This document shows positions 1-64,000 of a stretch of 64,000 bases of DNA, piece after piece (within the stretch, counting starts at the first letter, position 1; the number at the start of each line of letters is the position of its first letter). The notes beneath the pieces were generated by a model. That model saw nothing but the letters and a program-made list of their open reading frames with translations. It did not search any database and was not told where the DNA came from. The stretch is from assembly GCA_027486655.1 (NCBI GenBank), contig JAIXOR010000024.1, forward strand, positions 1 to 64,000. The letters run 5' to 3'. Origin of the DNA: Verrucomicrobiaceae bacterium. Its GTDB lineage: Bacteria; Verrucomicrobiota; Verrucomicrobiia; Verrucomicrobiales; Akkermansiaceae. A program made the translations under genes and the position numbers.

Positions 1-63
1 GGTCACTGTCTTTTCGATTACTTGGCCTGTTGCATCCTCAATTTTTATGGTTGCTTTTAGCAT
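1..63 (-). CDS. partial CDS, N-terminal 21 codons only, unknown
   Basis: An ATG at 63 opens a frame that stays open to the window edge, giving MLKATIKIEDATGQ and a few more residues. The rest lies outside the window, so no function can be given. Upstream, the minus-strand word TAAATTTG at 88-81 fits the Bacteroidota -7 consensus TAnnTTTG, 18 bases before the ATG. It lies between this start and the stop of the next gene. With so few codons this may not be a gene. Confidence 0.35.
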   Translation of the reverse strand, partial: MLKATIKIEDATGQVIEKTVT

Positions 64-102
64 GATTTTGTAGTTTAGTCCAAATTTAACTATTTGCCAC
101 CT

Positions 103-540
103 TTATTTACAGAATGTAATTTTCTCAAACGCCTCAAAATCTTGTATCGTCAAATAATTAATCTTTGACGGTAAATGGAAAGTAACGCCTTCAATTTTAC
201 CAGTAGGCAATATCATTAAGGAAATGCTCATCGGGGCTTGTAAATTCAAATTCAATCTTTTTTGCTTATTCAGATATGCCTTTATATTTGTTTTTATTTG
301 TGTTTCGGCCATCTTATAATCTACCCCTGATAGTGGTATTTGGTCCGGAGCTTTAGTCGTCCTTACGCCCTTCCATGGATTTATTTCATTATAAATCGCC
401 ACTCCTGATGCGAACTCTTCAATCTTGAAAACAGCCTGCACGCCTTTGACTTTACCTCCCTTGTACGTTTGCTGTGCATTCACAATAGATACACATAATG
501 TAAAAGTCAAAGAAAGAATTGTTAAAAATGACTTTTTCAT
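103..540 (-). CDS. small secreted hypothetical protein (Bacteroidota-type)
   Basis: This 145-residue protein begins with a clear signal peptide: two lysines, a hydrophobic stretch from residue 5 to about 20, then an Ala-Gln cleavage region near residue 23. The mature part is basic and has no motif I can name. Its last 45 residues have the alternating pattern of a small alpha/beta domain, vaguely like a TonB C-terminal domain, but not enough to claim it. Codon use is AT-rich, unlike everything beyond 1260. It lies on the same strand as the DUF4494 gene but behind that gene's terminator, so it is probably transcribed separately. Confidence 0.7.
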   Translation of the reverse strand: MKKSFLTILSLTFTLCVSIVNAQQTYKGGKVKGVQAVFKIEEFASGVAIYNEINPWKGVRTTKAPDQIPLSGVDYKMAETQIKTNIKAYLNKQKRLNLNLQAPMSISLMILPTGKIEGVTFHLPSKINYLTIQDFEAFEKITFCK

Positions 541-608
541 GATAAAATGGTTATTTTGGACATGGAGAACCTTTAGCTATAACTTATTAAAGCCGCAGGA
601 AACAGAAC

Positions 609-634
609 AAAAAAGGGGCACTTTTCAGCGCCCC
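609..634 (-). terminator. intrinsic terminator of the DUF4494 gene
   Basis: On the minus strand an 8-bp stem (GGGGCGCT pairing with AGTGCCCC, one G-T pair) closes a GAAA tetraloop. Six T residues follow directly. It starts 11 bases after the TAA of the gene at 645-1157, the classic layout of a rho-independent terminator. Confidence 0.9.
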
Positions 635-644
635 TCGTTTGTTT

Positions 645-1157
645 TTACCCGTTTTGTTCGGCCATTACTTCGGCCAAGGGTCGAAATCCTGCCTGAACTT
701 TTTGTTGTTCCTCTTCGGGTGAATATGGATACACTTCCAAGATAGGCGTCAGGTTTACGTCCGTGATTTCGTAAGGAATCAGCATCGTAGCCAAGCTCTT
801 TTCAATGCGTTCAATGGCTTGTTTGGGGCTGTCGGCATTAACGAGCATGTAGCTGATGATTTTCTTCTCTTTAGCGTTAGCGGCGCCCTTACTGTCATCA
901 ATGGAGACGTAAAACGTTTTGCATTTAAACCATTTATCGCCGCCCTCCTCTTCGAAATGAAACACATCTGAAAGCTTCATGCGGGTAAGACTGCTGATTT
1001 GAAAGTCGGGCGTATTGTCGGCCACAATTCCGTAAAGGCGTGCTTCGGCGTCGGTGTATGAAACTGCATCAATCAAATACGTTTCCGAAAGTGTCTTGAG
1101 CGCACCGTTTTCCTGTTCCTGTTGATATTTGATTTTTCCTAAGTACCAGCTGGGCAT
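645..1157 (-). CDS. DUF4494 domain protein (Bacteroidota)
   Basis: This 170-residue protein has the DUF4494 pattern from end to end. An N-terminal W-x-x-x-K-I-x-Y segment is followed by a segment with TYLIDAVSYTDAEAR (residues about 26-40). Then come a K-x-S-D-V-F-H-F strand, a WFKCKTFYVSIDD strand near 95-107, and a C-terminal half ending in a V-Y-P-Y motif. The family is known almost only from Bacteroidota and its function is unknown; no signal peptide is visible, so it is probably cytoplasmic. A clean terminator follows. Only about 40 bases of ordinary upstream DNA remain before the 7-bp repeats begin, so its promoter appears cut off. This supports a junction at that point. Confidence 0.9.
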   Translation of the reverse strand: MPSWYLGKIKYQQEQENGALKTLSETYLIDAVSYTDAEARLYGIVADNTPDFQISSLTRMKLSDVFHFEEEGGDKWFKCKTFYVSIDDSKGAANAKEKKIISYMLVNADSPKQAIERIEKSLATMLIPYEITDVNLTPILEVYPYSPEEEQQKVQAGFRPLAEVMAEQNG

Positions 1158-1266
1158 ATTTAATGAGTGAATTAGTGATTTGTGAATGAGCGAATGAGTG
1201 ATTTCTGATTTCTGATTTCTGATTTCCGATTTCCGATTTCCGATTTCAGTTTTCAGGGGGAGAATT
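1158..1266. other. junction between AT-rich Bacteroidota-like and GC-rich Verrucomicrobiota-like DNA
   Basis: The stretch consists of imperfect GAATGAGTGATT-like words (about 1160-1200) running into a (GATTTCY)n heptamer array (about 1198-1246), then a TTTTCAGGGGG segment that recurs at 2806. To the left all genes have Bacteroidota character; to the right everything is GC-rich and Verrucomicrobiota-like. No integrase, tRNA or att-like site is visible, so nothing points to a specific insertion mechanism. Confidence 0.6.
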
Positions 1267-1648
1267 GAGCTTGGGTAAGGGCTACGCGCGGGGCAAGCGC
1301 TGGTTCATTTGCGGATCAGGACCCAGGGCGATGCCCTGGGCTGGTATGGCATGCCCCGTTGGGGCGGAAGAAGAGCCGGGCTTCATGCAGAGCATCTTCG
1401 ATCCACGATCCATGATCCACAATCCACAATCCACAATCCACAATCCACAATCCACAATCCACAATCCACAATCCACAATCCACAATCCACGATCCACGAT
1501 CCACGATCCGATCTATTTCGTGACGCCACGAAGAGGATCGTGGGGAGAGATTTCCGATTTTCGATTTCCGATTTCCGATTTCCGATTTCCGATTTCTGAT
1601 TTCTGATTTCTGATTTCTGATTTCTGATTTCTGATTTCTGATTTCCGA
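1246..1648. repeat. repeat block, copy 1 (GC-rich core plus two heptamer arrays)
   Basis: The block starts with a GC-rich core of about 155 bases containing two perfect short inverted repeats: CCAGGGC-GAT-GCCCTGG at 1323-1339 and GCCCC-GTT-GGGGC nearby. It continues with about 16 units of a 7-bp repeat (ATCCACA, drifting to ATCCACG) at about 1401-1512. A spacer (GTGACGCCACGAAGAGGATC) follows, then a second array of GATTTCY heptamers to 1648. The same order recurs at 2805-3141. Apparent proteins rich in WIVDCGL or QSTIHNP come only from the 7-bp period and are not genes. Confidence 0.85.
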
Positions 1649-1776
1649 TCCGGCCGAGCTGCTTACTTCGTCAAGGCTACGAAGGCCAGGAGGGTTCAGC
1701 GCTGGAGGCGGAGAAGCGGGAGTGCGAGACGAAAACGCCCTTGCTCTGTTCTCTTTTTGGGTTACCCACTGATCCC

Positions 1777-2076
1777 ATGAAACTCCGTACCAACCCCGCC
1801 GCCGGGCTTATCCACGATGAATTGGAAGCCCGCGAAATCCCGGCAGCCAAAGCGGCCAGGGACATGGCCATTCCCCGCAGCCGTCTCAGCGATATCTTTG
1901 CTGGAAGAAAAGGCGTTTCGGCCGATACCGCGCTGCGTTTCGAGCGCTACCTTGGCATCTCGGCCGGCCTTTTGATCCGCCTTCAGGCGGAGTATGACTT
2001 GAGCAAAGCGGTCGCCGACAAAGGCCCCCAGATCCGGAAAGAAATCCGCCCGGCTCCAAAATTCGCGGTGGCCTGA
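1777..2076 (+). CDS. higA: HigA-family antitoxin (XRE helix-turn-helix), no toxin beside it
   Basis: This 99-residue protein fits the HigA/VapI antitoxin family. An N-terminal G-L-I-H-x-E-L segment is followed by a helix-turn-helix (AAKAARDMAIPRSRLSDIF, about residues 22-41). Then come the hallmark GRKGVSADTALRFERYLG and a LIRLQAEYDL segment near 69-78. HigA normally binds and silences a HigB RNase and represses their shared promoter. I chose the ATG at 1777; a TTG at 1741 would add 12 residues unlike the family. HigB normally lies directly upstream, but the 128 bases upstream (to 1649) hold no toxin-like frame, and none follows downstream. It is the only plus-strand gene I support, and it sits between two copies of a repeat block. 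It may be an orphan antitoxin or a repurposed repressor. Confidence 0.8.
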   Translation: MKLRTNPAAGLIHDELEAREIPAAKAARDMAIPRSRLSDIFAGRKGVSADTALRFERYLGISAGLLIRLQAEYDLSKAVADKGPQIRKEIRPAPKFAVA

Positions 2077-2219
2077 TGGTTTCGGCTTCGATCCTTTGTC
2101 TGGCAACGGCTCAAACCGCAACCCCGCCATCGATTCGATCTACTCGGTAAGCTCATTCCTCGTTGAAGCTGTGGAAAGTTTGCTAGTGTTCAGCGTTCAG
2201 TTTTCAGGGAAGAGAAGTT
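2077..2219. other. non-coding stretch with a fragment of the repeat block
   Basis: No gene is visible. Bases about 2180-2210 (TTTGCTAGTGTTCAGCGTTC and on) match the sequence just before the second repeat block at about 2787-2817, so this is a partial third copy of its edge. Confidence 0.5.
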
Positions 2220-2351
2220 GGCAGGGACCGACCTCCGGGCGGTCCGCGAGAATGGGATGAGAAGGCGCGCCCATGGGCAGATGATGCAGCGACTCATGGG
2301 ATTATTCCTTCTCGATGCATTCGCTGGACCGCCCGGAGGTCGGTCCCTGCC
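2220..2351. repeat. long imperfect inverted repeat (REP/MITE-like hairpin)
   Basis: The outer arms are 2220-2249 and 2321-2351. The first 26 bases of the left arm (GGCAGGGACCGACCTCCGGG and on) are the exact reverse complement of the right arm, and pairing continues after a one-base gap. Pairing resumes further in: GAGAAGG at 2258-2264 faces CCTTCTC. The loop is about 45 bases. A half copy (GGAGGTCGGT) follows at 2356-2365. No transposase is encoded inside, so this is non-autonomous or structural. Confidence 0.75.
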
Positions 2352-2467
2352 TTTCGGAGGTCGGTGATTTGCCGGTGTGCTTGAAGAGCGTGGTATCGGT
2401 GCTGGCGCTCAGGTTGGGCAAGTGCCAAAGGGATCAAGAGAAGAGAGCGAGCGCGAGGAGGTTACCT

Positions 2468-2650
2468 TCACTCAGGGCCGTTCGAGGACGTCGCAGACGG
2501 CTTCCATGTCTTTTTGATCGCTTCGAGTTGCCGGGTTTCCAGAATCAAGCGCCCGATGAGATCAACCTTTTCACGAAGAGGAAGGGTACACTGCTTCTCC
2601 CGCCAGCGGGGCATTCCTCGCCGGGTGTCGGGGAGAGTTTTTGATTCCAT
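2468..2650 (-). CDS. possible small hypothetical protein (60 aa)
   Basis: An ATG at 2650 opens a 60-residue frame with a basic N-terminus and a stretch (PLREKVDLIGRLILETRQLE, residues 24-43) with the spacing of an amphipathic helix. That is the only sign that it is real. It has no neighbour on its strand and the DNA around it is rich in repeats. I do not recognise the family. It may be chance. Confidence 0.25.
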   Translation of the reverse strand: MESKTLPDTRRGMPRWREKQCTLPLREKVDLIGRLILETRQLEAIKKTWKPSATSSNGPE

Positions 2651-2804
2651 GGGTGGACTTTAGCGCAAGGAAGATCGTGAATTCAAGCGCCGATCTGGGA
2701 CGGGATGATGCGGAAATGAAGAAATGCCCCGTCGTCGCTGAGCTTTGCCGGGCAGGCTGAGCGAGAAGCGAGAAGAGGAGCGGGAGTTTGCTAGTGTTCA
2801 GCGT

Positions 2805-3141
2805 TCAGTTTTCAGGGGAGAGGAAGAGCTTGGCGGGGGCTTCGCGCGGGGCAAGCGCCGGTTCGTTTGCGGATCAGGCCCCAGGGCGATGCCCTGGGCT
2901 GGTATGGCATGCCCCGTTGGGGCGGAAGAAGAGCCGGGCTTTGTGCAAAGCATCCACAATCCACAATCCACAATCCACAATCCACAATCCACAATCCACA
3001 ATCCACGATCCACGATCCACGATCCACGATCCACGATCCACGATCCAAGATCCGGCCATTTTCGTGACGCCACGAAGAGGATCGTGGGGAGAGATTTTCG
3101 ATTTTCGATTTCTGATTTCTGATTTCTGATTTCCGATTTCA
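2805..3141. repeat. repeat block, copy 2
   Basis: This is the second copy of the block at 1246-1648, in the same orientation. It has the TTTTCAGGGG edge, the GC-rich core with the CCAGGGC-GAT-GCCCTGG hairpin, and about 14 units of ATCCACA/ATCCACG (about 2952-3054). The GTGACGCCACGAAGAGGATC spacer and a shorter GATTTCY array follow. The arrays differ in length between copies, as expected from slippage. Together the copies flank the antitoxin gene and the long inverted repeat. Confidence 0.85.
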
Positions 3142-3180
3142 GGGGAGAGGGCTTCGCGCTGGGCTAGGGCGGATCATGGG

Positions 3181-3322
3181 CACCGGGCCAGCAGGCTGGC
3201 TCCGGGAAAGCGGCAGCAGGCTGCGCGCAGTCCAAGGAAGGGATTTCTGATTTTCGCTTTCCGCTTTCCGCTTTCCGCCTCTCGCGTCTCGCGTCTCGCG
3301 TCTCGCGTCTCGCGTCTCACTT
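3181..3322. repeat. short palindromes and two further heptamer arrays
   Basis: GCCAGC-AG-GCTGGC lies near 3187-3200 and GCAGC-AG-GCTGC about 25 bases later. Next come about four units of CTTTCCG (about 3255-3280) and about five units of CGCGTCT (about 3283-3321). The arrays run up to the end of the GH29 gene at 3324. No T-rich terminator is visible for that operon. Confidence 0.7.
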
Positions 3323-3323
3323 C

Positions 3324-5105
3324 TCACCGTGCCGGGGTGAAGCGGATGGCTTCGAGGCTGGCTTTGGAGCCGTCGCCATCGACGAGAGAGACGCTGACCT
3401 TGTGTTTTCCGGGTTGGGAGAAGTGGAGGAGGCCCATCGGGTAGGAATGATAGACGGAGGAGGCGGCCTGTTGGTTTTGGATTTTTGTGCCTTCCGAGGT
3501 TTGGACGGACCAGACCGGGCGGCCCGTGCCTTTGTAGGTGAGTTCGACGAGGTAGTCCCCGGCGGCGGCCACATTCACCTCCCATTCGGCCACGCCGTTG
3601 GGTTTCCAATCGCTGACTTGCAGGGCGAACTTCCATTCGCCGAATTTCTCCATCCAGTTGATGCGTTGGTATTTCGCATCGCGCACCTGGGCGAACTCGC
3701 AGGAGAGCTGGGTGGTGCTGTTGGGATGGATGCCGAGGGTGCTGTCGATTTTCGGGGCCTTGTCGAAGCGGACCTCGACCACGCTGGCGATGGCTGAGAC
3801 CGTGGCGGAGTCGGCGGCGGAGGCATCGAAGGAGGCCCAGTTTCCGGAGCGCTGGATGGGGAGCTTGGTGCGTTTGCCATCCTTGCCGATCAGAGTGGCC
3901 CCGGCGATGTCGCCATCGATGCCGGAGAGGTGGATCCGGCGGTCGGCCGGCCAATCGAAGACCACGAGGTTGAGTGTGTTTTCCGTGCGGGTCACATCGC
4001 CCCACGGTTGGGCGTGTCCCCAGGGCGAGGGGCCGGCACCGTAGACCACGCCCGGATGTTCCTTGATCCACTTGCCGGACTCGACGAGGTAGCCGGCTGC
4101 CTTGGCCGGGATGCGGCCCTTGCCATCCGGCCCGACGTTGAGCAGGTAGGTGCCGCCGCGGCCGACGGTGGAAACGACGCGATGGAGGATCTCCTTCGAG
4201 TCCTTCCAGTTCTGATCATACCAGGCGTAGGACCACGAATCGTTGGTGGTATCGCAGGTTTCCCAGAGGCCGCTGTGGTTTTTCAGGGGCACCTCCATGT
4301 CGCCGAGGCTTTCGTAGTCGCCCATGCCGTGACCGATGCGCGAGCAGAGCATGGCCTTCGGCTGTTTCTTTCGAACCAGCTCGGCCAGTGCCTTGACGTG
4401 CTCGACCGGCATGTTGCCCGGCGTGTCGAACCAGATGTAGGCGAGCTCGCCGTAATTCGAGCAGATCTCATCCACCTGCGGGTAGCACTTTTCCTTGAAG
4501 TATTGGTCGAAGGACGCGGGCGAGCCATCGTCATGCTTGTCCGGCCCGCCATTGCCACCGGGTGCGGTCCAGTCCTGGTTGTGCGAGTAGTAGAACCCGA
4601 ATCCGAGCCCCGCGGCGCGGCAGGCGTCGGCCAGTTCCTTCATCGGATCACGGGCGAAGGGCGAGGCATCGACGATGTTGAAGGGATGTTTCGATTTGAA
4701 CATCGCGAAGCCCTCGTGGTGCTTCGAGGTGATGATGATCCATTTCATGCCCGCTTCCTTGGCGACGCGGACGATTTCCTTCGCATTGAACTCGGAGGGA
4801 TTGAAGTCCTTGGCCAGGTTCATGTATTCGGCGCGCGGGATCTGCATCTGCCTCATGATCCACTCGCCGATGCCATAGAAGGTCTTGTCCTTCCATTGTC
4901 CGCCGAGGTGCGAGTAGAGCCCCCAGTGCATGAACATGCCGTAGTTTCCATCGCGGAAAAGCGCGGCGCGTTCGCTGGTTTCCACGCCGCTCTTGGTGGA
5001 TCGGTCGCCCCACATCTGGTCCATCGACGGCTCGGCGGAAACCGGCAGCGCGAATGAGGCGAGAGCGAGGGAGCGGAGGAAGGTGGAGGAGAGTTTCGTG
5101 TGCAT
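3324..5105 (-). CDS. secreted GH29 alpha-L-fucosidase with C-terminal beta-sandwich
   Basis: This 593-residue enzyme should release terminal alpha-L-fucose outside the cytoplasm. A signal peptide (residues 1-24) precedes a canonical GH29 barrel. NYGMFMHWG at 54-62 and the fucose-binding SKHHEGF at 127-133 are intact. IWFDTPG carries the expected nucleophile at Asp227, and GGTYLLNVGPDGKG at 317-330 is the usual late barrel motif. Residues from about 470 to the end form an extra beta-sandwich, probably carbohydrate-binding. The gene is the last of an operon: its ATG lies one base after the upstream stop. The linkage it cuts cannot be told from sequence. Confidence 0.95.
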   Translation of the reverse strand: MHTKLSSTFLRSLALASFALPVSAEPSMDQMWGDRSTKSGVETSERAALFRDGNYGMFMHWGLYSHLGGQWKDKTFYGIGEWIMRQMQIPRAEYMNLAKDFNPSEFNAKEIVRVAKEAGMKWIIITSKHHEGFAMFKSKHPFNIVDASPFARDPMKELADACRAAGLGFGFYYSHNQDWTAPGGNGGPDKHDDGSPASFDQYFKEKCYPQVDEICSNYGELAYIWFDTPGNMPVEHVKALAELVRKKQPKAMLCSRIGHGMGDYESLGDMEVPLKNHSGLWETCDTTNDSWSYAWYDQNWKDSKEILHRVVSTVGRGGTYLLNVGPDGKGRIPAKAAGYLVESGKWIKEHPGVVYGAGPSPWGHAQPWGDVTRTENTLNLVVFDWPADRRIHLSGIDGDIAGATLIGKDGKRTKLPIQRSGNWASFDASAADSATVSAIASVVEVRFDKAPKIDSTLGIHPNSTTQLSCEFAQVRDAKYQRINWMEKFGEWKFALQVSDWKPNGVAEWEVNVAAAGDYLVELTYKGTGRPVWSVQTSEGTKIQNQQAASSVYHSYPMGLLHFSQPGKHKVSVSLVDGDGSKASLEAIRFTPAR

Positions 5106-5106
5106 G

Positions 5107-7623
5107 TCAGTGGGTAGTGGATGGAGATGAAGATGGAGAAAGGCTGAAGCGGAACTCGCGTGTCAGTGGCGAGTTCAAGAGCGAGGCGGTGTTCTGATAG
5201 GGCCCATCGCGGCGGAGGGTGTAGGTGATGTCCCAGGTGCGGGTTTCGGCGCGGTAGTCGCATTGCCAGAAATCCCTGCCGTGGACCGATTGATCGACCG
5301 GTTTCCAGCCATCGGCGGTTTTCTCTTCGAGCAGCGGCTCGCGATGGGAATCAAGTCCGCGGAAGGTCACCGGAAAGGTTCCCAGCCCGCCGCGGACGAT
5401 GAAGCCGGCGCGGTTGTCGCGGGTTTGGATTTCCAGCGGCAGGTCCCCCACCCGATCGCCCAGCGTGACGCGGATCTGAGGGTGGTTGGCGATGGCTTCC
5501 CGCAGGACCATGCGCGGGTCGTTGTCATGATCGGCGAGGGCCCGGCGGAAGTTGGCATCAGGCCCGGCGTAGGCCTCGGCCGAGCGCGGGATGTAAACGC
5601 GGACCAGGCTGAAGTCGATGTGGTCGCCCGCCTTCAGGGCATCGACTCCGGGTGGCGGGACGAGTTCGAGAATCGAAAGCGTCGGGGAGATCCGCCGTTC
5701 CTGCAGGTAGGGTGCGGCACCGTCCTTGCCGCCGATGCGCGCGGACCAGGATCGCAGGATGAAGCCGTGGTTGGCTGCGAGGTATCCCTTTTCCGTCGGC
5801 GCGTTGGTGATCGAGGCCCAGGGGGATTTCCCTGTCAGCTCGATCGGCTTGCCGGTGATTTCCCCGGGGGTTCCCGATGCCGTCCACTGGCGGATCGGCT
5901 CGGGTTTTTCCGCATTCCCCCATGCGAGGGTGTCGCCCTGGTTGTAGTGATAGGAATCGCCCGCCTGCTGATAGAAAACGAGTCGCTTGAAAGGCACATC
6001 CTGCGTCGCGGAAATGCGGATGCGGTGCAGGCCGCGGGTGTGGTCCTCGGACCGATAGAGTCCGGCGCTGTAGGAGAAATCGATGCGCCCGTCGTCGCTG
6101 CGGCCGGTGAAGACCGCGTTGGCGAGCACCGGTCCGTGGCGATCGTAGCGGACGCGCATCCGGCTGTGGCGGCGGGTGACGCCCTGGGCATCGACATAAC
6201 GGAGCACCGAGCCACCGCCGGCATTGACGCCCCAGTTGCGCTTCTTTTCGGGATCGAGCACCCAGAAGGGCCGGGAGTCGGTGAAATCGTTGTCGGTGAG
6301 GACGTGGTCCATGTCGTAGCACAGCGCCTCCGCGCGGTTGCCGAGGGCGGCCTGGTCCCATTGCTGGTTGCCGCCGTAGCCGATGATCGAAAGCTGCGAG
6401 TGGCTGGCGGCGGGCATGCCACCCCAGTTTTCGCCGACCATCATCAGCTCGAACTCGAAGGTCGAGGAGGGCGGCACCGTGAGCATCGTCAACCCGTGGA
6501 ACCACACACCGGCGAAGCCCGCAGGCCCCGGAGGACCGGGGTCCGGGCCGTGCCAGTTCTTCGACCACTGGACGGGGATGCCCATCGGAAAGCCGTCGCT
6601 GTCGCGGATGACCGCGGAGATGCCGGGGATGTAAAAGGGATGGCCGTCGAAGTTCAGCCGCACGACGCGGGGAAACGCATCCGGATTTTTCACAGACACC
6701 TTTGCCCGCAGCTGGCCGTTGTCGCCCTCGCTGCCCTTGGGGATGACGATCCGGTGGAAGCCCTGGTCCTTTTCATAACTGACCTTCAGCTCGCCGGCAT
6801 CGGGCACGATGGCCTTGGCAGCGACGGGCAGCGGCTGGGTTTCACCGGCCGCGGCGGAGGAAAGGACGCGATCGAGTCCGGAGGCCACCGGGTAAACGAT
6901 GAGGCCCACCGAGACCATCTGCCCCGGTTTCCATGACCCGGCGCGGGACTTCACGGTGACGAACGCCTTCGTTTCATCGATCGTCAGCGAGTCGGTTCCG
7001 CTGCTACCCAGCATCACGAATCCCGCAGCCCCACCGCTGCCAAGGGCGCGGGCCTCGCCCTGGCTGGAGAGGCGGCGATAGGCATCCGGAAGGTCGAGCG
7101 TCATTTCTAACAAACCATCACTGACTTCCACGGTCGGAGTGAAGCGGAAGACGAAGGACACGCGATCCGGCCAGGACGAGGTTTCTAGGCCGGTGTTCGT
7201 GGCATCGCAGGCCGGGCCGCCGGGGACCGCACCGGTCTGCCAGCGGCGGTTGAAGAATTTCCCGCTCTCGACGATTTGCGAGGTGCGCAGATCGGGGCTG
7301 GCAGCGGCGGCTGGGTGCGAGGTGCCATTGCCGACGACCTTGCAGGTGAGGACGACCGGCGAATCCGGGAGTGCTTCGCCGCCGATGACCCGCGATTCCG
7401 GCGGGGCCCCGGCCAACAGAGCCAGCGAGTTCGGGCCGAAGGACGGATGGTGGTAGTTCAGCGCATAGCGCGAGGTCTGGATCCGGAAGTTGGGATCGTG
7501 CAAGCCGTCCTGCCAACCCATCGACCCGTAGTCGCCCCCATTCGCGAATGCCGGGCCGGGTCCGGCGGATGCCTGGATGGATCCGGCGACAAAAGCAAGA
7601 AGCAGGCGGGCGGCGGGTTTCAT
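5107..7623 (-). CDS. large secreted protein of unknown family
   Basis: I do not recognise this 838-residue protein. The ATG at 7623 gives a good signal peptide (MKPAARLLLAFVAGSIQASA) and overlaps the upstream GH97 stop as ATGA. The frame stays open upstream, but that part is the GH97 gene in another frame. The mature part looks all-beta: alternating strands and many aromatic and glycine residues, with no repeats and no membrane segment after the signal. Its size and its place between GH97 and GH29 genes suggest a glycan-active or glycan-binding role. The stop is one base before the next ATG, so it is translationally linked on both sides. It is a candidate for a new carbohydrate-active family, but no catalytic residue can be named. 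Confidence 0.8.
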   Translation of the reverse strand: MKPAARLLLAFVAGSIQASAGPGPAFANGGDYGSMGWQDGLHDPNFRIQTSRYALNYHHPSFGPNSLALLAGAPPESRVIGGEALPDSPVVLTCKVVGNGTSHPAAAASPDLRTSQIVESGKFFNRRWQTGAVPGGPACDATNTGLETSSWPDRVSFVFRFTPTVEVSDGLLEMTLDLPDAYRRLSSQGEARALGSGGAAGFVMLGSSGTDSLTIDETKAFVTVKSRAGSWKPGQMVSVGLIVYPVASGLDRVLSSAAAGETQPLPVAAKAIVPDAGELKVSYEKDQGFHRIVIPKGSEGDNGQLRAKVSVKNPDAFPRVVRLNFDGHPFYIPGISAVIRDSDGFPMGIPVQWSKNWHGPDPGPPGPAGFAGVWFHGLTMLTVPPSSTFEFELMMVGENWGGMPAASHSQLSIIGYGGNQQWDQAALGNRAEALCYDMDHVLTDNDFTDSRPFWVLDPEKKRNWGVNAGGGSVLRYVDAQGVTRRHSRMRVRYDRHGPVLANAVFTGRSDDGRIDFSYSAGLYRSEDHTRGLHRIRISATQDVPFKRLVFYQQAGDSYHYNQGDTLAWGNAEKPEPIRQWTASGTPGEITGKPIELTGKSPWASITNAPTEKGYLAANHGFILRSWSARIGGKDGAAPYLQERRISPTLSILELVPPPGVDALKAGDHIDFSLVRVYIPRSAEAYAGPDANFRRALADHDNDPRMVLREAIANHPQIRVTLGDRVGDLPLEIQTRDNRAGFIVRGGLGTFPVTFRGLDSHREPLLEEKTADGWKPVDQSVHGRDFWQCDYRAETRTWDITYTLRRDGPYQNTASLLNSPLTREFRFSLSPSSSPSTTH

Positions 7624-9551
7624 TCGGGACGCAGGATCGCAAGATAACCGCCGCCGGGATTCATCTTCACGCTGAGCGGCTTCGACGCGCTGAGGCCTTT
7701 CGTTTTCCCGGCTTGGAACTCGTCGGGTTTCGCACCATCGCCCAGCCATACCGCATGATGGTTCCTTTCCCCGAGGAAGGGAAGCGAAACGGCATCCAGG
7801 CTCACCGCCTCGTTCTCATTGCCGTTGATGATGCCGACATACCAATCCTTGCCCTTGCGGCGGGCGAAGGCGGCGATGCTTCCGGGTTTCGAGACGCCGA
7901 GCACCACCGTCTCATCCCAGGTGGACGGGATCGACTGATAGATCGCACGCTGCACCGATCCCGCGGGCAAGGCGGCGGCGCTGAGCTCGGGACCGCTGGC
8001 CCAGTGCTGCATCGGCGAGCAAAACACCACGCCGAGCGCGAGTTGATGGGCCCAGGTGGATTTGCCACGCAGCTCGGGGTTTTCCCCTTGGGCGAAGAGG
8101 CCGGGGGTGTAGTCGCAGTAGCCGGAGAGGCCGCAGAGGAAGGCGACGATGCTGGCATCGGCAGGAGCGGCACCGGCCTCCATGCCGAGCACCGGTTCCT
8201 GCGTGATCGCATTCGGCCAGGTGCGGGCCTGGCCGGTGGGCTTCACGGCGCCGTGGAAATTGACGAGCAGTTGGCGCTCGGCGCACATCTGATAGACGAT
8301 CGGCATGTAGCCCAGCGTCTTCGTCCCCTCGCCGATGAGCGGGTTGCCGTGGAGGAAGTCGATCTTGATGCCGGAGAGGCCCGCGTCGCGGCACTTGTCG
8401 AGGAATCCACGGAGGTTCGCGTAGTTGTCGGCGGAATCCGGAACGCGGTCGCCGTCGGCGGTATCTTTCCAGGCGATGAGTTTGACCTTTTTCGCCTTCG
8501 CGTATGCGGCGAGTTCAGCGAGCGTCTTCCACTTGTCCGGCCACATTTCCCAGCCGTCGTCCACGGTGTTGTATTCGAATCCGAGTTCCGCCGCCATGTC
8601 GATGAAGCGCTTCTGATGCTCCACCGTCACGCCGCCGCGGGCGCGGGCATGGGGATCGAGCCAACTCCAGGCCGAGCGTCCGGGCTGGATCCACGGGGTT
8701 TCCGCGCCTTGCGGATAGAGTTTCGGGTCCGGTGCGGGCGAAAGATGGGTGACGAGCTGGCGGCCTTGCATGACCGCGTTGAGATCCGCGCCGACCATCA
8801 CCACACGCCATGCCGTGGGTGAGCCGCCGTTGACGGTCCACTCGGCGTCGTATTTGAAATTCGCGCCGATATTTTCCGCGGAGTCGAACTTGAAGCTGAG
8901 ACCCGAGTAGTTCCACGGATCGGCCTCGGTGATGCCGACGTAGCCTTGGCCGCCGGGGAGTTCGGCCAACAGCGGGCCGACGACTTCCTTGCCGACCGGC
9001 AGGCCGCCGACACTGGCGGATTGCGCGCGGTCCGAATAGTCGCCGTGGCTGTTGGTGCGGAACCAGACCTTCGTTTGAACCGGAAGTTTCCACGAACTGG
9101 CCTCACCGGAAATCCTGCGGGCCCCATTGCCGGGAACGATGTAGCGGAACCCGATGCCGCCATCGAAGGCACGGAGCTCAACCTTCAGTGGATCGCCATC
9201 GCGCTCGGCGGTGATGGTCACCCGCTGATCGTGGCTTTTGAGCAGGCTCTCGTCGCCGTTCAGGCGGTATTGCACGCGCTGTTCGGTTGTTTCACCGGCT
9301 TTCAGGCCTTTCACCGCGCTGCCAAGATCCGCGCCATCGACGGTGACGCCGAGGCGGGATGCATCGAGCATCGTTTTCCCGTCTCGCTGGACCTGATAGA
9401 AAAGTTGCCCGTCGCGAAGCGTGAGTGTGGCGGCGAGTTTTCGATCGGGGCTGGCCAAGGTGAACGAATCCACAGCCTCCACCGGCAGGGAGACGAACAG
9501 GAAAAGGCAAAACGCGGGGGCCAGGGTATCCGGGCGGAGTGACGGGATCAT
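7620..9551 (-). CDS. secreted GH97 glycosidase, retaining alpha-galactosidase-like
   Basis: This 643-residue protein has a signal peptide (1-26), the N-terminal GH97 beta-sandwich (about 28-270), the catalytic barrel (about 280-540) and a C-terminal beta domain ending in GGGYLAILRPE. In the barrel, SGIKIDF places an aspartate at 398, where retaining GH97 enzymes carry their nucleophile; inverting members use glutamates instead. ITQEPVLGMEAG supplies the likely acid/base Glu452. The family contains calcium-dependent alpha-glucosidases and alpha-galactosidases; the aspartate favours the retaining, alpha-galactosidase-type branch. The stop overlaps the next ATG (ATGA), and the start lies 23 bases after the preceding GH29-like gene. 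Confidence 0.92.
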   Translation of the reverse strand: MIPSLRPDTLAPAFCLFLFVSLPVEAVDSFTLASPDRKLAATLTLRDGQLFYQVQRDGKTMLDASRLGVTVDGADLGSAVKGLKAGETTEQRVQYRLNGDESLLKSHDQRVTITAERDGDPLKVELRAFDGGIGFRYIVPGNGARRISGEASSWKLPVQTKVWFRTNSHGDYSDRAQSASVGGLPVGKEVVGPLLAELPGGQGYVGITEADPWNYSGLSFKFDSAENIGANFKYDAEWTVNGGSPTAWRVVMVGADLNAVMQGRQLVTHLSPAPDPKLYPQGAETPWIQPGRSAWSWLDPHARARGGVTVEHQKRFIDMAAELGFEYNTVDDGWEMWPDKWKTLAELAAYAKAKKVKLIAWKDTADGDRVPDSADNYANLRGFLDKCRDAGLSGIKIDFLHGNPLIGEGTKTLGYMPIVYQMCAERQLLVNFHGAVKPTGQARTWPNAITQEPVLGMEAGAAPADASIVAFLCGLSGYCDYTPGLFAQGENPELRGKSTWAHQLALGVVFCSPMQHWASGPELSAAALPAGSVQRAIYQSIPSTWDETVVLGVSKPGSIAAFARRKGKDWYVGIINGNENEAVSLDAVSLPFLGERNHHAVWLGDGAKPDEFQAGKTKGLSASKPLSVKMNPGGGYLAILRPE

Positions 9552-9574
9552 GAGGGATGTTTGTTAGATATGGA

Positions 9575-12500
9575 TCAGGAACCGGGACTTTCGATCACCA
9601 GCGTCCCGCCTCCGGTGATGAGGCCGGGATGGGATGCGGCGGTGTAGGAACCTGCGGCAAGCGCGGTGCCATCCGGCAGTTTCACAGGAAGCCGGAAGAC
9701 CACCCGGGTGTCATCCGCGAGATGGATCCCGGGCTTCACACCGGTGAGTTGGAGCGCCTGACCGCGCAGCGTGTATCCGCCCGTGCGAAACACGAGGCGG
9801 TTCGCGCGGACCGGGGCGGCCACGTCGATGCTGCCGCCCTTGCCGGAGAAGACGGCGAGATGGTCCTCCGCTCCAAGATCGAGCCATTTTGCGGCGGCGG
9901 CTCCGTCGTACCAGTTGGAAGCCGACGGCTCCCAGACTCCGGATTCCCCCCGGCCCTCCGCGCCCCAGAACATGGGACTGGCGGATGCGGATTCGCCCTT
10001 GTGGATGCGCACGCCGTCGACGGTGAGCCGCACGCTGGAAAAATTCACGCCGCTGGAGTTCGCCGCGTTGCTGAAGCTCAGCTTGTGGGATCCGGGCACG
10101 AGATTCGTCTGCCGGAACACCGGCGCGCCCGTGAGCCGCACCGGTGACCAGTGGTTCACGCCCACCCAAGATGACGAACCCGCGCTTTCCAGTGAGTAGT
10201 GCGCGGTCCGTGATTCATCGTCGCGCGTGGCGAACAACTCCACTCCGGAGCCCTGGAAGGAGATCGATCCGATGGCATTCTTCAGGATGCTCACATGCTC
10301 GTCGTCGCCAAGTTCGCCGAAGCCCCTGACCGTTTCCTTAGACCAGTAGTCCGGGCGGGTGACCACGAAACCGTCGAGCGCCGAGATGAAACCGGCAGGA
10401 TGCGGGTTGGTGTATTGACCCACGATCGTATGCGACTGGTTGGGCAGCCCCTCGATTCGAACAAGCGTGCGCGTCGTCTGGCCCCCGTGGCAGTGAACGG
10501 TCGAGTGCGGTTGACCGTTGAGCGTGAGCGCCAGATCACCGCTGCCATGGGCGGAACCTCCAAGCACCTCCACCGCCGTGCCATGGAAGGTGAAGGTGAA
10601 ACGCTGTCCGTTGATCCAAGCGGCGCCGCGCGGCTCCCATGGACCCTCCAGTGCTGCGGACCGTGGATCATGCCGGGTCGTGGTGGAGAAGACCATTTCC
10701 GGATCCGAGTCGTTGATCAGATCGCTCACTTGGAATGCATCCACCGTCATCACCTCACCGCCACGCTTGGTGCCGGTGAGCGTGTGGGTTCCGCGTGGCA
10801 GTCCGTGCTTCGTGAACACCGGAAGGAAAGTCCCCTGCCCTTTTGATAGATCCACAGTTCCCACGGAAACCCCGTCCAACGAAAGCTCCACAAGACCACG
10901 GTCCGGCCCCATGGAGCCGATCCAGCGGACGTCGGTGCCTTCAAAGGTGAAGGAAAACGAATCGCCATCCGCGGTCGCCCGCTGGGAGTCCGCACGGTAT
11001 TCCCCGCCGGTGGCCGTACGCTGGTATCGCCACGAGCCGCCGTTGTAGTTCACGGCGCGGCTGGTGTTGTTGACGAAGCCCACGCCGCCCGGGGCGATCA
11101 CCTCCAGCGCGATCACGGTATCGGGTTTGCGCCAAGTCATGCCATCCGGCAGCGTCAGGGTGACGCCGCGGTTGCTCTGATAGAGACCCAGCTTCTGCCC
11201 GCCATCCAGCAGCACCGCCGTGCCAAACACCTTGCCATCGGCCGGCGGCGGAAGCGTGAGCGTGTTGCCAACCGGAGCCTTGAGCACATGCAGGAACTCG
11301 CGCCGGTCATCCGCCGATTTCGTGGCGACTCCCCAGGACAGATTCGAAAGCTTCACCACCGCTCCGCTGAATGGAGCCGGATAGGACGTGCTCGGGCGGG
11401 TGTTCCTGACCGACTCCGCGATCGGCTTCAGAAGCTTCACAAAGCCAACGAGGATCGGCCGCGCCTTCGCATCGAGGCCGCCGCGGGTCCCTGCGCCGGG
11501 ACCATGGGCATCGATGCTCCATTGGATGCCGCCGCCCTGCGTGTTCGCCGCGGCCTGGATGACGGTGGTGATCAGCATGTCCTCCGCCGACTTTGCGGTT
11601 TGGTGGAAAATCTGGTATTGCGATGCCATGCGCCCTTCATGGAACTCCCACTGGACTTCCTGCACTCCGCCATCGACGCCATAACTCTGGAATCCGCCAT
11701 TGTTGTGGGTGAGCACAAGCTCCGGATTGCGCTCCTTGATCGTACGCATCAGGCGGCGGTAATCGACGACCTTGTCCTGGGTGCAGTCCTGGAAGTTTTC
11801 ATCGAGCCAAAGCCCGTCCAGGCGCTCTCCATAACGGTCGACCAGTTCGGCAAACAGGTCGTTGATCCAATCGTTGTGGGGTTCAGCCACCGGCTGATAG
11901 GGGTGACAGTAGAAAAACGCGCGCACGCCGCGTTTCCGGCACTCATCCAACAGGTCGCCCAGCAAATCCCGCTTCGGAGAGTCCGGCCTGCCGGGGGCCC
12001 ACTTGTCCATTGCGGTGCTGGGAAACAGCGGACAGGTTCCCGAGTGCCACGCGGTGAAGACCACATACTGCGCGCCGGCTTCGACCAGTTGGTTGACGTA
12101 GTTGGGAACGTCGAAGGAGTCGGCGAGTTCATCGATGGATTTGGCAACGGACCCGTCGGCATTCGGCATGCCTGCGGTCATGCCGTAACCGTTCCAGACA
12201 TAGTGGCTGAAGATACCGTATTTGAGGTCCTGCCATTGTTCGCGCCTGGTAGGTCCGCGTTCTGGAACGACAAGCTTTCCGGCAAGTGCGGCGGACTCAA
12301 GGGGCCCTTCGCCGAGCGGCCCCCAAACGCCCGGTGCCAGGCGTTCGCCATTCTGATGGAGATCGATCCGGCGATTGCCAGGCGGCGGCACAAACCGGGC
12401 CTTGCCCATGAGATGGACCCGCAGGTCGTCCGGGATGCGCGCGGCGGATAGATCGAGCACGCCCTCATAAACCGTGATGAATCCCGAGATGCGGACCTCA

Positions 12501-12823
12501 CCCGCGATCTTCAAAGTGCCGGGGCCATCTTTGACAAAACCACAGGCACCCCCGGTTTCCAGAATGCCACCTTCAAAAGCCAGATCCACAGCGCCCGGGC
12601 CGTCAGCGACCGTGAAAGCGCATACCGAGGAAACCTCGCGCGGAATGCGCACCGGATCGGTTACCTTCAGCGCCTCCTCCGAATTGAACGTGAATCCCGG
12701 CCGGGCTGGATCCGTGGAAACCCCGGCCATCTTCGCCAGATCTGCCTTGGCATCGACGAAAAACGCAGCGAATGTTAGAAAGACGTAGATGGGCGCCAGC
12801 GCGCAATCGATGTTTGATTTCAT
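9575..12823 (-). CDS. GH29-like glycosidase embedded in PATR-like beta-strand modules
   Basis: This 1082-residue secreted protein opens its operon. After a signal peptide (about 1-27) comes a beta-strand module with the PATR signature (FVKDGPGTLKIAGE, then ITVYEGVLDLSAA). A GH29-like barrel starts near 190, with YGIFSHYVWNGYG (202-214), VVFTAWHSGTCPLFP (254-268) and LDGLWLDENF. Asp341 of the last motif sits where GH29 has its nucleophile. The usual KHHDGF pair of histidines is replaced by a single histidine. The C-terminal part has several GVNFSSVRLTVDG-type beta-sandwich modules and ends in a second PATR-like half (RANRLVFRTGGYTLRGQALQ). It resembles the protein at 28259-31531 throughout and the one at 17502-23114. 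The activity is probably fucosidase-like but the subfamily is divergent. Confidence 0.88.
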   Translation of the reverse strand: MKSNIDCALAPIYVFLTFAAFFVDAKADLAKMAGVSTDPARPGFTFNSEEALKVTDPVRIPREVSSVCAFTVADGPGAVDLAFEGGILETGGACGFVKDGPGTLKIAGEVRISGFITVYEGVLDLSAARIPDDLRVHLMGKARFVPPPGNRRIDLHQNGERLAPGVWGPLGEGPLESAALAGKLVVPERGPTRREQWQDLKYGIFSHYVWNGYGMTAGMPNADGSVAKSIDELADSFDVPNYVNQLVEAGAQYVVFTAWHSGTCPLFPSTAMDKWAPGRPDSPKRDLLGDLLDECRKRGVRAFFYCHPYQPVAEPHNDWINDLFAELVDRYGERLDGLWLDENFQDCTQDKVVDYRRLMRTIKERNPELVLTHNNGGFQSYGVDGGVQEVQWEFHEGRMASQYQIFHQTAKSAEDMLITTVIQAAANTQGGGIQWSIDAHGPGAGTRGGLDAKARPILVGFVKLLKPIAESVRNTRPSTSYPAPFSGAVVKLSNLSWGVATKSADDRREFLHVLKAPVGNTLTLPPPADGKVFGTAVLLDGGQKLGLYQSNRGVTLTLPDGMTWRKPDTVIALEVIAPGGVGFVNNTSRAVNYNGGSWRYQRTATGGEYRADSQRATADGDSFSFTFEGTDVRWIGSMGPDRGLVELSLDGVSVGTVDLSKGQGTFLPVFTKHGLPRGTHTLTGTKRGGEVMTVDAFQVSDLINDSDPEMVFSTTTRHDPRSAALEGPWEPRGAAWINGQRFTFTFHGTAVEVLGGSAHGSGDLALTLNGQPHSTVHCHGGQTTRTLVRIEGLPNQSHTIVGQYTNPHPAGFISALDGFVVTRPDYWSKETVRGFGELGDDEHVSILKNAIGSISFQGSGVELFATRDDESRTAHYSLESAGSSSWVGVNHWSPVRLTGAPVFRQTNLVPGSHKLSFSNAANSSGVNFSSVRLTVDGVRIHKGESASASPMFWGAEGRGESGVWEPSASNWYDGAAAAKWLDLGAEDHLAVFSGKGGSIDVAAPVRANRLVFRTGGYTLRGQALQLTGVKPGIHLADDTRVVFRLPVKLPDGTALAAGSYTAASHPGLITGGGTLVIESPGS

Positions 12824-13381
12824 CCGGAGATTGAGAGGACCTGCTGCAACAAACGGCCGACCTTGTGCAAGTCTGTCACTGGCACTCTGGCGATTCCATG
12901 GACTTTTCCGGTGTTGTCATGCACCCGGTGAACGAACGCCGTTTTCCACATCAAAAGCCTTGAAAACCGGCGAAAACCGTCGGCGTGACAAAAAGAAGGT
13001 TGTTGCGCATTCACAGGCATATCGATACGGGCCCCGCAGTTTCGCGCGGAGGTCTTCTTGGTCATGACCGGCATGGCTCTTTGCTCCGACCAAATCACGA
13101 AGTCTTTTGACGAAGCGTAACCCATGGCTGCACTGAACCAACCTTCTGTCCAGCCGCTGGGGATGAAGGGGGCACACCTCAGCATCGAGTTGCCGAATTC
13201 AGGCTTGAGGCAGGATTTCTCATCGTTAAAAGCCTGCTATTTCCGGAACATCCGTTACAGGTGCTGTGGCGTCGAAGATGGCAGCCCCACCGAAGAACAG
13301 CGAGCGGAGTGTGATTGTCATGGAATGAGAGGAATCACGAGCTGGGCCGGGAACGGCGAAGCCGAGTGCGGATGCAGGGAC
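12824..13381. other. intergenic region, promoter side of the 12823-3324 operon
   Basis: This stretch of 558 bases holds no gene I can support. One minus-strand frame of 121 codons (12820-13185) shows no family features. The notable content is the motif at 12896-12925, which recurs upstream of another operon. No clear terminator for the gene ending at 13382 was found. Confidence 0.5.
12896..12925. promoter_or_regulatory. conserved 30-bp motif, site A
   Basis: On the plus strand it reads ATGGACTTTTCCGG, six bases, then CATGCAC and a CGG two bases on. The same arrangement (ATGGACTTTT, CGG, TTG, CATGCAC) recurs at 56711-56742, again upstream of a glycosidase operon. This copy lies about 75 bases before the ATG at 12823. 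It could be a repressor or activator operator; the protein that binds is unknown. Confidence 0.5.
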
Positions 13382-15190
13382 TCAGGGGTTGCCGGGGTCG
13401 CCGAAGACTTCCACTTGCTTGATGAAAAGAGGCGCGGCACTTGCGGAGTGAATCTGAAGTTTCACATACCGAGCCGCAACGCCGGGAATATGCGCTCCGG
13501 CCGTGAACTGGGTAACCGGCACATCCCACACGGCGGCATCCGAGTCTGCTTTCCAAACGGAGGTCCATGTTGCCTTGTTCTCTGAGATGAGCAGTTCCAG
13601 TCCCTTCGCCCCGGTGCTGCCGGGAGGGTTGGTGATGCGCACGCCTTTCACGTTTTTGCGTGCTCCCAAGTCGATGACGGCCCACGGGCTCGTTTCGCTG
13701 TTGGTTTGGATGGCAATGGTTGCGTCCTTGCCGGTTTCGGTGGAACTGGTTTCGAGCTTGGCTGTGCCAGAAATCAATTGGCCGTAGCCAGGACCATCGA
13801 AGATCGACGCCACTCCTCGATCCGGGGAAGTTTTGGAAACCGGGCGATCCAGCTTGAGTTCGATCACCGTGTTCAGCGGGTTGCGGTCTTTCTCCGCGAG
13901 GGTCAGTGAAATACCTGTCGGGGTTTGTTCGAACTTCACCGTGCCCCCGGTGAGGGTTTTGGCGTAAAGGATTTTCCCTTCAATCGGCGGGAGCGAGAGC
14001 GTTTCACCCGGCCAACTCAGGACGTGGACGAACACCGTATCGCCCCGGTAAGTCGTGCCACCCCAAGCGGCGTTGCGCAGAGGACCGCCGCGTGTTTGGT
14101 AAACACTACCACCGTATTTTTCCATCCAGTCACCGACGACCTTAAGCACCTCAATCTCCTTCGGAGCAACTTCGCCTGTGGGCATCGGGCCGACGTTCAG
14201 CATCAGGTTGCCGTCGCCCGTGACGCACTGGATCAGCAGATCGATGACCTGCTTGGGTGTCTTGACCGGGGAATTCGGTTCATATCCCCAACTGCCGGTA
14301 AGCGTGACACACGACTCCCATGGCCGATGCGCTTGAAAAGCACCCACGTGTTGCTCAGGCGTATCAAAATCTCCGGGGATCGAGGCGCGGTTGTTGATGA
14401 GGATGTTCGGCTGCAATTCACGGACCATCCGGTAAAGCCGCTCGGAGTCCCAATCCTCCTCCTTGAACATGCCGCCCCACCAAGCGGCGTCGAACCAGAG
14501 GATGTCGATCTTGCCGTATTTCATCAGCAACTCGCGGACCGCATTGAATTGGTATTCGATGTATTTCTTGTGATCGCGCGCTGGATCCGTTCCGCGCGGG
14601 TCATACTGCGGATGATACCATTCGCGCTGGGCGAAGTAGAAGCCGATCGGCATCTTGGCCGCGTGGGCCGCATCGACCAGTTCCTTGAGGTAATCGCGAC
14701 CGAAGGGGCTTTGGGTGATCTTGTAATCCGAGAATGCCGTGTCCCACATGTGGAAGCCGTCGTGGTGCTTGGTGATCACGACGATGTATTTCATGCCGGT
14801 CTTCCGGGCCAGTTCCACCCACTTCTTCGCGTCGAACTTCTCGATGGTGAAATCCTTGTAGAGACTGTCGTAGATTTCATCCGGGATCGGCCCGACTCCG
14901 CCATCGGGTTTGATCCGCGTTTGCCTCCCCCACCCCAGTTCCACGCCTTTCAAGCTGGCCACCCCAAAGTGGATGAACATGCCAAAGCGGGCGTCCTGCC
15001 ACCATTTCTCGGTGCCCTTCGGCGCGAAGGAACTGGCGTCCCAGCGCTCTTCGGAGAACGTCTGGAACTTATGGGGCGGGTTGTGCTCCGGCAACAATGG
15101 ACCACGGACCGAAGTCTGACTGTGAAGCGACTGGCAGAGCGAGAAAGCGGTGACAGCGAAGGCTGTTAGTGTGCAGATTTCAGGTTTCAT
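13382..15190 (-). CDS. secreted GH29 alpha-L-fucosidase with discoidin-like C-terminus
   Basis: This 602-residue enzyme has a signal peptide (1-24) and a textbook GH29 barrel. ARFGMFIHFG lies at 67-76 and TKHHDGF at 140-146. IDILWFDAAWW places the nucleophile at Asp234, and GDGNLMLNVGPMPTGE is the late barrel motif. A small beta domain follows at about 385-450. From about 465 an F5/8 type C (discoidin-like) module runs to the end, closing with ARYVKLQIHS and QVEVFGDPG. It should act on terminal alpha-L-fucose and bind a glycan through the last module. It lies 149 bases downstream of another GH29 gene; the spacer holds two TGCAGGAT words and may carry a promoter. Confidence 0.95.
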   Translation of the reverse strand: MKPEICTLTAFAVTAFSLCQSLHSQTSVRGPLLPEHNPPHKFQTFSEERWDASSFAPKGTEKWWQDARFGMFIHFGVASLKGVELGWGRQTRIKPDGGVGPIPDEIYDSLYKDFTIEKFDAKKWVELARKTGMKYIVVITKHHDGFHMWDTAFSDYKITQSPFGRDYLKELVDAAHAAKMPIGFYFAQREWYHPQYDPRGTDPARDHKKYIEYQFNAVRELLMKYGKIDILWFDAAWWGGMFKEEDWDSERLYRMVRELQPNILINNRASIPGDFDTPEQHVGAFQAHRPWESCVTLTGSWGYEPNSPVKTPKQVIDLLIQCVTGDGNLMLNVGPMPTGEVAPKEIEVLKVVGDWMEKYGGSVYQTRGGPLRNAAWGGTTYRGDTVFVHVLSWPGETLSLPPIEGKILYAKTLTGGTVKFEQTPTGISLTLAEKDRNPLNTVIELKLDRPVSKTSPDRGVASIFDGPGYGQLISGTAKLETSSTETGKDATIAIQTNSETSPWAVIDLGARKNVKGVRITNPPGSTGAKGLELLISENKATWTSVWKADSDAAVWDVPVTQFTAGAHIPGVAARYVKLQIHSASAAPLFIKQVEVFGDPGNP

Positions 15191-15339
15191 GGATGGAGGT
15201 TTCAGCTTGCAGGCCCGTAATGCAGGATTGAAAGAGGCCGATATCCTGTGAGTTTAACCGTCATTGATCCGATGTAATTTTGCAGGATAATGTAAGGTTT
15301 GAAACCTGCGAGTATTCGTAATTCATCATGATGGATATC

Positions 15340-17478
15340 TTACTCCGGGCGGAGTGTGACGACCCGCAGGTTGATGGTTTTCCATGCCTGTGGGTCGGCG
15401 GCACGGATACGGATGACTTGCTGACCGGGTGCCTTGACTTCGAGCGTGCCAAAATCAAGTGGCGCGTAATCGTCGTAGGATGCGGTCTTGGTCACCTCCG
15501 CGCGGATGGGTGATCCAGCTGCTTCCAGAACCACCGCGATGCCGGATTCCTGCGTGGCAGCCGACGCGGAAATTCTGTATTTCCCGGCATTGGCGAAACT
15601 CACCCTCCACTCGACAGAATCACTGCCGTTGTTCCAATAGCCGAGGTTGGTCTGGCCGTTGCGCTCTTCGCTCCGGATGTTGCCATGCGTGCCGGCAGTC
15701 TCGGGAGTCAGGTTCAGGGAACCATCGGCGGCGGGCTTGACGACCAGGGCCTTGAGCGACACGGCCTTGAGGTTGGTGCCGGTGACCTTCAGGCCGTAGG
15801 CGAAATTGCCCGGTTTCTTGGCTGGAAGCGTGACGACCAGTCCATCTTCGGTTTGCTGCCAGGTGAGTTTTTCGCGACTGCCGAGCAGTTTCACGTCGGT
15901 GATCTTGCCAGCGCCCTCGGCCAACGAGCGGATCACCGCTTTGCCTTCGGTCGGCCAAGCCATCAGGTAGGCATACAGAGCGCCATTGTTAGTCGTGAAT
16001 CGGATGTCCGCCCCGGTGTATGGCGTTTGCGCGTGGTTAGGCCTTAGGTTGCCGTGCTCCATCACCACCCGCCCCTCGCCCCAGACGTCCCACGCGCTGG
16101 ACCCGTGGATTCCCTCGCTGTTGACGTCCATCCAGTCGCCCATGTCCTGCAGCGTCTTCAGACCGCCGGGATCGAGTTCGCCGGATGGCTTGAGTGGGAT
16201 GTTGATGGCGTAGTTCCCATCGCGGGAAACCGCTTCGAGCATCTGGTGGATCACCATGCCGCTGTCGTAGAAAGTTCCGGCCTTATAGAACCACTCGCCG
16301 AGACCGGTCTCGGTCTGCCAGGTGCAGTCCTTTTTGATTTCGCCAGGGACGCTGGACTCGATGTTCACCGCAACGGCACGAGGGTCTTCGTTGCCCTTGG
16401 TGAAGGCCATGGCTTCCAGTTTGCCGCCATTCTTCTTCATGTTCTTGTTGTAAAGGTGGGCGATGACGCGCGGCGTGGCATCGGCGCGCAGGCCTTTGCC
16501 GGTGCCGTGGCCACAGAACGGGTAGCTGCCACCGCCATCGAAATAGATGAAGTCCGGCGAAAACTGGTCGATGGCGTCGATCACGCGGTTCGTCCACTTG
16601 GTGGCATACCAGACCGCGAAATCGCGGTGGACTTTCAGATCGCCGTTCGGGATGCCGTGTGAAAGCGGATCGCGGAAACGCCAGGCGGTACGCTCGTCAT
16701 CCGTTTTTTTGTCGTCCGGATAGGCCACATCCTCCTTGAGGTCGATGCCGTAAAGATCCTTCAAGTCCAGCCCCATGTCCTTCCACCAGGTCTTCTTGCC
16801 GTCGTAGTTTTGCGCGGCGTCATAGGGCACGCCTTTCTTCGGTCCGTCAAGGTCGTGAAGAAACGCCGGTTGATACCACCAGAGCGAGTAGTCGCCGTGG
16901 AAGGCGATGCCAAAGCGGATGCCCTGCGCACGGGCGGCTTTTTCCCAGCCACTGAGGATGTCACGTTTGGGGCCGATCTTCACCGAGTTCCACGGTTGGT
17001 ATTTGGAATTCCACAGGTCGAAGTTGTCGTGGTGCATTCCCTGTCCGATGACATATCTCGCACCGGCGCGTTTGTAGAGTGCCATCAACTTGTTTGGATC
17101 CCACTTTTCCGCCTTCCAGAGTGGAAGCTTGTCCTTGTAGCCAGACTCGCTCGGGTGGCCGAAGCGCTGGAGATGGTTGGAATACACCTCCGTGTATGGC
17201 CCCCACGCCTCGCGCGGCATATAAATCCATTTCGCATACCAGTCGCCATCCTCACCGACCGACTGCGGACCCCAGTGCAGCCACATCCCGATCTTCGCTT
17301 CCCGCCACCACTTCGGTTGTTTGAAATGGTCGCCGAGCGAGTTCCAGGTCGGTTCACACGGACCCGGCGCGATCGGGACATTGATTTTCTCCATGTCGGC
17401 GGCGATTGCAGGAGCTGCAATGCTGAGTCCGAGTGTGAAGAGGGAGGCGGCTTTTATGAGTTGCCGGGTCAAGGTCAT
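15340..17478 (-). CDS. secreted GH29 family protein, long-insert type
   Basis: This 712-residue protein has a signal peptide (MTLTRQLIKAASLFTLGLSI, cleavage after about residue 27) and a GH29 barrel. AKIGMWLHWGPQ lies near 61-72 and GQGMHHDNFDLW at 145-156. DFIYFDGGGS gives the nucleophile candidate Asp314. About 60 extra residues (about 206-270) sit between the barrel strands, and a beta-rich tail follows from about 460. I chose the ATG at 17478 because it puts the signal peptide right at the start; an ATG at 17499 would add seven residues. It follows the giant GH29/PATR gene by 23 bases. The gene at 43480-45579 is its closest relative here. Fucosidase is likely, but a related substrate such as alpha-galactose is possible. 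Confidence 0.9.
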   Translation of the reverse strand: MTLTRQLIKAASLFTLGLSIAAPAIAADMEKINVPIAPGPCEPTWNSLGDHFKQPKWWREAKIGMWLHWGPQSVGEDGDWYAKWIYMPREAWGPYTEVYSNHLQRFGHPSESGYKDKLPLWKAEKWDPNKLMALYKRAGARYVIGQGMHHDNFDLWNSKYQPWNSVKIGPKRDILSGWEKAARAQGIRFGIAFHGDYSLWWYQPAFLHDLDGPKKGVPYDAAQNYDGKKTWWKDMGLDLKDLYGIDLKEDVAYPDDKKTDDERTAWRFRDPLSHGIPNGDLKVHRDFAVWYATKWTNRVIDAIDQFSPDFIYFDGGGSYPFCGHGTGKGLRADATPRVIAHLYNKNMKKNGGKLEAMAFTKGNEDPRAVAVNIESSVPGEIKKDCTWQTETGLGEWFYKAGTFYDSGMVIHQMLEAVSRDGNYAINIPLKPSGELDPGGLKTLQDMGDWMDVNSEGIHGSSAWDVWGEGRVVMEHGNLRPNHAQTPYTGADIRFTTNNGALYAYLMAWPTEGKAVIRSLAEGAGKITDVKLLGSREKLTWQQTEDGLVVTLPAKKPGNFAYGLKVTGTNLKAVSLKALVVKPAADGSLNLTPETAGTHGNIRSEERNGQTNLGYWNNGSDSVEWRVSFANAGKYRISASAATQESGIAVVLEAAGSPIRAEVTKTASYDDYAPLDFGTLEVKAPGQQVIRIRAADPQAWKTINLRVVTLRPE

Positions 17479-17501
17479 GTGTTTGATAGGAGTGAACATG
17501 C

Positions 17502-20500
17502 TTACGGCGTGCTGGCGCGGACTTGAATGAAGAGTTTGGAATTGGAAAGACGGCTTGGGGAGATGTTGACGCGGACGGATTGTACGTCGCCTTGGGTGGC
17601 GGTCACGGTCTGGCTGGCGGATGCGTCTTGCGTCCAGCTTGCCAGGTCCGGGGATGTCCAGATGGTGTAGGCGAGGTTGGTTCCAAGCGCGGGATCTCGG
17701 CGGGTGTAGGTGAAGGTGCCGTCGGCGGGCTTGAGCGGGATGGTGATCGGATTGGCGGAGCTGCCGGATTTCGGGTTGAGCGCGAAGGCGTATTCGCTGC
17801 GGTTGTCGAGGCCGTCGCCATCGTCGTCTGCATCTGGGGCACCGCCGACACCGGCGTTGAAGGCCCATGTCGCGTAGTCAACCGACACGCCGGGTCCGGG
17901 TAGAATCGAGCCGTTGTTCACGAGGTTGGGCGGAAGCGCGAATCCCGGCGCGAGGTTGATGATCGTGCCGTTGTTCGTGATGGTGCCGCCGGCGCTCATT
18001 TGCGGCGTGCCGGTGAGGATGAGCGTGCCGTTGTTGATGATGTTGCCGGTGACGGCGAGCGAGCCGGAGATTTCCAAGGTCGCGCCGGTGGCGATGGTGA
18101 CCGACGAGGTGTGGTTCAGGCTGCCGGTGATGATGAGCTTGCCTTCGTTGACAGTGGTGGTGCCGGTATAGGTATTCGAACCTGCGAGGGTCTGGGTGCC
18201 GCTGCCGAGTTTCACCAAGTTGCCCGGCCATGAGGGATTGTTGTCGGTGTTGGTGATGGAGCCCGTGAAAGTGGCCGTGCCATTGTCCACGCCGATGCTC
18301 AGGTTTTGGTAGCCCGCTCCGCCGTATCCGGTGCCGATGGTGCCTGAGCCGGTGAGCCGGTTCACACGGACGTTTGCCTCGACTCCCTTGAAGACCGCAC
18401 CGGAGGCGACGTTGAGATCGGAGAGGTTGGCGACCCAGTTCTCATTCGCATAAGAGCCGCCGATGAAGGTGCCGGCTTGGACGTCGATGAGCGAGCCGGA
18501 ACCGAGGGCGAAGATGGCGGAAGTGGGGCCCCAAACCAGATCTGCCGAGCCCGACTTCCGCAGGGTCCCGGCACCGGAAAAGGTGACGGCGGGCAGGTCC
18601 AGCGAGGTGGCGGCAATGATATCCAGCACCGCACCCGAGGCGATGACGAAGGACGGCGTGGCATAGGGGCCATTCAGGGCCAGCGTGCCGCCGGCAATGG
18701 TGGTGGCTCCGGTGTAGTTGTTAGGACCGGTGACGGACAGCGTGGCGGTGCCTGCTTTGGTCAGGCCGGAGGAACCATTGAGGGCGGAGGCGATCGTGGC
18801 GTTGGCCTCCGTGATCAGTGTCGGCGCACTGCCGTTGAGGGTAAGGCTGTTGCCTTGCAGCGTGTAGCCGGCGGTTTTAAAGCTGATGCGGTTCGCGTTG
18901 ATGTTGGACGCGAGGTTCACCGTTCCCCCCGTGCCGGTGAAGACGGCGGTATAGTCGCTTCCGCCGAAGTCATGCCAGGCGGTGGATGATCCGCCGTCGT
19001 TCCAGTTGGCGGTGCTGCCGATGTCCCAGGTGCCGGAGCCGCCGTTGCCGGTGGCACCCCAGAGCAGCGGGGCGGCGGACAGCGACTCGCCCTTGTAAAC
19101 GCGGAGCGCATCGATGGCCAGGCGGGCGAAGGAGAAGTTCGCTCCCGAGGTGTTGGCACCATGCTCGACATAGACGCTGTGCGAGCCGGGAGTCAGGTTC
19201 GGCATGCTGAACACGCTGGTGCCGGTTTGGCGGGCCGCCGAATAGTTGTTGCGGCGGGCACCGACATGGCGGCCCATGCCGGCAACGCTGAACCAAGCCA
19301 TGCGCGCGTCGGAATCGCGGGTGGTGATCACATCCACGCCGGAACCATTGAAATTCCAGACAAGACGCGCTGGATTGATGTCGGTGTAATGGACGTCGTC
19401 GCCGATCTCGCCGAAGCCGCGGCCGCTGGCCGTGTTCCAGAGATCCGGTCGGGTGACCGTGAATCCATTGAAGCCGGGTTGGCTGGGATCAAACGTTGAT
19501 TTCCAGGTGATGCCGCGGACGGTATGGGTGCCGGGAGGGAGGCCCTGAACGTCGAAGTAGGAAATCTGCCTATCAGAGACGGCGACGTTGCTGTGATAGA
19601 CGCCGTCCACTTTCATGTAGAAGTAGGCGTAACTGAAGGCACTGCCGAGCGGGATGCGGACGCCCGTGCCGGTGAAGGTGAATTCGAAGTAGTCGCTGAC
19701 GGGTTCGTTGTTGAGCGGGTCGTTCAACGGCTCGTTGCCGCCATAGTAATTCACGTGCGGGGTGATCCAGCGCACGACATTGTTTCCGTTCTGCCATTCT
19801 GAATTGGGCCAGCCGTAGTGTCCCGCGGCACCGGGTCCATATTCGGTTGTCGTCAGGAATGCGCCGGCCATTTCCGGGTCGCTGTCATTGACGAGGTCGC
19901 TCACGCGAAAGGCGTCGGCATCCATGGAAGTGCCGCCCATTTTCACCGCTCGAAGCGTGTGGGTGCCACGGGCAAGACCGGATTTACGGAAGGCAACTTG
20001 GCGGCTTCCGATCGGAGTGCCGCTGGATAGATTGACGGTGGCCTGAAACACATCGTCGAGGTAAATGTCCACCGGACCACGATCGGCGGCGCGGGTGGCG
20101 ATGTATTCCACATCGGTGCCGGAAAAGGTGAAGGTGAACGAGTCGCCGTTGGCGGTGGCGATGTGGGCGTCGTCATTGTATTCCCCTGCTCCGCGGTGAT
20201 TTTGATAGGTCCAGGATGCGCCGTTATAGGTGATCGCCGTGCTGGTGTTGTTCACCATGCCCGCGCCACCTTTGGATGCGACGTCGAGCTGGATCACGGT
20301 ATCGAGAGAACTCCAGGAAACACCACTGGGAAGTGTCAGTTGGATGCCGCGCGGGGTCTGGAGCATGGCCATCGGCAGGCCGAGGTATTGCTGGGTGCCG
20401 CCGCCGGGTTCCAACGAGGCCATCAAGGTCGCGCGGCTGAACACCTTGCCATCGACTGCGGCAGGCAGCGTGAGCGTGTTGCCGGATTGCGGTTTGAGGA

Positions 20501-23114
20501 CGTGGATGAATTCCTTGGTGTCATCCATCGAGGTCGTCGCCACCCAGTCCACAGTATCGTAGGTGATGGTTCTGCCGTTTTTATAGGGCGGTGGGAAGCT
20601 GGTGCTAGGCGTGGTTTCGCAGACCGACGGACGGATTGGAGCGAGATAACGGCCAAGAGCGAAAATTCGGGTGGTTTCCTTTAATCCTCCCAGCCCAATG
20701 CCATCAATGCTCCAGTGGACGCCGCCGCCCTCAAAGTTGGCGGCTGCCTCAAGCACGGTGGTGCGAAGCATATCATCGGTTCCGGCCCCAATTCCGGGAC
20801 CGTTGACATAGTTATACTGGCTTTCCGACCAGCCAAAATTCCACCAGTTGGCGACCTCGGGCCCGCCCGTGTCGTTGGTGTAGAGCTGCCCGCCGTTTTG
20901 CATGGTCACCAGATCCGGATTGCCCTCCTTGATGGTGTTCATCAGGCGTTTGTAGTCCACCAGGCTGTCCTGGGTGGCATTGGTCGTATTCTCGTCAATC
21001 CACAAGCCATCGATGCGTGAACCATAACGAGCCATCGTTTCGGCATACAGTTCATTGATAAATTCCTCCCACGGAGAAGCCACGGGCTGGTAGGGGTGGG
21101 TGTAAAGAAAGACCCGGATGCCCTTGGCTTTGACGGCGTCGATCATATCGCCGATCACATCCCGCGATGTCGGACTCCCGCCAGCTTGCCCATACTTCGC
21201 CATGGTCGAACTTGGCCACATCGGCCGAGTGTTGGCATGCCATGCCGTGAATACCACATACTGAACACCCGCCTCTGCGACGTCGTTGGCATACGCGGTG
21301 GCGTTGAACTTGTCGGCTTGTTCATCGACGGTTTGAGGATACACCCCATTGATGTCCGGAACGCCTCCGCCAAGATATCCCATCCACATATAGTGGCTGA
21401 AAATGCCGTATTTCAGGGATTTCCAGCGTTCGCGGTTCGAGATGCCGGTGTCCGGGACGGTGATCACCGTGGAGCCGGAAATGGCCGGCGACTCGAATTG
21501 AGCAAGGCCGGCGGCGACGCTGCCCGGCGCGCCCCAGGTGCCGGGTGATAGTTTCTCGCCGTTGACATATAGTGCCGCCATGGAAGGAAGTCCGCTGGCC
21601 GGGGGGATGAAATTCGCACCGGAGAGCACATTGATGCGGACGCCTGCTGGAAGCGTGGCTGAAGAGAGATCCAGCGTGCCTGCGTTGACGGTGAGGCAAC
21701 CGGTTAGATTGACCGCCCCGCCCAGTTTCAGCGTGCCCGCGCCGGATTTCACCAAACCGCAACCCGAGCCCGACTCGGTGAGCGCGGCGGAAATGAGGAG
21801 GTCGGTGGCGGCGGCTCCATTGGCGACGTCGACGCGCAGCATCGGGGCCGCGTCGCGCCTGATGTGGATGCGGCCGTTGACCGTCGAGGTGGTGGCGCTC
21901 GCTTGGCTGGTGAGTGGGGTGTTTCCCCATTCGAGTTGAGCGGCGGAAACCGATGAAACGCCGCCGTTGCTGGAAAGCGTGCCGCCGGAGAGGTTCACAC
22001 CGCCCGCGACGTTCCAGATGTGAATGGTGCCCGCCGAACTGACCAGACCGCCATGGATCGAAAGCGAGCTGATGCGGGCATCGGTGTAGCCAAAGCCCGT
22101 GCCGTCATCGTTGGTGAGGCGAACTTCCGCGCCGGCATTCACGGTGAGCGGTCCGCGGATGCGACTGGTTCCGCTGTTGGCACCGGAGAGTTCGAGAATG
22201 CCGGAGTCCACGGTGGTGCCGCCGGTGTAGGTGTTGGCGGCGGAAAGTGTCAGTGTCCCTGCGCCCTGCTTGGTTAATGTGCCAGTTTGTACGTCCGTGT
22301 TTCTCAGAATGACGCCGATGGTGATATTGCGGGCAGTAATGCCGTCGAAGGTGTCGATGATCGCCCCGCCATTGGAGATGTAGGCGTTCTGGTTGCCACC
22401 GTACAGGGTGATGAAGTTCGTCGTGTCGGCAGTGGCTTTCACGGTGGTGCCATTGAACGTCAACCACGAGTTGTTGTTCGTGCCAACCTCGCGGTCGGCG
22501 ACTTTGATGGAAGGCGTGTAGAGCGTTCCGCCGTCGAGATTGAGTGAGAAGGTCGCCCCGGTGTTCACACTGCCGTCGATCCCGTTGGTTGAGGTCACCG
22601 TGCCTCCGGAGATGGTCAGATTTGCCCAATCGGCACTGGCAGCATTGGAAATGAAGCGGTTGGTCGTGTAGGTGCCGCCCGAGATGGTGAAATTGGCGCG
22701 TCCGATGGCCGTGTCTCCACTGATGGCAACCGCCGAGTTGATGGTGACGGTGGGGTTGTTGAAGTAGGCGCCGCTGTTGCCGCCATTTCCCTGAACGGTC
22801 AGCGTGCCGCTGCTATTGAGCGTGCCACCGGTGAGCGAGTAGTTGGCGTTGTTGCTGCCATTTCCAAACAGCAGGCTGGTGGCGCTGATCGTGCCGCTGA
22901 GAGTGATGGTGGATGGCGTGGCTGTGTTACTGAACACAGCGTCATTGCCGTTGACCCAGGTTGCTCCCGCCCCGGTCCAGTTGGCCGTGGTCGTATTCCA
23001 ATTACCGGAAGTTGTGTTCCAGTTGTAGATCCCCGCGTGGGCGGAAAGGCAGAAAGCGAGTGTGGCGCTGGTGAGGTGGAAGGCGCAAAGGATCCGCTGG
23101 ATCTGGTTTTTCAT
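17502..23114 (-). CDS. giant GH29-like barrel inside autotransporter-type beta repeats
   Basis: This 1870-residue secreted protein has a signal peptide (1-27), then about 500 residues of beta-strand repeats (GAGTLTLSAANTYTGGTTVD is one unit). The GH29-like barrel begins near 565 with YGIFSHYMWMGY (569-580), continues with VVFTAWHANTRP, and has Asp707 in IDGLWIDENT as nucleophile candidate. Several beta-sandwich modules follow, each with a THTLR-type strand. A second long PATR region comes next, then a Ca-binding-like DADDDGDGLDN stretch. The protein ends in a module of about 100 residues ending LFIQVRAS, shared with the protein at 37792-40194. The enzyme is thus displayed inside a long beta-solenoid, probably at the cell surface. 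No autotransporter beta-barrel is present, so export must use another route. Confidence 0.9.
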   Translation of the reverse strand: MKNQIQRILCAFHLTSATLAFCLSAHAGIYNWNTTSGNWNTTTANWTGAGATWVNGNDAVFSNTATPSTITLSGTISATSLLFGNGSNNANYSLTGGTLNSSGTLTVQGNGGNSGAYFNNPTVTINSAVAISGDTAIGRANFTISGGTYTTNRFISNAASADWANLTISGGTVTSTNGIDGSVNTGATFSLNLDGGTLYTPSIKVADREVGTNNNSWLTFNGTTVKATADTTNFITLYGGNQNAYISNGGAIIDTFDGITARNITIGVILRNTDVQTGTLTKQGAGTLTLSAANTYTGGTTVDSGILELSGANSGTSRIRGPLTVNAGAEVRLTNDDGTGFGYTDARISSLSIHGGLVSSAGTIHIWNVAGGVNLSGGTLSSNGGVSSVSAAQLEWGNTPLTSQASATTSTVNGRIHIRRDAAPMLRVDVANGAAATDLLISAALTESGSGCGLVKSGAGTLKLGGAVNLTGCLTVNAGTLDLSSATLPAGVRINVLSGANFIPPASGLPSMAALYVNGEKLSPGTWGAPGSVAAGLAQFESPAISGSTVITVPDTGISNRERWKSLKYGIFSHYMWMGYLGGGVPDINGVYPQTVDEQADKFNATAYANDVAEAGVQYVVFTAWHANTRPMWPSSTMAKYGQAGGSPTSRDVIGDMIDAVKAKGIRVFLYTHPYQPVASPWEEFINELYAETMARYGSRIDGLWIDENTTNATQDSLVDYKRLMNTIKEGNPDLVTMQNGGQLYTNDTGGPEVANWWNFGWSESQYNYVNGPGIGAGTDDMLRTTVLEAAANFEGGGVHWSIDGIGLGGLKETTRIFALGRYLAPIRPSVCETTPSTSFPPPYKNGRTITYDTVDWVATTSMDDTKEFIHVLKPQSGNTLTLPAAVDGKVFSRATLMASLEPGGGTQQYLGLPMAMLQTPRGIQLTLPSGVSWSSLDTVIQLDVASKGGAGMVNNTSTAITYNGASWTYQNHRGAGEYNDDAHIATANGDSFTFTFSGTDVEYIATRAADRGPVDIYLDDVFQATVNLSSGTPIGSRQVAFRKSGLARGTHTLRAVKMGGTSMDADAFRVSDLVNDSDPEMAGAFLTTTEYGPGAAGHYGWPNSEWQNGNNVVRWITPHVNYYGGNEPLNDPLNNEPVSDYFEFTFTGTGVRIPLGSAFSYAYFYMKVDGVYHSNVAVSDRQISYFDVQGLPPGTHTVRGITWKSTFDPSQPGFNGFTVTRPDLWNTASGRGFGEIGDDVHYTDINPARLVWNFNGSGVDVITTRDSDARMAWFSVAGMGRHVGARRNNYSAARQTGTSVFSMPNLTPGSHSVYVEHGANTSGANFSFARLAIDALRVYKGESLSAAPLLWGATGNGGSGTWDIGSTANWNDGGSSTAWHDFGGSDYTAVFTGTGGTVNLASNINANRISFKTAGYTLQGNSLTLNGSAPTLITEANATIASALNGSSGLTKAGTATLSVTGPNNYTGATTIAGGTLALNGPYATPSFVIASGAVLDIIAATSLDLPAVTFSGAGTLRKSGSADLVWGPTSAIFALGSGSLIDVQAGTFIGGSYANENWVANLSDLNVASGAVFKGVEANVRVNRLTGSGTIGTGYGGAGYQNLSIGVDNGTATFTGSITNTDNNPSWPGNLVKLGSGTQTLAGSNTYTGTTTVNEGKLIITGSLNHTSSVTIATGATLEISGSLAVTGNIINNGTLILTGTPQMSAGGTITNNGTIINLAPGFALPPNLVNNGSILPGPGVSVDYATWAFNAGVGGAPDADDDGDGLDNRSEYAFALNPKSGSSANPITIPLKPADGTFTYTRRDPALGTNLAYTIWTSPDLASWTQDASASQTVTATQGDVQSVRVNISPSRLSNSKLFIQVRASTP

Positions 23115-23253
23115 GAGGAGTCTGATTTGGAAATGGAGGAAATGGGCGCATGGGGACCCTGGCAGGATCCGGCATGGGTTCTCTAGCGACGCGAATCCCG
23201 AGATGGAATCGAAATAGGTTCCTCAGCCTGCCAGATTCAGGGAGTCCGTCATG

Positions 23254-23269
23254 TCCCTAAAACTAGGGA
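23254..23269. promoter_or_regulatory. palindrome with NarL-type 7-2-7 geometry
   Basis: TCCCTAA-AA-CTAGGGA is an inverted repeat that is nearly perfect over its whole 16 bases. Heptamers facing each other two bases apart are the layout used by NarL-type regulators. It lies about 140 bases before the ATG of the giant GH29-like gene and about 100 bases after the NarL-type regulator gene. Binding by that regulator is inference. Confidence 0.45.
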
Positions 23270-23369
23270 TACCGGAGGGGAGAAGGGAGCTTCTTCATTG
23301 GTTTTCCCTTTCCAACTTCGCCTTCAGGGGGAGTTAGCGACGGTCATGGACCGACGCTACAGGGCTTTT

Positions 23370-24023
23370 TCACTCGCCGTGGTACTTGGCGACGGCCTGG
23401 GCGCGCGAGTGGACGTGGAGTTTCTCGTAGATCCGGGCGATGTGGGTTTGCACGGTCCAGTAGCTGATGCCGAGTTGATTAGCGATCTCCTTCTGGAGCA
23501 AACCCTTGACCAGCAATTCCAACACATCGTTTTCGCGAGCGGAAAGCTGGGTCATTCCATCCGGGGCGGCGGCGACGGAGGTGGGTGGGGCAGGTTTCCG
23601 GAAGGTCTGGATGACCCGGCGGGCAATATTGGACGACATGGGCGCGCCGCCGGCGAGGATTTCCTTGATGGCTGCGATGAGCTGGGCGGAGCGCACCGGC
23701 TTGAGCAGGTAGCCACCGGCACCGGCGGCGAGGGAATTGAAGATGGCGTCGGTGTCGTCATACACCGTGATCATGATCATGTGGGTGTCCGGTAATTCCA
23801 AGGAGAGCCTCTCGACGCATTGCACTCCATTCATGCCTGGCAGATTGATGTCCATCAACACGACCTTGGGTCGAAGCGCGGGGAGCGCGGCCACGGCCTG
23901 CTCGCCATCCTCGAAGGAGCCGATGCATTGAAACCCCTCCGCGCGTTCCACAATGGTTTGCAGATTGCGGCGCAGGCCGGGGCTGTCTTCGACGATGGCG
24001 ATGGTGACGGGCTCGGAGGGCAT
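23370..24023 (-). CDS. NarL/FixJ-type response regulator
   Basis: This 217-residue two-domain regulator has a receiver domain (about 5-125) with acidic residues Glu12-Asp13, phosphorylation site Asp58 in VVLMDINLPGMNG, Thr86 and Lys108. A LuxR-type helix-turn-helix fills residues about 157-217 (LSARENDVLELLVKG, then QKEIANQLGISYWTVQTHI). Phosphorylation should come from the histidine kinase encoded directly upstream. I chose the ATG at 24023; a TTG at 24038 overlapping the kinase stop is the alternative. Likely targets are genes of this locus, with the palindrome at 23254 as a candidate site. Confidence 0.93.
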   Translation of the reverse strand: MPSEPVTIAIVEDSPGLRRNLQTIVERAEGFQCIGSFEDGEQAVAALPALRPKVVLMDINLPGMNGVQCVERLSLELPDTHMIMITVYDDTDAIFNSLAAGAGGYLLKPVRSAQLIAAIKEILAGGAPMSSNIARRVIQTFRKPAPPTSVAAAPDGMTQLSARENDVLELLVKGLLQKEIANQLGISYWTVQTHIARIYEKLHVHSRAQAVAKYHGE

Positions 24024-24034
24024 GAGGGCGGTTT

Positions 24035-26953
24035 TCAAGATTTCAGAGGAGCAGTGAAAGTGACGATGGTGCCATGGCCGGGCGAGCTTTGGCAGGTGAA
24101 GGTGCCACCGATTTTCTCCATGCGCTCACGCATGTTGCGCGTCCCGCGGACGGCGGCGGCCTGCTCCGATGAATCGAATCCGCAGCCACTGTCCTCGATG
24201 ACGAGGGAAACATGATCACCGTGGAGGACGATGCGCAATGTGATTTCAGCGGGCTTGCCGTGGCGCACCGCATTGTGGATGGCCTCCTTGGCGGCAAGGA
24301 ACAAGTTGTGGCGCTGGATGGAATTCAGGGGCCGTGGAGGCAGTTGCTCAGGCACATCGAGACGGCAGCCGACGCGGGCGAGTGCGAGGTAATCCTGGGT
24401 GAACTTGCAGAGGAATCCGGCGAAGCGTTCCAACGTGTCGTTCGCGGGATTGATGGCCCAGACAATCTCGCCGAGGCGGCGGGCATTGGATTCGGCGCGA
24501 ATGAAGATTTCATTCAGGGATTGGCGTGACGGATCATGCTCAGGCAGTTGCTCCTGCGCGAGGTCGCTGATCATGGCGATCTCTGCGAGGTTGGCGCCCA
24601 GATCATCATGAAGATCGCGGGCGATGCGTGTTCGCTCCACCGCCAGCGAATGTTGGCGGTCAAGCTGGAGCCAGGCAACATAGCGCCAGGCGGCGGTGAT
24701 CACGCTGCCGACCATCACGGCGACCATCGACCAGAACCACCACTGGCGGGTGACGGGCAGTTGGATGGAAAGATCGATGCGTTGGGGCGATCCATATTGG
24801 CGGTCGCGCATTCGGATTCGCCAGACATTCTCGCCGGCTTGGTCGATGGCGGTGACGACGAGACCTGAGGTCGCACCGAGGACAGGCAGGAAACGGCTGT
24901 ATACAAAAAGGTCTCCGGCGCGGGCCCCAGCGTCTGTCAGTTCGATCGCCATGGACGAGCGGGAGCTGCGGATGGCTTTGATTTCGGCCGCGCCGCAGTA
25001 GACATGAAGGTTTGAACCAATCAGCACGGGTATTGAAGATTCCGGTATCGGCGTGAAGCACAGGTGCTGGGAAGCGGATGGAGCCAACTGCGGCGTGCTC
25101 CAGAACTCCTGGGCCAGGCCGAGGTAGCGGTTCTCCCAAAACGACCAGACGGCGCAGCGCTGCTTCGGGTCCAGCCTGGCTTGTGCAAAATCGAGCGTCA
25201 CCACCTGCTCCTTGTCTGATGGATTCCACAACAACGCCACCGTGGAATCACCCCAGTCCCTTTTCACCTGCCCGACCAGCCGCGGCCATTCCTTCGCCGT
25301 GCCGATGTCCAGCACTTCCGTTCGTTCCTGAGCTGGAGGAGACAGCACCTCGACATTGCGCCAGTAGGGCTTGTACTTTTCCTGATTCCAAGTGTCCGAT
25401 GTGAACGCCGCCCCGCATGACAGCCCCACCATGCTGATCCAAGTCCGCGCCAACGGCCAGCCACCCACCACCGGACTCACGTCCTTCAACTCCGTCGCCA
25501 TGTAATAACAGTCATTGTCCACGGCGAACCAACGCCCGTTGAGCTGATAGGAATTCAGAACGTGCCGCATGACATCTCTCACACCGCTGCGGGTAGTGAC
25601 GGGGCCGGTGCGGCTGGCATCGACCAGCCCCAAGGTGGCACGGTCTGTGAACCAATCGCAAAACAGAATGTAGGTATCCTCCCCCGCTGCCTCCCGGAGA
25701 GCCTGGAAGTTTTCACGGAACACCTCCAAACTGGTCTTTTCTCCCCCGGCAAGCGTTTTGCGAAACGCATTGGGCTGGTGATAGCCAATCTTCAAATACG
25801 AAAAGCCATCTCGGACCGCCTGCCGCACGTCCGCGATGCACCGGTTGATGTCTGTTTTCGACATGTCAAAATCCAGTTTGAGGCCCGCCCGCTGACCTGC
25901 GGCGGAGATTTTCCGCGCGTAGTAGGAAAATCCCTCTGGATAGAAGTCAGCGATGTCCATGGGTTTTCCTGGGTCAGCTTCGTAGTTCTCGCCGATCTGG
26001 ATGACATCGGGCCGCAGCCGTCCGTCCGACTTCCCGATTTGCGCGACCACACCGAGTACGTCCGTGCCACGGGCGATCCGTTCGGGCGAATACACGCTGC
26101 TCCATCCGCTGAGGGCTCCCTTGGCTGTCCGCGACCCGTGCGTCCGGGCCACCCATTCCGCCCAGCGTGCCATCGCCGTCCGCGGAGGCTCGAAAAACAG
26201 CCCGGCCTGCTGCCCCCAGCGGGTCTGCCCTGGATCGACGCGCACCAAGTCCATCGAGGAAACCAGGATCATGCCGGCCCGACCATCCCCCAGCGGAGAA
26301 ACCAGCGTGGAAAGATAGCTCACGGGCTCGCCAACCGGTCCGAACAAAAATCCCGCCCTGTCACCGCGGTAGAAGCCACCCTGTTCGTGGATCCAAGAAG
26401 CAGTTTTCATTTCACCGAGAATCAGCTGAACGGACGTCTTTGCATGCAGCCCTGTCAGGAACCAATCCTCGGGCTTGCCATCTACTTGAAGAAAACGTCC
26501 GGCACCGGCGGCAATGCCGGTCAGCGGAGCATCGTTCATCACCAGCGGCACAAGCTCCGCCAGCCTGACCGACTGTTCGCCGAAATTGCGGATTCCCGCT
26601 TGCACCAACACCACTTGCGGAGTGTCGGCAACCGTTCCAAGGCGGAACAACAATTCGAGCCGTTCTTCCTCGAAGCGGATCACCGAAGTCGTCACCATGG
26701 TGGAGCCATATGCCCCCGACTCAGTCGCCGTTTTGGTTTCAACGACCTTGCCAGAAGTCGAATTGAGAGAACGGCCCCCACCGTTAATTTCCACGTTTGC
26801 CGCAAACCCGGCCCGAAGCATCGTCAGACCCGGCGCGGAGATCGTGAATGAACGTCCATCGGCAGATAGCCGGGCATCCTCACCAATCGACTGACCACAA
26901 CCCGCCACGGCCATCACCAAGAGTGCGGCGAGTCGAGGGAATAGGTGGCGCAT
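24035..26953 (-). CDS. sensor histidine kinase with a degenerate GH36/melibiase-like sensor domain
   Basis: Numbering is from the ATG at 26953 (972 residues). A signal or lipoprotein-like N-terminus (VMAVAGC, Cys19) leads into a beta-sandwich (about 25-255). A melibiase-type barrel follows, with RPDVIQIGENYE (314-325), GFSYLKIGYH (383-392) and GLVDASRTGPV (442-452). GRWFAVDNDCYYM lies just after. Active GH36 enzymes have IDD, K-x-D and R-x-G-x-D at these places; here they read IGE, K-I-G (Gly390) and GPV (Val452). Both catalytic aspartates are therefore gone. A beta domain (about 560-735) and one membrane segment (about 737-760) lead to a HisKA_3 dimerisation domain (ARDLHDDLGANLAEI, His782) and an ATPase domain (Asn894, DSGCGF). 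It is read as a non-catalytic glycan receptor. A TTG nine bases upstream is a less likely start. Confidence 0.93.
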   Translation of the reverse strand: MRHLFPRLAALLVMAVAGCGQSIGEDARLSADGRSFTISAPGLTMLRAGFAANVEINGGGRSLNSTSGKVVETKTATESGAYGSTMVTTSVIRFEEERLELLFRLGTVADTPQVVLVQAGIRNFGEQSVRLAELVPLVMNDAPLTGIAAGAGRFLQVDGKPEDWFLTGLHAKTSVQLILGEMKTASWIHEQGGFYRGDRAGFLFGPVGEPVSYLSTLVSPLGDGRAGMILVSSMDLVRVDPGQTRWGQQAGLFFEPPRTAMARWAEWVARTHGSRTAKGALSGWSSVYSPERIARGTDVLGVVAQIGKSDGRLRPDVIQIGENYEADPGKPMDIADFYPEGFSYYARKISAAGQRAGLKLDFDMSKTDINRCIADVRQAVRDGFSYLKIGYHQPNAFRKTLAGGEKTSLEVFRENFQALREAAGEDTYILFCDWFTDRATLGLVDASRTGPVTTRSGVRDVMRHVLNSYQLNGRWFAVDNDCYYMATELKDVSPVVGGWPLARTWISMVGLSCGAAFTSDTWNQEKYKPYWRNVEVLSPPAQERTEVLDIGTAKEWPRLVGQVKRDWGDSTVALLWNPSDKEQVVTLDFAQARLDPKQRCAVWSFWENRYLGLAQEFWSTPQLAPSASQHLCFTPIPESSIPVLIGSNLHVYCGAAEIKAIRSSRSSMAIELTDAGARAGDLFVYSRFLPVLGATSGLVVTAIDQAGENVWRIRMRDRQYGSPQRIDLSIQLPVTRQWWFWSMVAVMVGSVITAAWRYVAWLQLDRQHSLAVERTRIARDLHDDLGANLAEIAMISDLAQEQLPEHDPSRQSLNEIFIRAESNARRLGEIVWAINPANDTLERFAGFLCKFTQDYLALARVGCRLDVPEQLPPRPLNSIQRHNLFLAAKEAIHNAVRHGKPAEITLRIVLHGDHVSLVIEDSGCGFDSSEQAAAVRGTRNMRERMEKIGGTFTCQSSPGHGTIVTFTAPLKS

Positions 26954-27075
26954 CACTTGCAACAGAGTACAATCAAGATTGCCTTTGCCAAGCGTCCCTT
27001 AGCACCGGAGCCAGCCTTCCGGATTCCGCGACGACCGTCGAACGCTTGTCAAATGCCACCGGAATCCCCGTGCAG

Positions 27076-28230
27076 TCATGGCTTTTCAAACTCTCCCAGA
27101 TCCCACTTGTCCTTCCACTCGCTGAAGGGCAGGCCGTCGTCGTTGAACTGGAGCGGCAGCCAGATGTAGCGGCCATCGATCGCATTTTCCGGCTTCCAGC
27201 GATCGGACATCAGGATAAAGGCGTCTTTCTTGCCCTGCACTGGCAACACGAAAGTGGACTGGGATTCAAAGGTCGTCGCTTTCTGCTCGTCCGTGCCAAC
27301 GGCGGGATGGCCAAGCGATTTCCATGGCCCCCAAATGCTGTCGGCCATACTGAGACGTGCGGGGTTGTGAGACCAACCGGTGCAGCCGGAGCTGATGATG
27401 TAGTATTTCCCCTGATGCTTGAACATCGCAGGGGCTTCGTTGAAATCTCCCGGGAAGATGCGGATGTATTTGCCTGCGGGTTTCAGATAGTCATCGGTGA
27501 GTTGGGAAATGTGGAGCGTACCATTGTGCTCGGACGAATAGAGATGATAGGCCTTGCCGTCGTCATCGACGAAGAGGTTCATATCGCGGGCCATCTGACC
27601 GCACTCGTGATGGAGGCGGAAGAGCGATTCCTTCGGGTAATCGGGGACCGGGCCACCGGGAAGATGGATTTTGGAAATGGCCGCGGCTTCTTCTTCCGTG
27701 AGCGGTTTCTTCCGGTCATCGGGAACATTCGCGGGCCAGACGCCGGCGTTCGGGCGGAAGCTGCCGAGATACTGATACGGGCCGGTGACTTTGTCCGCCA
27801 CGGCCACACCGCTGCGGGCTGCGTTGTAGCCTTGGTCCTTGAGTTCGAGGTGAAACCACATGACGAACTTGCCGGTCTTCTTGTTGTAGATGACTTTGGG
27901 CCTTTCCAGGATACAGCCCTTGGTAATCTCACTTTGCGAGTCTTCCGAAACGGGTAAGGCGATGCCATCGTCCATCCAGTTGTAGAGGTCCTTTGAAGAA
28001 TACACGCTGACGCCGACGTGAGCGACGTTGCCCGCCCCGCCCGCGACCATGTGCTGGCCGAACCAGTAATACGTCCCCTCGTGGAACAGAATGCCGCCGC
28101 CGTGGGCATTGATGTGGACGCCATTGTTATCCGGCCAGATTTCGCCAGGGACGAATGGTTTGAGCAGCTCCGCAGCATGGCCGGCGGCCAGAGACGCCGC
28201 GAAGAGGACGCTGAATAGGATGTGTTTCAT
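27076..28230 (-). CDS. secreted GH43 family glycosidase
   Basis: This 384-residue enzyme has a signal peptide (MKHILFSVLFAASLAAGHAA) and a five-bladed GH43 propeller. WPDNNGVHINAHGGGIL carries the likely base Asp34, RDMNLFVDDDGKAY near 215-228 the middle aspartate, and FNEAPAMFKHQGKYY the likely acid Glu265. The INAHGGG and SSGCTGW signatures resemble the branch containing exo-beta-1,3-galactanases, but arabinofuranosidase and beta-xylosidase are other activities in GH43. I chose the ATG at 28230 because the signal peptide starts there. It follows the GH29-like/PATR gene by 28 bases and is the last gene of its group, with 122 bases between the kinase start and its stop. Confidence 0.9.
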   Translation of the reverse strand: MKHILFSVLFAASLAAGHAAELLKPFVPGEIWPDNNGVHINAHGGGILFHEGTYYWFGQHMVAGGAGNVAHVGVSVYSSKDLYNWMDDGIALPVSEDSQSEITKGCILERPKVIYNKKTGKFVMWFHLELKDQGYNAARSGVAVADKVTGPYQYLGSFRPNAGVWPANVPDDRKKPLTEEEAAAISKIHLPGGPVPDYPKESLFRLHHECGQMARDMNLFVDDDGKAYHLYSSEHNGTLHISQLTDDYLKPAGKYIRIFPGDFNEAPAMFKHQGKYYIISSGCTGWSHNPARLSMADSIWGPWKSLGHPAVGTDEQKATTFESQSTFVLPVQGKKDAFILMSDRWKPENAIDGRYIWLPLQFNDDGLPFSEWKDKWDLGEFEKP

Positions 28231-28258
28231 GCGTTGGAAGAGGATGGTTCTGTGAGGT

Positions 28259-31200
28259 TCAGCGCGGAGCTTCCACCGACAATACTCCGCCACCTGTGAC
28301 CAGATTCGGGTGGGAGGTGGCGGTGTAGGTCCCTGCGGCGAGTGGCTTGCCGTCGGGCATCCGGACGGGAAGCGCGAGAACGGCTTTTGTTCCATCGGCG
28401 ACGTAGATCATCGGCTTGTCACCGGTGAGATCCAGCGACTGACCGCTCAGCACGTATCGGTCGCTGCGGAATGCCAAGCGGTTGACGCGAACCGGAGCGG
28501 CGACACGGATGTTCCCGCCTTTTCCTGCGAAATCGGCGCTGTGGTCGTTGGCTCCGAAGTCGAGCCATTTCACGGAACCCGTGATGTCGCGCCAGTTGGC
28601 GGTGCCATTGACGTCCCAGGTGCCGTCGCCGCCTTGGCCATTCTCACCCCACAGGAGCGGTGTCGCCGAGGAGGATTCCGCCTTGTAAATGCGGAAGGCA
28701 TCGATGGTCAGACGTACGAAGGAGAAGTTGATCCCCTGATGGTTGCCGCCGTTCTCGAAGCCGACCGTATAGGTGCCGGGCACCAGGTTGGGGTAGCGAA
28801 AGACACTGGATTTTGGAATCCGGACCGGGGCGTAATGATTGAGCGAAACCCACATCCGGCTGCCATTGCCGTCCAAGGTGTAGTAAGCGGTGCGCGAATC
28901 GGGGTCCCGGGTAACGATGACCTCGACGCCGGATCCGTTGAAGGTGTAGCTGCCGCTGCCACCGCGTCGGTCGCAGTAATGCACGTCGTCCTGATCATTG
29001 CCGGAACCGCGCTTCGACTTGCGGTTCCAGTAGTCGGGGCGCGTGACTTTGAATCCGTCCAAAGCCCCTTGGAAGCCACCCGGGCAGCGGTTGGTGTAGT
29101 TCCCCGCCAGGGTATGCTTGCCGAGCTTGAGACCCGTGATCTTCGCGAGGCTGCGGTTCGGGTTGTCCCCGCTGATGTGGATGGTGGAATGCGGCTTGCC
29201 GTCGAGCGTGAGTTCCAGATCGGCATAGTTCCAGGCGGAGCCTCCAAAGAGTTCCACCTCGGTGCCCTCGAAATCGAAGCTGAACGACTGGCCGTTGATC
29301 CAAGTGTTGCCGCGCGGTTCCCAGGAACCACCGAGTTGAGCGCTTGTGACACCGAACCAGCGGGTATCGGCGAAGTCCACACCTGGGTCGCTGTCGTTGA
29401 CCAGTTCGGTGACCTTGAAGGCATCCACCGTCATCACGACACCGCCGCGCTTGGTGCCGGTGAGCGTGTGCGTGCCGCGTGGCAGGCCGGACTTGGCAAA
29501 GACCTTCTGGAAACTTCCGCTGCCTATGGAGAGATCGACCGTTCCTTGGGAAACCCCATCGATGGCGAGTTCCACCACCCCGCGATCCGGTCCGCGGCTG
29601 CTGATCCATTCCACGTCGGTGCCGGTGAAGGTGAAGGTGAACGAATCCCCGTCGGCAGTGGCGGAGTGTGCGTCGTTGCGGAATTCGCGGAGATTGCGGT
29701 TCGGCTGATAGGCCCAGGAGCTGCCGCGATAGCTGATCGCACGGCTGGTGTTGTTCACCAATCCCGCGCCACCGGGGCAAAGGACGTCCATGGCGATGAC
29801 CGTGTTAGGCGTCACCCACGGAGTCCCGTCCGGCAGCGTGAGGGAGATTCCACGGTTGTCCTGAACCAGCTTGACCGGGCGGCCGGTGGCAAGGAGCCGG
29901 GCGTTGGTGAACACCTTGCCGTCGGCGGGCGGCGGCAGTGTCAATGTGTTGCCAGTCGGTGGAACGAGGACATGGAGGTATTCCCGGCTGTCGTCATGGG
30001 CCTTGGTGGCCACGCCCCATTTCAAGCCCGACTTCCGCACCACCACGCCTTGGAAGGGCGGCGGGAATGAGCTGCTTGGGTTGGTGTTTTTCACCGACTC
30101 GGCGATCGGCTCCAACAATTTCGCCAAGCCATCAATCAACGGAGCCTGGGTGTGGTCGATCCCACCGCGTATCCCCTTGCCCGCCCCTTCCGCGTTCGGG
30201 CTCCACTGGACGCCACCGCCTTGGGAATTGGCGGCCGCCTGGATGACCGTCGTGATGAGCATCGACTCGGGATTGCGCCCGGTGTTGTAGATGAGCTGGT
30301 AGGTGGAAATCGCGCGACCTTCCTCCACCTCCCATTGCACCTCCTGCACGCCGTCCACCCCGTAGTTCGCACCGCCATTCTGCAACAGCACGAGGTCGGG
30401 ATTGCGTTCCCGGATGGTTTTCATCAGGCGCGGATAGTCAACCGCCCGGTCCTGCGTGCCATCTGTGAAATTCTCGTCCATCCATAAGCCGTCCAGCCGA
30501 TCGCCGTAGCGATCGATCAACTCGGCGAACAAATCGTTGAGCCAGTCATCGTGCGGCGAACTCACCGGCTGGTAGGGATGGACATAGAAGTAGAAGCGGA
30601 TCCCCTTGGCGCGGCAGGCGTCCGCCAGATCACCGAGCAGGTCGCGTTTCGGACAGCTCTTCCGGTCCGGCGCCCACTTGGCCATCGCCGCGCTGGGAAA
30701 GAGCGGGCAGGTGCCAGAGTGCCACGCGGTGAAGACGCAATACTGCGCACCCGCCTTCACCAGTTGATCCACGTAGTTCGGGACATCCAGAATCTCGGCA
30801 AACTCATCGATGTTCGCGGCATTGGAACCGTCCGCATTCGGCCAACCGGGCGCCATCCCATAGCCGTTCCAGACGTAATGGCTGAAGATGCCGTATTTGA
30901 GACGCATCCAGGTTTCGCGTCGCGATGGACCGGTATCGGGAATCTTGACGACACCACCAAGTTGCGGCGATTCAAAGTTCGCCTTGCCTGCCGCCACGCT
31001 GCCCGGAGCACCCCAGAGGCCGGGCTTGAGCTTTTCGTTATTGATATAAATTTCTGAAATCGGCGTTCCGGAAATCGGAGGGATGAGTTTGGCGGTGCCG
31101 AGCACGTTCACGCGAATCCCCGGAACGAGAGCCCCTTTGGAAAAATCCAGCGTGCCATCATAGACGGTGATAACACCGGCAAGTTTCACCGACCCCTCCA

Positions 31201-31531
31201 CAGCCATCGTTCCCGGGCCGTCCTTCACGAAGCCGCAGGTGCCGCCTGTTTCGGCGATCCCGTTGGATAGCAGCAGGTCGGTCGCCGCAGTGCCATCTTC
31301 CACGGTGAACGAGCATACCGAAAAGACGTCGTGTGGTATCACCACCTTGTCCTCGACTTTTAAAGTCGTGGACGCGGATTTCATGATGAATCCCGGTCGA
31401 TTCGGATTGGGCATCACCCCGGCGAGCTTGGTCCAGTCTGCCGCTCCGGATGCGCAGCAAGCACCGGTGAAGCTAAGAAAACAGGCAAGTGGGATGGATC
31501 GCAGGAGTGGCGTGAAAAACGGCTTGGTCAT
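28259..31531 (-). CDS. GH29-like glycosidase embedded in PATR-like modules (paralogue)
   Basis: This 1090-residue protein has the same layout as the one at 9575-12823. It has a signal peptide (1-31), a PATR-like half (FVKDGPGTMAVEGS and ITVYDGTLDF), then the barrel with YGIFSHYVWNGYG (213-225), CVFTAWHSGTCPLFPS and LDGLWMDENF. Asp352 of the last motif is the nucleophile candidate. Repeated beta-sandwich modules and a closing PATR-like half follow (VNRLAFRSDRYVLSGQSLDL). The KHHDGF motif of ordinary GH29 enzymes is again missing. It lies 190 bases downstream of a GH78 gene and 28 bases upstream of the GH43 gene. High similarity to 9575-12823 along the whole length points to duplication within the locus. 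Confidence 0.88.
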   Translation of the reverse strand: MTKPFFTPLLRSIPLACFLSFTGACCASGAADWTKLAGVMPNPNRPGFIMKSASTTLKVEDKVVIPHDVFSVCSFTVEDGTAATDLLLSNGIAETGGTCGFVKDGPGTMAVEGSVKLAGVITVYDGTLDFSKGALVPGIRVNVLGTAKLIPPISGTPISEIYINNEKLKPGLWGAPGSVAAGKANFESPQLGGVVKIPDTGPSRRETWMRLKYGIFSHYVWNGYGMAPGWPNADGSNAANIDEFAEILDVPNYVDQLVKAGAQYCVFTAWHSGTCPLFPSAAMAKWAPDRKSCPKRDLLGDLADACRAKGIRFYFYVHPYQPVSSPHDDWLNDLFAELIDRYGDRLDGLWMDENFTDGTQDRAVDYPRLMKTIRERNPDLVLLQNGGANYGVDGVQEVQWEVEEGRAISTYQLIYNTGRNPESMLITTVIQAAANSQGGGVQWSPNAEGAGKGIRGGIDHTQAPLIDGLAKLLEPIAESVKNTNPSSSFPPPFQGVVVRKSGLKWGVATKAHDDSREYLHVLVPPTGNTLTLPPPADGKVFTNARLLATGRPVKLVQDNRGISLTLPDGTPWVTPNTVIAMDVLCPGGAGLVNNTSRAISYRGSSWAYQPNRNLREFRNDAHSATADGDSFTFTFTGTDVEWISSRGPDRGVVELAIDGVSQGTVDLSIGSGSFQKVFAKSGLPRGTHTLTGTKRGGVVMTVDAFKVTELVNDSDPGVDFADTRWFGVTSAQLGGSWEPRGNTWINGQSFSFDFEGTEVELFGGSAWNYADLELTLDGKPHSTIHISGDNPNRSLAKITGLKLGKHTLAGNYTNRCPGGFQGALDGFKVTRPDYWNRKSKRGSGNDQDDVHYCDRRGGSGSYTFNGSGVEVIVTRDPDSRTAYYTLDGNGSRMWVSLNHYAPVRIPKSSVFRYPNLVPGTYTVGFENGGNHQGINFSFVRLTIDAFRIYKAESSSATPLLWGENGQGGDGTWDVNGTANWRDITGSVKWLDFGANDHSADFAGKGGNIRVAAPVRVNRLAFRSDRYVLSGQSLDLTGDKPMIYVADGTKAVLALPVRMPDGKPLAAGTYTATSHPNLVTGGGVLSVEAPR

Positions 31532-31721
31532 GTGAAGGAAGAAAGGAACTTGAATGAACGATTGAAGGCGAAAGGCATTTCTCCGGTCGGCGCATCACGG
31601 TGCGCAGGTTGCCGCGTTGATGGGATCCGCGAAGGCGATTCCGAGGGCAAAATGGCAGGCACCTTTCGCAACACACTGTGTCATGTTGTTGTTGATATTG
31701 GTGTGAATCAGACGGCCCCCG

Positions 31722-34718
31722 TCACTGCGGGGCGCTGAACTGATAGTTGCCGGACGCGGCGGCGAAGACGGCTGCCCCGTTTTCCATGCGTAGGAAGCGC
31801 AGACCATCGACGGAGGCGGCGGGTTTGCCGCTCTCGCGCACGTTGGCGGCGTCCTTGGTGGGCACATGGATGGTGGCGGTGGTGTTCGTGGGGATGCGTG
31901 TGTTCAGGGTGAACTGGCCGTTGGCGATCTTCCACTCGCTGGTAATCAGACCGTGGATGGAGCGGAGTTGACCCTTGGCAGAGGTAAGTCCGCCGCCGAG
32001 GATTGGGTGGATGATGATTTGTTTGAACCCGGGTTGGACGGGATCTTGGTCGATACCCGCCACGCTGTCGTAGAGCCACTCGCCACATGAGCCCAACGAA
32101 TAGTGGTTGAACGAATTCATGCTGGGATCCTGGAATCCCTTTTCAGGCGTCCAGCCGTCCCAGCGCTCCCAAATGGTGGTGGCACCCATCTTGACTGAAA
32201 ACAACCACGACGGAAAACTGTCTTGTAACAGCAGTCGGTAGGCGGTGTCGAATTTGCCCGCTTTACTCAACTCGGGCAACAGATAACTCACGCCGATGAA
32301 TCCGGTCGATAGATGGTATCCCTTGGCGATGATGTCTGCCTCCAGATGATCGATGGCCTTGGCGCGCAGCGGTTCGGGCAGGAGATCGAACTTGAGCGCC
32401 ATGAGATACGCGCACTGGGTGTTGCCGGTGATCTGGCCGTCGGCGCTGACGTATTTGGCGATGAAGGCGTTCTTGATGGTCTGAAAAAGGGCTTCGTAGG
32501 TGGCGGCATCGTCTGTTTTGCCAACCGCCCGCGCAGCCTTGGCCACCAGGCTGGCGGAGTATGCAAAATAGGCGGTGCCGATGAGTTCCTTGTCGGTGTT
32601 GGCGTTGATGGATAGCCAATCGCCGTAATCACCGCCGCGATGACCGCTGCGGATCGAGTCCGTACTTTGTTGTTGGCAGAACTCCAGCCATTTAACCATC
32701 GACGGATATTGGCGCCCCAGAAGGCGCAGATCACCGTAGGTTTGATAGATTATCCAAGGGCAAATCACCCCGGCATCACCCCAGCCCGGAGTGCCGGCGG
32801 AGTTGCCGGCCGGAGCGACGTCTGTGAATGCACCGTTGTCTGCTTGGTTGTCGGTGACATCGACAAGCCACTTGGTGAAAAACGCGGCGACGTCGGCATT
32901 GTAGGTGGCGGTGCGGAGAAAGACCTGGGCGTCGCCCAGCCAGCCCAAGCGCTCGTCACGTTGCGGGCAATCAGTGGGCACACTTAGGAAATTTCCGCGC
33001 TGGCCCCATTCGATGTTGGCTTGCAGTTGGTTGATGCGGGCGTCCGAGCAGGTGAATGTGCCGCAGCGCGGGGTGTCCGAGCCGATGACGATTCCGGTGA
33101 CGGCATCGAGCGGCGGCTTGCTGGAGAGACCGGTGAGTTCGACATAACGGAAGCCGTGGAAGGTAAACTTCGGTTGCCAGGTTTCGGTCCCGCCGCCCTT
33201 GCAGACGTAGGTGTCGATGGACGGCGCGCCACGCAGATTGGTGGTGTAAACGGTGCCGTCAGGATTGAGCATTTCCGCATGGCGCAAGGTGATGGTGGTG
33301 CCCGCCGCAGCGGAAATCTTGAGGCGGACCACTCCGACCATGTTTTGTCCCAAATCAAAGGTCCATTGGCCGGGCTTTGGTTCGGTGAGTTTTTTTGCCC
33401 GGAGTTGGGCCAGCTCGCGCGACGGCTCCATCACCTGGCCATTGAGCGGACGTGTGGGTTCCTCGCGCACGACCACGGGCGACCACGCCGCATCGTTGAA
33501 ACCCGGTCGATCCCAATGCGGGATTTCACGGGTGGCGTCGTAGTGTTCGCCGTGCATGAAATCCGTGGCCAGCAGCGGGCTAGCCTGGGATTTCCATGTT
33601 TCATCGGTAACGATGCGCTCGCTGCCGCCATCTTGATAGGTCAGCTCCAACTGGGCGAACAAGGCCGGGCTTTTGCCCCAGCGTTGAAAACCGCCATTGC
33701 CGATGTGACCGGCATACCACCCGTTGGCCACCTGAGCGCCCAGCACGTTCTGCCCATTGGAGAGCATGGCTGTGACGTCATATTCCTGATAGCGAAGGCG
33801 CTTGGCATAGTCGGTCCATTCAGGAGCGAGAACATGATTTCCGACCCGCCGTCCATTGAGACGCAGCTCATAGAGTCCGAGAGCGGTGGCATAGAGCGTG
33901 GCCTTGGCGATCGGCTTGGCAACGGTGAAACCTTTGCGCAGATAAGGCCGAGCTGGAGGTGGCAGCAGATCCGCCGGGAAATTCACCGTAGCCTTTTCGT
34001 TGAATGAGAGAACCTTGTTTTTGCCTGCGAGATCGAATTCCACCCGCAGATGTTTCAGTTTCTGCTCCGCCGGGTCCTTGCCGAAACTTTCATTGGTCAC
34101 TTGCAGAGTAAAAGGTCCGGCTTTCAGCTTTTCGCGCAGTTGGACTGTCACATCAAGATGCCCGCCGCCACCGTCCGCCTCATACAAGGCTCGCCGGATC
34201 AGCGGAGTGGGTGAATTCGCAGGCACGATCGCCGAACCATCAATCCATTTGGCGCTCCAGTCCCCCGCATCGAGCAGGCCGACGGTCCACGACGCGGGTT
34301 GACTCCATGCTGACGGCTCGCCATCCCTGTCCCAAGCCCGCACTTTCCAGAAACACGCCATCCGCGACTTCAAGGCGGCACCCGCATATGCCACCTGGCT
34401 CGTCGCATCGCTCACCACCTTGCCGCTATCCCACAAATCACCACGATCCGCCGCCAGTTCCTTCGCGGAAGAGGCCACCAGGATCTGATATGCGGTTTGT
34501 TTCTCGCCGCGTCGGTCGGACTCCAGCCACCATGAGAGCCGCGGCTGCATCACATCGATGCCCACCGGATTGGTGAGATACTCGCAACGCAAGTTGCCGG
34601 TGGTCATGCCAGCCAGCAATGGACCGGCGAGTGCCGCAACCATCACCAGCATCTGGAATACCGGATGTTGGTGGAGGCCAAGGCTGAGTTTGCAGTGAGG
34701 GATTGTGCGCAATCGCAT
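31722..34718 (-). CDS. secreted GH78 alpha-L-rhamnosidase
   Basis: This 998-residue protein has an uncleaved-looking long N-terminus with a hydrophobic segment (about 22-37). It contains the GH78 series: Bac_rhamnosid N-terminal fibronectin-like domain (CEYLTNPVGIDVMQPRLSW), beta domains with YATALGLYELRLNGRRVG, and the (alpha/alpha)6 barrel. SVPTDCPQRDERLGWLGD (579-596) carries the acidic catalytic-site residues and ATTIWERWDGWTP the second glutamate near 845. A C-terminal beta domain with GGLTSAKGQLRSIHGLITSE completes it. It should remove terminal alpha-L-rhamnose. An extra stretch (about 180-250) interrupts the first galactose-binding-like domain. The start lies 16 bases after the GH97 stop, so they share an operon. 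Confidence 0.95.
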   Translation of the reverse strand: MRLRTIPHCKLSLGLHQHPVFQMLVMVAALAGPLLAGMTTGNLRCEYLTNPVGIDVMQPRLSWWLESDRRGEKQTAYQILVASSAKELAADRGDLWDSGKVVSDATSQVAYAGAALKSRMACFWKVRAWDRDGEPSAWSQPASWTVGLLDAGDWSAKWIDGSAIVPANSPTPLIRRALYEADGGGGHLDVTVQLREKLKAGPFTLQVTNESFGKDPAEQKLKHLRVEFDLAGKNKVLSFNEKATVNFPADLLPPPARPYLRKGFTVAKPIAKATLYATALGLYELRLNGRRVGNHVLAPEWTDYAKRLRYQEYDVTAMLSNGQNVLGAQVANGWYAGHIGNGGFQRWGKSPALFAQLELTYQDGGSERIVTDETWKSQASPLLATDFMHGEHYDATREIPHWDRPGFNDAAWSPVVVREEPTRPLNGQVMEPSRELAQLRAKKLTEPKPGQWTFDLGQNMVGVVRLKISAAAGTTITLRHAEMLNPDGTVYTTNLRGAPSIDTYVCKGGGTETWQPKFTFHGFRYVELTGLSSKPPLDAVTGIVIGSDTPRCGTFTCSDARINQLQANIEWGQRGNFLSVPTDCPQRDERLGWLGDAQVFLRTATYNADVAAFFTKWLVDVTDNQADNGAFTDVAPAGNSAGTPGWGDAGVICPWIIYQTYGDLRLLGRQYPSMVKWLEFCQQQSTDSIRSGHRGGDYGDWLSINANTDKELIGTAYFAYSASLVAKAARAVGKTDDAATYEALFQTIKNAFIAKYVSADGQITGNTQCAYLMALKFDLLPEPLRAKAIDHLEADIIAKGYHLSTGFIGVSYLLPELSKAGKFDTAYRLLLQDSFPSWLFSVKMGATTIWERWDGWTPEKGFQDPSMNSFNHYSLGSCGEWLYDSVAGIDQDPVQPGFKQIIIHPILGGGLTSAKGQLRSIHGLITSEWKIANGQFTLNTRIPTNTTATIHVPTKDAANVRESGKPAASVDGLRFLRMENGAAVFAAASGNYQFSAPQ

Positions 34719-34734
34719 AGGAATGAAATGTCAG

Positions 34735-36696
34735 TTACTTCGGCTGGAGCGTCGCGGCATAGCCACCGGCGTTTTCCATGCGGATGCGGATGGTGTCGCC
34801 GCGTTTCACCTCACGGGTGTTTTCCGCGAGAGACGAAGGCCGTTGGACAGATTCCGGGGTATCCGCATAGGTTGTTAGAGTATAACTTCCTTCACCGAGA
34901 AAATCGAGTTTGATGTCGAGTTCGAGCGGCTGTTGGTGGTTCATGCCGGCGATCCACCAGCCATTTCGTTTACGGCGCGCCTGAACGAGGTGTTTCATGA
35001 TTTCTGACGAAAGCGCGCGGGTTTCATCCCAAGTGGTGGGAAGATTCCGATAGAATCCGATGCCAGGTTGGCCGCGGTAGTGGATCGGATCATCGCACAG
35101 GCACAGGAAGGGCGAATCTATCAACACTGCCAGGGCCAACTGCCGGGCGCGGGTGCCGGGAGACGTTGCGGGAATCGAGTTGGGAACGAATGCATCTTCA
35201 CGCACATTGAGGAAGGCTCCCGGCGTGACATCAGCCGGACCTAACAGTCCGCGCGTGAAGGGCAGCATCATCATGTGCGATGGGGTGAAGGCATTGCCGA
35301 GTTTGACATATTCCACGCCGAGCACCCCCTCTTGCGTGAGCAGATTCGGCCAGGTGCGCGAAAGGCCGGTGGAGGTATAAACTCCGTGAAAGTCCACCAC
35401 GAGTTGGTGTTTGGCAGCGGCGGCCAGCAACTCTTCATGCCAGCGTTGCGTCCCTTGGGAGCCATTGTTTTGGAAGAAATCGATCTTCACGCCCACCGCG
35501 CCCCATTTCGCGTAAGTGGCGAACAATTTGTCCGCGCCGATGGACGGGATGTTTTTCGAGTTCACCCAGAGGATGAGTTTCACTCCCTTGGTTTTTGCAT
35601 AGGCCATCAGCTCCGGCATGTCGATGTGACCTTGCGGCTTGATCGCGGTTTCCGGATCGGGGCTTTCCTGATCATACCAGAACCAATCGACCAACATATA
35701 ACTCCAGCCCATTTCCGCAGCGAAGTCGATATACTCTTTATGTGACTGCGTGTTGCCGCGCGAATGCAGACCGCTGTATTGGTCCCAATGACGGTTGCGA
35801 CCGGTCCACCACGCATCCCATGCGGAAATTCCGGGTTTGATCCACGATGTGTCCTTGATCTGCGAGGGCGTGGCGAGGTTGGTCAAGAGGGTGGAAACGG
35901 TCAGATCGCCCGCCTTGCGAGCGATGATCAAGGCATGCCAGGCCGACTCGCGGGGTGTTGTGGATTCCACCGCCGAAACCAGCGATGCCTTCGCACCGAA
36001 GACACCGGGCTTGCCGGTAGAGGTCAGAAAGGAACCGGACCAATCGCGTACATCCGCCTCGCCCACTGCGACCCATGCGTTGGGTGCCTCGACCACAAGC
36101 GGCAGAATGCGGCGGTCGCCCGGCATTTGGCTCAACCGAATCTCGGGATAAACACATTCCGCTTCCGCTGACGCGCCGATCCACGCCCGATGATCGCCGG
36201 TGAAGAGGAATTCCGTCTTGTCGTCCACGAGTTTGAACTGTCCGAGAGACTGCTGTTTCGGCAACACGTAGCGCAGCGCCACGCCATCGTCGTAGGCACG
36301 CACGAGCACCTCGAAATCGACAGCTTCGGTGGGAGCCGGGCGCTTTTCCCGCAGGCGCAGGGTCAACTCGCGGTAGCGGTCCTTCACCGTGCTGAACTTG
36401 CCGAAGTCGTCTCTCCAAGCGGTGTTGTTCGCACGGACTTTGGTGTCGAGCACCTGCACATTTTCACCCAACTGGAGTCCGCCCTCAAAGGCCAGGCCGA
36501 GTTTGGAAGGAATAAGGAGAGGCGCGCCATCGAGATCGATGGAATAGGTCAGGCCATTCGTGCTCTGGATGGATACCGATATCTTGCCGTCGGGCGAGGA
36601 AATCTTGGGAATGGCTGCCGCGTATGCTGGTGATGTGAGAAAATCGGCAAATGTCAAGGAGGTGAGGATGGATATAACGAATGAAATCGGCTTCAT
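34735..36696 (-). CDS. secreted GH97 glycosidase, retaining type
   Basis: This 653-residue enzyme has a signal peptide (1-27), an N-terminal GH97 beta-sandwich, a barrel with GISAWDAWW and VGVKIDFFQNNGSQG, and a C-terminal beta domain ending AGGYAATLQPK. Asp406 sits in the nucleophile position of retaining GH97 enzymes and Glu456 (LLTQEGVLGVE) in the acid/base position. Alpha-galactosidase or a similar alpha-exo-glycosidase is the best guess. Its barrel is much closer to the known GH97 pattern than that of the other copy at 7620-9551, so the two are unlikely to be recent duplicates. It is the first gene of the group that continues with GH78. Confidence 0.93.
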   Translation of the reverse strand: MKPISFVISILTSLTFADFLTSPAYAAAIPKISSPDGKISVSIQSTNGLTYSIDLDGAPLLIPSKLGLAFEGGLQLGENVQVLDTKVRANNTAWRDDFGKFSTVKDRYRELTLRLREKRPAPTEAVDFEVLVRAYDDGVALRYVLPKQQSLGQFKLVDDKTEFLFTGDHRAWIGASAEAECVYPEIRLSQMPGDRRILPLVVEAPNAWVAVGEADVRDWSGSFLTSTGKPGVFGAKASLVSAVESTTPRESAWHALIIARKAGDLTVSTLLTNLATPSQIKDTSWIKPGISAWDAWWTGRNRHWDQYSGLHSRGNTQSHKEYIDFAAEMGWSYMLVDWFWYDQESPDPETAIKPQGHIDMPELMAYAKTKGVKLILWVNSKNIPSIGADKLFATYAKWGAVGVKIDFFQNNGSQGTQRWHEELLAAAAKHQLVVDFHGVYTSTGLSRTWPNLLTQEGVLGVEYVKLGNAFTPSHMMMLPFTRGLLGPADVTPGAFLNVREDAFVPNSIPATSPGTRARQLALAVLIDSPFLCLCDDPIHYRGQPGIGFYRNLPTTWDETRALSSEIMKHLVQARRKRNGWWIAGMNHQQPLELDIKLDFLGEGSYTLTTYADTPESVQRPSSLAENTREVKRGDTIRIRMENAGGYAATLQPK

Positions 36697-36931
36697 GTGG
36701 CAGGAACAAGATATTCAGGGATATGCTGTGTTTTCAGGGATGCGGACCCGGCATGGCGGAAAAAAGGGCAGCGCGCGGAAACCCATACCGTACGCCACCC
36801 GGGAATTTCCCCTCCAGAAGCAAGGTTGCTTAAAGTTGCTAGTTTGAATTTTTTATTCTTCAGGAAGATAAAGAGAAAGTTGCCGAAGCCGCTGGACCTT
36901 TCTCTCTTCCATTCCGAATCCAACATGAAAA

Positions 36932-37759
36932 TCACCTCCTGCGGCGAAGGAGGGCGAACATGCCGAAACCGCCGAGAAACGCGGCGCCGGGCTCGGGAAT
37001 TGCGCTGATGACGAGGTTGTCGATTGCAAGGTTGCCATTATGGGACGCGAAAGTGAGGTAACCGTCGCCAGATCCGAAGTTCAAGTTCGTCCAGGTGTCG
37101 GCCAAGGTGTTGTTGACATACATTTTCAGAACATCGGTAGCACCATCGCTGTTGAACGCGGAGCCGGTTCCGGCGGCGTTCGAGAGCAACAGGGTGATCA
37201 GATCACCGTCGTTGAAGGTCACAGTACTGCCAACAGTCGTTCCGGCGTTGAACTGCTGGGTCGCGCCATTATCCCTGAACAGGCTGCCGAAGTTGTTGCT
37301 TGCGCCTGTAATGAAGGAATTCTGGACGCTGCCGATTTGAACGGCACCCCAGTCGCTTGGATCGAGTCCCGCGAACACCTTGATGTTGAACTTCACTTCC
37401 AAGAGCGCGCCCGCATTGTTCGCGTCGGTCGCGAAGTTGCGATCCAAGCTGGAATAGGTGTTGAGACCATTAGGATCCCCATAGGGAGTTCCGTTGCCGA
37501 TCAATGCCATTTCGCTCACATAACTTCCGCCATCCGTGAAGCCGCGGCGCACGGACCAAGGACGACTTCCTGTGTAACTGATGGAGGAGGTTAGTGGATC
37601 CAATGTGCCGCCCTGATCATTGCTCAAGCCAGGCTGGTCATTGAAGTTCGCCCCATCTTGGGCCGTATTGAAGTTATCGGTCAGCAGCACAACAGCTGAA
37701 GCCGGACCGGCGAGCGTGATTGCCGCGAGGGAGGCGAGGTGGGAGGCTCTCAATTTCAT
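36932..37759 (-). CDS. PEP-CTERM surface protein with LamG-like domain
   Basis: This 275-residue protein has a signal peptide (1-22), one beta-sandwich domain (about 24-250) and a PEP-CTERM tail. The tail consists of IPEPGAAFLGG, a short hydrophobic helix and four closing arginines. PEP-CTERM proteins are processed by an exosortase and are usually linked to exopolysaccharide or the cell surface; no exosortase gene is visible here. Residues 24-250 match residues about 28-262 of the next gene upstream almost without gaps. The 32-base spacing puts both in one operon. It is probably a surface adhesin or structural protein rather than an enzyme. Confidence 0.9.
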   Translation of the reverse strand: MKLRASHLASLAAITLAGPASAVVLLTDNFNTAQDGANFNDQPGLSNDQGGTLDPLTSSISYTGSRPWSVRRGFTDGGSYVSEMALIGNGTPYGDPNGLNTYSSLDRNFATDANNAGALLEVKFNIKVFAGLDPSDWGAVQIGSVQNSFITGASNNFGSLFRDNGATQQFNAGTTVGSTVTFNDGDLITLLLSNAAGTGSAFNSDGATDVLKMYVNNTLADTWTNLNFGSGDGYLTFASHNGNLAIDNLVISAIPEPGAAFLGGFGMFALLRRRR

Positions 37760-37791
37760 GATTTCTTGTCTTGTTGGGTTATATTTGAGAT

Positions 37792-40194
37792 TCAGTTGGC
37801 GCGGACCTGGATGAAGAGTTTGGGGTTGATGAGGAGGGCGGGCGACACGGTGACCTCGATCGTCTCAACTTCGCCAGCCAGACTCGGGGCGCCCTCGGTG
37901 GCACCATTGTCCTGCGCCCAGGTGGAGAGGTCGGTGGAATACCAGACCGTGTAGGCCAGTGCGGGGTCGGGCAGGCCCAGAGCACGACGGGTGTAGCTGA
38001 ACTTGCCGTTCGACTTGTTGAGAGGGCTGGTGATCGGGTTCACCGAGGATCCGCCGGTGGGATCGAGGCCGAAGGCGTATTCCTCGTGATTGGTCAGTCC
38101 ATCGTTGTCGTCGTCGTCATTCTCGCCGCCGATGACGCCGTTGGCGGTCTTCCAAGCGTCGTAGTCGCTGCCAATGTCGAGGGTGAGTTCGCCGGTATCC
38201 TCGGAGAATGACCAATTGCCCTTGGCGTCGGTCATGGTCCATGTGACTCCATCGAGCTGCTGGGTGAATCCGGCCACGCTGAAGGCGGAGCCGAAGGTCT
38301 CGCCGTTGAGGGTTGCGCGATCCACAAGGAGCCAGATGTAGCCCGTCGTTCCGCTGACGCTGGCGGTGTCGATGTTGAAACTGCCGTTGAAGGTCACAGT
38401 TCCGGCTCCGGTGACCATGTTGGAGGCGGGAGCTTCGGTAACGACGAATTGCAACTGCGAGGTATCGGTGAATACAAGAGCGCCGTCGTTGACCGTGGTG
38501 TTGCCGGTGTAGCTGTTGGTGCCGGTCAATGTGATCGTGCCCGCGCCTTCCTTGACCAGATTCCCCACCCAGCTTGGATTGTTCCCGGTATTCTGAATCA
38601 CCCCGTCGAAGTTGCTGCTTCCGTTGTCGACGCCGATGGTGAGGTTCGAGTAGCCCCCGCTGTTATAGCCGGTCCCAATGATTCCACTGCCCGTGATTTT
38701 GTTCACACGGACATTGGCCTCGACGGTGTTGAGCGTCGCCCCGCTGGCCACATTCAAGTCGGAGAAGTTGCCGCTCCAGTTTTCATTGGCAGAGGAACCG
38801 GCGGTGAATGAGCCCTCCTGCACGTCAATCAGCGAGCCGGAGTCCAGTGCGAAAGTCGCAATCCCCGCCCCCCACACGAAATTGCCCGCACCCGTCTTGC
38901 GCAGTGTGCCAAGACCGGAAAAGGTGGTGGTCACGCCATCCCAGCCGCCATTCAGTTCCAACACCGCGCCACTGGCCACCGCAAAGCTGCTGCTGGCATA
39001 GGAATTCAGCAATTTCAGCATGCCGTCGGTGACGTCCGTCGCACCGGTGTAGGCATTGCTTCCGGAGATGACCAATGTGCCGGCATTGTTTTTTTGCATT
39101 CCGTTGATGCCATTCAGGCTGGACGCAATGGTAGCGACCCGGCCCGATCCGACTGAGATTGATGGAGCCGCACCCTGCAAAACCAGACTGCCTGCGCCAG
39201 CGGCGATCGTGTGATCCGCACCGGAGAACAGCAGGGTGCCGATTGAAAACACCGAGTCCATGGTTGCCGTGGCAGGGCTTGCACCATTGAAGGTGGCTGT
39301 TTGGTCCGCACCTTGCGCGATGGTGGCACTCAACCAATTGGCGGTGTCACTCCAGTTGCCGGCTCCTGCTATCCACGTTCCGTCGTTCTGCGCGGGCGGA
39401 GCACCAGGCACCGTGGTGATGACCAGATTGTCAACTGCCAGGTTGGCATTGTGGGATGCGAAGGTGAGGTAACCGTCGGCCGATCCAAAGTCCAGATTGG
39501 TCCACGTGCCGACCAAGGTGTTGTTGACGTAGATTTTGGCCACATCGGTAGCGCCGTCACTGTTGAACGCTGAACCGGTCCCCGCGGCGTTCGAGAGAGT
39601 CAGGGTGATCAGATCGCCGTCGGCGAAGGTAATGGCGCTGCCGACGGCCGTTCCTGCGCTGAACTGTTGCGTTCCGCCGCTATCCCTGAACAGGCTGGCG
39701 AATTTGTTGCTTGCACCGGTAATAAACGAATTCTGGCTGCTGCCGACCTGGATGGCACCCCAGTCACTGCCGTCTCCGGCGAGTGAGGCCACCACTTTGA
39801 TGTTGAACTTCACTTCAAGGAGCGCGTTCGCGGTGTTCGCATCGCTCGCAAAGTCATGGTCCAGGCTGGAATAGGTATTGAATCCGTTCGCATCACCGTA
39901 GGGAGTACCGTTGCCGATCACGGCCATTTCGCTCACGTAGCTGCCGCCATCCGTGAAGCCGCGGCGAACGGTCCAAGTACGACCACCTGCGTAACTATTG
40001 GTGGAGGTGACAGGGTCCAAGGTGCCTCCCTGATCATTGCTCAAGCCAGGCTGAGCAATGAAGCTTGCCCCATCCTGGTTTGTGTCAAAATTGTCGGTCA
40101 ACAACACGTCAGCCTCAACCGAGACGGTGGCGAGTCCCAGAACGGCGGTTGTAAGGAGAGCCGAGCGGAAGAAGGGATTGGATTTGGATTTCAT
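37792..40194 (-). CDS. LamG-like protein with PATR repeats and LFIQVRA C-terminal module
   Basis: This 800-residue protein has a signal peptide (1-28) and an N-terminal beta-sandwich (about 29-262) closely matching the neighbouring PEP-CTERM protein. About 400 residues of autotransporter-type strands follow (GTLVISGSNAYTGATDVTDG and GTNSYTGNTTVNDGALVF). The C-terminus has an acidic ENDDDDNDGLTN stretch, a YAFGLDP segment and a module ending LFIQVRAN. That module is shared with the giant protein at 17502-23114 and replaces the PEP-CTERM tail. No catalytic motif is visible. It is likely a surface structural or adhesive protein. Confidence 0.88.
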   Translation of the reverse strand: MKSKSNPFFRSALLTTAVLGLATVSVEADVLLTDNFDTNQDGASFIAQPGLSNDQGGTLDPVTSTNSYAGGRTWTVRRGFTDGGSYVSEMAVIGNGTPYGDANGFNTYSSLDHDFASDANTANALLEVKFNIKVVASLAGDGSDWGAIQVGSSQNSFITGASNKFASLFRDSGGTQQFSAGTAVGSAITFADGDLITLTLSNAAGTGSAFNSDGATDVAKIYVNNTLVGTWTNLDFGSADGYLTFASHNANLAVDNLVITTVPGAPPAQNDGTWIAGAGNWSDTANWLSATIAQGADQTATFNGASPATATMDSVFSIGTLLFSGADHTIAAGAGSLVLQGAAPSISVGSGRVATIASSLNGINGMQKNNAGTLVISGSNAYTGATDVTDGMLKLLNSYASSSFAVASGAVLELNGGWDGVTTTFSGLGTLRKTGAGNFVWGAGIATFALDSGSLIDVQEGSFTAGSSANENWSGNFSDLNVASGATLNTVEANVRVNKITGSGIIGTGYNSGGYSNLTIGVDNGSSNFDGVIQNTGNNPSWVGNLVKEGAGTITLTGTNSYTGNTTVNDGALVFTDTSQLQFVVTEAPASNMVTGAGTVTFNGSFNIDTASVSGTTGYIWLLVDRATLNGETFGSAFSVAGFTQQLDGVTWTMTDAKGNWSFSEDTGELTLDIGSDYDAWKTANGVIGGENDDDDNDGLTNHEEYAFGLDPTGGSSVNPITSPLNKSNGKFSYTRRALGLPDPALAYTVWYSTDLSTWAQDNGATEGAPSLAGEVETIEVTVSPALLINPKLFIQVRAN

Positions 40195-40612
40195 GGGATT
40201 TTCGGGGTTTGGTCGGTGCGGATGGGCTGGATTCTGGAGGTCGGAAGCGGTTAGGGAGGATTTGGGAAAACCGACTTCATCCGGAGAAGGGGATGACCGG
40301 GCAAAAACCCGACACGGTTTCTGAAAACAATTTCACCCGTCGACGGATGAATGGATCACGAGCGCCCTGCAGAGCCCGTATCATGGCCGGAGCGCGCTCC
40401 ATAAACCATTACATTTCAGTGCTTTACCGCCATGGAACCAAGTGCGCCAAGGGGAGTTTAGTGACGAAAAAATTGATCCCTGAGCGTCCCCGGTGGTTCA
40501 AAATCTCCCGATTTGAGCCTACTTTCCCAACCCTCTCCAGATCGACTCTCCCTTGTCGCAGGAGCCAGCCCGTGGGGGGACATATTTCGCCCTTCCTTGC
40601 CGATGCACCTTC
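40195..40612. other. intergenic region upstream of the LamG/PATR operon
   Basis: This stretch of 418 bases has no gene I can support. It must carry the promoter of the 40194-36932 operon and the end of the kinase transcript. CGGG-CAAAAA-CCCG near 40303 is a small hairpin without a T-tract. No clear operator was identified. Confidence 0.4.
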
Positions 40613-42826
40613 TCACTCCGCGCCAAGCGCCTCGCGGACGAGGATCACGGCCAGGGCGCGTTCGACGACGGGCACAAAGTTGGTATTTGCGGCGGGCGAG
40701 AGCTTGATGAACTCCTCGCCGTGGGCTTCCAGATAGCTTTCAACGGCATCCTTTTCCGCAGCAGCGCGGGTGCTGTCGCCGGTTTGCCGACAGGCCATCA
40801 GCAGGATGGAGTGGAGGTATGCCTGGTAGTCGCCGCTGCCGGCTGATGGATCGCTCTCCACGAGGGGCAGGGCAAGGTCGGCCCAGACGATGGCCTCTTC
40901 CGGATTGCCGCACCGCAGTTCATAGAGTGCGAGGGCGGTATTCACCAACATGGGCCTCCAAGGATTTTCGGCTGCGGACTGTTTTCTGAGAAATTCCGCC
41001 GACGCTTGCAGGCGCTGGATGAGTTCCGGCGAGGCGGGTCTGAGCAGGCACATTTTGATGAGCTGCTCGGCGGCGTTGGGATTGCTGGTTCCGGTGAATC
41101 GGTCAAGAAGGAGCGCGCGGTGCTCTTCGTAGGCGTCACCCATGCCCGCCATGACCAATGCCGGGGCGGTGCGGATCATGTCGCCGGTGTCGGGGATCGC
41201 CTCGCTCGGAATGAAGCGATTGGCGAGTGGCAAAAGCATGTAACATTCGGCGGCGGCCTTCCAGCGGTGGTGCAGCAGGTGCCAGTCACCCAAGCCGCGG
41301 AAAACGCCGGTGGCCTCCTGTGAGGGCTCGATGGTGTCGAGCGGGGTCTGGCGGAGCACGGCGTCGGCCTCGTCGGTCTTGCCCTGGCTGAGGAGCAGGG
41401 ATGCCTTGGAAACATTGGCGCGGGCCTGGGCTTGCTGGCGCAGCTTTGCCTCCGCGGAACGGGCGGTTTCCGCGATCTGGCGCAGACGCTGTTGTTCCTT
41501 CAGCGCGGCATTTTCCCGAAGATACATGCCGGTGGAAACGGCGAAGCCTGCCAGCACGGTGAGGGTGATGAGCAGTACGGAAACACAGGCCGCGCGGTTG
41601 CGATCCACGAACTTGCGGAATCGATAGAGTCTGCCCGCTGGGCGAGCCAGCACCGGCTCGTTGGCGAGGAAGCGCGCCAAGTCGAGGGCCAGGCCGTTGA
41701 CGGTTTCGTAGCGGCGGGAGCGGTCTTTTTCGAGGCACTTGAGGACCACCTGGTCGAGATCGCCCCTGACGGTGGAGATCCATTTGGCCACATCCGTGCC
41801 GCGGCACCCGGCAAGAGCGGCTGCATCCGCAGGATACAGGGCCGCAATGTCCGAGGATGGAATCGGAATTTCGCGGTGGAGGAGAATTTCCAACGCGGCC
41901 GGGTAGCCCGCCGCGCCGAGTTCAACCGGATCGAAGACCGGGCGGCCGACTAACAACTCGTGGAGCAGGATGCCAAGGCTATAGACGTCGCTGCGGGTAT
42001 CCACATCGATGCCGCCGCTAGCCGCCTGCTCGGGACTCATCGAAGCGAGCGTGCCCATCGGCTGGCCGCCGGCTTCCGTCAGGCCGGGCGTCAATTCCGA
42101 ACCATCGGTGGCTTTGGCGATGCCGAAATCGATGACCTTGGGCTCCATTTTTCCGTCCTGCATCGAGACGAGCACGTTCGACGGCTTGATGTCGCGGTGG
42201 ATCACACCTTTCTGGTGGGCGTGCTGGATGGCTTGGCAGACTTCGATGAACAATTCGAGTCGCGGCCGGATGCCGAGCCGGTGTTCATCGCAGAAATCCG
42301 TGATTTTCCGCCCGCGCACCCATTCCATGGCGAAGTAAGGACGGCCGGTCGGGGTGGTGCCGGCGTCGAGCACGTGGGCGATGTGCGGATGATCCATCAT
42401 CGCGAGCGCCTGACGCTCGACCTCGAAGCGGGCGATCACTCGTTCCGTGTCCATGCCCAGACGGATCACCTTGAGCGCGACCCGGCGCCTCACCGGCGAC
42501 TCCTGTTCGGCGAGGTAAACAACTCCACAGCCTCCCTCGCCGATGCGCTCCAAAAGCCGGTAGGGTCCGATGCGATCGGACGGGGCAGGTCCATCCGCGA
42601 AAGCAGTCGGGTCGAAGGGCTCGACGTCGACCGTGCAGGCCTCGGTGACGCCGGAGAAATAGGCATCGCTTTGCAAGCGGGCCTCCAGCAACGCTTCGAG
42701 CCGGACGCGCAGGTCAGGCCGGGCGGCGCAGGTCAGGTCGAGGAAGGTGGCGCGCATCGATTCGTCGCCGATCTGCAGGGCGGCATCGAACAGAAGCATT
42801 TCGATCTGGCGCGAAGCGTCTGCCAT
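40613..42826 (-). CDS. membrane Ser/Thr protein kinase partnered with an ECF sigma factor
   Basis: This 737-residue Pkn-type kinase has all core motifs: glycine loop IGEGGCGVVY (about 95-104), Lys119 in VALKVI, HRDIKPSN at 210-217, DFG at 233-235 and SPEQ in place of APE. After the kinase domain (about 85-390) come one membrane segment (about 413-432), a coiled-coil-like stretch rich in Gln, Arg and Ala, and a helical TPR-like outer region. An N-terminal segment (1-80) precedes the catalytic domain. The ATG overlaps the TGA of the sigma gene by one base, so they are translationally coupled. In planctomycetes and verrucomicrobia such kinases are thought to control their ECF partner by phosphorylation. 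What it senses is unknown. Confidence 0.93.
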   Translation of the reverse strand: MADASRQIEMLLFDAALQIGDESMRATFLDLTCAARPDLRVRLEALLEARLQSDAYFSGVTEACTVDVEPFDPTAFADGPAPSDRIGPYRLLERIGEGGCGVVYLAEQESPVRRRVALKVIRLGMDTERVIARFEVERQALAMMDHPHIAHVLDAGTTPTGRPYFAMEWVRGRKITDFCDEHRLGIRPRLELFIEVCQAIQHAHQKGVIHRDIKPSNVLVSMQDGKMEPKVIDFGIAKATDGSELTPGLTEAGGQPMGTLASMSPEQAASGGIDVDTRSDVYSLGILLHELLVGRPVFDPVELGAAGYPAALEILLHREIPIPSSDIAALYPADAAALAGCRGTDVAKWISTVRGDLDQVVLKCLEKDRSRRYETVNGLALDLARFLANEPVLARPAGRLYRFRKFVDRNRAACVSVLLITLTVLAGFAVSTGMYLRENAALKEQQRLRQIAETARSAEAKLRQQAQARANVSKASLLLSQGKTDEADAVLRQTPLDTIEPSQEATGVFRGLGDWHLLHHRWKAAAECYMLLPLANRFIPSEAIPDTGDMIRTAPALVMAGMGDAYEEHRALLLDRFTGTSNPNAAEQLIKMCLLRPASPELIQRLQASAEFLRKQSAAENPWRPMLVNTALALYELRCGNPEEAIVWADLALPLVESDPSAGSGDYQAYLHSILLMACRQTGDSTRAAAEKDAVESYLEAHGEEFIKLSPAANTNFVPVVERALAVILVREALGAE

Positions 42827-43392
42827 CACGGATTCGCGGGTTTTTTTTCCTCAGCCTGGATCATGGTGAACAAGATGGACCTCGCATAGGACCACTGCCT
42901 TTCAACGGTGCGCTCGGACACGCCGAGCGACTCCGCCACCTCGCGGTTGGTAAGTCCGCCGAAGAACTTGAGGACGACCACCTGGGCGCTCTCGGGGTCC
43001 TCGAGTTCGAGCTTCCTGAGGCTGTCATCGATCCGGATCAGGCGTTCCTCGGGACTCGGGGAGCTGCTTTTCAGCACCTCGTCCTGTTCGAGGTGGGACC
43101 GCAGCGCCGAGCCCCGGCGGCGTTTGCGGCGCGCGCTCTCCACCAGGATGCGGCGCATGGCCAGTGCCGCGGAGCGGAAGAAGTGTTCGCGGTCGTTCCA
43201 CTTGCGGTCGTCGCGAAGGGTCAACTTGATCCAAGCCTCGTGGACCAGCGCGGTCGGCTGGAGCGTCAGCCCGTCCGATTCGCTTGCCATGCGGGCGGCC
43301 GCCAAGTGGCGCAGCTCCTCGTACACCTCGGGAAGCCATCGTGTAGACTTCGAACGCGGTTCGGATTCCGGGAGCGGATAGGGTTCGTTCAT
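42826..43392 (-). CDS. ECF-type RNA polymerase sigma factor (Sigma70_ECF, kinase-linked)
   Basis: This 188-residue protein matches the Sigma70_ECF family common in planctomycetes and verrucomicrobia. Region 2 (about 20-95) contains LYEELRHLAAARM-type and HEAWIKL segments and RRILVESARRKRR. Region 4 (about 125-182) contains GGLTNREVAESLGVSERTVE and ends in an RQWSYAR recognition helix. No anti-sigma factor is next to it; its partner is the Ser/Thr kinase with which its stop codon overlaps. It lies 87 bases downstream of a GH29 gene, with no clear terminator between them. It could direct polymerase to genes of this locus, but no matching promoters could be defined. Confidence 0.92.
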   Translation of the reverse strand: MNEPYPLPESEPRSKSTRWLPEVYEELRHLAAARMASESDGLTLQPTALVHEAWIKLTLRDDRKWNDREHFFRSAALAMRRILVESARRKRRRGSALRSHLEQDEVLKSSSPSPEERLIRIDDSLRKLELEDPESAQVVVLKFFGGLTNREVAESLGVSERTVERQWSYARSILFTMIQAEEKKPANP

Positions 43393-43479
43393 CGCTTGGA
43401 GGCTTGGGATCCCCTACAGGCTCGGAGGATTCGAAACAAGATCCCATGAGCCGTGGGGCGGCAGGACAACACTCCGCAA

Positions 43480-45579
43480 TCATTCGATCCGGAACACAAC
43501 CCCGAAAGGAAAATCGGCCGAACCCGGGTAGTCGATGACCAGGGCATCCCGCTCCTGCTTCCAGCGGATCAGGTCGTCCGCGCCCAAGAGAGTGACTCGC
43601 TCGACGGGTTTCCCGAGAAGACCCGCCTCTTTGCCAAGCGCGCGGATCTTCAGGGTCTCGCCGGCCTTCGGAACCGCCATGATGAAGGCGTAGACCGCAC
43701 CGTCCTTGCCCTGCGTGAATCGGATGTCGCTGGTGGCCATGGCGAACTCGGCGTGTTCGCGGACGATCGGGCCAGAGGGGAAGGCGCGCGGGATGGTGGC
43801 GCCGGCGGCGGGGCCGAAGCGGGCGTCGAGGATCTCCAGCGGGCCGTCTCCGGCGATGAGCATGCGTTCATTCTCAGCACGTGAAATCGTGGCGGGCCTG
43901 CCGTTGATCTTGCAGTTTACTGTTAGATCCTTCGGGATTCCGGGAGCGGGATCGCCGCCGAGGTTCTGAACGCTCACGGTGAGTTCGCGATTGCCACCGG
44001 CCAGGAGCGAGCGGACCTCCGCGGTCACATCCTTTCCGGACGGCGATCGGCCGTGCGTCGCATCCTCGCCGATGATCTTCCACGCACTGCTGCCATAGAT
44101 CGCGGCGGCGTTGCGGCGGGTGAATTCACCGAAGTCCTGCCACATCTTCACGCCGCCGGGTTCGAGCTCACCCTCGGGCGTGAGTCCGATGTTGAGGTTG
44201 TAGTTCCCGTCGCGCGAGATCGCCTCGATCATCTGGAAGATCATGCTACGGCTGTCATACAGCGTGTTGTCCTCGAAGAACCACTCGCCGAGGGTGTTTT
44301 CCCAGACCCAGGGGTCGCGCTTGATGGGGCCGGTGTAGCCGTTTTCGTGCGGCGCGGCGATGCCGGGAATGCGCGGGCCGCCCTTGATGACGGCCATGCA
44401 GTCGACCGGTCCGCCGTTTTTCACGGCGCGCTTGTTGTACATGTGAGCCACCGCCTTGACGGTGGCATCGCTGATCACCCCCTTGGCGGTGCCGCCGCCG
44501 GTAAAGGGTTCGGTGCCGTCGGTGTAAAGCATGTCCGGATCGTAGTCATCGACGAACTGCTTCACGCGGCGGAACCACTTGAGGGTGTATTCCTTGGCAA
44601 AGGCGCGGGTTTCCGGCTGGATGAAGATGTCACGGACGGGGGTGAAGAATCCGTCGCGGATGTTCTGGCCGGGCAGCACTTCGGCCTGGAGGTCGATGCC
44701 GTAGAGGTCCTTGGGATCGAGTCCTTCCCACCAGGTCCCCTTTCCGTTCTCCTTGGTTCGGGTGGCGGCATCGTAGGGCACACCGGCCTTGGGACCGTTC
44801 TTGTCGGCACCGAAGGCCGGTTGGAACCACCATAGTGAGTAATCCGCGTGGAAGGCCATGCCGGTGCGGAAGTCGTACTTGCGGGCCTCGCGGAACATCT
44901 CGCCGACGATGTCGCGTTTCGGGCCGACATTCACCGAGTTCCATGGTTGATGGGGCGAATTCCAGAGATCGAAGTTATCGTGATGGGCTCCTTGCACGAG
45001 AATGTAGCGGGCACCGGATTCCGCGTAGAGTTTCATCAGTTTGGCTGCATCGAATTTTGGAGCTTTCCAGGCATTGAGCACGTCCATGTATCCGAACTCC
45101 GAGGGATGTCCGAACTGTTTGAGATGCTGGTCATACATCCAGCGGCCGTTGGCTCGCCCCTGGCGGCCCTGCGGTGCCTGCTGATAGAGGAAGCGGGCGT
45201 ACCAATCGCCGTTGCGCCCCATCGACTGCGGGCCCCAGTGAAACCAGACCCCGATCTTCGCCTCCCGCCACCATGAGGGTTCGCGCTGGATTTTGTCGGC
45301 GGTGAAGGATTTCCAATCCGCCGAAAAAGGGCCGGAAGCGATTTCATCCGGGATGAGGTAAGGAACCTTAGCCTCAGCGGGTGTCAGCGGTTGTGCGACC
45401 TTGCGGTTGCCGCCGTACGCATCTGCGGGCGATCGGTCTCCCTGGGTCTCCGCCTCCTTGGACAGGTCGTCACCCGTGGCCGGGGCCAGCGCGGCAAGCA
45501 TGAACGCCAACGAAATGCGCGCCGTTCTTCCTTTCGTGAAAGGGTGGGTCAGAATTTGATATCTAGCAGATGTTTTCAT
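43480..45579 (-). CDS. secreted GH29 family protein, long-insert type (paralogue)
   Basis: This 699-residue protein is the closest relative here of the one at 15340-17478. It has a signal peptide (about 1-36), then REAKIGVWFHWGPQSMG near 105-121, QGAHHDNFDLW at 196-206, KRDIVGEMFREA, and DMLYTDGTEPF with nucleophile candidate Asp354. An insert of about 80 residues (about 257-335) again separates barrel strands. The C-terminal beta-rich tail begins near 510 and ends PFGVVFRIE. The WFD motif of ordinary GH29 is YTD here, so the subfamily is unusual. It has its own 84-base upstream gap after the GH141-like gene. Confidence 0.88.
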   Translation of the reverse strand: MKTSARYQILTHPFTKGRTARISLAFMLAALAPATGDDLSKEAETQGDRSPADAYGGNRKVAQPLTPAEAKVPYLIPDEIASGPFSADWKSFTADKIQREPSWWREAKIGVWFHWGPQSMGRNGDWYARFLYQQAPQGRQGRANGRWMYDQHLKQFGHPSEFGYMDVLNAWKAPKFDAAKLMKLYAESGARYILVQGAHHDNFDLWNSPHQPWNSVNVGPKRDIVGEMFREARKYDFRTGMAFHADYSLWWFQPAFGADKNGPKAGVPYDAATRTKENGKGTWWEGLDPKDLYGIDLQAEVLPGQNIRDGFFTPVRDIFIQPETRAFAKEYTLKWFRRVKQFVDDYDPDMLYTDGTEPFTGGGTAKGVISDATVKAVAHMYNKRAVKNGGPVDCMAVIKGGPRIPGIAAPHENGYTGPIKRDPWVWENTLGEWFFEDNTLYDSRSMIFQMIEAISRDGNYNLNIGLTPEGELEPGGVKMWQDFGEFTRRNAAAIYGSSAWKIIGEDATHGRSPSGKDVTAEVRSLLAGGNRELTVSVQNLGGDPAPGIPKDLTVNCKINGRPATISRAENERMLIAGDGPLEILDARFGPAAGATIPRAFPSGPIVREHAEFAMATSDIRFTQGKDGAVYAFIMAVPKAGETLKIRALGKEAGLLGKPVERVTLLGADDLIRWKQERDALVIDYPGSADFPFGVVFRIE

Positions 45580-45663
45580 GATCGGGACAGGAGTGATGAA
45601 AAAGCAGTGAATGCAAAGCCGCGTGGGTGAAAAAGACCCTCCGGTGCCGAAGTCGCACGCGCA

Positions 45664-48600
45664 TTACGGGCGGGTCTCGACATGGAACTCCCTCCATGCC
45701 GTGTTTTCCTGCAATGCGGTGACCGGCAGGGTTTCGATGACGATCCAGCGGAAATCGCCGAGTTTCCCGCCCTTGGCCGCTCGCAGCGAGGAGGCGGTGA
45801 AGTCGGCCGGTGGAAGCGAACTGGTATCCACGCTGCCCAAGGCCACAAAGCGCGTGGCATCGGCAGTGTCCCAGCCGGGATCACTTTCCGAGCGCGAGCC
45901 GAAGAGGGTGAACTTCTGCGCTCCGCGGTTTCCATTCTGATCGAACGACCAGGCATTGACCGAGTGCACGGGGCGGAGCGAGCCCAGATCCAGCTTGTAG
46001 GCTCCATCGCGGGTGCCATTGCCGAAGACAGGTCCGTATCCCTTCCCCAGCGCACCGTCGGTCAGGATGGTGAGCGGTTCATTGTCACACGGGCGCTTGG
46101 CCGTGACCTTGACACCACGGGCTTCCGCAAGCGCGATGCGGGCAAATGACTCCTTGCCGGAACCGCTTTCGACGAGCGTGTGATGCGCCGCCTGCAGGGT
46201 CAACTCGACCGGTTGCTGGTTGCGGATCACCCTCAGCTTGAGCGGTGAGTCTCCTGATTTCAGGAGTGCGGCGAAGAGGGCGGAGGTGTCCGGGGTTTTC
46301 GTTCCGTTAAGCTGCTGGATGAGATCGTTCGTCTTCAAACCCACGGCGGCCGCGGCCGACGAGGCGGGCACCTCGACCAATTGCACGCCCAGGTCATCCC
46401 GGCTTACGCCAAAGGCGGAGAACTCCTCACCCTTGAGGCCATGCAGCGGTGCGCCGAGCCAGTATAGCCGGGGTTCCTTGTCCTGAGCCACCGCCTCATC
46501 GGCCGGCATCTCAAGCGCGGGAATCACCGGGGTTTTTGCGATCGCCTTGAGCGCCGGTTTCTTGACGCCGAATTGATCCATCGGGAAGTTTTTGAAGCCA
46601 ACCCGGAATGCCGGCGAACCTTCCTTTACCCGGAAATCCCCGGCCGCGGGATCGATGAACATCGGATCACCGCCGACGGACTTCGCGTCGCCACCGGAGT
46701 CCAGATGCTTCGCCCGCTGTGCCTCGCTGGCAAACAGGTTTTCATCCACCTGCACGCCCCAGCCCTTCGGCTGGCCAATCGGTGCGTGGGCTTTCATGAC
46801 GATGTTGTGGCGGAACTCGCTGTCGCTTTGATCGAACCAGACATGCGGGTGAAATCCGTTGTTCACCATGATATTGTTGAAAGCCTTGCGCCCGTATCCT
46901 TCGCGGAACTTGAGGCCTCCGGCGAGCATGAGATTGTTGTAGATCACGTAGTTGGATGATCCATCGTCCAGGTCGACGTCCCATCCGTGGTCGCAACGCC
47001 ATCGGCTGTCGCGGATGGTGATGGGCTCGATCACATCGAGGAAAGGAAGGCGCGGATCCTTCTTCACCTCCGGCTCGGACACACCGCGGTGATTGCTTGT
47101 CCAGAAACGGTCGCGGCCCCACGAATTGAAGGAACCGTGATCGTGCGTCTCCAGCACGGTGTCGAATACATCGCAGCGCTCGATCAAATGACCGCCCCAG
47201 GTGCCTTCGCTGATGTTGATCCCGGCGCGCGCGCAATCGTGGATCGTCGTGTCCCTCACCGTGATCTTGTAGGACATGGAGATCTGGACACCGGCCGGTT
47301 GCCGCTCGACCCGGCCGATGCCGTGGATCAGGCAATCCTCGACGGTGGAGTCGGCGGGATAGTTCGAGGTCTTCGGCCCGGGATTGCGGTCGATCGCCGC
47401 AAGATCCTGTTTCTGTCCGTATTCGAAAAGCGGGCTTCTGACGGCGTTTGGATCACCGACGAAACAAACGCCGCTGGCCCCCGCGTCGCGGATGTGGCAG
47501 CCCTTGATGAGGGCTTTGCGGTTGTAGTTGTTGACGAAAATCGCGTTTCCACCCACCTGATCGAAGGTTCCGTCGAGGATGCTGACATGTTCCGTGCCTT
47601 CCAGCAGCACCGCCCCGCCCCGATAAATCGCCCAGTCCGAGCGGAGCAGCGGTTCCTTCGTATCCATGAAAGTGCGCGCCGCGTGGCGGAAGGTGAAACC
47701 CTTGAATGCGACATGTCTCACGGGTTTTTCCTCGGTTCCACGAAACTCGATGAGGTGACGCAGCCTCACCACCTCGACAAGCGCTCTCGCGGAATCGGTG
47801 CCGGGTTCCGGCATGAAATACAGCTGACCTGTGACGGCGTCATGGAACCACTCACCGGGTGCGTCGAGTTCCTCCAGGATGTTTTCGACCATCCGGAATT
47901 CCTTGTGCATGCCCATCTGGCGGTTGTTCTGCCATCCGCCTTCATAAGCCACCGAGCCGTCCGTGTTCTTGCCGGTGATGCGGTAGTGATAGCCACCCCA
48001 GCGCGCGGAGTGCATGGCATGGATGTAGCCACCCACGGGATTGCGCCACTTTTCCGAGCGTTCCTTGGAAAACGCGTCCGCCGCGAATCCCTGATAGGCG
48101 GCGGTGGTGCGGGCGGCGTCGAAGTTCGGGTAACGCGCCATCCTTTGCCTTTTGCCATCGATGAACAACTGGTCGATCGCCAGCCCGTCCGGCGTTTTCG
48201 CCTTGAAGACACCGTTGCCGGCGGCGGTCCATTTCAGATCAAGCTTCCAACCACCGCTGATGACCGCCTTGCCCTCGTTTTCTGCCTGATAGATCACCGG
48301 ATGTTTGTCCGAGCCCGAATCCGCCGCGCCGAGGACGAGGGAATCCGGCAGGTAATACACGCCGTCCGCGACATGAATCGTGACCGGCTCCCGGCCCGCC
48401 ACGGCACGGGCCGCATCCCTCGCCTCAGCCAGGGTGCGGAACGGCGAATTTTTGGATCCTTTGGCACCTTTCACGCCCTCCGGAGACACATGAAAATCCG
48501 CCGCAGGCAGTGTGGAAATCGACAAGGCCGAGCCAAGAATCCACATAGGGAGACGACGGACCGAGAGGCGTCGAAGCCAACTTGGTTGGCTGGATGAAGA

Positions 48601-48702
48601 AGGGATGCGAACGGGAATCAGGCGGGACATGACTGGAAATGGTTGGGAAGTGGAACCAAAACGGCGATGCCTCGTTGAAGTTTTCATCCGCATCGACTTC
48701 AT
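45664..48702 (-). CDS. GH141-like right-handed beta-helix protein with PDZ and discoidin-like modules
   Basis: The ATG at 48702 overlaps the upstream stop as ATGA, like the preceding genes of the set. The protein is then 1012 residues, with a long basic lead before the hydrophobic segment MWILGSALSISTLPA. An ATG at 48630 (988 residues) is the alternative. The mature start (ADFHVSPEG, NSPFRTLAEARDAAR) is typical of GH141 and related helix enzymes, and GIYY-like and VISGGWKLD strands follow. The parallel beta-helix runs to about 730. GH141 includes alpha-L-fucosidase and xylanase activity. A PDZ-like domain (about 790-870; VGLKTNDLIQQLNG) and a discoidin-like module (about 895-1010) follow. A PDZ domain on such an enzyme is unusual. 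Confidence 0.85.
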   Translation of the reverse strand: MKSMRMKTSTRHRRFGSTSQPFPVMSRLIPVRIPSSSSQPSWLRRLSVRRLPMWILGSALSISTLPAADFHVSPEGVKGAKGSKNSPFRTLAEARDAARAVAGREPVTIHVADGVYYLPDSLVLGAADSGSDKHPVIYQAENEGKAVISGGWKLDLKWTAAGNGVFKAKTPDGLAIDQLFIDGKRQRMARYPNFDAARTTAAYQGFAADAFSKERSEKWRNPVGGYIHAMHSARWGGYHYRITGKNTDGSVAYEGGWQNNRQMGMHKEFRMVENILEELDAPGEWFHDAVTGQLYFMPEPGTDSARALVEVVRLRHLIEFRGTEEKPVRHVAFKGFTFRHAARTFMDTKEPLLRSDWAIYRGGAVLLEGTEHVSILDGTFDQVGGNAIFVNNYNRKALIKGCHIRDAGASGVCFVGDPNAVRSPLFEYGQKQDLAAIDRNPGPKTSNYPADSTVEDCLIHGIGRVERQPAGVQISMSYKITVRDTTIHDCARAGINISEGTWGGHLIERCDVFDTVLETHDHGSFNSWGRDRFWTSNHRGVSEPEVKKDPRLPFLDVIEPITIRDSRWRCDHGWDVDLDDGSSNYVIYNNLMLAGGLKFREGYGRKAFNNIMVNNGFHPHVWFDQSDSEFRHNIVMKAHAPIGQPKGWGVQVDENLFASEAQRAKHLDSGGDAKSVGGDPMFIDPAAGDFRVKEGSPAFRVGFKNFPMDQFGVKKPALKAIAKTPVIPALEMPADEAVAQDKEPRLYWLGAPLHGLKGEEFSAFGVSRDDLGVQLVEVPASSAAAAVGLKTNDLIQQLNGTKTPDTSALFAALLKSGDSPLKLRVIRNQQPVELTLQAAHHTLVESGSGKESFARIALAEARGVKVTAKRPCDNEPLTILTDGALGKGYGPVFGNGTRDGAYKLDLGSLRPVHSVNAWSFDQNGNRGAQKFTLFGSRSESDPGWDTADATRFVALGSVDTSSLPPADFTASSLRAAKGGKLGDFRWIVIETLPVTALQENTAWREFHVETRP

Positions 48703-50138
48703 CGGACAAGAACAGCGGCTTTCTCGAAAACCGCGAGACTCTCCGGCGAAAGATATCCATCCTGGGTAATTTCCAGGTTAAAGATCGGGACGTTCTTGTG
48801 GGCGATGAAACCCTTGAGCAGATCGGCGAGCTGATCCGCATTCCAGCGCGGACCGGAAGGCGGGGTGTCGCGGCTGGCGTGGACCCAGTTGGCGTCGCTG
48901 ATCAGGCAGGCGCTGGCCTGCAGGCCGGCGTGGGTGCCGGAAGGGTAGAAGCCCTTGGCGGCGGGTGTCAGCAGCGCGTCGATGCCACGCGGGTCGTAGC
49001 AGGCCTCGCCGGTGCAGAAGTCGTGGAATGGGGTCGGGTTGTTGAGTTCCCAGGCGTTGAAGCTGACCAAGCGCCGCGGGTTGCCGGCCTTGGCGGCTTT
49101 GGCGAGGGATTCCCAGGGAGCACTGCGATAGTAGTAGTTCGTGCTGCCGTCGTCGAACCACCAGCCTGAGAGCTTGTCGCCGTAACGTTCACCGGCTTCG
49201 CGGATGATGGCCTGCCAATTCCGGAAGAAGGGCGTGGTGTCGGTTTCCCAGAAGCCGCTGGACTTGAGCCAATCGGCGTCATCGTGGGCGCCAAGGTGGA
49301 AGTAGAGGAAGAGTTTCATCCCGCGCTTGGCGAGGGCATCTGCAAGATCCATCGGCAGGTCGCGCTTGGCGGTGCGGCCGGGCAGGATGGCGTCGAGCGC
49401 CTTGCTCGGCCCCGGGAAAAACTGATAGGCGTGCGAGGTGGTGAAGACGACGAAGCCCGCGCCGGTGGACTTCATTTGGTCGGCGAACTTTTCGACATCG
49501 AAGTCGGCCACCGCCTGATCGTAGGACTTGGCGTCGCCGCTGCGGGGCATCGACTGCTTGGTCCAGTGGACCATCATGCCGTAGCGGGCCAATTGGAACC
49601 AGGCGGTGTCGGCGCGCATCGCCAGCGCTCGCTTTTCCTGAGCCGTGCGGACCTCCGGCCGGACCAGTTCGATGGCGTGGACCTCGGCGTTGAAGGCCGG
49701 GGCTCCATCGGCGGCGGCGAGGCGCAGGGAAATGGTGGATTCCCCGGCGGGCAGGTCCAACAAACCCTCCAGCTTGACACGTTGCCATTTCAGCGGATTG
49801 GCGGGCAGGCTGCAACGGAGCGACTTGCCGGCGGCATCGAGCTTGAAGGCGAGCGGCTGCTGGTTGGCGCGTTTGACGAGCACGTAGACCTCGTGCGCGG
49901 CGGCCTTGTCGCTGGTGATTTTCCAGGTGGCGGATTGGTCGGCGCGGGACCAACCGGCGACCTGGAACTTGCCGTGGCTCGAGTGGCTGACGCGTTGCAG
50001 GCCCTCTCCCAATTCAGCATCCACCCCCATCAGCACGGTGACGTCGTCCGGCTTGAGCTTGAAATCGGGGACGAAGGCCGCGTGTGCGGTGCCGATGGCG
50101 ATGCATGCGCCGAGAAGGCGCGAGGCGATTGATTTCAT
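48699..50138 (-). CDS. divergent GH29-like protein with N-terminal beta-sandwich
   Basis: This 479-residue protein has a signal peptide (1-20), a beta-sandwich (about 28-160) that may bind carbohydrate, and a GH29-like barrel from about 178. LARYGMMVHWTKQ (183-195) replaces the usual FGMFIHWG, and VVFTTSHAYQFFPGP (230-244) replaces KHHDGF. GWWFDDGSTNYYY supplies a candidate nucleophile at Asp329. The barrel is short and the late NVGP motif is absent, so activity may differ from ordinary fucosidases. Its ATG overlaps the upstream stop and its stop overlaps the next ATG. I chose the ATG at 50138 because it gives both the overlap and a signal peptide. Confidence 0.85.
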   Translation of the reverse strand: MKSIASRLLGACIAIGTAHAAFVPDFKLKPDDVTVLMGVDAELGEGLQRVSHSSHGKFQVAGWSRADQSATWKITSDKAAAHEVYVLVKRANQQPLAFKLDAAGKSLRCSLPANPLKWQRVKLEGLLDLPAGESTISLRLAAADGAPAFNAEVHAIELVRPEVRTAQEKRALAMRADTAWFQLARYGMMVHWTKQSMPRSGDAKSYDQAVADFDVEKFADQMKSTGAGFVVFTTSHAYQFFPGPSKALDAILPGRTAKRDLPMDLADALAKRGMKLFLYFHLGAHDDADWLKSSGFWETDTTPFFRNWQAIIREAGERYGDKLSGWWFDDGSTNYYYRSAPWESLAKAAKAGNPRRLVSFNAWELNNPTPFHDFCTGEACYDPRGIDALLTPAAKGFYPSGTHAGLQASACLISDANWVHASRDTPPSGPRWNADQLADLLKGFIAHKNVPIFNLEITQDGYLSPESLAVFEKAAVLVR

Positions 50139-53100
50139 GAAGGATTCTGGATGCTGACGCCCATGAGGCCGATGACGACTTCCTGGGAAAGGGTTTCGAG
50201 CTGGATTTCCTTGAGCGCGACGCCCGGCCTGAGCTTCAAGCCGTAGACCATGGCGCGGCAGTTGGTGCCCAACTGGACTTGAGCGGGCGGTGTCTTCGGC
50301 AGGGCGAATCCGTCGCGCTCGTAGTTGTAGTCCACCCGGCCGAAGCCACAGAGGGACCAGAAGTTCTCCGGAGGTGTTAGATCGAGGGATTCCTCCACGC
50401 CGTCGGCATAGCGGAAACGAAGGACGGCGTTGGAGATCCTCCCTTGCATGGGATTGGTGGTGCCGGCGACGAGCAGCCAAACGGCTTCTCCTTTCGCGTC
50501 GATCGGCACCGTTACGGAGTCCGGCCAATTGTCCCAGAGCGAGGTGAAGGCGATGTTTCTAACAGGATCCGGCTTGGCGAAGCGCGCTTGCTGCGGGGTG
50601 ACGAGGTGGTTTCCCTGAACGAGGGTGTTCGTCTGCCGCCCGCCGTCGATGCGCTTCAGGCCGGCGGGGTCGCGATCGAGCTTCCAATCGGCCGGTCCGG
50701 CGGCAGGCGCGTCCTCCTTCACGCGGGCGGCGATCGCTTCGGCGGAGAGCGCGCGATCGTGCACGGCGGCGCGGTGGATGCTTCCCTTGAATTCCGGTGC
50801 GCCCTCGCCACCGGCTCCGATGCGCAACGACCGGGGGATTGCGTGGACCGGCGGGAAGTCGCCGTCGGTCTTCGACGCCACTTCACGGCCATCGAGGTAG
50901 AGTTTCATGACGCGCGCCTTCGAGTCGTAGACCCCGGCGACGTGGACGCGCTTGCCGGGGCTCAGCACGTTGGGAGCGGTGACGCTGCCGTTCGCGGTGA
51001 TGAGGCGCAGCGAGTTGCCGGGATGGGTGTCCAACAGGAAGCCGTCGAGGCTGTTAGGAATCGAACGATCAAGGATCCGGCCGCCCTCGGCGGGCATCGT
51101 GTCCGGAGTGATCCACGCCTCCACGGTGAGTTCGGCGGAGGGATTCGCAAGTTTGGGATCCACGACCTCGAAGGCCGGTCCGTCGGCGGAGAGCGCATGT
51201 TCCATTGAGACGGTCGGGGTCGCGATGCCCCAGTGCGGGAAGGTCCACGCGCTCCAGCCGTCGAAGGCGATGCGCATCGAGCAGGTGTCCGGCCGCGGCG
51301 AGTCGTAGCGCTGCTGATAGATCGTGCGCAGGTCGCCATTGTGGCGGGCGGAGAGATCGATGGTTTTCCAAGTGGCCTCAGCCGGTGCCTCGCGCAGCAA
51401 GCGGTTGTCGGGCTTGGCGGGGACGTGGACCTTGAAGACATCGTAGCGGGGAACGTCGCCCTCGACCTTTCGGAGTTCGAGCCGGTGACCGGGGCGGCCT
51501 TCGGATTTCTCCACCGCGACCGGAACGGAAACCGCCGCGCCTTCGAGCTCGAGTTTTACATCCACGCGGGTGGTGGCGGGCACATCGAGGCGGAGCATGC
51601 CGTAACCGGCCCAGGGCTCGATGGTGAACTTGGCAGCCTTGCCGTTGACGAGCACCGAGCGGACTTTGTCGGCGAGGATGGGCAGGCCAAAGCGGACGGC
51701 GGCGGGCTTGGCGAGCTTGAGCTGCCAAGTGTCGTCTTTCAGCCGCAGCGCGAACTCCGGGGTCTCGATCGACGCGTGTTTCCACGACGAGGGAAACGAC
51801 GGCTCGATGCGCACCACGCCATTGGGATAGTCCGGGCGATAGCCGAAGAGCCCCTCGACGAGCGTGCGGGCGAAGGACGAGGCGATGTCGTTGAAGTCGA
51901 TGCCGCAGTTCGGCTGGCTGAGGCCGCCGGGCGAGATGATGTTCACGCGGTTGAAGTTCCCGCTCTCCTGGCTGAAGCCTTTCTTCGGCTCGAGGTCGCC
52001 ATACATCGACTGGAGCATGGTGCCGCGCAGGATTTCCCAGCCGTCGTCGCCCTGGCCGGCGAGGAAGTAGCCGAGGGCCATCGCGAAATTGTCGCCGTGA
52101 TAGAGTTCGCGGATCGACCACTGGCCGGGCACGAAGTTCGAGGTCTGGCGCATTTCGCCGCTGAAGGGCAGCTTCACGCGTTCCATCGCCCACTCGGTGT
52201 AATACATCGCCTGCCAGGCTTGTTCGGGCGTGGTCATGCCGGCTTCGATCGGGACGTGCTGGGCATAGACCCAGGCGTTCGGGTTCACGCGGCGGTGGCC
52301 GCCGGGTTCGAGGAAGGATCCGAAGTGGCCTTCGTCGGGCAGCCAGAGGATGCGGTGGAGCGCGTCGTGGATCTTCTTCGCCTGCTTCCGATGGCGGGCC
52401 TCGCCGTTCCGGTCCCCCGCCCTGCGGCACATGTCCGCAGCGGCGCGGTGGCCGGTGAACATGTAGGCGGATTGCTCGGGCGTGCCGCCGCCATTGAACC
52501 AGATCGAGTCGTTCGGCCAGGTGTTGTTGTAGCTTTCGTAGAGGCCGTCGTCATCGGCATCGAAGCATTCCCGCGCCCGCTTGAGGTGCAGTTCCAGCAT
52601 CGGCAGCAGGTGCTTTTCCAACACCGGGTCCGCGGTGTGACGCCAGGCGCGCACCGCGTCGTCGAACATCAGCGTCTGGAACTCGTAGTGGAGCGCCGGT
52701 TGCTTGTAGTGGACGAAGCCTTCGCCAAAGAAGCGCGAGTTCCCCCATTGCTGCGCGCCATTGGTGGAAAACTCGGCCTTGGTCTTGGTGTCGTCCTTCT
52801 TGATCTGAAGTTCGTCGTAGAGCTTCACCGCGCGACGGACTTGATCGGTCCATCCGTAACTAACAGCACCACCCATAGTGCGCCAACCGGGCATCTGGAA
52901 ACGCCACATCGATCCGCCGTGAACGAAGCATTCGTGCACGAAGAGCCCGTAGGACGCGGCGACCGAGGCACCGGCGGCGGCGTTCAGATAGGGATCGGGC
53001 GTGTCCACCTTCACGCTTCCTCCGAGTTTCGCGACGCGGGCCAGCCCGAGGTCGAAGGCCTTCGCGGCGTCCTTCACCACGGCGGGATCCAGCGGCTTTC

Positions 53101-53848
53101 TGATGTTTGTTAGATAGCTGCCCTCGTTGTCATCCGTGGCAACGGCGATCGATTGCGGACCTTTGTCCAAGGTTACCACGGCGATGAGGCCGGTGCCGGC
53201 GGCGACGCCATCCGTGGCAGGTGAAACCTTCGCAAGTCCGTCACGGTCGGCATAGGCAATCCGCTCCCAACGCAGGACATCCGCCGATAGCGAGCCCAGG
53301 ACGGTGGACAGCGGCGCGGCGGGCTCCTTTTCAAGGTGATATCCGCGGTCGCTCGTCTTGATCTGGAACGAGCCCCCCTTTTCCGCATCCGGTGGAAAGA
53401 ATGCCCACAAGGCGTGATCGCCGGGAAGCGCGCCGACCACCGCGAGGCGTGCGGTGAATCCGGTGGCATCCGCCAGCGCGGTGCCGGTCAGCCGCGCCTT
53501 GAGGCCGGGCAGGGACGGATCGCTCAGCTCCCACTCGATCCGCCCGGGAAGGTAGCGCATCACCCGCTCTGAGAAGCGGTGGAATGGCAAACGCTTTCCC
53601 GCACGCTCGATACCGCCGTAGAGCGTGCCCATGCGGCCATTCAGCGCCGGCATTTCGCCGCCATACACGATGGCCATGCGTTCGTGGCAATAGAGCGGCC
53701 GGTTGTCCCAGCGGGTTCCATTGCGCAGCACGATGGCATCGCCCTCCGGCTGATAGACCAGGCCGGGGATGGGAAAGGAGGAGTCGGCGGCGAGCGGGCA
53801 TGCCGCTGCCAGCGACAACACAAAAGGAATCCATGCACGTCGTTTCAT
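50135..53848 (-). CDS. DUF4450-like (alpha/alpha)6 glycosidase-type protein with LamG-like module
   Basis: This 1237-residue protein has a signal peptide (MKRRAWIPFVLSLAAACPLA). An N-terminal beta-sandwich domain resembles DUF4450 (NGTRWDNRPLYCHERMAIVY; GRMGTLYGGIER). A helical barrel (about 280-730) contains GLYESYNNTWPNDSIW and GQWSIRELYHGDNFAMALGY, with glutamates and aspartates placed as in GH78, GH95 and similar enzymes. A beta domain and a LamG-like module (about 905-1080; TVEAWITPDT; RVMKLYLDGREV) follow, then a last beta domain. The activity is unknown; the fold and the neighbours suggest an exo-glycosidase on a branched glycan. The ATG at 53848 overlaps the preceding stop. Confidence 0.8.
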   Translation of the reverse strand: MKRRAWIPFVLSLAAACPLAADSSFPIPGLVYQPEGDAIVLRNGTRWDNRPLYCHERMAIVYGGEMPALNGRMGTLYGGIERAGKRLPFHRFSERVMRYLPGRIEWELSDPSLPGLKARLTGTALADATGFTARLAVVGALPGDHALWAFFPPDAEKGGSFQIKTSDRGYHLEKEPAAPLSTVLGSLSADVLRWERIAYADRDGLAKVSPATDGVAAGTGLIAVVTLDKGPQSIAVATDDNEGSYLTNIRKPLDPAVVKDAAKAFDLGLARVAKLGGSVKVDTPDPYLNAAAGASVAASYGLFVHECFVHGGSMWRFQMPGWRTMGGAVSYGWTDQVRRAVKLYDELQIKKDDTKTKAEFSTNGAQQWGNSRFFGEGFVHYKQPALHYEFQTLMFDDAVRAWRHTADPVLEKHLLPMLELHLKRARECFDADDDGLYESYNNTWPNDSIWFNGGGTPEQSAYMFTGHRAAADMCRRAGDRNGEARHRKQAKKIHDALHRILWLPDEGHFGSFLEPGGHRRVNPNAWVYAQHVPIEAGMTTPEQAWQAMYYTEWAMERVKLPFSGEMRQTSNFVPGQWSIRELYHGDNFAMALGYFLAGQGDDGWEILRGTMLQSMYGDLEPKKGFSQESGNFNRVNIISPGGLSQPNCGIDFNDIASSFARTLVEGLFGYRPDYPNGVVRIEPSFPSSWKHASIETPEFALRLKDDTWQLKLAKPAAVRFGLPILADKVRSVLVNGKAAKFTIEPWAGYGMLRLDVPATTRVDVKLELEGAAVSVPVAVEKSEGRPGHRLELRKVEGDVPRYDVFKVHVPAKPDNRLLREAPAEATWKTIDLSARHNGDLRTIYQQRYDSPRPDTCSMRIAFDGWSAWTFPHWGIATPTVSMEHALSADGPAFEVVDPKLANPSAELTVEAWITPDTMPAEGGRILDRSIPNSLDGFLLDTHPGNSLRLITANGSVTAPNVLSPGKRVHVAGVYDSKARVMKLYLDGREVASKTDGDFPPVHAIPRSLRIGAGGEGAPEFKGSIHRAAVHDRALSAEAIAARVKEDAPAAGPADWKLDRDPAGLKRIDGGRQTNTLVQGNHLVTPQQARFAKPDPVRNIAFTSLWDNWPDSVTVPIDAKGEAVWLLVAGTTNPMQGRISNAVLRFRYADGVEESLDLTPPENFWSLCGFGRVDYNYERDGFALPKTPPAQVQLGTNCRAMVYGLKLRPGVALKEIQLETLSQEVVIGLMGVSIQNPS

Positions 53849-56586
53849 GGAGATTCTAACGGAAAGACCTGGAATTCGTTGATGTTGATGGCATTCGAGG
53901 ACTCGGCGACGTTGAGCCGCACATGGGTGGCCTTCACCGGGGCGAACGCGATTTCTTTGTCCGATCCGATGGTGGTGCCGTTCGCCACTTCCTTCCATGC
54001 GCCGCCCTGTTTGACCTCGATGCTGAAGCGGCGGGTCTCCTTCCACTCAACTTCGGAAACGACGACTGAAGCGATCTCCACTTCTCCGCCGAGGTCAATT
54101 TCCAGCCATCCTGAGCGCGCGCCGTAGTCGGAAGCCCAGCGGGTCTTCGGATCGCCGTCGTTGGCGAGCTTGGCGTCATAGCCGGGTTCGGTGAACTGGC
54201 TGGATGCGGTGATCGGCTTGCCCTGGCCGAGCGAGGGCCGCGGCTTGAGCGGCTCCCATGCGGGGTGCTTGCCGAGCCAGTTGACGATGTCCTTCTTGCG
54301 CGACTCCGGGGTGACCTTGAGGGAAACCAGCTTGCCGCCCTTGAGCGAGGCCTCGACGAGGGTTTGGCCGGGTGCGTGAAGTTTGAAATCGACATCCCAC
54401 TCGACCGGCCAGGCCGGGAACAGATGGAGTTTTCCGTTAGAACCGGGCTCCGGTGCCAGCAGCATTTCCTGGACTCCGGTCATGCCTGCGCCGCCCCAGT
54501 TGAAGTCCGGCAGCCAGTCATGCCCCGGACCAAAAAACGCGGGGAAGCGGGCCTGCGGTGCAGCGGTGTTGGCCATCTTGTAGATCACGCGCTCCTTGGC
54601 CTTCTCCGGCGAGGCCAGCGCGGCCATGTTGGCAACGTTGGCCATCCACGAATAGTCCTGCTTGCAAAGCCGGGCGCGGTCCTCGGGCACGGTGTCCCAA
54701 GTGTCGCGTGCAAGCTGGATGGTCTCCGGCCGCGTGACGCCGACCAGACGATAAGGCCAGGCGGCATACATTTCGATAGGCTCCCACTTGTTGTAATCGG
54801 AGTTCCAGGTTTTCGCGGGCAGCAGCGCTTTCACCCCGCTGCGCCTTGCCACCGGCAGCGGTGGGATCGTCTTGCGGATCGATGCCAGCCGCGTGCGCAA
54901 CGCGGGCGGCAAGGATTTCAAACGGAGCAGGCCGTCCGTCACCGCAGTGAAGCCCGCCACGCCATCGATCGGATCGGTGGCGTCGCCCGCGAACTCAAGC
55001 CCGTTGGCTGGATACATCACGAGGTGGCCACTTTCATCGTGTTCCCTGCCGGCTCTCTTCTTCAGTTCGGAGCGATAGAAGCTGTCGTAGAACAAAACGG
55101 TGCCCGCGATCCATTCGAGATCCTTGCCGAGCGGGATGCCCATCACATCATGCGCCTGGAGATTCATCCACGCGTTCTCCACACCCATCGAGAAGTGATA
55201 GGTGAGGTGCGTGGCCCCGCAAAGACCATCCGGCCGCGGGCCGACCGGGCAAAGGCCCCAGATGTTCAGCGGTTCGGTGTAGGCGACGCCCTCCGCGCCC
55301 TGGTTCCTTGCACGATCCTCCGCGATCTTCGCTCGATCCCGATAAAAACGGGTGGTCGGCGAAAGCAGATCCGCGTCGCCATTCGCGAGTGTCGGCCAGC
55401 CGAGCCAGCGTTGGTTCTGGGCCATGAAGTGGCAGCCCATCCAGCGGCGGAAATCCGGCGTGATGGGCTCGCCTTCGAAGGTCGGCAGCTCGTCGTTGTT
55501 GTTACCCTTGATGCGGCCGTTGTTGTCGGTGGTGAAAATGCCACCGTTGAAAAGCAGCGGCAGTTCTCCATCGCGGTTGGCGGCCTGCATGTAGCGGAAG
55601 AGCTGATAGTTGCGACCGATCAGAAATCCAGGATCCACTCCTCCTGCCGCACGATTGATCACCACATGGCTGCGCGACCAGAACTCGTCCCAGCGTTTCG
55701 CCTCTTCTTTCCTCGCCGCCTCGCGCGCCTTGTCATCCAGCAAACGCTTCGCCTCCCCGGGCCATTTCTTCGGATCCGCGCCCACCTCGCCTTCGAGGCG
55801 CATGGTGACGAGGTGATTCTTCCTCGCCGCGGTGGTGCCGGTCCACGCCTTTCCATTCCAGAACTGCCAGCGCACTTCAGACTCCACCGGCTGGGACATG
55901 CCGCCATCCACGCAAACCGCGGCTCCGGAAACCCGCCCGACAGTGGTTTTCTCCGGCAGCGACTCCGGCCGACTTCCCTGGCCTTTCGCAAGGCCCGCCA
56001 AATCGATCGGATAATCGTCATTGCGATGGAACCACAGGAAGCCGCTTGCGGATGCGCTGACCTGGTCACCAGTGAAGGTGGTCTTGGCTCCCATCATGTC
56101 GTTGCGGATTCCGTCCTTGGTCTTCTCGCGCCAGGTGCCGTAGGCCACCTCCAGCGGCGCGGCGGTTGCGGAGTTCGACTCGTATACCAGGGTCTCGCCG
56201 GCGAACCATAGCCTTGCCTTGAAGTCCGCCTGCTGGATCGTGATCGCGCCGCTGGCGGGATCGAGCTCCTGTGAGAAGCCTTCCCCGCCGAGCGAAAGAC
56301 CCTTCGGTGTCAGGCGGATGCACCCCAGCTTCAAAAGCCGGCCTTGTTCGTCATATGCGCCGTTGTGGGCGAGATAGAGCCAGATTGATCCATCCTGCAC
56401 CCAGACATTCGCCCCGGCACCGAATCGGCCTGATAGAGGCATCGAATCGACCGAATCGATCGACGGCGTGGTCCAGGTGATCCTGTAGGACTCCGGCGCG
56501 GCCATGGACGGATTCGATATCATGGCAAATGCCAGAAGGATTCCCTTGAGGAATCCGAAACTTGGTTTTTGGAATGGGTGTTGCAT
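53845..56586 (-). CDS. DUF5703-type GH95-related protein with discoidin-like C-terminus
   Basis: This 913-residue protein has a signal peptide (about 1-29), then a DUF5703-type N-terminal beta domain (DSVDSMPLSGRFGAGANVWV, DEQGRLLKLGCIRLTPKG). A large (alpha/alpha)6 barrel (about 310-770) follows, with FNGGIFTTDN, NDELPTFEGEPITPDFRRW and DYSWMANVANMAAL. An F5/8 type C module fills about 795-913 (NDGDPKTRWASDYGARSGWL). DUF5703 proteins are related to GH95 alpha-fucosidases and alpha-galactosidases, but the catalytic residues cannot be placed with certainty. It is the first gene of a four-gene set linked by ATGA overlaps, and motif B lies upstream of it. Confidence 0.85.
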   Translation of the reverse strand: MQHPFQKPSFGFLKGILLAFAMISNPSMAAPESYRITWTTPSIDSVDSMPLSGRFGAGANVWVQDGSIWLYLAHNGAYDEQGRLLKLGCIRLTPKGLSLGGEGFSQELDPASGAITIQQADFKARLWFAGETLVYESNSATAAPLEVAYGTWREKTKDGIRNDMMGAKTTFTGDQVSASASGFLWFHRNDDYPIDLAGLAKGQGSRPESLPEKTTVGRVSGAAVCVDGGMSQPVESEVRWQFWNGKAWTGTTAARKNHLVTMRLEGEVGADPKKWPGEAKRLLDDKAREAARKEEAKRWDEFWSRSHVVINRAAGGVDPGFLIGRNYQLFRYMQAANRDGELPLLFNGGIFTTDNNGRIKGNNNDELPTFEGEPITPDFRRWMGCHFMAQNQRWLGWPTLANGDADLLSPTTRFYRDRAKIAEDRARNQGAEGVAYTEPLNIWGLCPVGPRPDGLCGATHLTYHFSMGVENAWMNLQAHDVMGIPLGKDLEWIAGTVLFYDSFYRSELKKRAGREHDESGHLVMYPANGLEFAGDATDPIDGVAGFTAVTDGLLRLKSLPPALRTRLASIRKTIPPLPVARRSGVKALLPAKTWNSDYNKWEPIEMYAAWPYRLVGVTRPETIQLARDTWDTVPEDRARLCKQDYSWMANVANMAALASPEKAKERVIYKMANTAAPQARFPAFFGPGHDWLPDFNWGGAGMTGVQEMLLAPEPGSNGKLHLFPAWPVEWDVDFKLHAPGQTLVEASLKGGKLVSLKVTPESRKKDIVNWLGKHPAWEPLKPRPSLGQGKPITASSQFTEPGYDAKLANDGDPKTRWASDYGARSGWLEIDLGGEVEIASVVVSEVEWKETRRFSIEVKQGGAWKEVANGTTIGSDKEIAFAPVKATHVRLNVAESSNAININEFQVFPLESP

Positions 56587-56710
56587 CGATGGAAGTGTGA
56601 TGGGTAGAGATGGATAATCGAAACCGGCGGGCCCGTGTCCGGGATGGAGGGATGAGGCGATCAGGTTAAGCTTCTTGCCGGTCTATTTTACGAAACGCCC
56701 CCGTTCACAT

Positions 56711-56742
56711 TGCATGGACTTTTGCGGCATTTGCATGCACTT
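56711..56742. promoter_or_regulatory. conserved 30-bp motif, site B
   Basis: It reads ATGGACTTTTGCGG, seven bases, then CATGCAC and a CGG two bases on. It shares at least 22 of about 30 positions with site A at 12896-12925, including the 15-base spacing between ATGGA and CATG. It lies about 127 bases before the ATG at 56586, in the only long gap (56587-56964) of this part of the locus. The rest of that gap shows a 10-bp palindrome, GCCACGTGGC, near 56939 and no gene. Confidence 0.5.
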
Positions 56743-56964
56743 CGGGCATTCCATCTCCAAGAGGACATCGAACCGCCACACGGCGCTTGCGAAACACGCT
56801 CCTAGATCACCAGGACACTTGATCGGCCGCCGTGAAAGCAACAGGCGGTTTCGACGATCCGGTGGAAAGCAGGCTTGGGTTGATGATCCCAGTCCCAAAG
56901 CAAGGGATGGTTGGATCGCCGAAAGGGAAAGTGGTTCAGCCACGTGGCACCATCATAGTTTCCA

Positions 56965-59943
56965 TCAATCGTTTCCGCTGCCATTCTTCCGCAAAAAAGC
57001 GCGGATCTTCGATGTCCCTGAAGGAACCTGAATCCCCGCATTCCGTCCGATGATGGTCATACTGATAGAGTTTCCGTTCAGTGTGATCGGACTTCCGCCA
57101 AGGTCCGGCAGTCGCAGATCTCCCGTGCATCCGGATGGCACGGTGAATTCAAGTTCCCAAGCGCCATCGCGGATCGTCCACGCCATCGGGACCGGACCAA
57201 ATGGCGTGACGACCACGCCGCGCGCGCTGGTCAGGTCGCCGGGGCGCGGGTTCAGGACGATGCGTTTTTCTTCGAGCGGATGCTCGACGCGCACGCCTAA
57301 CAGATACGAGCTGAGGAAGAAGGCGGGCACCGCGCCATAATTGTGGCAGGACTCGCTCATGCCGCCGCCCTGGTCATTGACGAAGGACTCGCTGAGCGTG
57401 CCGGCGTCCTGGAGAAAGCGGACCATGTTACCCCAGCGCGCGCGGATTTCGGACAGCGCGAGGAGATCCGCTTCCGGCGTGTTCATTCGGTAGAGCTCGG
57501 TGAAGGCCCAATAGAACATGATGGGCATGGCGAGGCCGGAGCGATTGCCTAACAGCTCACGGAAATCCGCCTTGAGGCCGACGGTCAGTTCGGGGCCGGG
57601 ATTTCGGAAGTTCGCGAGGAACCACCTGCGGACGGCGGCGATGCGCGCCGGCGGAACGATGCCGCTGTAAAGAACCATCAGCTGAGCGTGCACCGAGGGC
57701 GGGAGCTTCTCACCATCGAGGAAACCGGCGCTGTAGGCTTGTTCGCGCTCGTCCCAGAGCGTGGCGTTGAAAGCGCTGGCGAGTGCATCGGCGGCATCCT
57801 GATAGCGCGCGCCGTTTTCGCCGAGTCGCCCGGCCAGCCACGCGGCATCGCGCAGGGCGTGGTGGAGGAAGGCATTGACGGTCGTGCCCTCGCAGCTGAG
57901 GTAGGCGATGGGATTGTCGAAGGACGTGTATTCGCGTGCCTTCAACAAACCACGCGGGGTGACGCGCGCCAAGAACCAGTCCAACTGCCGGACGAGCGTC
58001 GGCCACATCTGACGGGTGAAGGCGTCGTCGCCGGTGAGTTCGTGGTGCCAGCGCAACGACTCGATCCATTGCAGCGCGTAGTCGTCGATGAAATGGTGCG
58101 GGTCCTCCGCACCGCGATCGGTCGGAAAAGTGCCGGGAAGCCGGCCGTCGGGCATTTGGCAGACGGCGGCATCGATCAGAAGTTTCCGCAGCGTGCGCGG
58201 GTCGGGATGGAGGTGGTCGCCCTTGCCGTCCGGTCCAGCGGCGGCGACGCGCATCGTGTGAAAACTCGCCTTGCTGCCATCCTGCACCCACTCGTTGCGC
58301 TCGCGTGCGTCGGAGCCATGGGCGTCGTCAGTGGTGACCTCAACGGTGCGGACGGCCATTTCCCAAAGCCGGGTGAGCATCGGGTCGCTGCACTCGAAAC
58401 TGCCGATCCGCTCGTAGGGATATCGGCGCTCGGTCATGCGAATTCCTAACAGCTTCACGCGTCCCGACAGGCAGCGGACGGTCACGTAGCGGGCGCACCA
58501 TTGGTCGGCGGCGAGCAACGTCTGGCGGCCGGCGCGGGCGGTGTAGGTGGTGCCGATGCCGTAGCTTTCCGCCGGTTTGCCATCGACGAAGCGCAGCGCG
58601 TATTCGAGCTGCAAAGTGCTGCCTTCGTCAGCATCGAGCTCAATGGTCGGATAGGCCATCGCCATGCGACCGAGATCGATCACGATGAGGTCCTCCGCGG
58701 CACCGCGGTGGGCCGGGTGGATGTTACTGGAGGAAAGCGAAGAGAAACCACCGAACTCGCGGCTGGTTTTCCAGTCGTCGGGCACAGCACCGGTCGCGGC
58801 AAGGAAATCCTTGGTGCCGAGGATGTGGTTGCCCTGGTTGATCATCGACACGAACAAGCCAGCCGTCTTGTCACCGTTCTCCAGGTCCTCGGCTTCGATC
58901 GCGAGCACGTCGCCATCGGCCAGATCGAGGGTGCCGGTCCAGCCAGTCGTCACGTCCTCGCCACGAGCGATTTCGCGGCCGTTGTGGTAAAGCGTGAAGC
59001 GGTTGTCGCAGCGGACCATCAACGAGGATCCGTGGCCGACGCCGAAGCCGGCGATGTTCCAGACGGACTTGAAACGAATCCGCTTGGCGGCTTCCGGCGC
59101 CCACATCCAGGTGCCGGAAAAACCGCCGGGAAAGCTCCACGGGCGGGTCCCGCCGGAGCGGAGTTCCAGCGGGAGACTCTCGCCGAGCGGCCTGCCATCG
59201 GGCATGCGGCGCATGGCTGTGAGATCTTCCTCGCGACACAGCGGCGTGCTGCGCGGGTGGAAGTCGCCCCAGGCCGCGCCATCGATGGCGATGCTATTCT
59301 GCCAGGCCGAGTCGTCAAAGTCCGGCGAAGTCCAATCGCCGGGGCGCTTGCGGCCGTCGATCACGTCCGGAATCGAGCTCCACGCGCCCGGCGAGGGCTG
59401 GTATTCGGTCTCGGCACTGGATTTCCAATCCGGCCCGCTGCGCAGGATTTCCCTGCCATCGTTCTCTAACAGAACCGCCAGACCGGGCCGGTGGCGGATG
59501 ATGCGTCCGCTCGTGGCCCCGGCGTAGTGGTGGACGAGGACGACGATCGTATTGCGCCCGGCGCGCAGGTGGGTTGCCATATCAAGCGTGTCGTATTCCG
59601 GGCGATCCGGATGAAAACGTGAGGGACCGCGCAGCACATGGTGTCCGTTGACCCAGAGCAGATATCGAGAGTCAGCGAAGAGATGGAGCAGGAAAACTCC
59701 GGGTTCCCGATCGAGATCAAAACTCCTGCGAAAGGCAACGTAAGCCTGAGTTCCCGAGGGCGCCGCGGGAGACCAGATCATGGAGGATTGGAGGCGCGAA
59801 GCAGTGGTTTCCGCATTCATGGAAGACAGTGGCAACATGACGATCGGCAAAGTTTCAATCAATTTCCGAATATGAAACCGGCCAGAGAATGACCATTGGG
59901 CCAAACATCGGAACGGTTTATGGCAGAGGCTTGGATTCAGCAT
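56965..59943 (-). CDS. GH78-like alpha-L-rhamnosidase family protein
   Basis: This protein of up to 992 residues has the rhamnosidase series: galactose-binding-like beta domains (LLHLFADSRYLLWVNGHHV, about 85-103), a middle domain, and a six-hairpin barrel (about 520-880). A C-terminal beta domain has SARGVVVTPFGPVPMAW. At the catalytic spot it reads GSDARERNEWVQDG instead of the usual TDCPQRDERLGWLGD, keeping the Glu-Arg, Trp and Asp spacing. Rhamnosidase is the best guess, with a changed specificity possible. The start is uncertain: an ATG at 59838 also fits, and neither gives a strong signal peptide, although PIVMLPLSSMNAE is mildly hydrophobic. Confidence 0.85.
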   Translation of the reverse strand: MLNPSLCHKPFRCLAQWSFSGRFHIRKLIETLPIVMLPLSSMNAETTASRLQSSMIWSPAAPSGTQAYVAFRRSFDLDREPGVFLLHLFADSRYLLWVNGHHVLRGPSRFHPDRPEYDTLDMATHLRAGRNTIVVLVHHYAGATSGRIIRHRPGLAVLLENDGREILRSGPDWKSSAETEYQPSPGAWSSIPDVIDGRKRPGDWTSPDFDDSAWQNSIAIDGAAWGDFHPRSTPLCREEDLTAMRRMPDGRPLGESLPLELRSGGTRPWSFPGGFSGTWMWAPEAAKRIRFKSVWNIAGFGVGHGSSLMVRCDNRFTLYHNGREIARGEDVTTGWTGTLDLADGDVLAIEAEDLENGDKTAGLFVSMINQGNHILGTKDFLAATGAVPDDWKTSREFGGFSSLSSSNIHPAHRGAAEDLIVIDLGRMAMAYPTIELDADEGSTLQLEYALRFVDGKPAESYGIGTTYTARAGRQTLLAADQWCARYVTVRCLSGRVKLLGIRMTERRYPYERIGSFECSDPMLTRLWEMAVRTVEVTTDDAHGSDARERNEWVQDGSKASFHTMRVAAAGPDGKGDHLHPDPRTLRKLLIDAAVCQMPDGRLPGTFPTDRGAEDPHHFIDDYALQWIESLRWHHELTGDDAFTRQMWPTLVRQLDWFLARVTPRGLLKAREYTSFDNPIAYLSCEGTTVNAFLHHALRDAAWLAGRLGENGARYQDAADALASAFNATLWDEREQAYSAGFLDGEKLPPSVHAQLMVLYSGIVPPARIAAVRRWFLANFRNPGPELTVGLKADFRELLGNRSGLAMPIMFYWAFTELYRMNTPEADLLALSEIRARWGNMVRFLQDAGTLSESFVNDQGGGMSESCHNYGAVPAFFLSSYLLGVRVEHPLEEKRIVLNPRPGDLTSARGVVVTPFGPVPMAWTIRDGAWELEFTVPSGCTGDLRLPDLGGSPITLNGNSISMTIIGRNAGIQVPSGTSKIRAFLRKNGSGND

Positions 59944-59985
59944 CCTTTGTTATCTTAGATCGAAAGATGGAGTGCATACGATTCA

Positions 59986-60012
59986 GATGGAATTTGCCAA
60001 TTTTTCATGAAC
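59986..60012. promoter_or_regulatory. possible weak third copy of the conserved motif, site C
   Basis: ATGGAATTTGCC and, one base short of the usual spacing, CATGAAC resemble sites A and B. It lies about 45 bases before the ATG at 59943. With one gap and several mismatches this may be chance. Confidence 0.25.
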
Positions 60013-60055
60013 CTCAGCATCCGTGTTTGCCATATCGTTCCACGACTCGAAGGAG

Positions 60056-62992
60056 TCACCGAACCGGCATGATCTCAACCACAAAACTTTCATTATCGAT
60101 CGAGCAAGAAGTCATGACCGGCCGAGGATTGCCGGACAATCTGAAAAAACGTGCCTTCCCACCCAAAGGGGCTGTGATCCGATTGCGGGAAAGATCCACG
60201 ACTGCTTCGGGCGCATCCGAAAAGCCCGTAGCTGGATGCAGTGACGACTGGACCTTGAATGGTTGCTCCGGCCCGAAGGCTTCCAACTCGCCGAACTGCA
60301 TCGCGTAGCGTCCTCCGTCCGAAGGGTTGGAGCGCAGATTCGTGGCTTCCACTCGGACGTAGCGCGCGACGCTTGCGGCAAACGGATAAGTCTGCGCTGC
60401 GTTCGGCAAAGGTTGACCGGTGATGTCGGCAATCACATTCCAGTTCGTGCCATCGCCGGAAATCAGAATCCTGAAGTCCACCGGAAAGCCGATGCCGATA
60501 CTGCCCGCATCATTGCGGGGATAAAGGCGGATCCTATCCAAGAGGAAACCCGCACCCAGATCCACTTGCAACCAGACCGGACGATTAAACGATGTGGTTT
60601 TCGAGCTCCATCCATGATTCGCCACCGACCAGTTTGCCGGGCTGGGCTGCGCGCTTGTGACACCATCCACCAGATGACGCAGTCCCCATGGAACCCGGAC
60701 CCCAAGGCCACCGTCCTCGATCGAATCGGTAGCAGTGACCTGCCTGTTCCATGCGAAGTTTGGTGGTGGAAGGCTTGAGGGAGCGATATCGAGGCGAATC
60801 AATGTATGGGTGTCATTCCAGTTCACTCCGGTCGGCAGAGTCAAACCCAGTCCGGATGGAGACTGCGAAAGGCCGACGGCAACACCACCTGCAAACAAGC
60901 GGGCGGCGGAATACATCGTTCCATCGGCTGGCGGAGGCAGTGCGAGTGTCCGACCAGCAGGCGGATTGAGCACATGCAGATACTCCACCTTTCCATCGAG
61001 AGAGCGGGTGACGGCCACGCCATTCGGCAGGTTTGATAAAAACACACCTTCATTCACCGGATAGGCGGGGCTCGGACGAATGCCGCGCAGGGATTCCCTG
61101 ACAGCTTGCACGCGGTTTCCCAGGTCTGCAAAAGCCTCCGCCACCCCGTTTTCCCACGAGCCATCGACGTAGGGGCTCGCCGCCCATTGCACTCCGGGGC
61201 CGTCGGTGCCTGCCGCGGCCTGGAGCACGGAATAGCGGAACATCTGACGTCCGGTGAGGCGTGCCAACCCGCCACTCGGCGGTGTGATCGTGGCCCAGTG
61301 GAAACCCTGAACGATTGCGGCGACGCGGCGATAGGCAGGCCAGGTTTCGATGTTGTAGTCGGTCTCGGGCCGCGAATTCCATGGATCGAGCCAGGACGGC
61401 CGCCAAACCTCCTTGAGGCCGAGCTCACAGGTGTCGTTCGGACCCGCGAGTCCCGTCAGGCTGAGGCCGGGACGTCGTGAGAGAATCGTGGCCCGCAGCC
61501 GGGGAAGATCGAGCTTCCCGGCCCAACGCGGATCGCTTGACATGCCGAACTCGCTGTCGAATCCGATGCCGACGATGTCGTCGCCGTAGCGTTCGACGAT
61601 TTCCGCATGCACGTCGTTCACGAAGTCGTTCCACTTCCGGTAGCCGTTGGTGGGATCATTGAATCCTAACAGAGTCTGTTGCTCCGGGGAATAGTCATGT
61701 CCGTCCAACGGGTGGGTGAACAGATAGATCTTGATACCCCGCGCCTTGAAAGCGGCGATTTGTTCGCCGATCAGATCGCGTTTCGAGGTGAAACCAGGTC
61801 CACGCCAGGCGTCGAGCGCGGCGCACGGATGCAGTGTGGTGCCCGCTCCATGAAAATCCATGAGCACGACGTGATCGAAACCAAAGGCCTTCACCTGATC
61901 CGCGATGGCGATGACATCCGCGCTATCGGCGAATTGATTCATCGTGGTCGCCCGGCTGCCATCGCGGAAGACGATGGGGTTCGGCGTGCCGTCCGGCATT
62001 CCGGTCCAAGTGATGAAAAGTCCCTGTCGCAGGCGGAAATTGTCGGCGTAGGTCCGGTAAGGTTCCTTGGCTCGCGCGGCTGGCACATACACCGGAATGC
62101 GGATGGTCTCCGCTCTGGCTCCGTCCGAGTTCCGAACGACCTCGAACACCAGATCCACCACGGTGGCGGATTCAGGAGGGACGATTACTCCATTCGTACC
62201 GATCACCCCGGGCGCGGAGGATGTCTTCAATACCACCTGATATCCGGACGGGACCGCCGGATAGGTCAGCGCGGTCGCACCACGGCTCGGTGTGGAAACC
62301 GTGCGGATGCCATCGGCCAGATTCGCGACCGCATCATCGTTCAGGGAGGTCAGTGAAAAATCATCCACCCAACCGGTTCCTCCGCCACTGCCGATGCCGA
62401 TGGAGGAAACGGCGGGACCATTTCCTCCAAACGCCTGCGGACCTGAGACGGTGTTTCCATCCACTTTGAACTCGAACGTCCAGTTTGCCCGCGATGCGGG
62501 CCTGGTATCGAGAATGATGGAGAGGACCCGCTCGGCGGAAAAGACCCCTGCGTTTCCGCCAGGAAAGGCTTGGAGCTGATGGGTTGCGTCGGACTGGTGA
62601 CGCAACAACATCCAAGCCGGGGGATTGTTGGCGGTGTGCCAGGCATGATTGACACTGAAACCATCAGCAAACCCGAGGGCCAACCATTCATACGCCGGAT
62701 TGGCCGCGGTGCAATTCATCCGGACACTCAATGTGTAGCAATTGCCGGCCCGGGGCTTGAAGGGTAGGAATGCTGCGGAAGCTGGGGCCGAAACCGTGGC
62801 CCGGTTTCCATCCGTCCCCCAGTTGCCCGAAGCAATCCAATACGATCCGCCAGCGTTCGGCAAAGTGTTGTTCAACAACCCTGTCCGGGAAAAGCTGTCC
62901 TGATAGATCACATGATTCGCCGATGCCTTTTCAAGAGCCAGCAATCCGGCAAGCAGAAAGGAAACGGTCAGAAGTGATTGGATTCGGGTCAT
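60056..62992 (-). CDS. divergent GH29-like protein with LamG-like and discoidin-like modules
   Basis: This 978-residue protein has a signal peptide (about 1-25), a LamG-like beta-sandwich (about 27-215), an Ig-like linker (about 220-305) and a GH29-like barrel (about 310-650). VVLMDFHGAGTTLHP (375-389) stands where KHHDGF would be. KIYLFTHPLDGHDY (421-434) matches the YTHPYQP strand of the PATR-linked group, and DIVGIGFDSEFG gives the nucleophile candidate Asp479. A beta domain with EYLHVLNPPAGRTLALPPPA is shared with the PATR-linked enzymes. A discoidin-like module covers about 755-890. It is therefore a relative of 9575, 17502 and 28259 without the beta-repeat frame. Confidence 0.87.
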   Translation of the reverse strand: MTRIQSLLTVSFLLAGLLALEKASANHVIYQDSFSRTGLLNNTLPNAGGSYWIASGNWGTDGNRATVSAPASAAFLPFKPRAGNCYTLSVRMNCTAANPAYEWLALGFADGFSVNHAWHTANNPPAWMLLRHQSDATHQLQAFPGGNAGVFSAERVLSIILDTRPASRANWTFEFKVDGNTVSGPQAFGGNGPAVSSIGIGSGGGTGWVDDFSLTSLNDDAVANLADGIRTVSTPSRGATALTYPAVPSGYQVVLKTSSAPGVIGTNGVIVPPESATVVDLVFEVVRNSDGARAETIRIPVYVPAARAKEPYRTYADNFRLRQGLFITWTGMPDGTPNPIVFRDGSRATTMNQFADSADVIAIADQVKAFGFDHVVLMDFHGAGTTLHPCAALDAWRGPGFTSKRDLIGEQIAAFKARGIKIYLFTHPLDGHDYSPEQQTLLGFNDPTNGYRKWNDFVNDVHAEIVERYGDDIVGIGFDSEFGMSSDPRWAGKLDLPRLRATILSRRPGLSLTGLAGPNDTCELGLKEVWRPSWLDPWNSRPETDYNIETWPAYRRVAAIVQGFHWATITPPSGGLARLTGRQMFRYSVLQAAAGTDGPGVQWAASPYVDGSWENGVAEAFADLGNRVQAVRESLRGIRPSPAYPVNEGVFLSNLPNGVAVTRSLDGKVEYLHVLNPPAGRTLALPPPADGTMYSAARLFAGGVAVGLSQSPSGLGLTLPTGVNWNDTHTLIRLDIAPSSLPPPNFAWNRQVTATDSIEDGGLGVRVPWGLRHLVDGVTSAQPSPANWSVANHGWSSKTTSFNRPVWLQVDLGAGFLLDRIRLYPRNDAGSIGIGFPVDFRILISGDGTNWNVIADITGQPLPNAAQTYPFAASVARYVRVEATNLRSNPSDGGRYAMQFGELEAFGPEQPFKVQSSLHPATGFSDAPEAVVDLSRNRITAPLGGKARFFRLSGNPRPVMTSCSIDNESFVVEIMPVR

Positions 62993-63001
62993 GGAATCGC
63001 C

Positions 63002-64000
63002 TCACTCAAAGCGACCGAGCACGCGGACTTCATTCACCTTGAGTGGCCCGCCGGGCTGGCTGCGTTCAAGGCGGATATGGCGGGCGGTGGTCCCGGACGG
63101 GACTTCGATGATCCACGGCTTGGCCGTGCCAATGGTGATAGATTGGCCTTCGGGAATCACTTTGACCTCGTCCTTGCCACCGAGGGAAAACTCGACACGG
63201 AGTTCCTTCGGGACGTTTGGCGCGGGATCGCCGCCGCTCAGGGAGTTGTCTGCCAACAAGGTAAGGCCGCCGGAAACGACAGCCTGCCGGACCTTTTCGG
63301 TGACGTCGGCGAGCTGGGCACCATGGCCGTAGGTGGCTTTCCGGATCTCCAAGGTCCCAGTCGGAGCGGGAGTGAAGGTGGCGAGGGGCTTCGCGTTCGC
63401 GAAATCCATTGTGTCGGAAATCCTCACCACGTCGCCAGCGGTGAAGGATCCACCGGCTTCGATTCGATTGATGGCACATGGCAGGGCGAGATCGATCGAG
63501 AGCCAGGGTTTCGTGTCTTCCGCGTGGCTGGACCAAACGGTGCCGTCCGAGCCATCGGTGGCTTTCGACGGATGGCTGGCATTGTCGGCATGAGAGGAAG
63601 CGCGGCAGCCTTTCCAGATGGCGACGTTTGGAACGGGCGAATCATCCGCCACGGCGAGGGCGATCACGGTGTTGAGCCTGTCCCAGGAACTTCCGGTCGG
63701 AAGCGCGAGGCTGAGGCCGCTTTCATCCTGCTTGAGCGCGATGGACTTCTTTTCCGTCAGCAGAACCGCCTTGGAGAACTTCTTGCCATCGGCTGGAGGC
63801 GGGAGTTTGAGAATCTTCGTGCCGTCGGCCGGGGCCTTGAGGACATGGAGGTATTCGAACTTGTCGTCCATCGAGCGGGTAGCCACGCCCCATGTTAGAT
63901 TCGCGATCCTCGTGCCGGCCGCGGTGGGATAGGAAGTGCTCGGGTAGGTGTTTTTGATCGAGCGCTCGACGTTCTTGACGAGCTCACCGGTCTTCTTCAT
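63002..64000 (-). CDS. C-terminal part of a GH29-like enzyme, cut by the window edge
   Basis: The frame is open to position 64000, so the N-terminus and the barrel lie outside. The visible 332 residues begin with NVERSIKNTYPSTSYP and GVATRSMDDKFEYLHVLKAP, the strands that follow the barrel in the PATR-linked GH29-like group. Next come LKLPPPADGKKF, a discoidin-like module (about 125-215; SHPSKATDGSDGTVWSSH) and a last beta domain ending VNEVRVLGRFE. The stop lies nine bases before the next ATG at 62992, so the two share an operon. Confidence 0.85.
   Translation of the reverse strand: MKKTGELVKNVERSIKNTYPSTSYPTAAGTRIANLTWGVATRSMDDKFEYLHVLKAPADGTKILKLPPPADGKKFSKAVLLTEKKSIALKQDESGLSLALPTGSSWDRLNTVIALAVADDSPVPNVAIWKGCRASSHADNASHPSKATDGSDGTVWSSHAEDTKPWLSIDLALPCAINRIEAGGSFTAGDVVRISDTMDFANAKPLATFTPAPTGTLEIRKATYGHGAQLADVTEKVRQAVVSGGLTLLADNSLSGGDPAPNVPKELRVEFSLGGKDEVKVIPEGQSITIGTAKPWIIEVPSGTTARHIRLERSQPGGPLKVNEVRVLGRFE

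Follow-up and report, generated by a model that had tools for sequence, protein, structure and literature searches.

Introduction

Glycoside hydrolase folds are already known to serve as sensors. In Clostridium thermocellum, the membrane receptor RsgI6 has as its extracellular sensor a GH10 domain with very low activity that has kept its polysaccharide binding (PMC4711584). More broadly, pseudoglycosidases form a named group that includes glycan binders, and YKL-39/40 and Klotho are inactive folds turned binding proteins (PMC7828330), although these are animal proteins of GH18 and GH1 that are not coupled to histidine kinases. In the hybrid two-component systems (HTCS) of Bacteroides, a membrane kinase with an extracytoplasmic glycan sensor of propeller/Y_Y_Y fold controls glycan-degradation genes.

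The locus described here lies in a 64,000-nucleotide stretch of Verrucomicrobiaceae DNA (the window) and encodes a histidine kinase. We propose that it is a two-component receptor whose extracytoplasmic sensor is probably a complete but catalytically dead GH36-type glycosidase turned glycan receptor. Like RsgI6, which sets the precedent in principle, the window protein is a membrane receptor with a glycoside hydrolase ectodomain, and here the catalytic residues are absent. RsgI6, however, is an anti-sigma factor with regulated proteolysis, a GH10 fold and an origin in Clostridia, whereas the window protein belongs to clan GH-D and has kinase domains in place of the RsgI_N anti-sigma domain, which is absent from it. 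Nor is RsgI6 described as part of a large clade strictly lacking both catalytic residues. The HTCS share a membrane kinase, a glycan sensor and control of glycan-degradation genes (the latter two inferred for the window protein) with our locus, but differ in sensor fold and in that the window's regulator is a separate protein. In the open-access literature we found no report of a fusion between a GH36/melibiase or other clan GH-D pseudoenzyme and a histidine kinase, and no sensor class of this kind for glycan regulation in Verrucomicrobiota. The original prediction that such a fusion is not an established class thus holds for that literature, but the principle had been anticipated by the GH10 sensor of RsgI6; the feature for which that literature gave no counterpart is a histidine kinase carrying a pseudoenzyme of clan GH-D.

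Results

A single open frame (24035-26953; this and all other window genes and features located below are on the minus strand) encodes, from its ATG, a 972-residue protein in which a signal sequence is followed by an entire enzyme of clan GH-D (GH36-type), a lone membrane segment and a HisKA_3/HATPase kinase. The signal sequence, recognized by hydropathy (residues 1-25, MRHLFPRLAALLVMAVAGCGQSIGE; 26879..26953), is lipoprotein-like (VAGC); a paralogue 84% identical to the window protein is without this lipoprotein-like signal, and paralogue L013 has an ordinary signal peptide in its place. The enzyme portion begins with a beta-supersandwich domain (residues 26-255; 26189..26878), assigned from the DSSP of an AlphaFold model and from alignment to the N-terminal domain of TmGalA, the GH36 alpha-galactosidase of Thermotoga maritima. 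It continues into a pseudo-GH36 (beta/alpha)8 barrel (residues ~282-535; 25349..26110), defined by the model, fold comparison and family profile, and a C-terminal beta domain (residues ~544-636; 25046..25324), defined by the model and structure alignment and matched by Melibiase_C below cut-off in free relatives. A juxtamembrane beta-sandwich (residues 640-735; 24749..25036) follows, which is also C-terminal in kinase-free relatives; fold comparison gave it only middling matches to glycosidase C-terminal sandwiches, with Z up to 7.8, too low to assign the domain.

The single membrane segment (residues ~738-761; 24671..24742) is predicted from hydropathy alone, and its position is supported by the kinase-free relatives, which stop exactly there. 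The kinase comprises a HisKA_3 dimerisation/phosphoacceptor domain with the phospho-accepting His782 (residues 773-836; 24446..24637; HMMER E 6.8e-10) and an HATPase_c domain with an N box (EAIHNAVRH) and a DSGCG G box (residues 884-971; 24041..24304; HMMER E 2.8e-12), bearing out the original prediction of one membrane segment and a complete kinase. Immediately downstream lies a LuxR-type response regulator (Response_reg and GerE; 23370..24038, likely ATG start at 24023), and the adjoining of kinase and regulator is conserved at nearly all loci of relatives. The window protein does not have the HTCS layout, in which a receiver and a DNA-binding domain share one chain with a propeller/Y_Y_Y sensor: its chain ends with the HATPase domain and it has no match to Reg_prop or Y_Y_Y. 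Other HisKA_3 kinases of the genome have sensors of propeller/Y_Y_Y (L067), LamG-like (L068) and F5/8C type (L069; a weak match below cut-off).

Scans of Pfam and NCBIfam matched no glycoside hydrolase family in the sensor: residues 1-770 had no HMMER match, and the protein did not pass the cut-off of the Pfam melibiase family. Homology to GH36 therefore rests on a PDB sequence search, profiles and fold. TmGalA was matched by phmmer against PDB sequences (E 1.3e-5) and by a family profile of 19 relatives (E 6.4e-23), in which the columns of its catalytic residues D327 and D387 correspond to G390 and V452. The four strand motifs from which a GH36-type barrel had originally been proposed are found in order at residues 314, 383, 442 and 473. 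An AlphaFold model of residues 26-735 (pLDDT 82.9, pTM 0.83) ranked clan GH-D enzymes first in Foldseek, with a GH36 galactosaminidase at 5.9e-24. VIA comparison of the model gave GH27 alpha-galactosidases at Z 24.8 (3.7-3.8 A over 327-331 residues) and TmGalA at Z 20.6 (3.2 A over 450 residues). The structural check proposed with the original prediction thus placed the best matches inside clan GH-D and not outside it. With the beta-supersandwich, barrel and C-terminal beta domain of this clan, together with sequence homology, the modelled sensor belongs to GH36.

Active GH36 enzymes have a nucleophile Asp in a K-x-D motif and an acid/base Asp in an R-x-G-P-D motif, and both are missing from the window protein. 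Phmmer, the family profile and alignment all place Gly390 (25784..25786) at the nucleophile position (TmGalA D327) and Val452 (25598..25600) at the acid/base position (TmGalA D387), as had been predicted along with His782. We aligned both columns across fused and kinase-free relatives, sorting rows solely by the presence of a downstream kinase, apart from one fused row cut by a contig end (L028), whose class was assigned from its tree position. In this main set both carboxylates were present in 0/26 fused and 17/17 kinase-free members. Seven fused loci and one free locus fetched later as an out-of-sample test gave 0/7 and 1/1, bringing the totals to 0/33 and 18/18. Because the sequences are related, these counts are not independent trials, and the force of the comparison is in the strict split and the held-out loci.

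The catalytic residues have been lost in many ways, with nucleophile/acid columns reading N/E, S/D, L/N, N/A, D/A, E/A, G/V and others in fused members, so no single replacement became fixed. In variability, these columns rank near the top of the domain (84th-98th percentile). Across the aligned sequences, loss of the carboxylate pair strictly accompanies kinase fusion, and the fused sensors match what is expected of pseudoglycosidases, with the fold kept and the catalytic residues lost, the activity of the free relatives being assumed from their residues.

Of the two positions in the window protein, Val452, where the acid is lost, is the stronger sign of inactivity. Gly390 alone is no proof: inverting GH97 enzymes, which belong to the same superfamily, carry a K(T/S)GY motif whose Gly occupies the nucleophile position (PMC2670981), and the window protein reads K-I-G-Y. 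The original claim that the sensor has lost its catalytic residues stands for the retaining pair. The domain could still be an enzyme of GH97-like inverting type, in which a base on strand 3 or 5 would replace the strand-4 nucleophile and the receptor would cut its own ligand. Asp361 and Asp363 at the end of strand 3 and Asp433 at the end of strand 5 are candidates for such a base, and among the 33 fused members 19 have D/E at 361 or 363 and 12 have D/E in the acid/base column. The other 21, however, have no carboxylate in that column, and the window protein has Val452 where BtGH97a has Glu532, which is isostructural with the GH27 acid/base (PMC2670981). The window protein also has neither the HHET-type base motif (its strand 3 is LKLDFDMS) nor the HE motif of inverting GH97, at none of the catalytic strand ends has a new carboxylate become constant in the fused clade, and the link that a shared inverting mechanism would predict, of a carboxylate on strand 3 with retention of the acid, is not significant (p 0.16). 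We consider a GH97-like enzyme quite unlikely. An inverting mechanism with a strand-3/5 base at least in those fused members with D/E in the acid/base column, by which the receptor would slowly destroy its ligand and reset itself, is decidedly improbable; if true, such a switched-mechanism domain would be enzyme and receptor in one, with turnover setting the length of the signal.

Several sugar-site residues have been retained around the lost carboxylates. Lys388 (25790..25792; TmGalA K325) and Arg448 (25610..25612; TmGalA R383) are kept sugar contacts, with Lys in 25 and Arg in 24 of the 26 fused members, and the columns of Asp445, Asp479 and Trp284 are kept in all 26, so that these five columns are 92-100% constant. 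Elsewhere the pocket is remodelled. Between strands 3 and 4, the segment from Gly357 to Lys388 (25790..25885) is shortened, measuring 27-39 residues in the 26 fused members versus 70-86 in 17 free ones, a loss of ~40 residues. The strand 3 Trp (TmGalA W257) is W in 18/18 free members and absent from all fused. On strand 2, Gly321-Glu322 (25988..25993) replace the Asp-Asp pair; most fused members have lost the second Asp and kept the first. The 'IGE' originally noticed in place of 'IDD' is indeed present (I320-G321-E322), but it is confined to the window protein, which has lost even the first Asp, and one paralogue.

In active GH27/GH36 structures the second strand 2 Asp and the W257-equivalent contact the sugar; with the one largely and the other entirely gone, sugar binding by the pocket may have been lost as well. 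The sensor shares whole-enzyme homology, fold and the Lys and Arg contacts with GH36 alpha-galactosidases (TmGalA, 1ZY9/5M0X; TtGalA, 6LCJ), but is kinase-fused and has lost their Asp pair, Trp257 equivalent and beta3-beta4 loop. Alpha-galactosides, proposed for binding tests in the original prediction, are doubtful ligands because the ~40-residue loop and the W257-equivalent are gone; with the galactose contacts only partly kept, the ligand is probably not an alpha-galactoside. Loss of the loop and the Trp opens the site, which would suit a dead barrel that binds protein rather than glycan, as the pseudo-GH1 of Klotho binds FGFs; partners, on which it would report, could be a neighbouring PATR/GH29 protein or a transport component. 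Protein-binding pseudoglycosidases are known (PMC7828330), and PATR proteins are frequent neighbours of these kinases. A pure protein-docking surface, however, would not need the near-constant Lys, Arg and Asp of the sugar site, and we regard protein binding as unlikely.

Estimates of dN/dS for the barrel were 0.09-0.37, comparable to those for the kinase domains, with dS saturated for some pairs. By these estimates the barrel is under purifying selection, which argues against its being a mere structural spacer or dimerisation module with the signal sensed elsewhere, in the juxtamembrane sandwich or the membrane segment. In favour of a spacer, oligomers are common among clan GH-D enzymes, and the juxtamembrane domain shows good conservation from fused to free members; yet this domain is common to the kinase-free enzymes, and the catalytic columns of the barrel diversify among paralogues. 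A spacer is thus very improbable. Taken from the alignments, the pattern fits a pocket freed from catalysis and retuned, rather than a decaying domain.

Whole-genome searches of the window's own genome found the sensor in four kinase-fused copies and in one copy without a kinase. The sensor family is present in 12 of 73 genomes of the same genus, and its patchy distribution also takes in one further genus of the family, additional families and one more class of the phylum; fused members span four Verrucomicrobiota families. A chance or artefactual join, for instance of neighbouring genes mistaken for a single one, has a negligible probability, since the one open frame seen here recurs at over 30 independent loci from several families. 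A tblastn search of plasmids returned haloarchaeal GH36 enzymes only, with no kinase fusion. The open frame of one fused member (L126; G718 C335) is unusually long, at 1276 residues.

In a sensor tree built without the catalytic columns, the fused members form one clade with 100/100 support, nested among kinase-free enzymes, so by this tree the fused sensor clade has a single origin. The kinase-free relatives terminate exactly at the membrane entry point of the fused proteins, which indicates that the whole enzyme was joined to the kinase. Evolution of the fused protein as one unit was rejected, because the kinase tree disagrees with that of the sensors and thus points to later exchange of kinases; in the kinase tree, the window kinase groups with L069, L020 and L108. 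The L069 kinase domain is 57% identical to that of the window protein, another sign of shuffling between sensors and kinases. On a separate contig, two fused pseudo-GH36 kinases stand in tandem (L064:6165-12834; G000 C14, 104-111 kb), and the sole adjacent regulator found comes behind the second of them, followed by a PATR/GH29 protein; the second kinase is 84-85% identical to the window sensor. About 16 kb away is a relative without a kinase that retains the two catalytic Asp and has an NPCBM domain (L065:4396-7215; G000 C14, 126-129 kb), possibly making up an enzyme/sensor pair for one glycan.

The kinase gene is embedded in a glycan-degradation neighbourhood. Past the regulator, in an arrangement similar to that of L064, lies a gene for a 1870-residue PATR-repeat protein with a partial GH29-like domain (17502..23114), a possible target of the system; PATR proteins of this kind adjoin several fused kinases in other genomes. 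Upstream lie a GH43 enzyme, close to the kinase gene (27076..28395), and a GH29-like protein (28259..31531), and the window is dense in GH29, GH97, GH78, GH43 and related genes. The 5.3-Mb genome has 34 matches to GH29 (alpha-L-fucosidase-like), 13 of them on the 110-kb contig that holds the window (C17), along with two GH97, GH78-like, GH43 and F5/8C proteins; it is a very extensive region for the breakdown of fucose glycans. The glycosidase cluster also contains another regulatory pair of a different kind at 40613-43392, an ECF sigma factor (Sigma70_ECF) beside a Ser/Thr protein kinase.

The contig with two other fused kinases has a further 7 of the 34 GH29 matches. Within this one genome, GH29 or GH95 genes were found within 10 kb of 4/4 fused kinases versus 1/15 other HisKA_3 kinases (p 0.0013, or 0.005 counting the tandem pair once), an association we treat as a lead because fucosidases were picked after the neighbourhood had been seen. 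Relatives elsewhere adjoin GH29, GH95, GH16 and sulfatase genes, and an abundance of GH29, GH78 and GH95 is known from freshwater Verrucomicrobia (PMC5615132). The neighbourhood points to fucose-containing glycans.

Discussion

Under the proposed glycan-receptor explanation, the full-length gene of a secreted enzyme would have acquired, in a single event, a membrane segment and a HisKA_3 kinase. Afterwards the enzyme would have lost both catalytic carboxylates, a tryptophan and the ~40-residue pocket loop, while selection preserved the barrel and several sugar-contact residues. In the present-day receptor, an oligosaccharide outside the inner membrane, probably containing fucose or rhamnose, would occupy the old active site and be held there, not cut. 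Its binding would move the C-terminal beta domains relative to the one membrane helix, thereby switching autophosphorylation of His782, from which phosphate would pass to the adjacent LuxR-type regulator, the putative controller of the neighbouring glycan-degradation genes. Lack of activity, glycan binding, the identity of the ligand, the direction of the switch and the regulon are all parts that we infer.

The family offers a stepwise view of how an enzyme may become a receptor, from intact kinase-free enzymes to one fused clade in which the catalytic pair and the pocket loop are lost in all descendants. The fused sensors are a natural set of candidate glycan-binding proteins from clan GH-D. 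As their pockets have diversified among paralogues that sit in different glycan-degradation clusters, they may provide a direct route to the ligands that regulate glycan use in Verrucomicrobiota.
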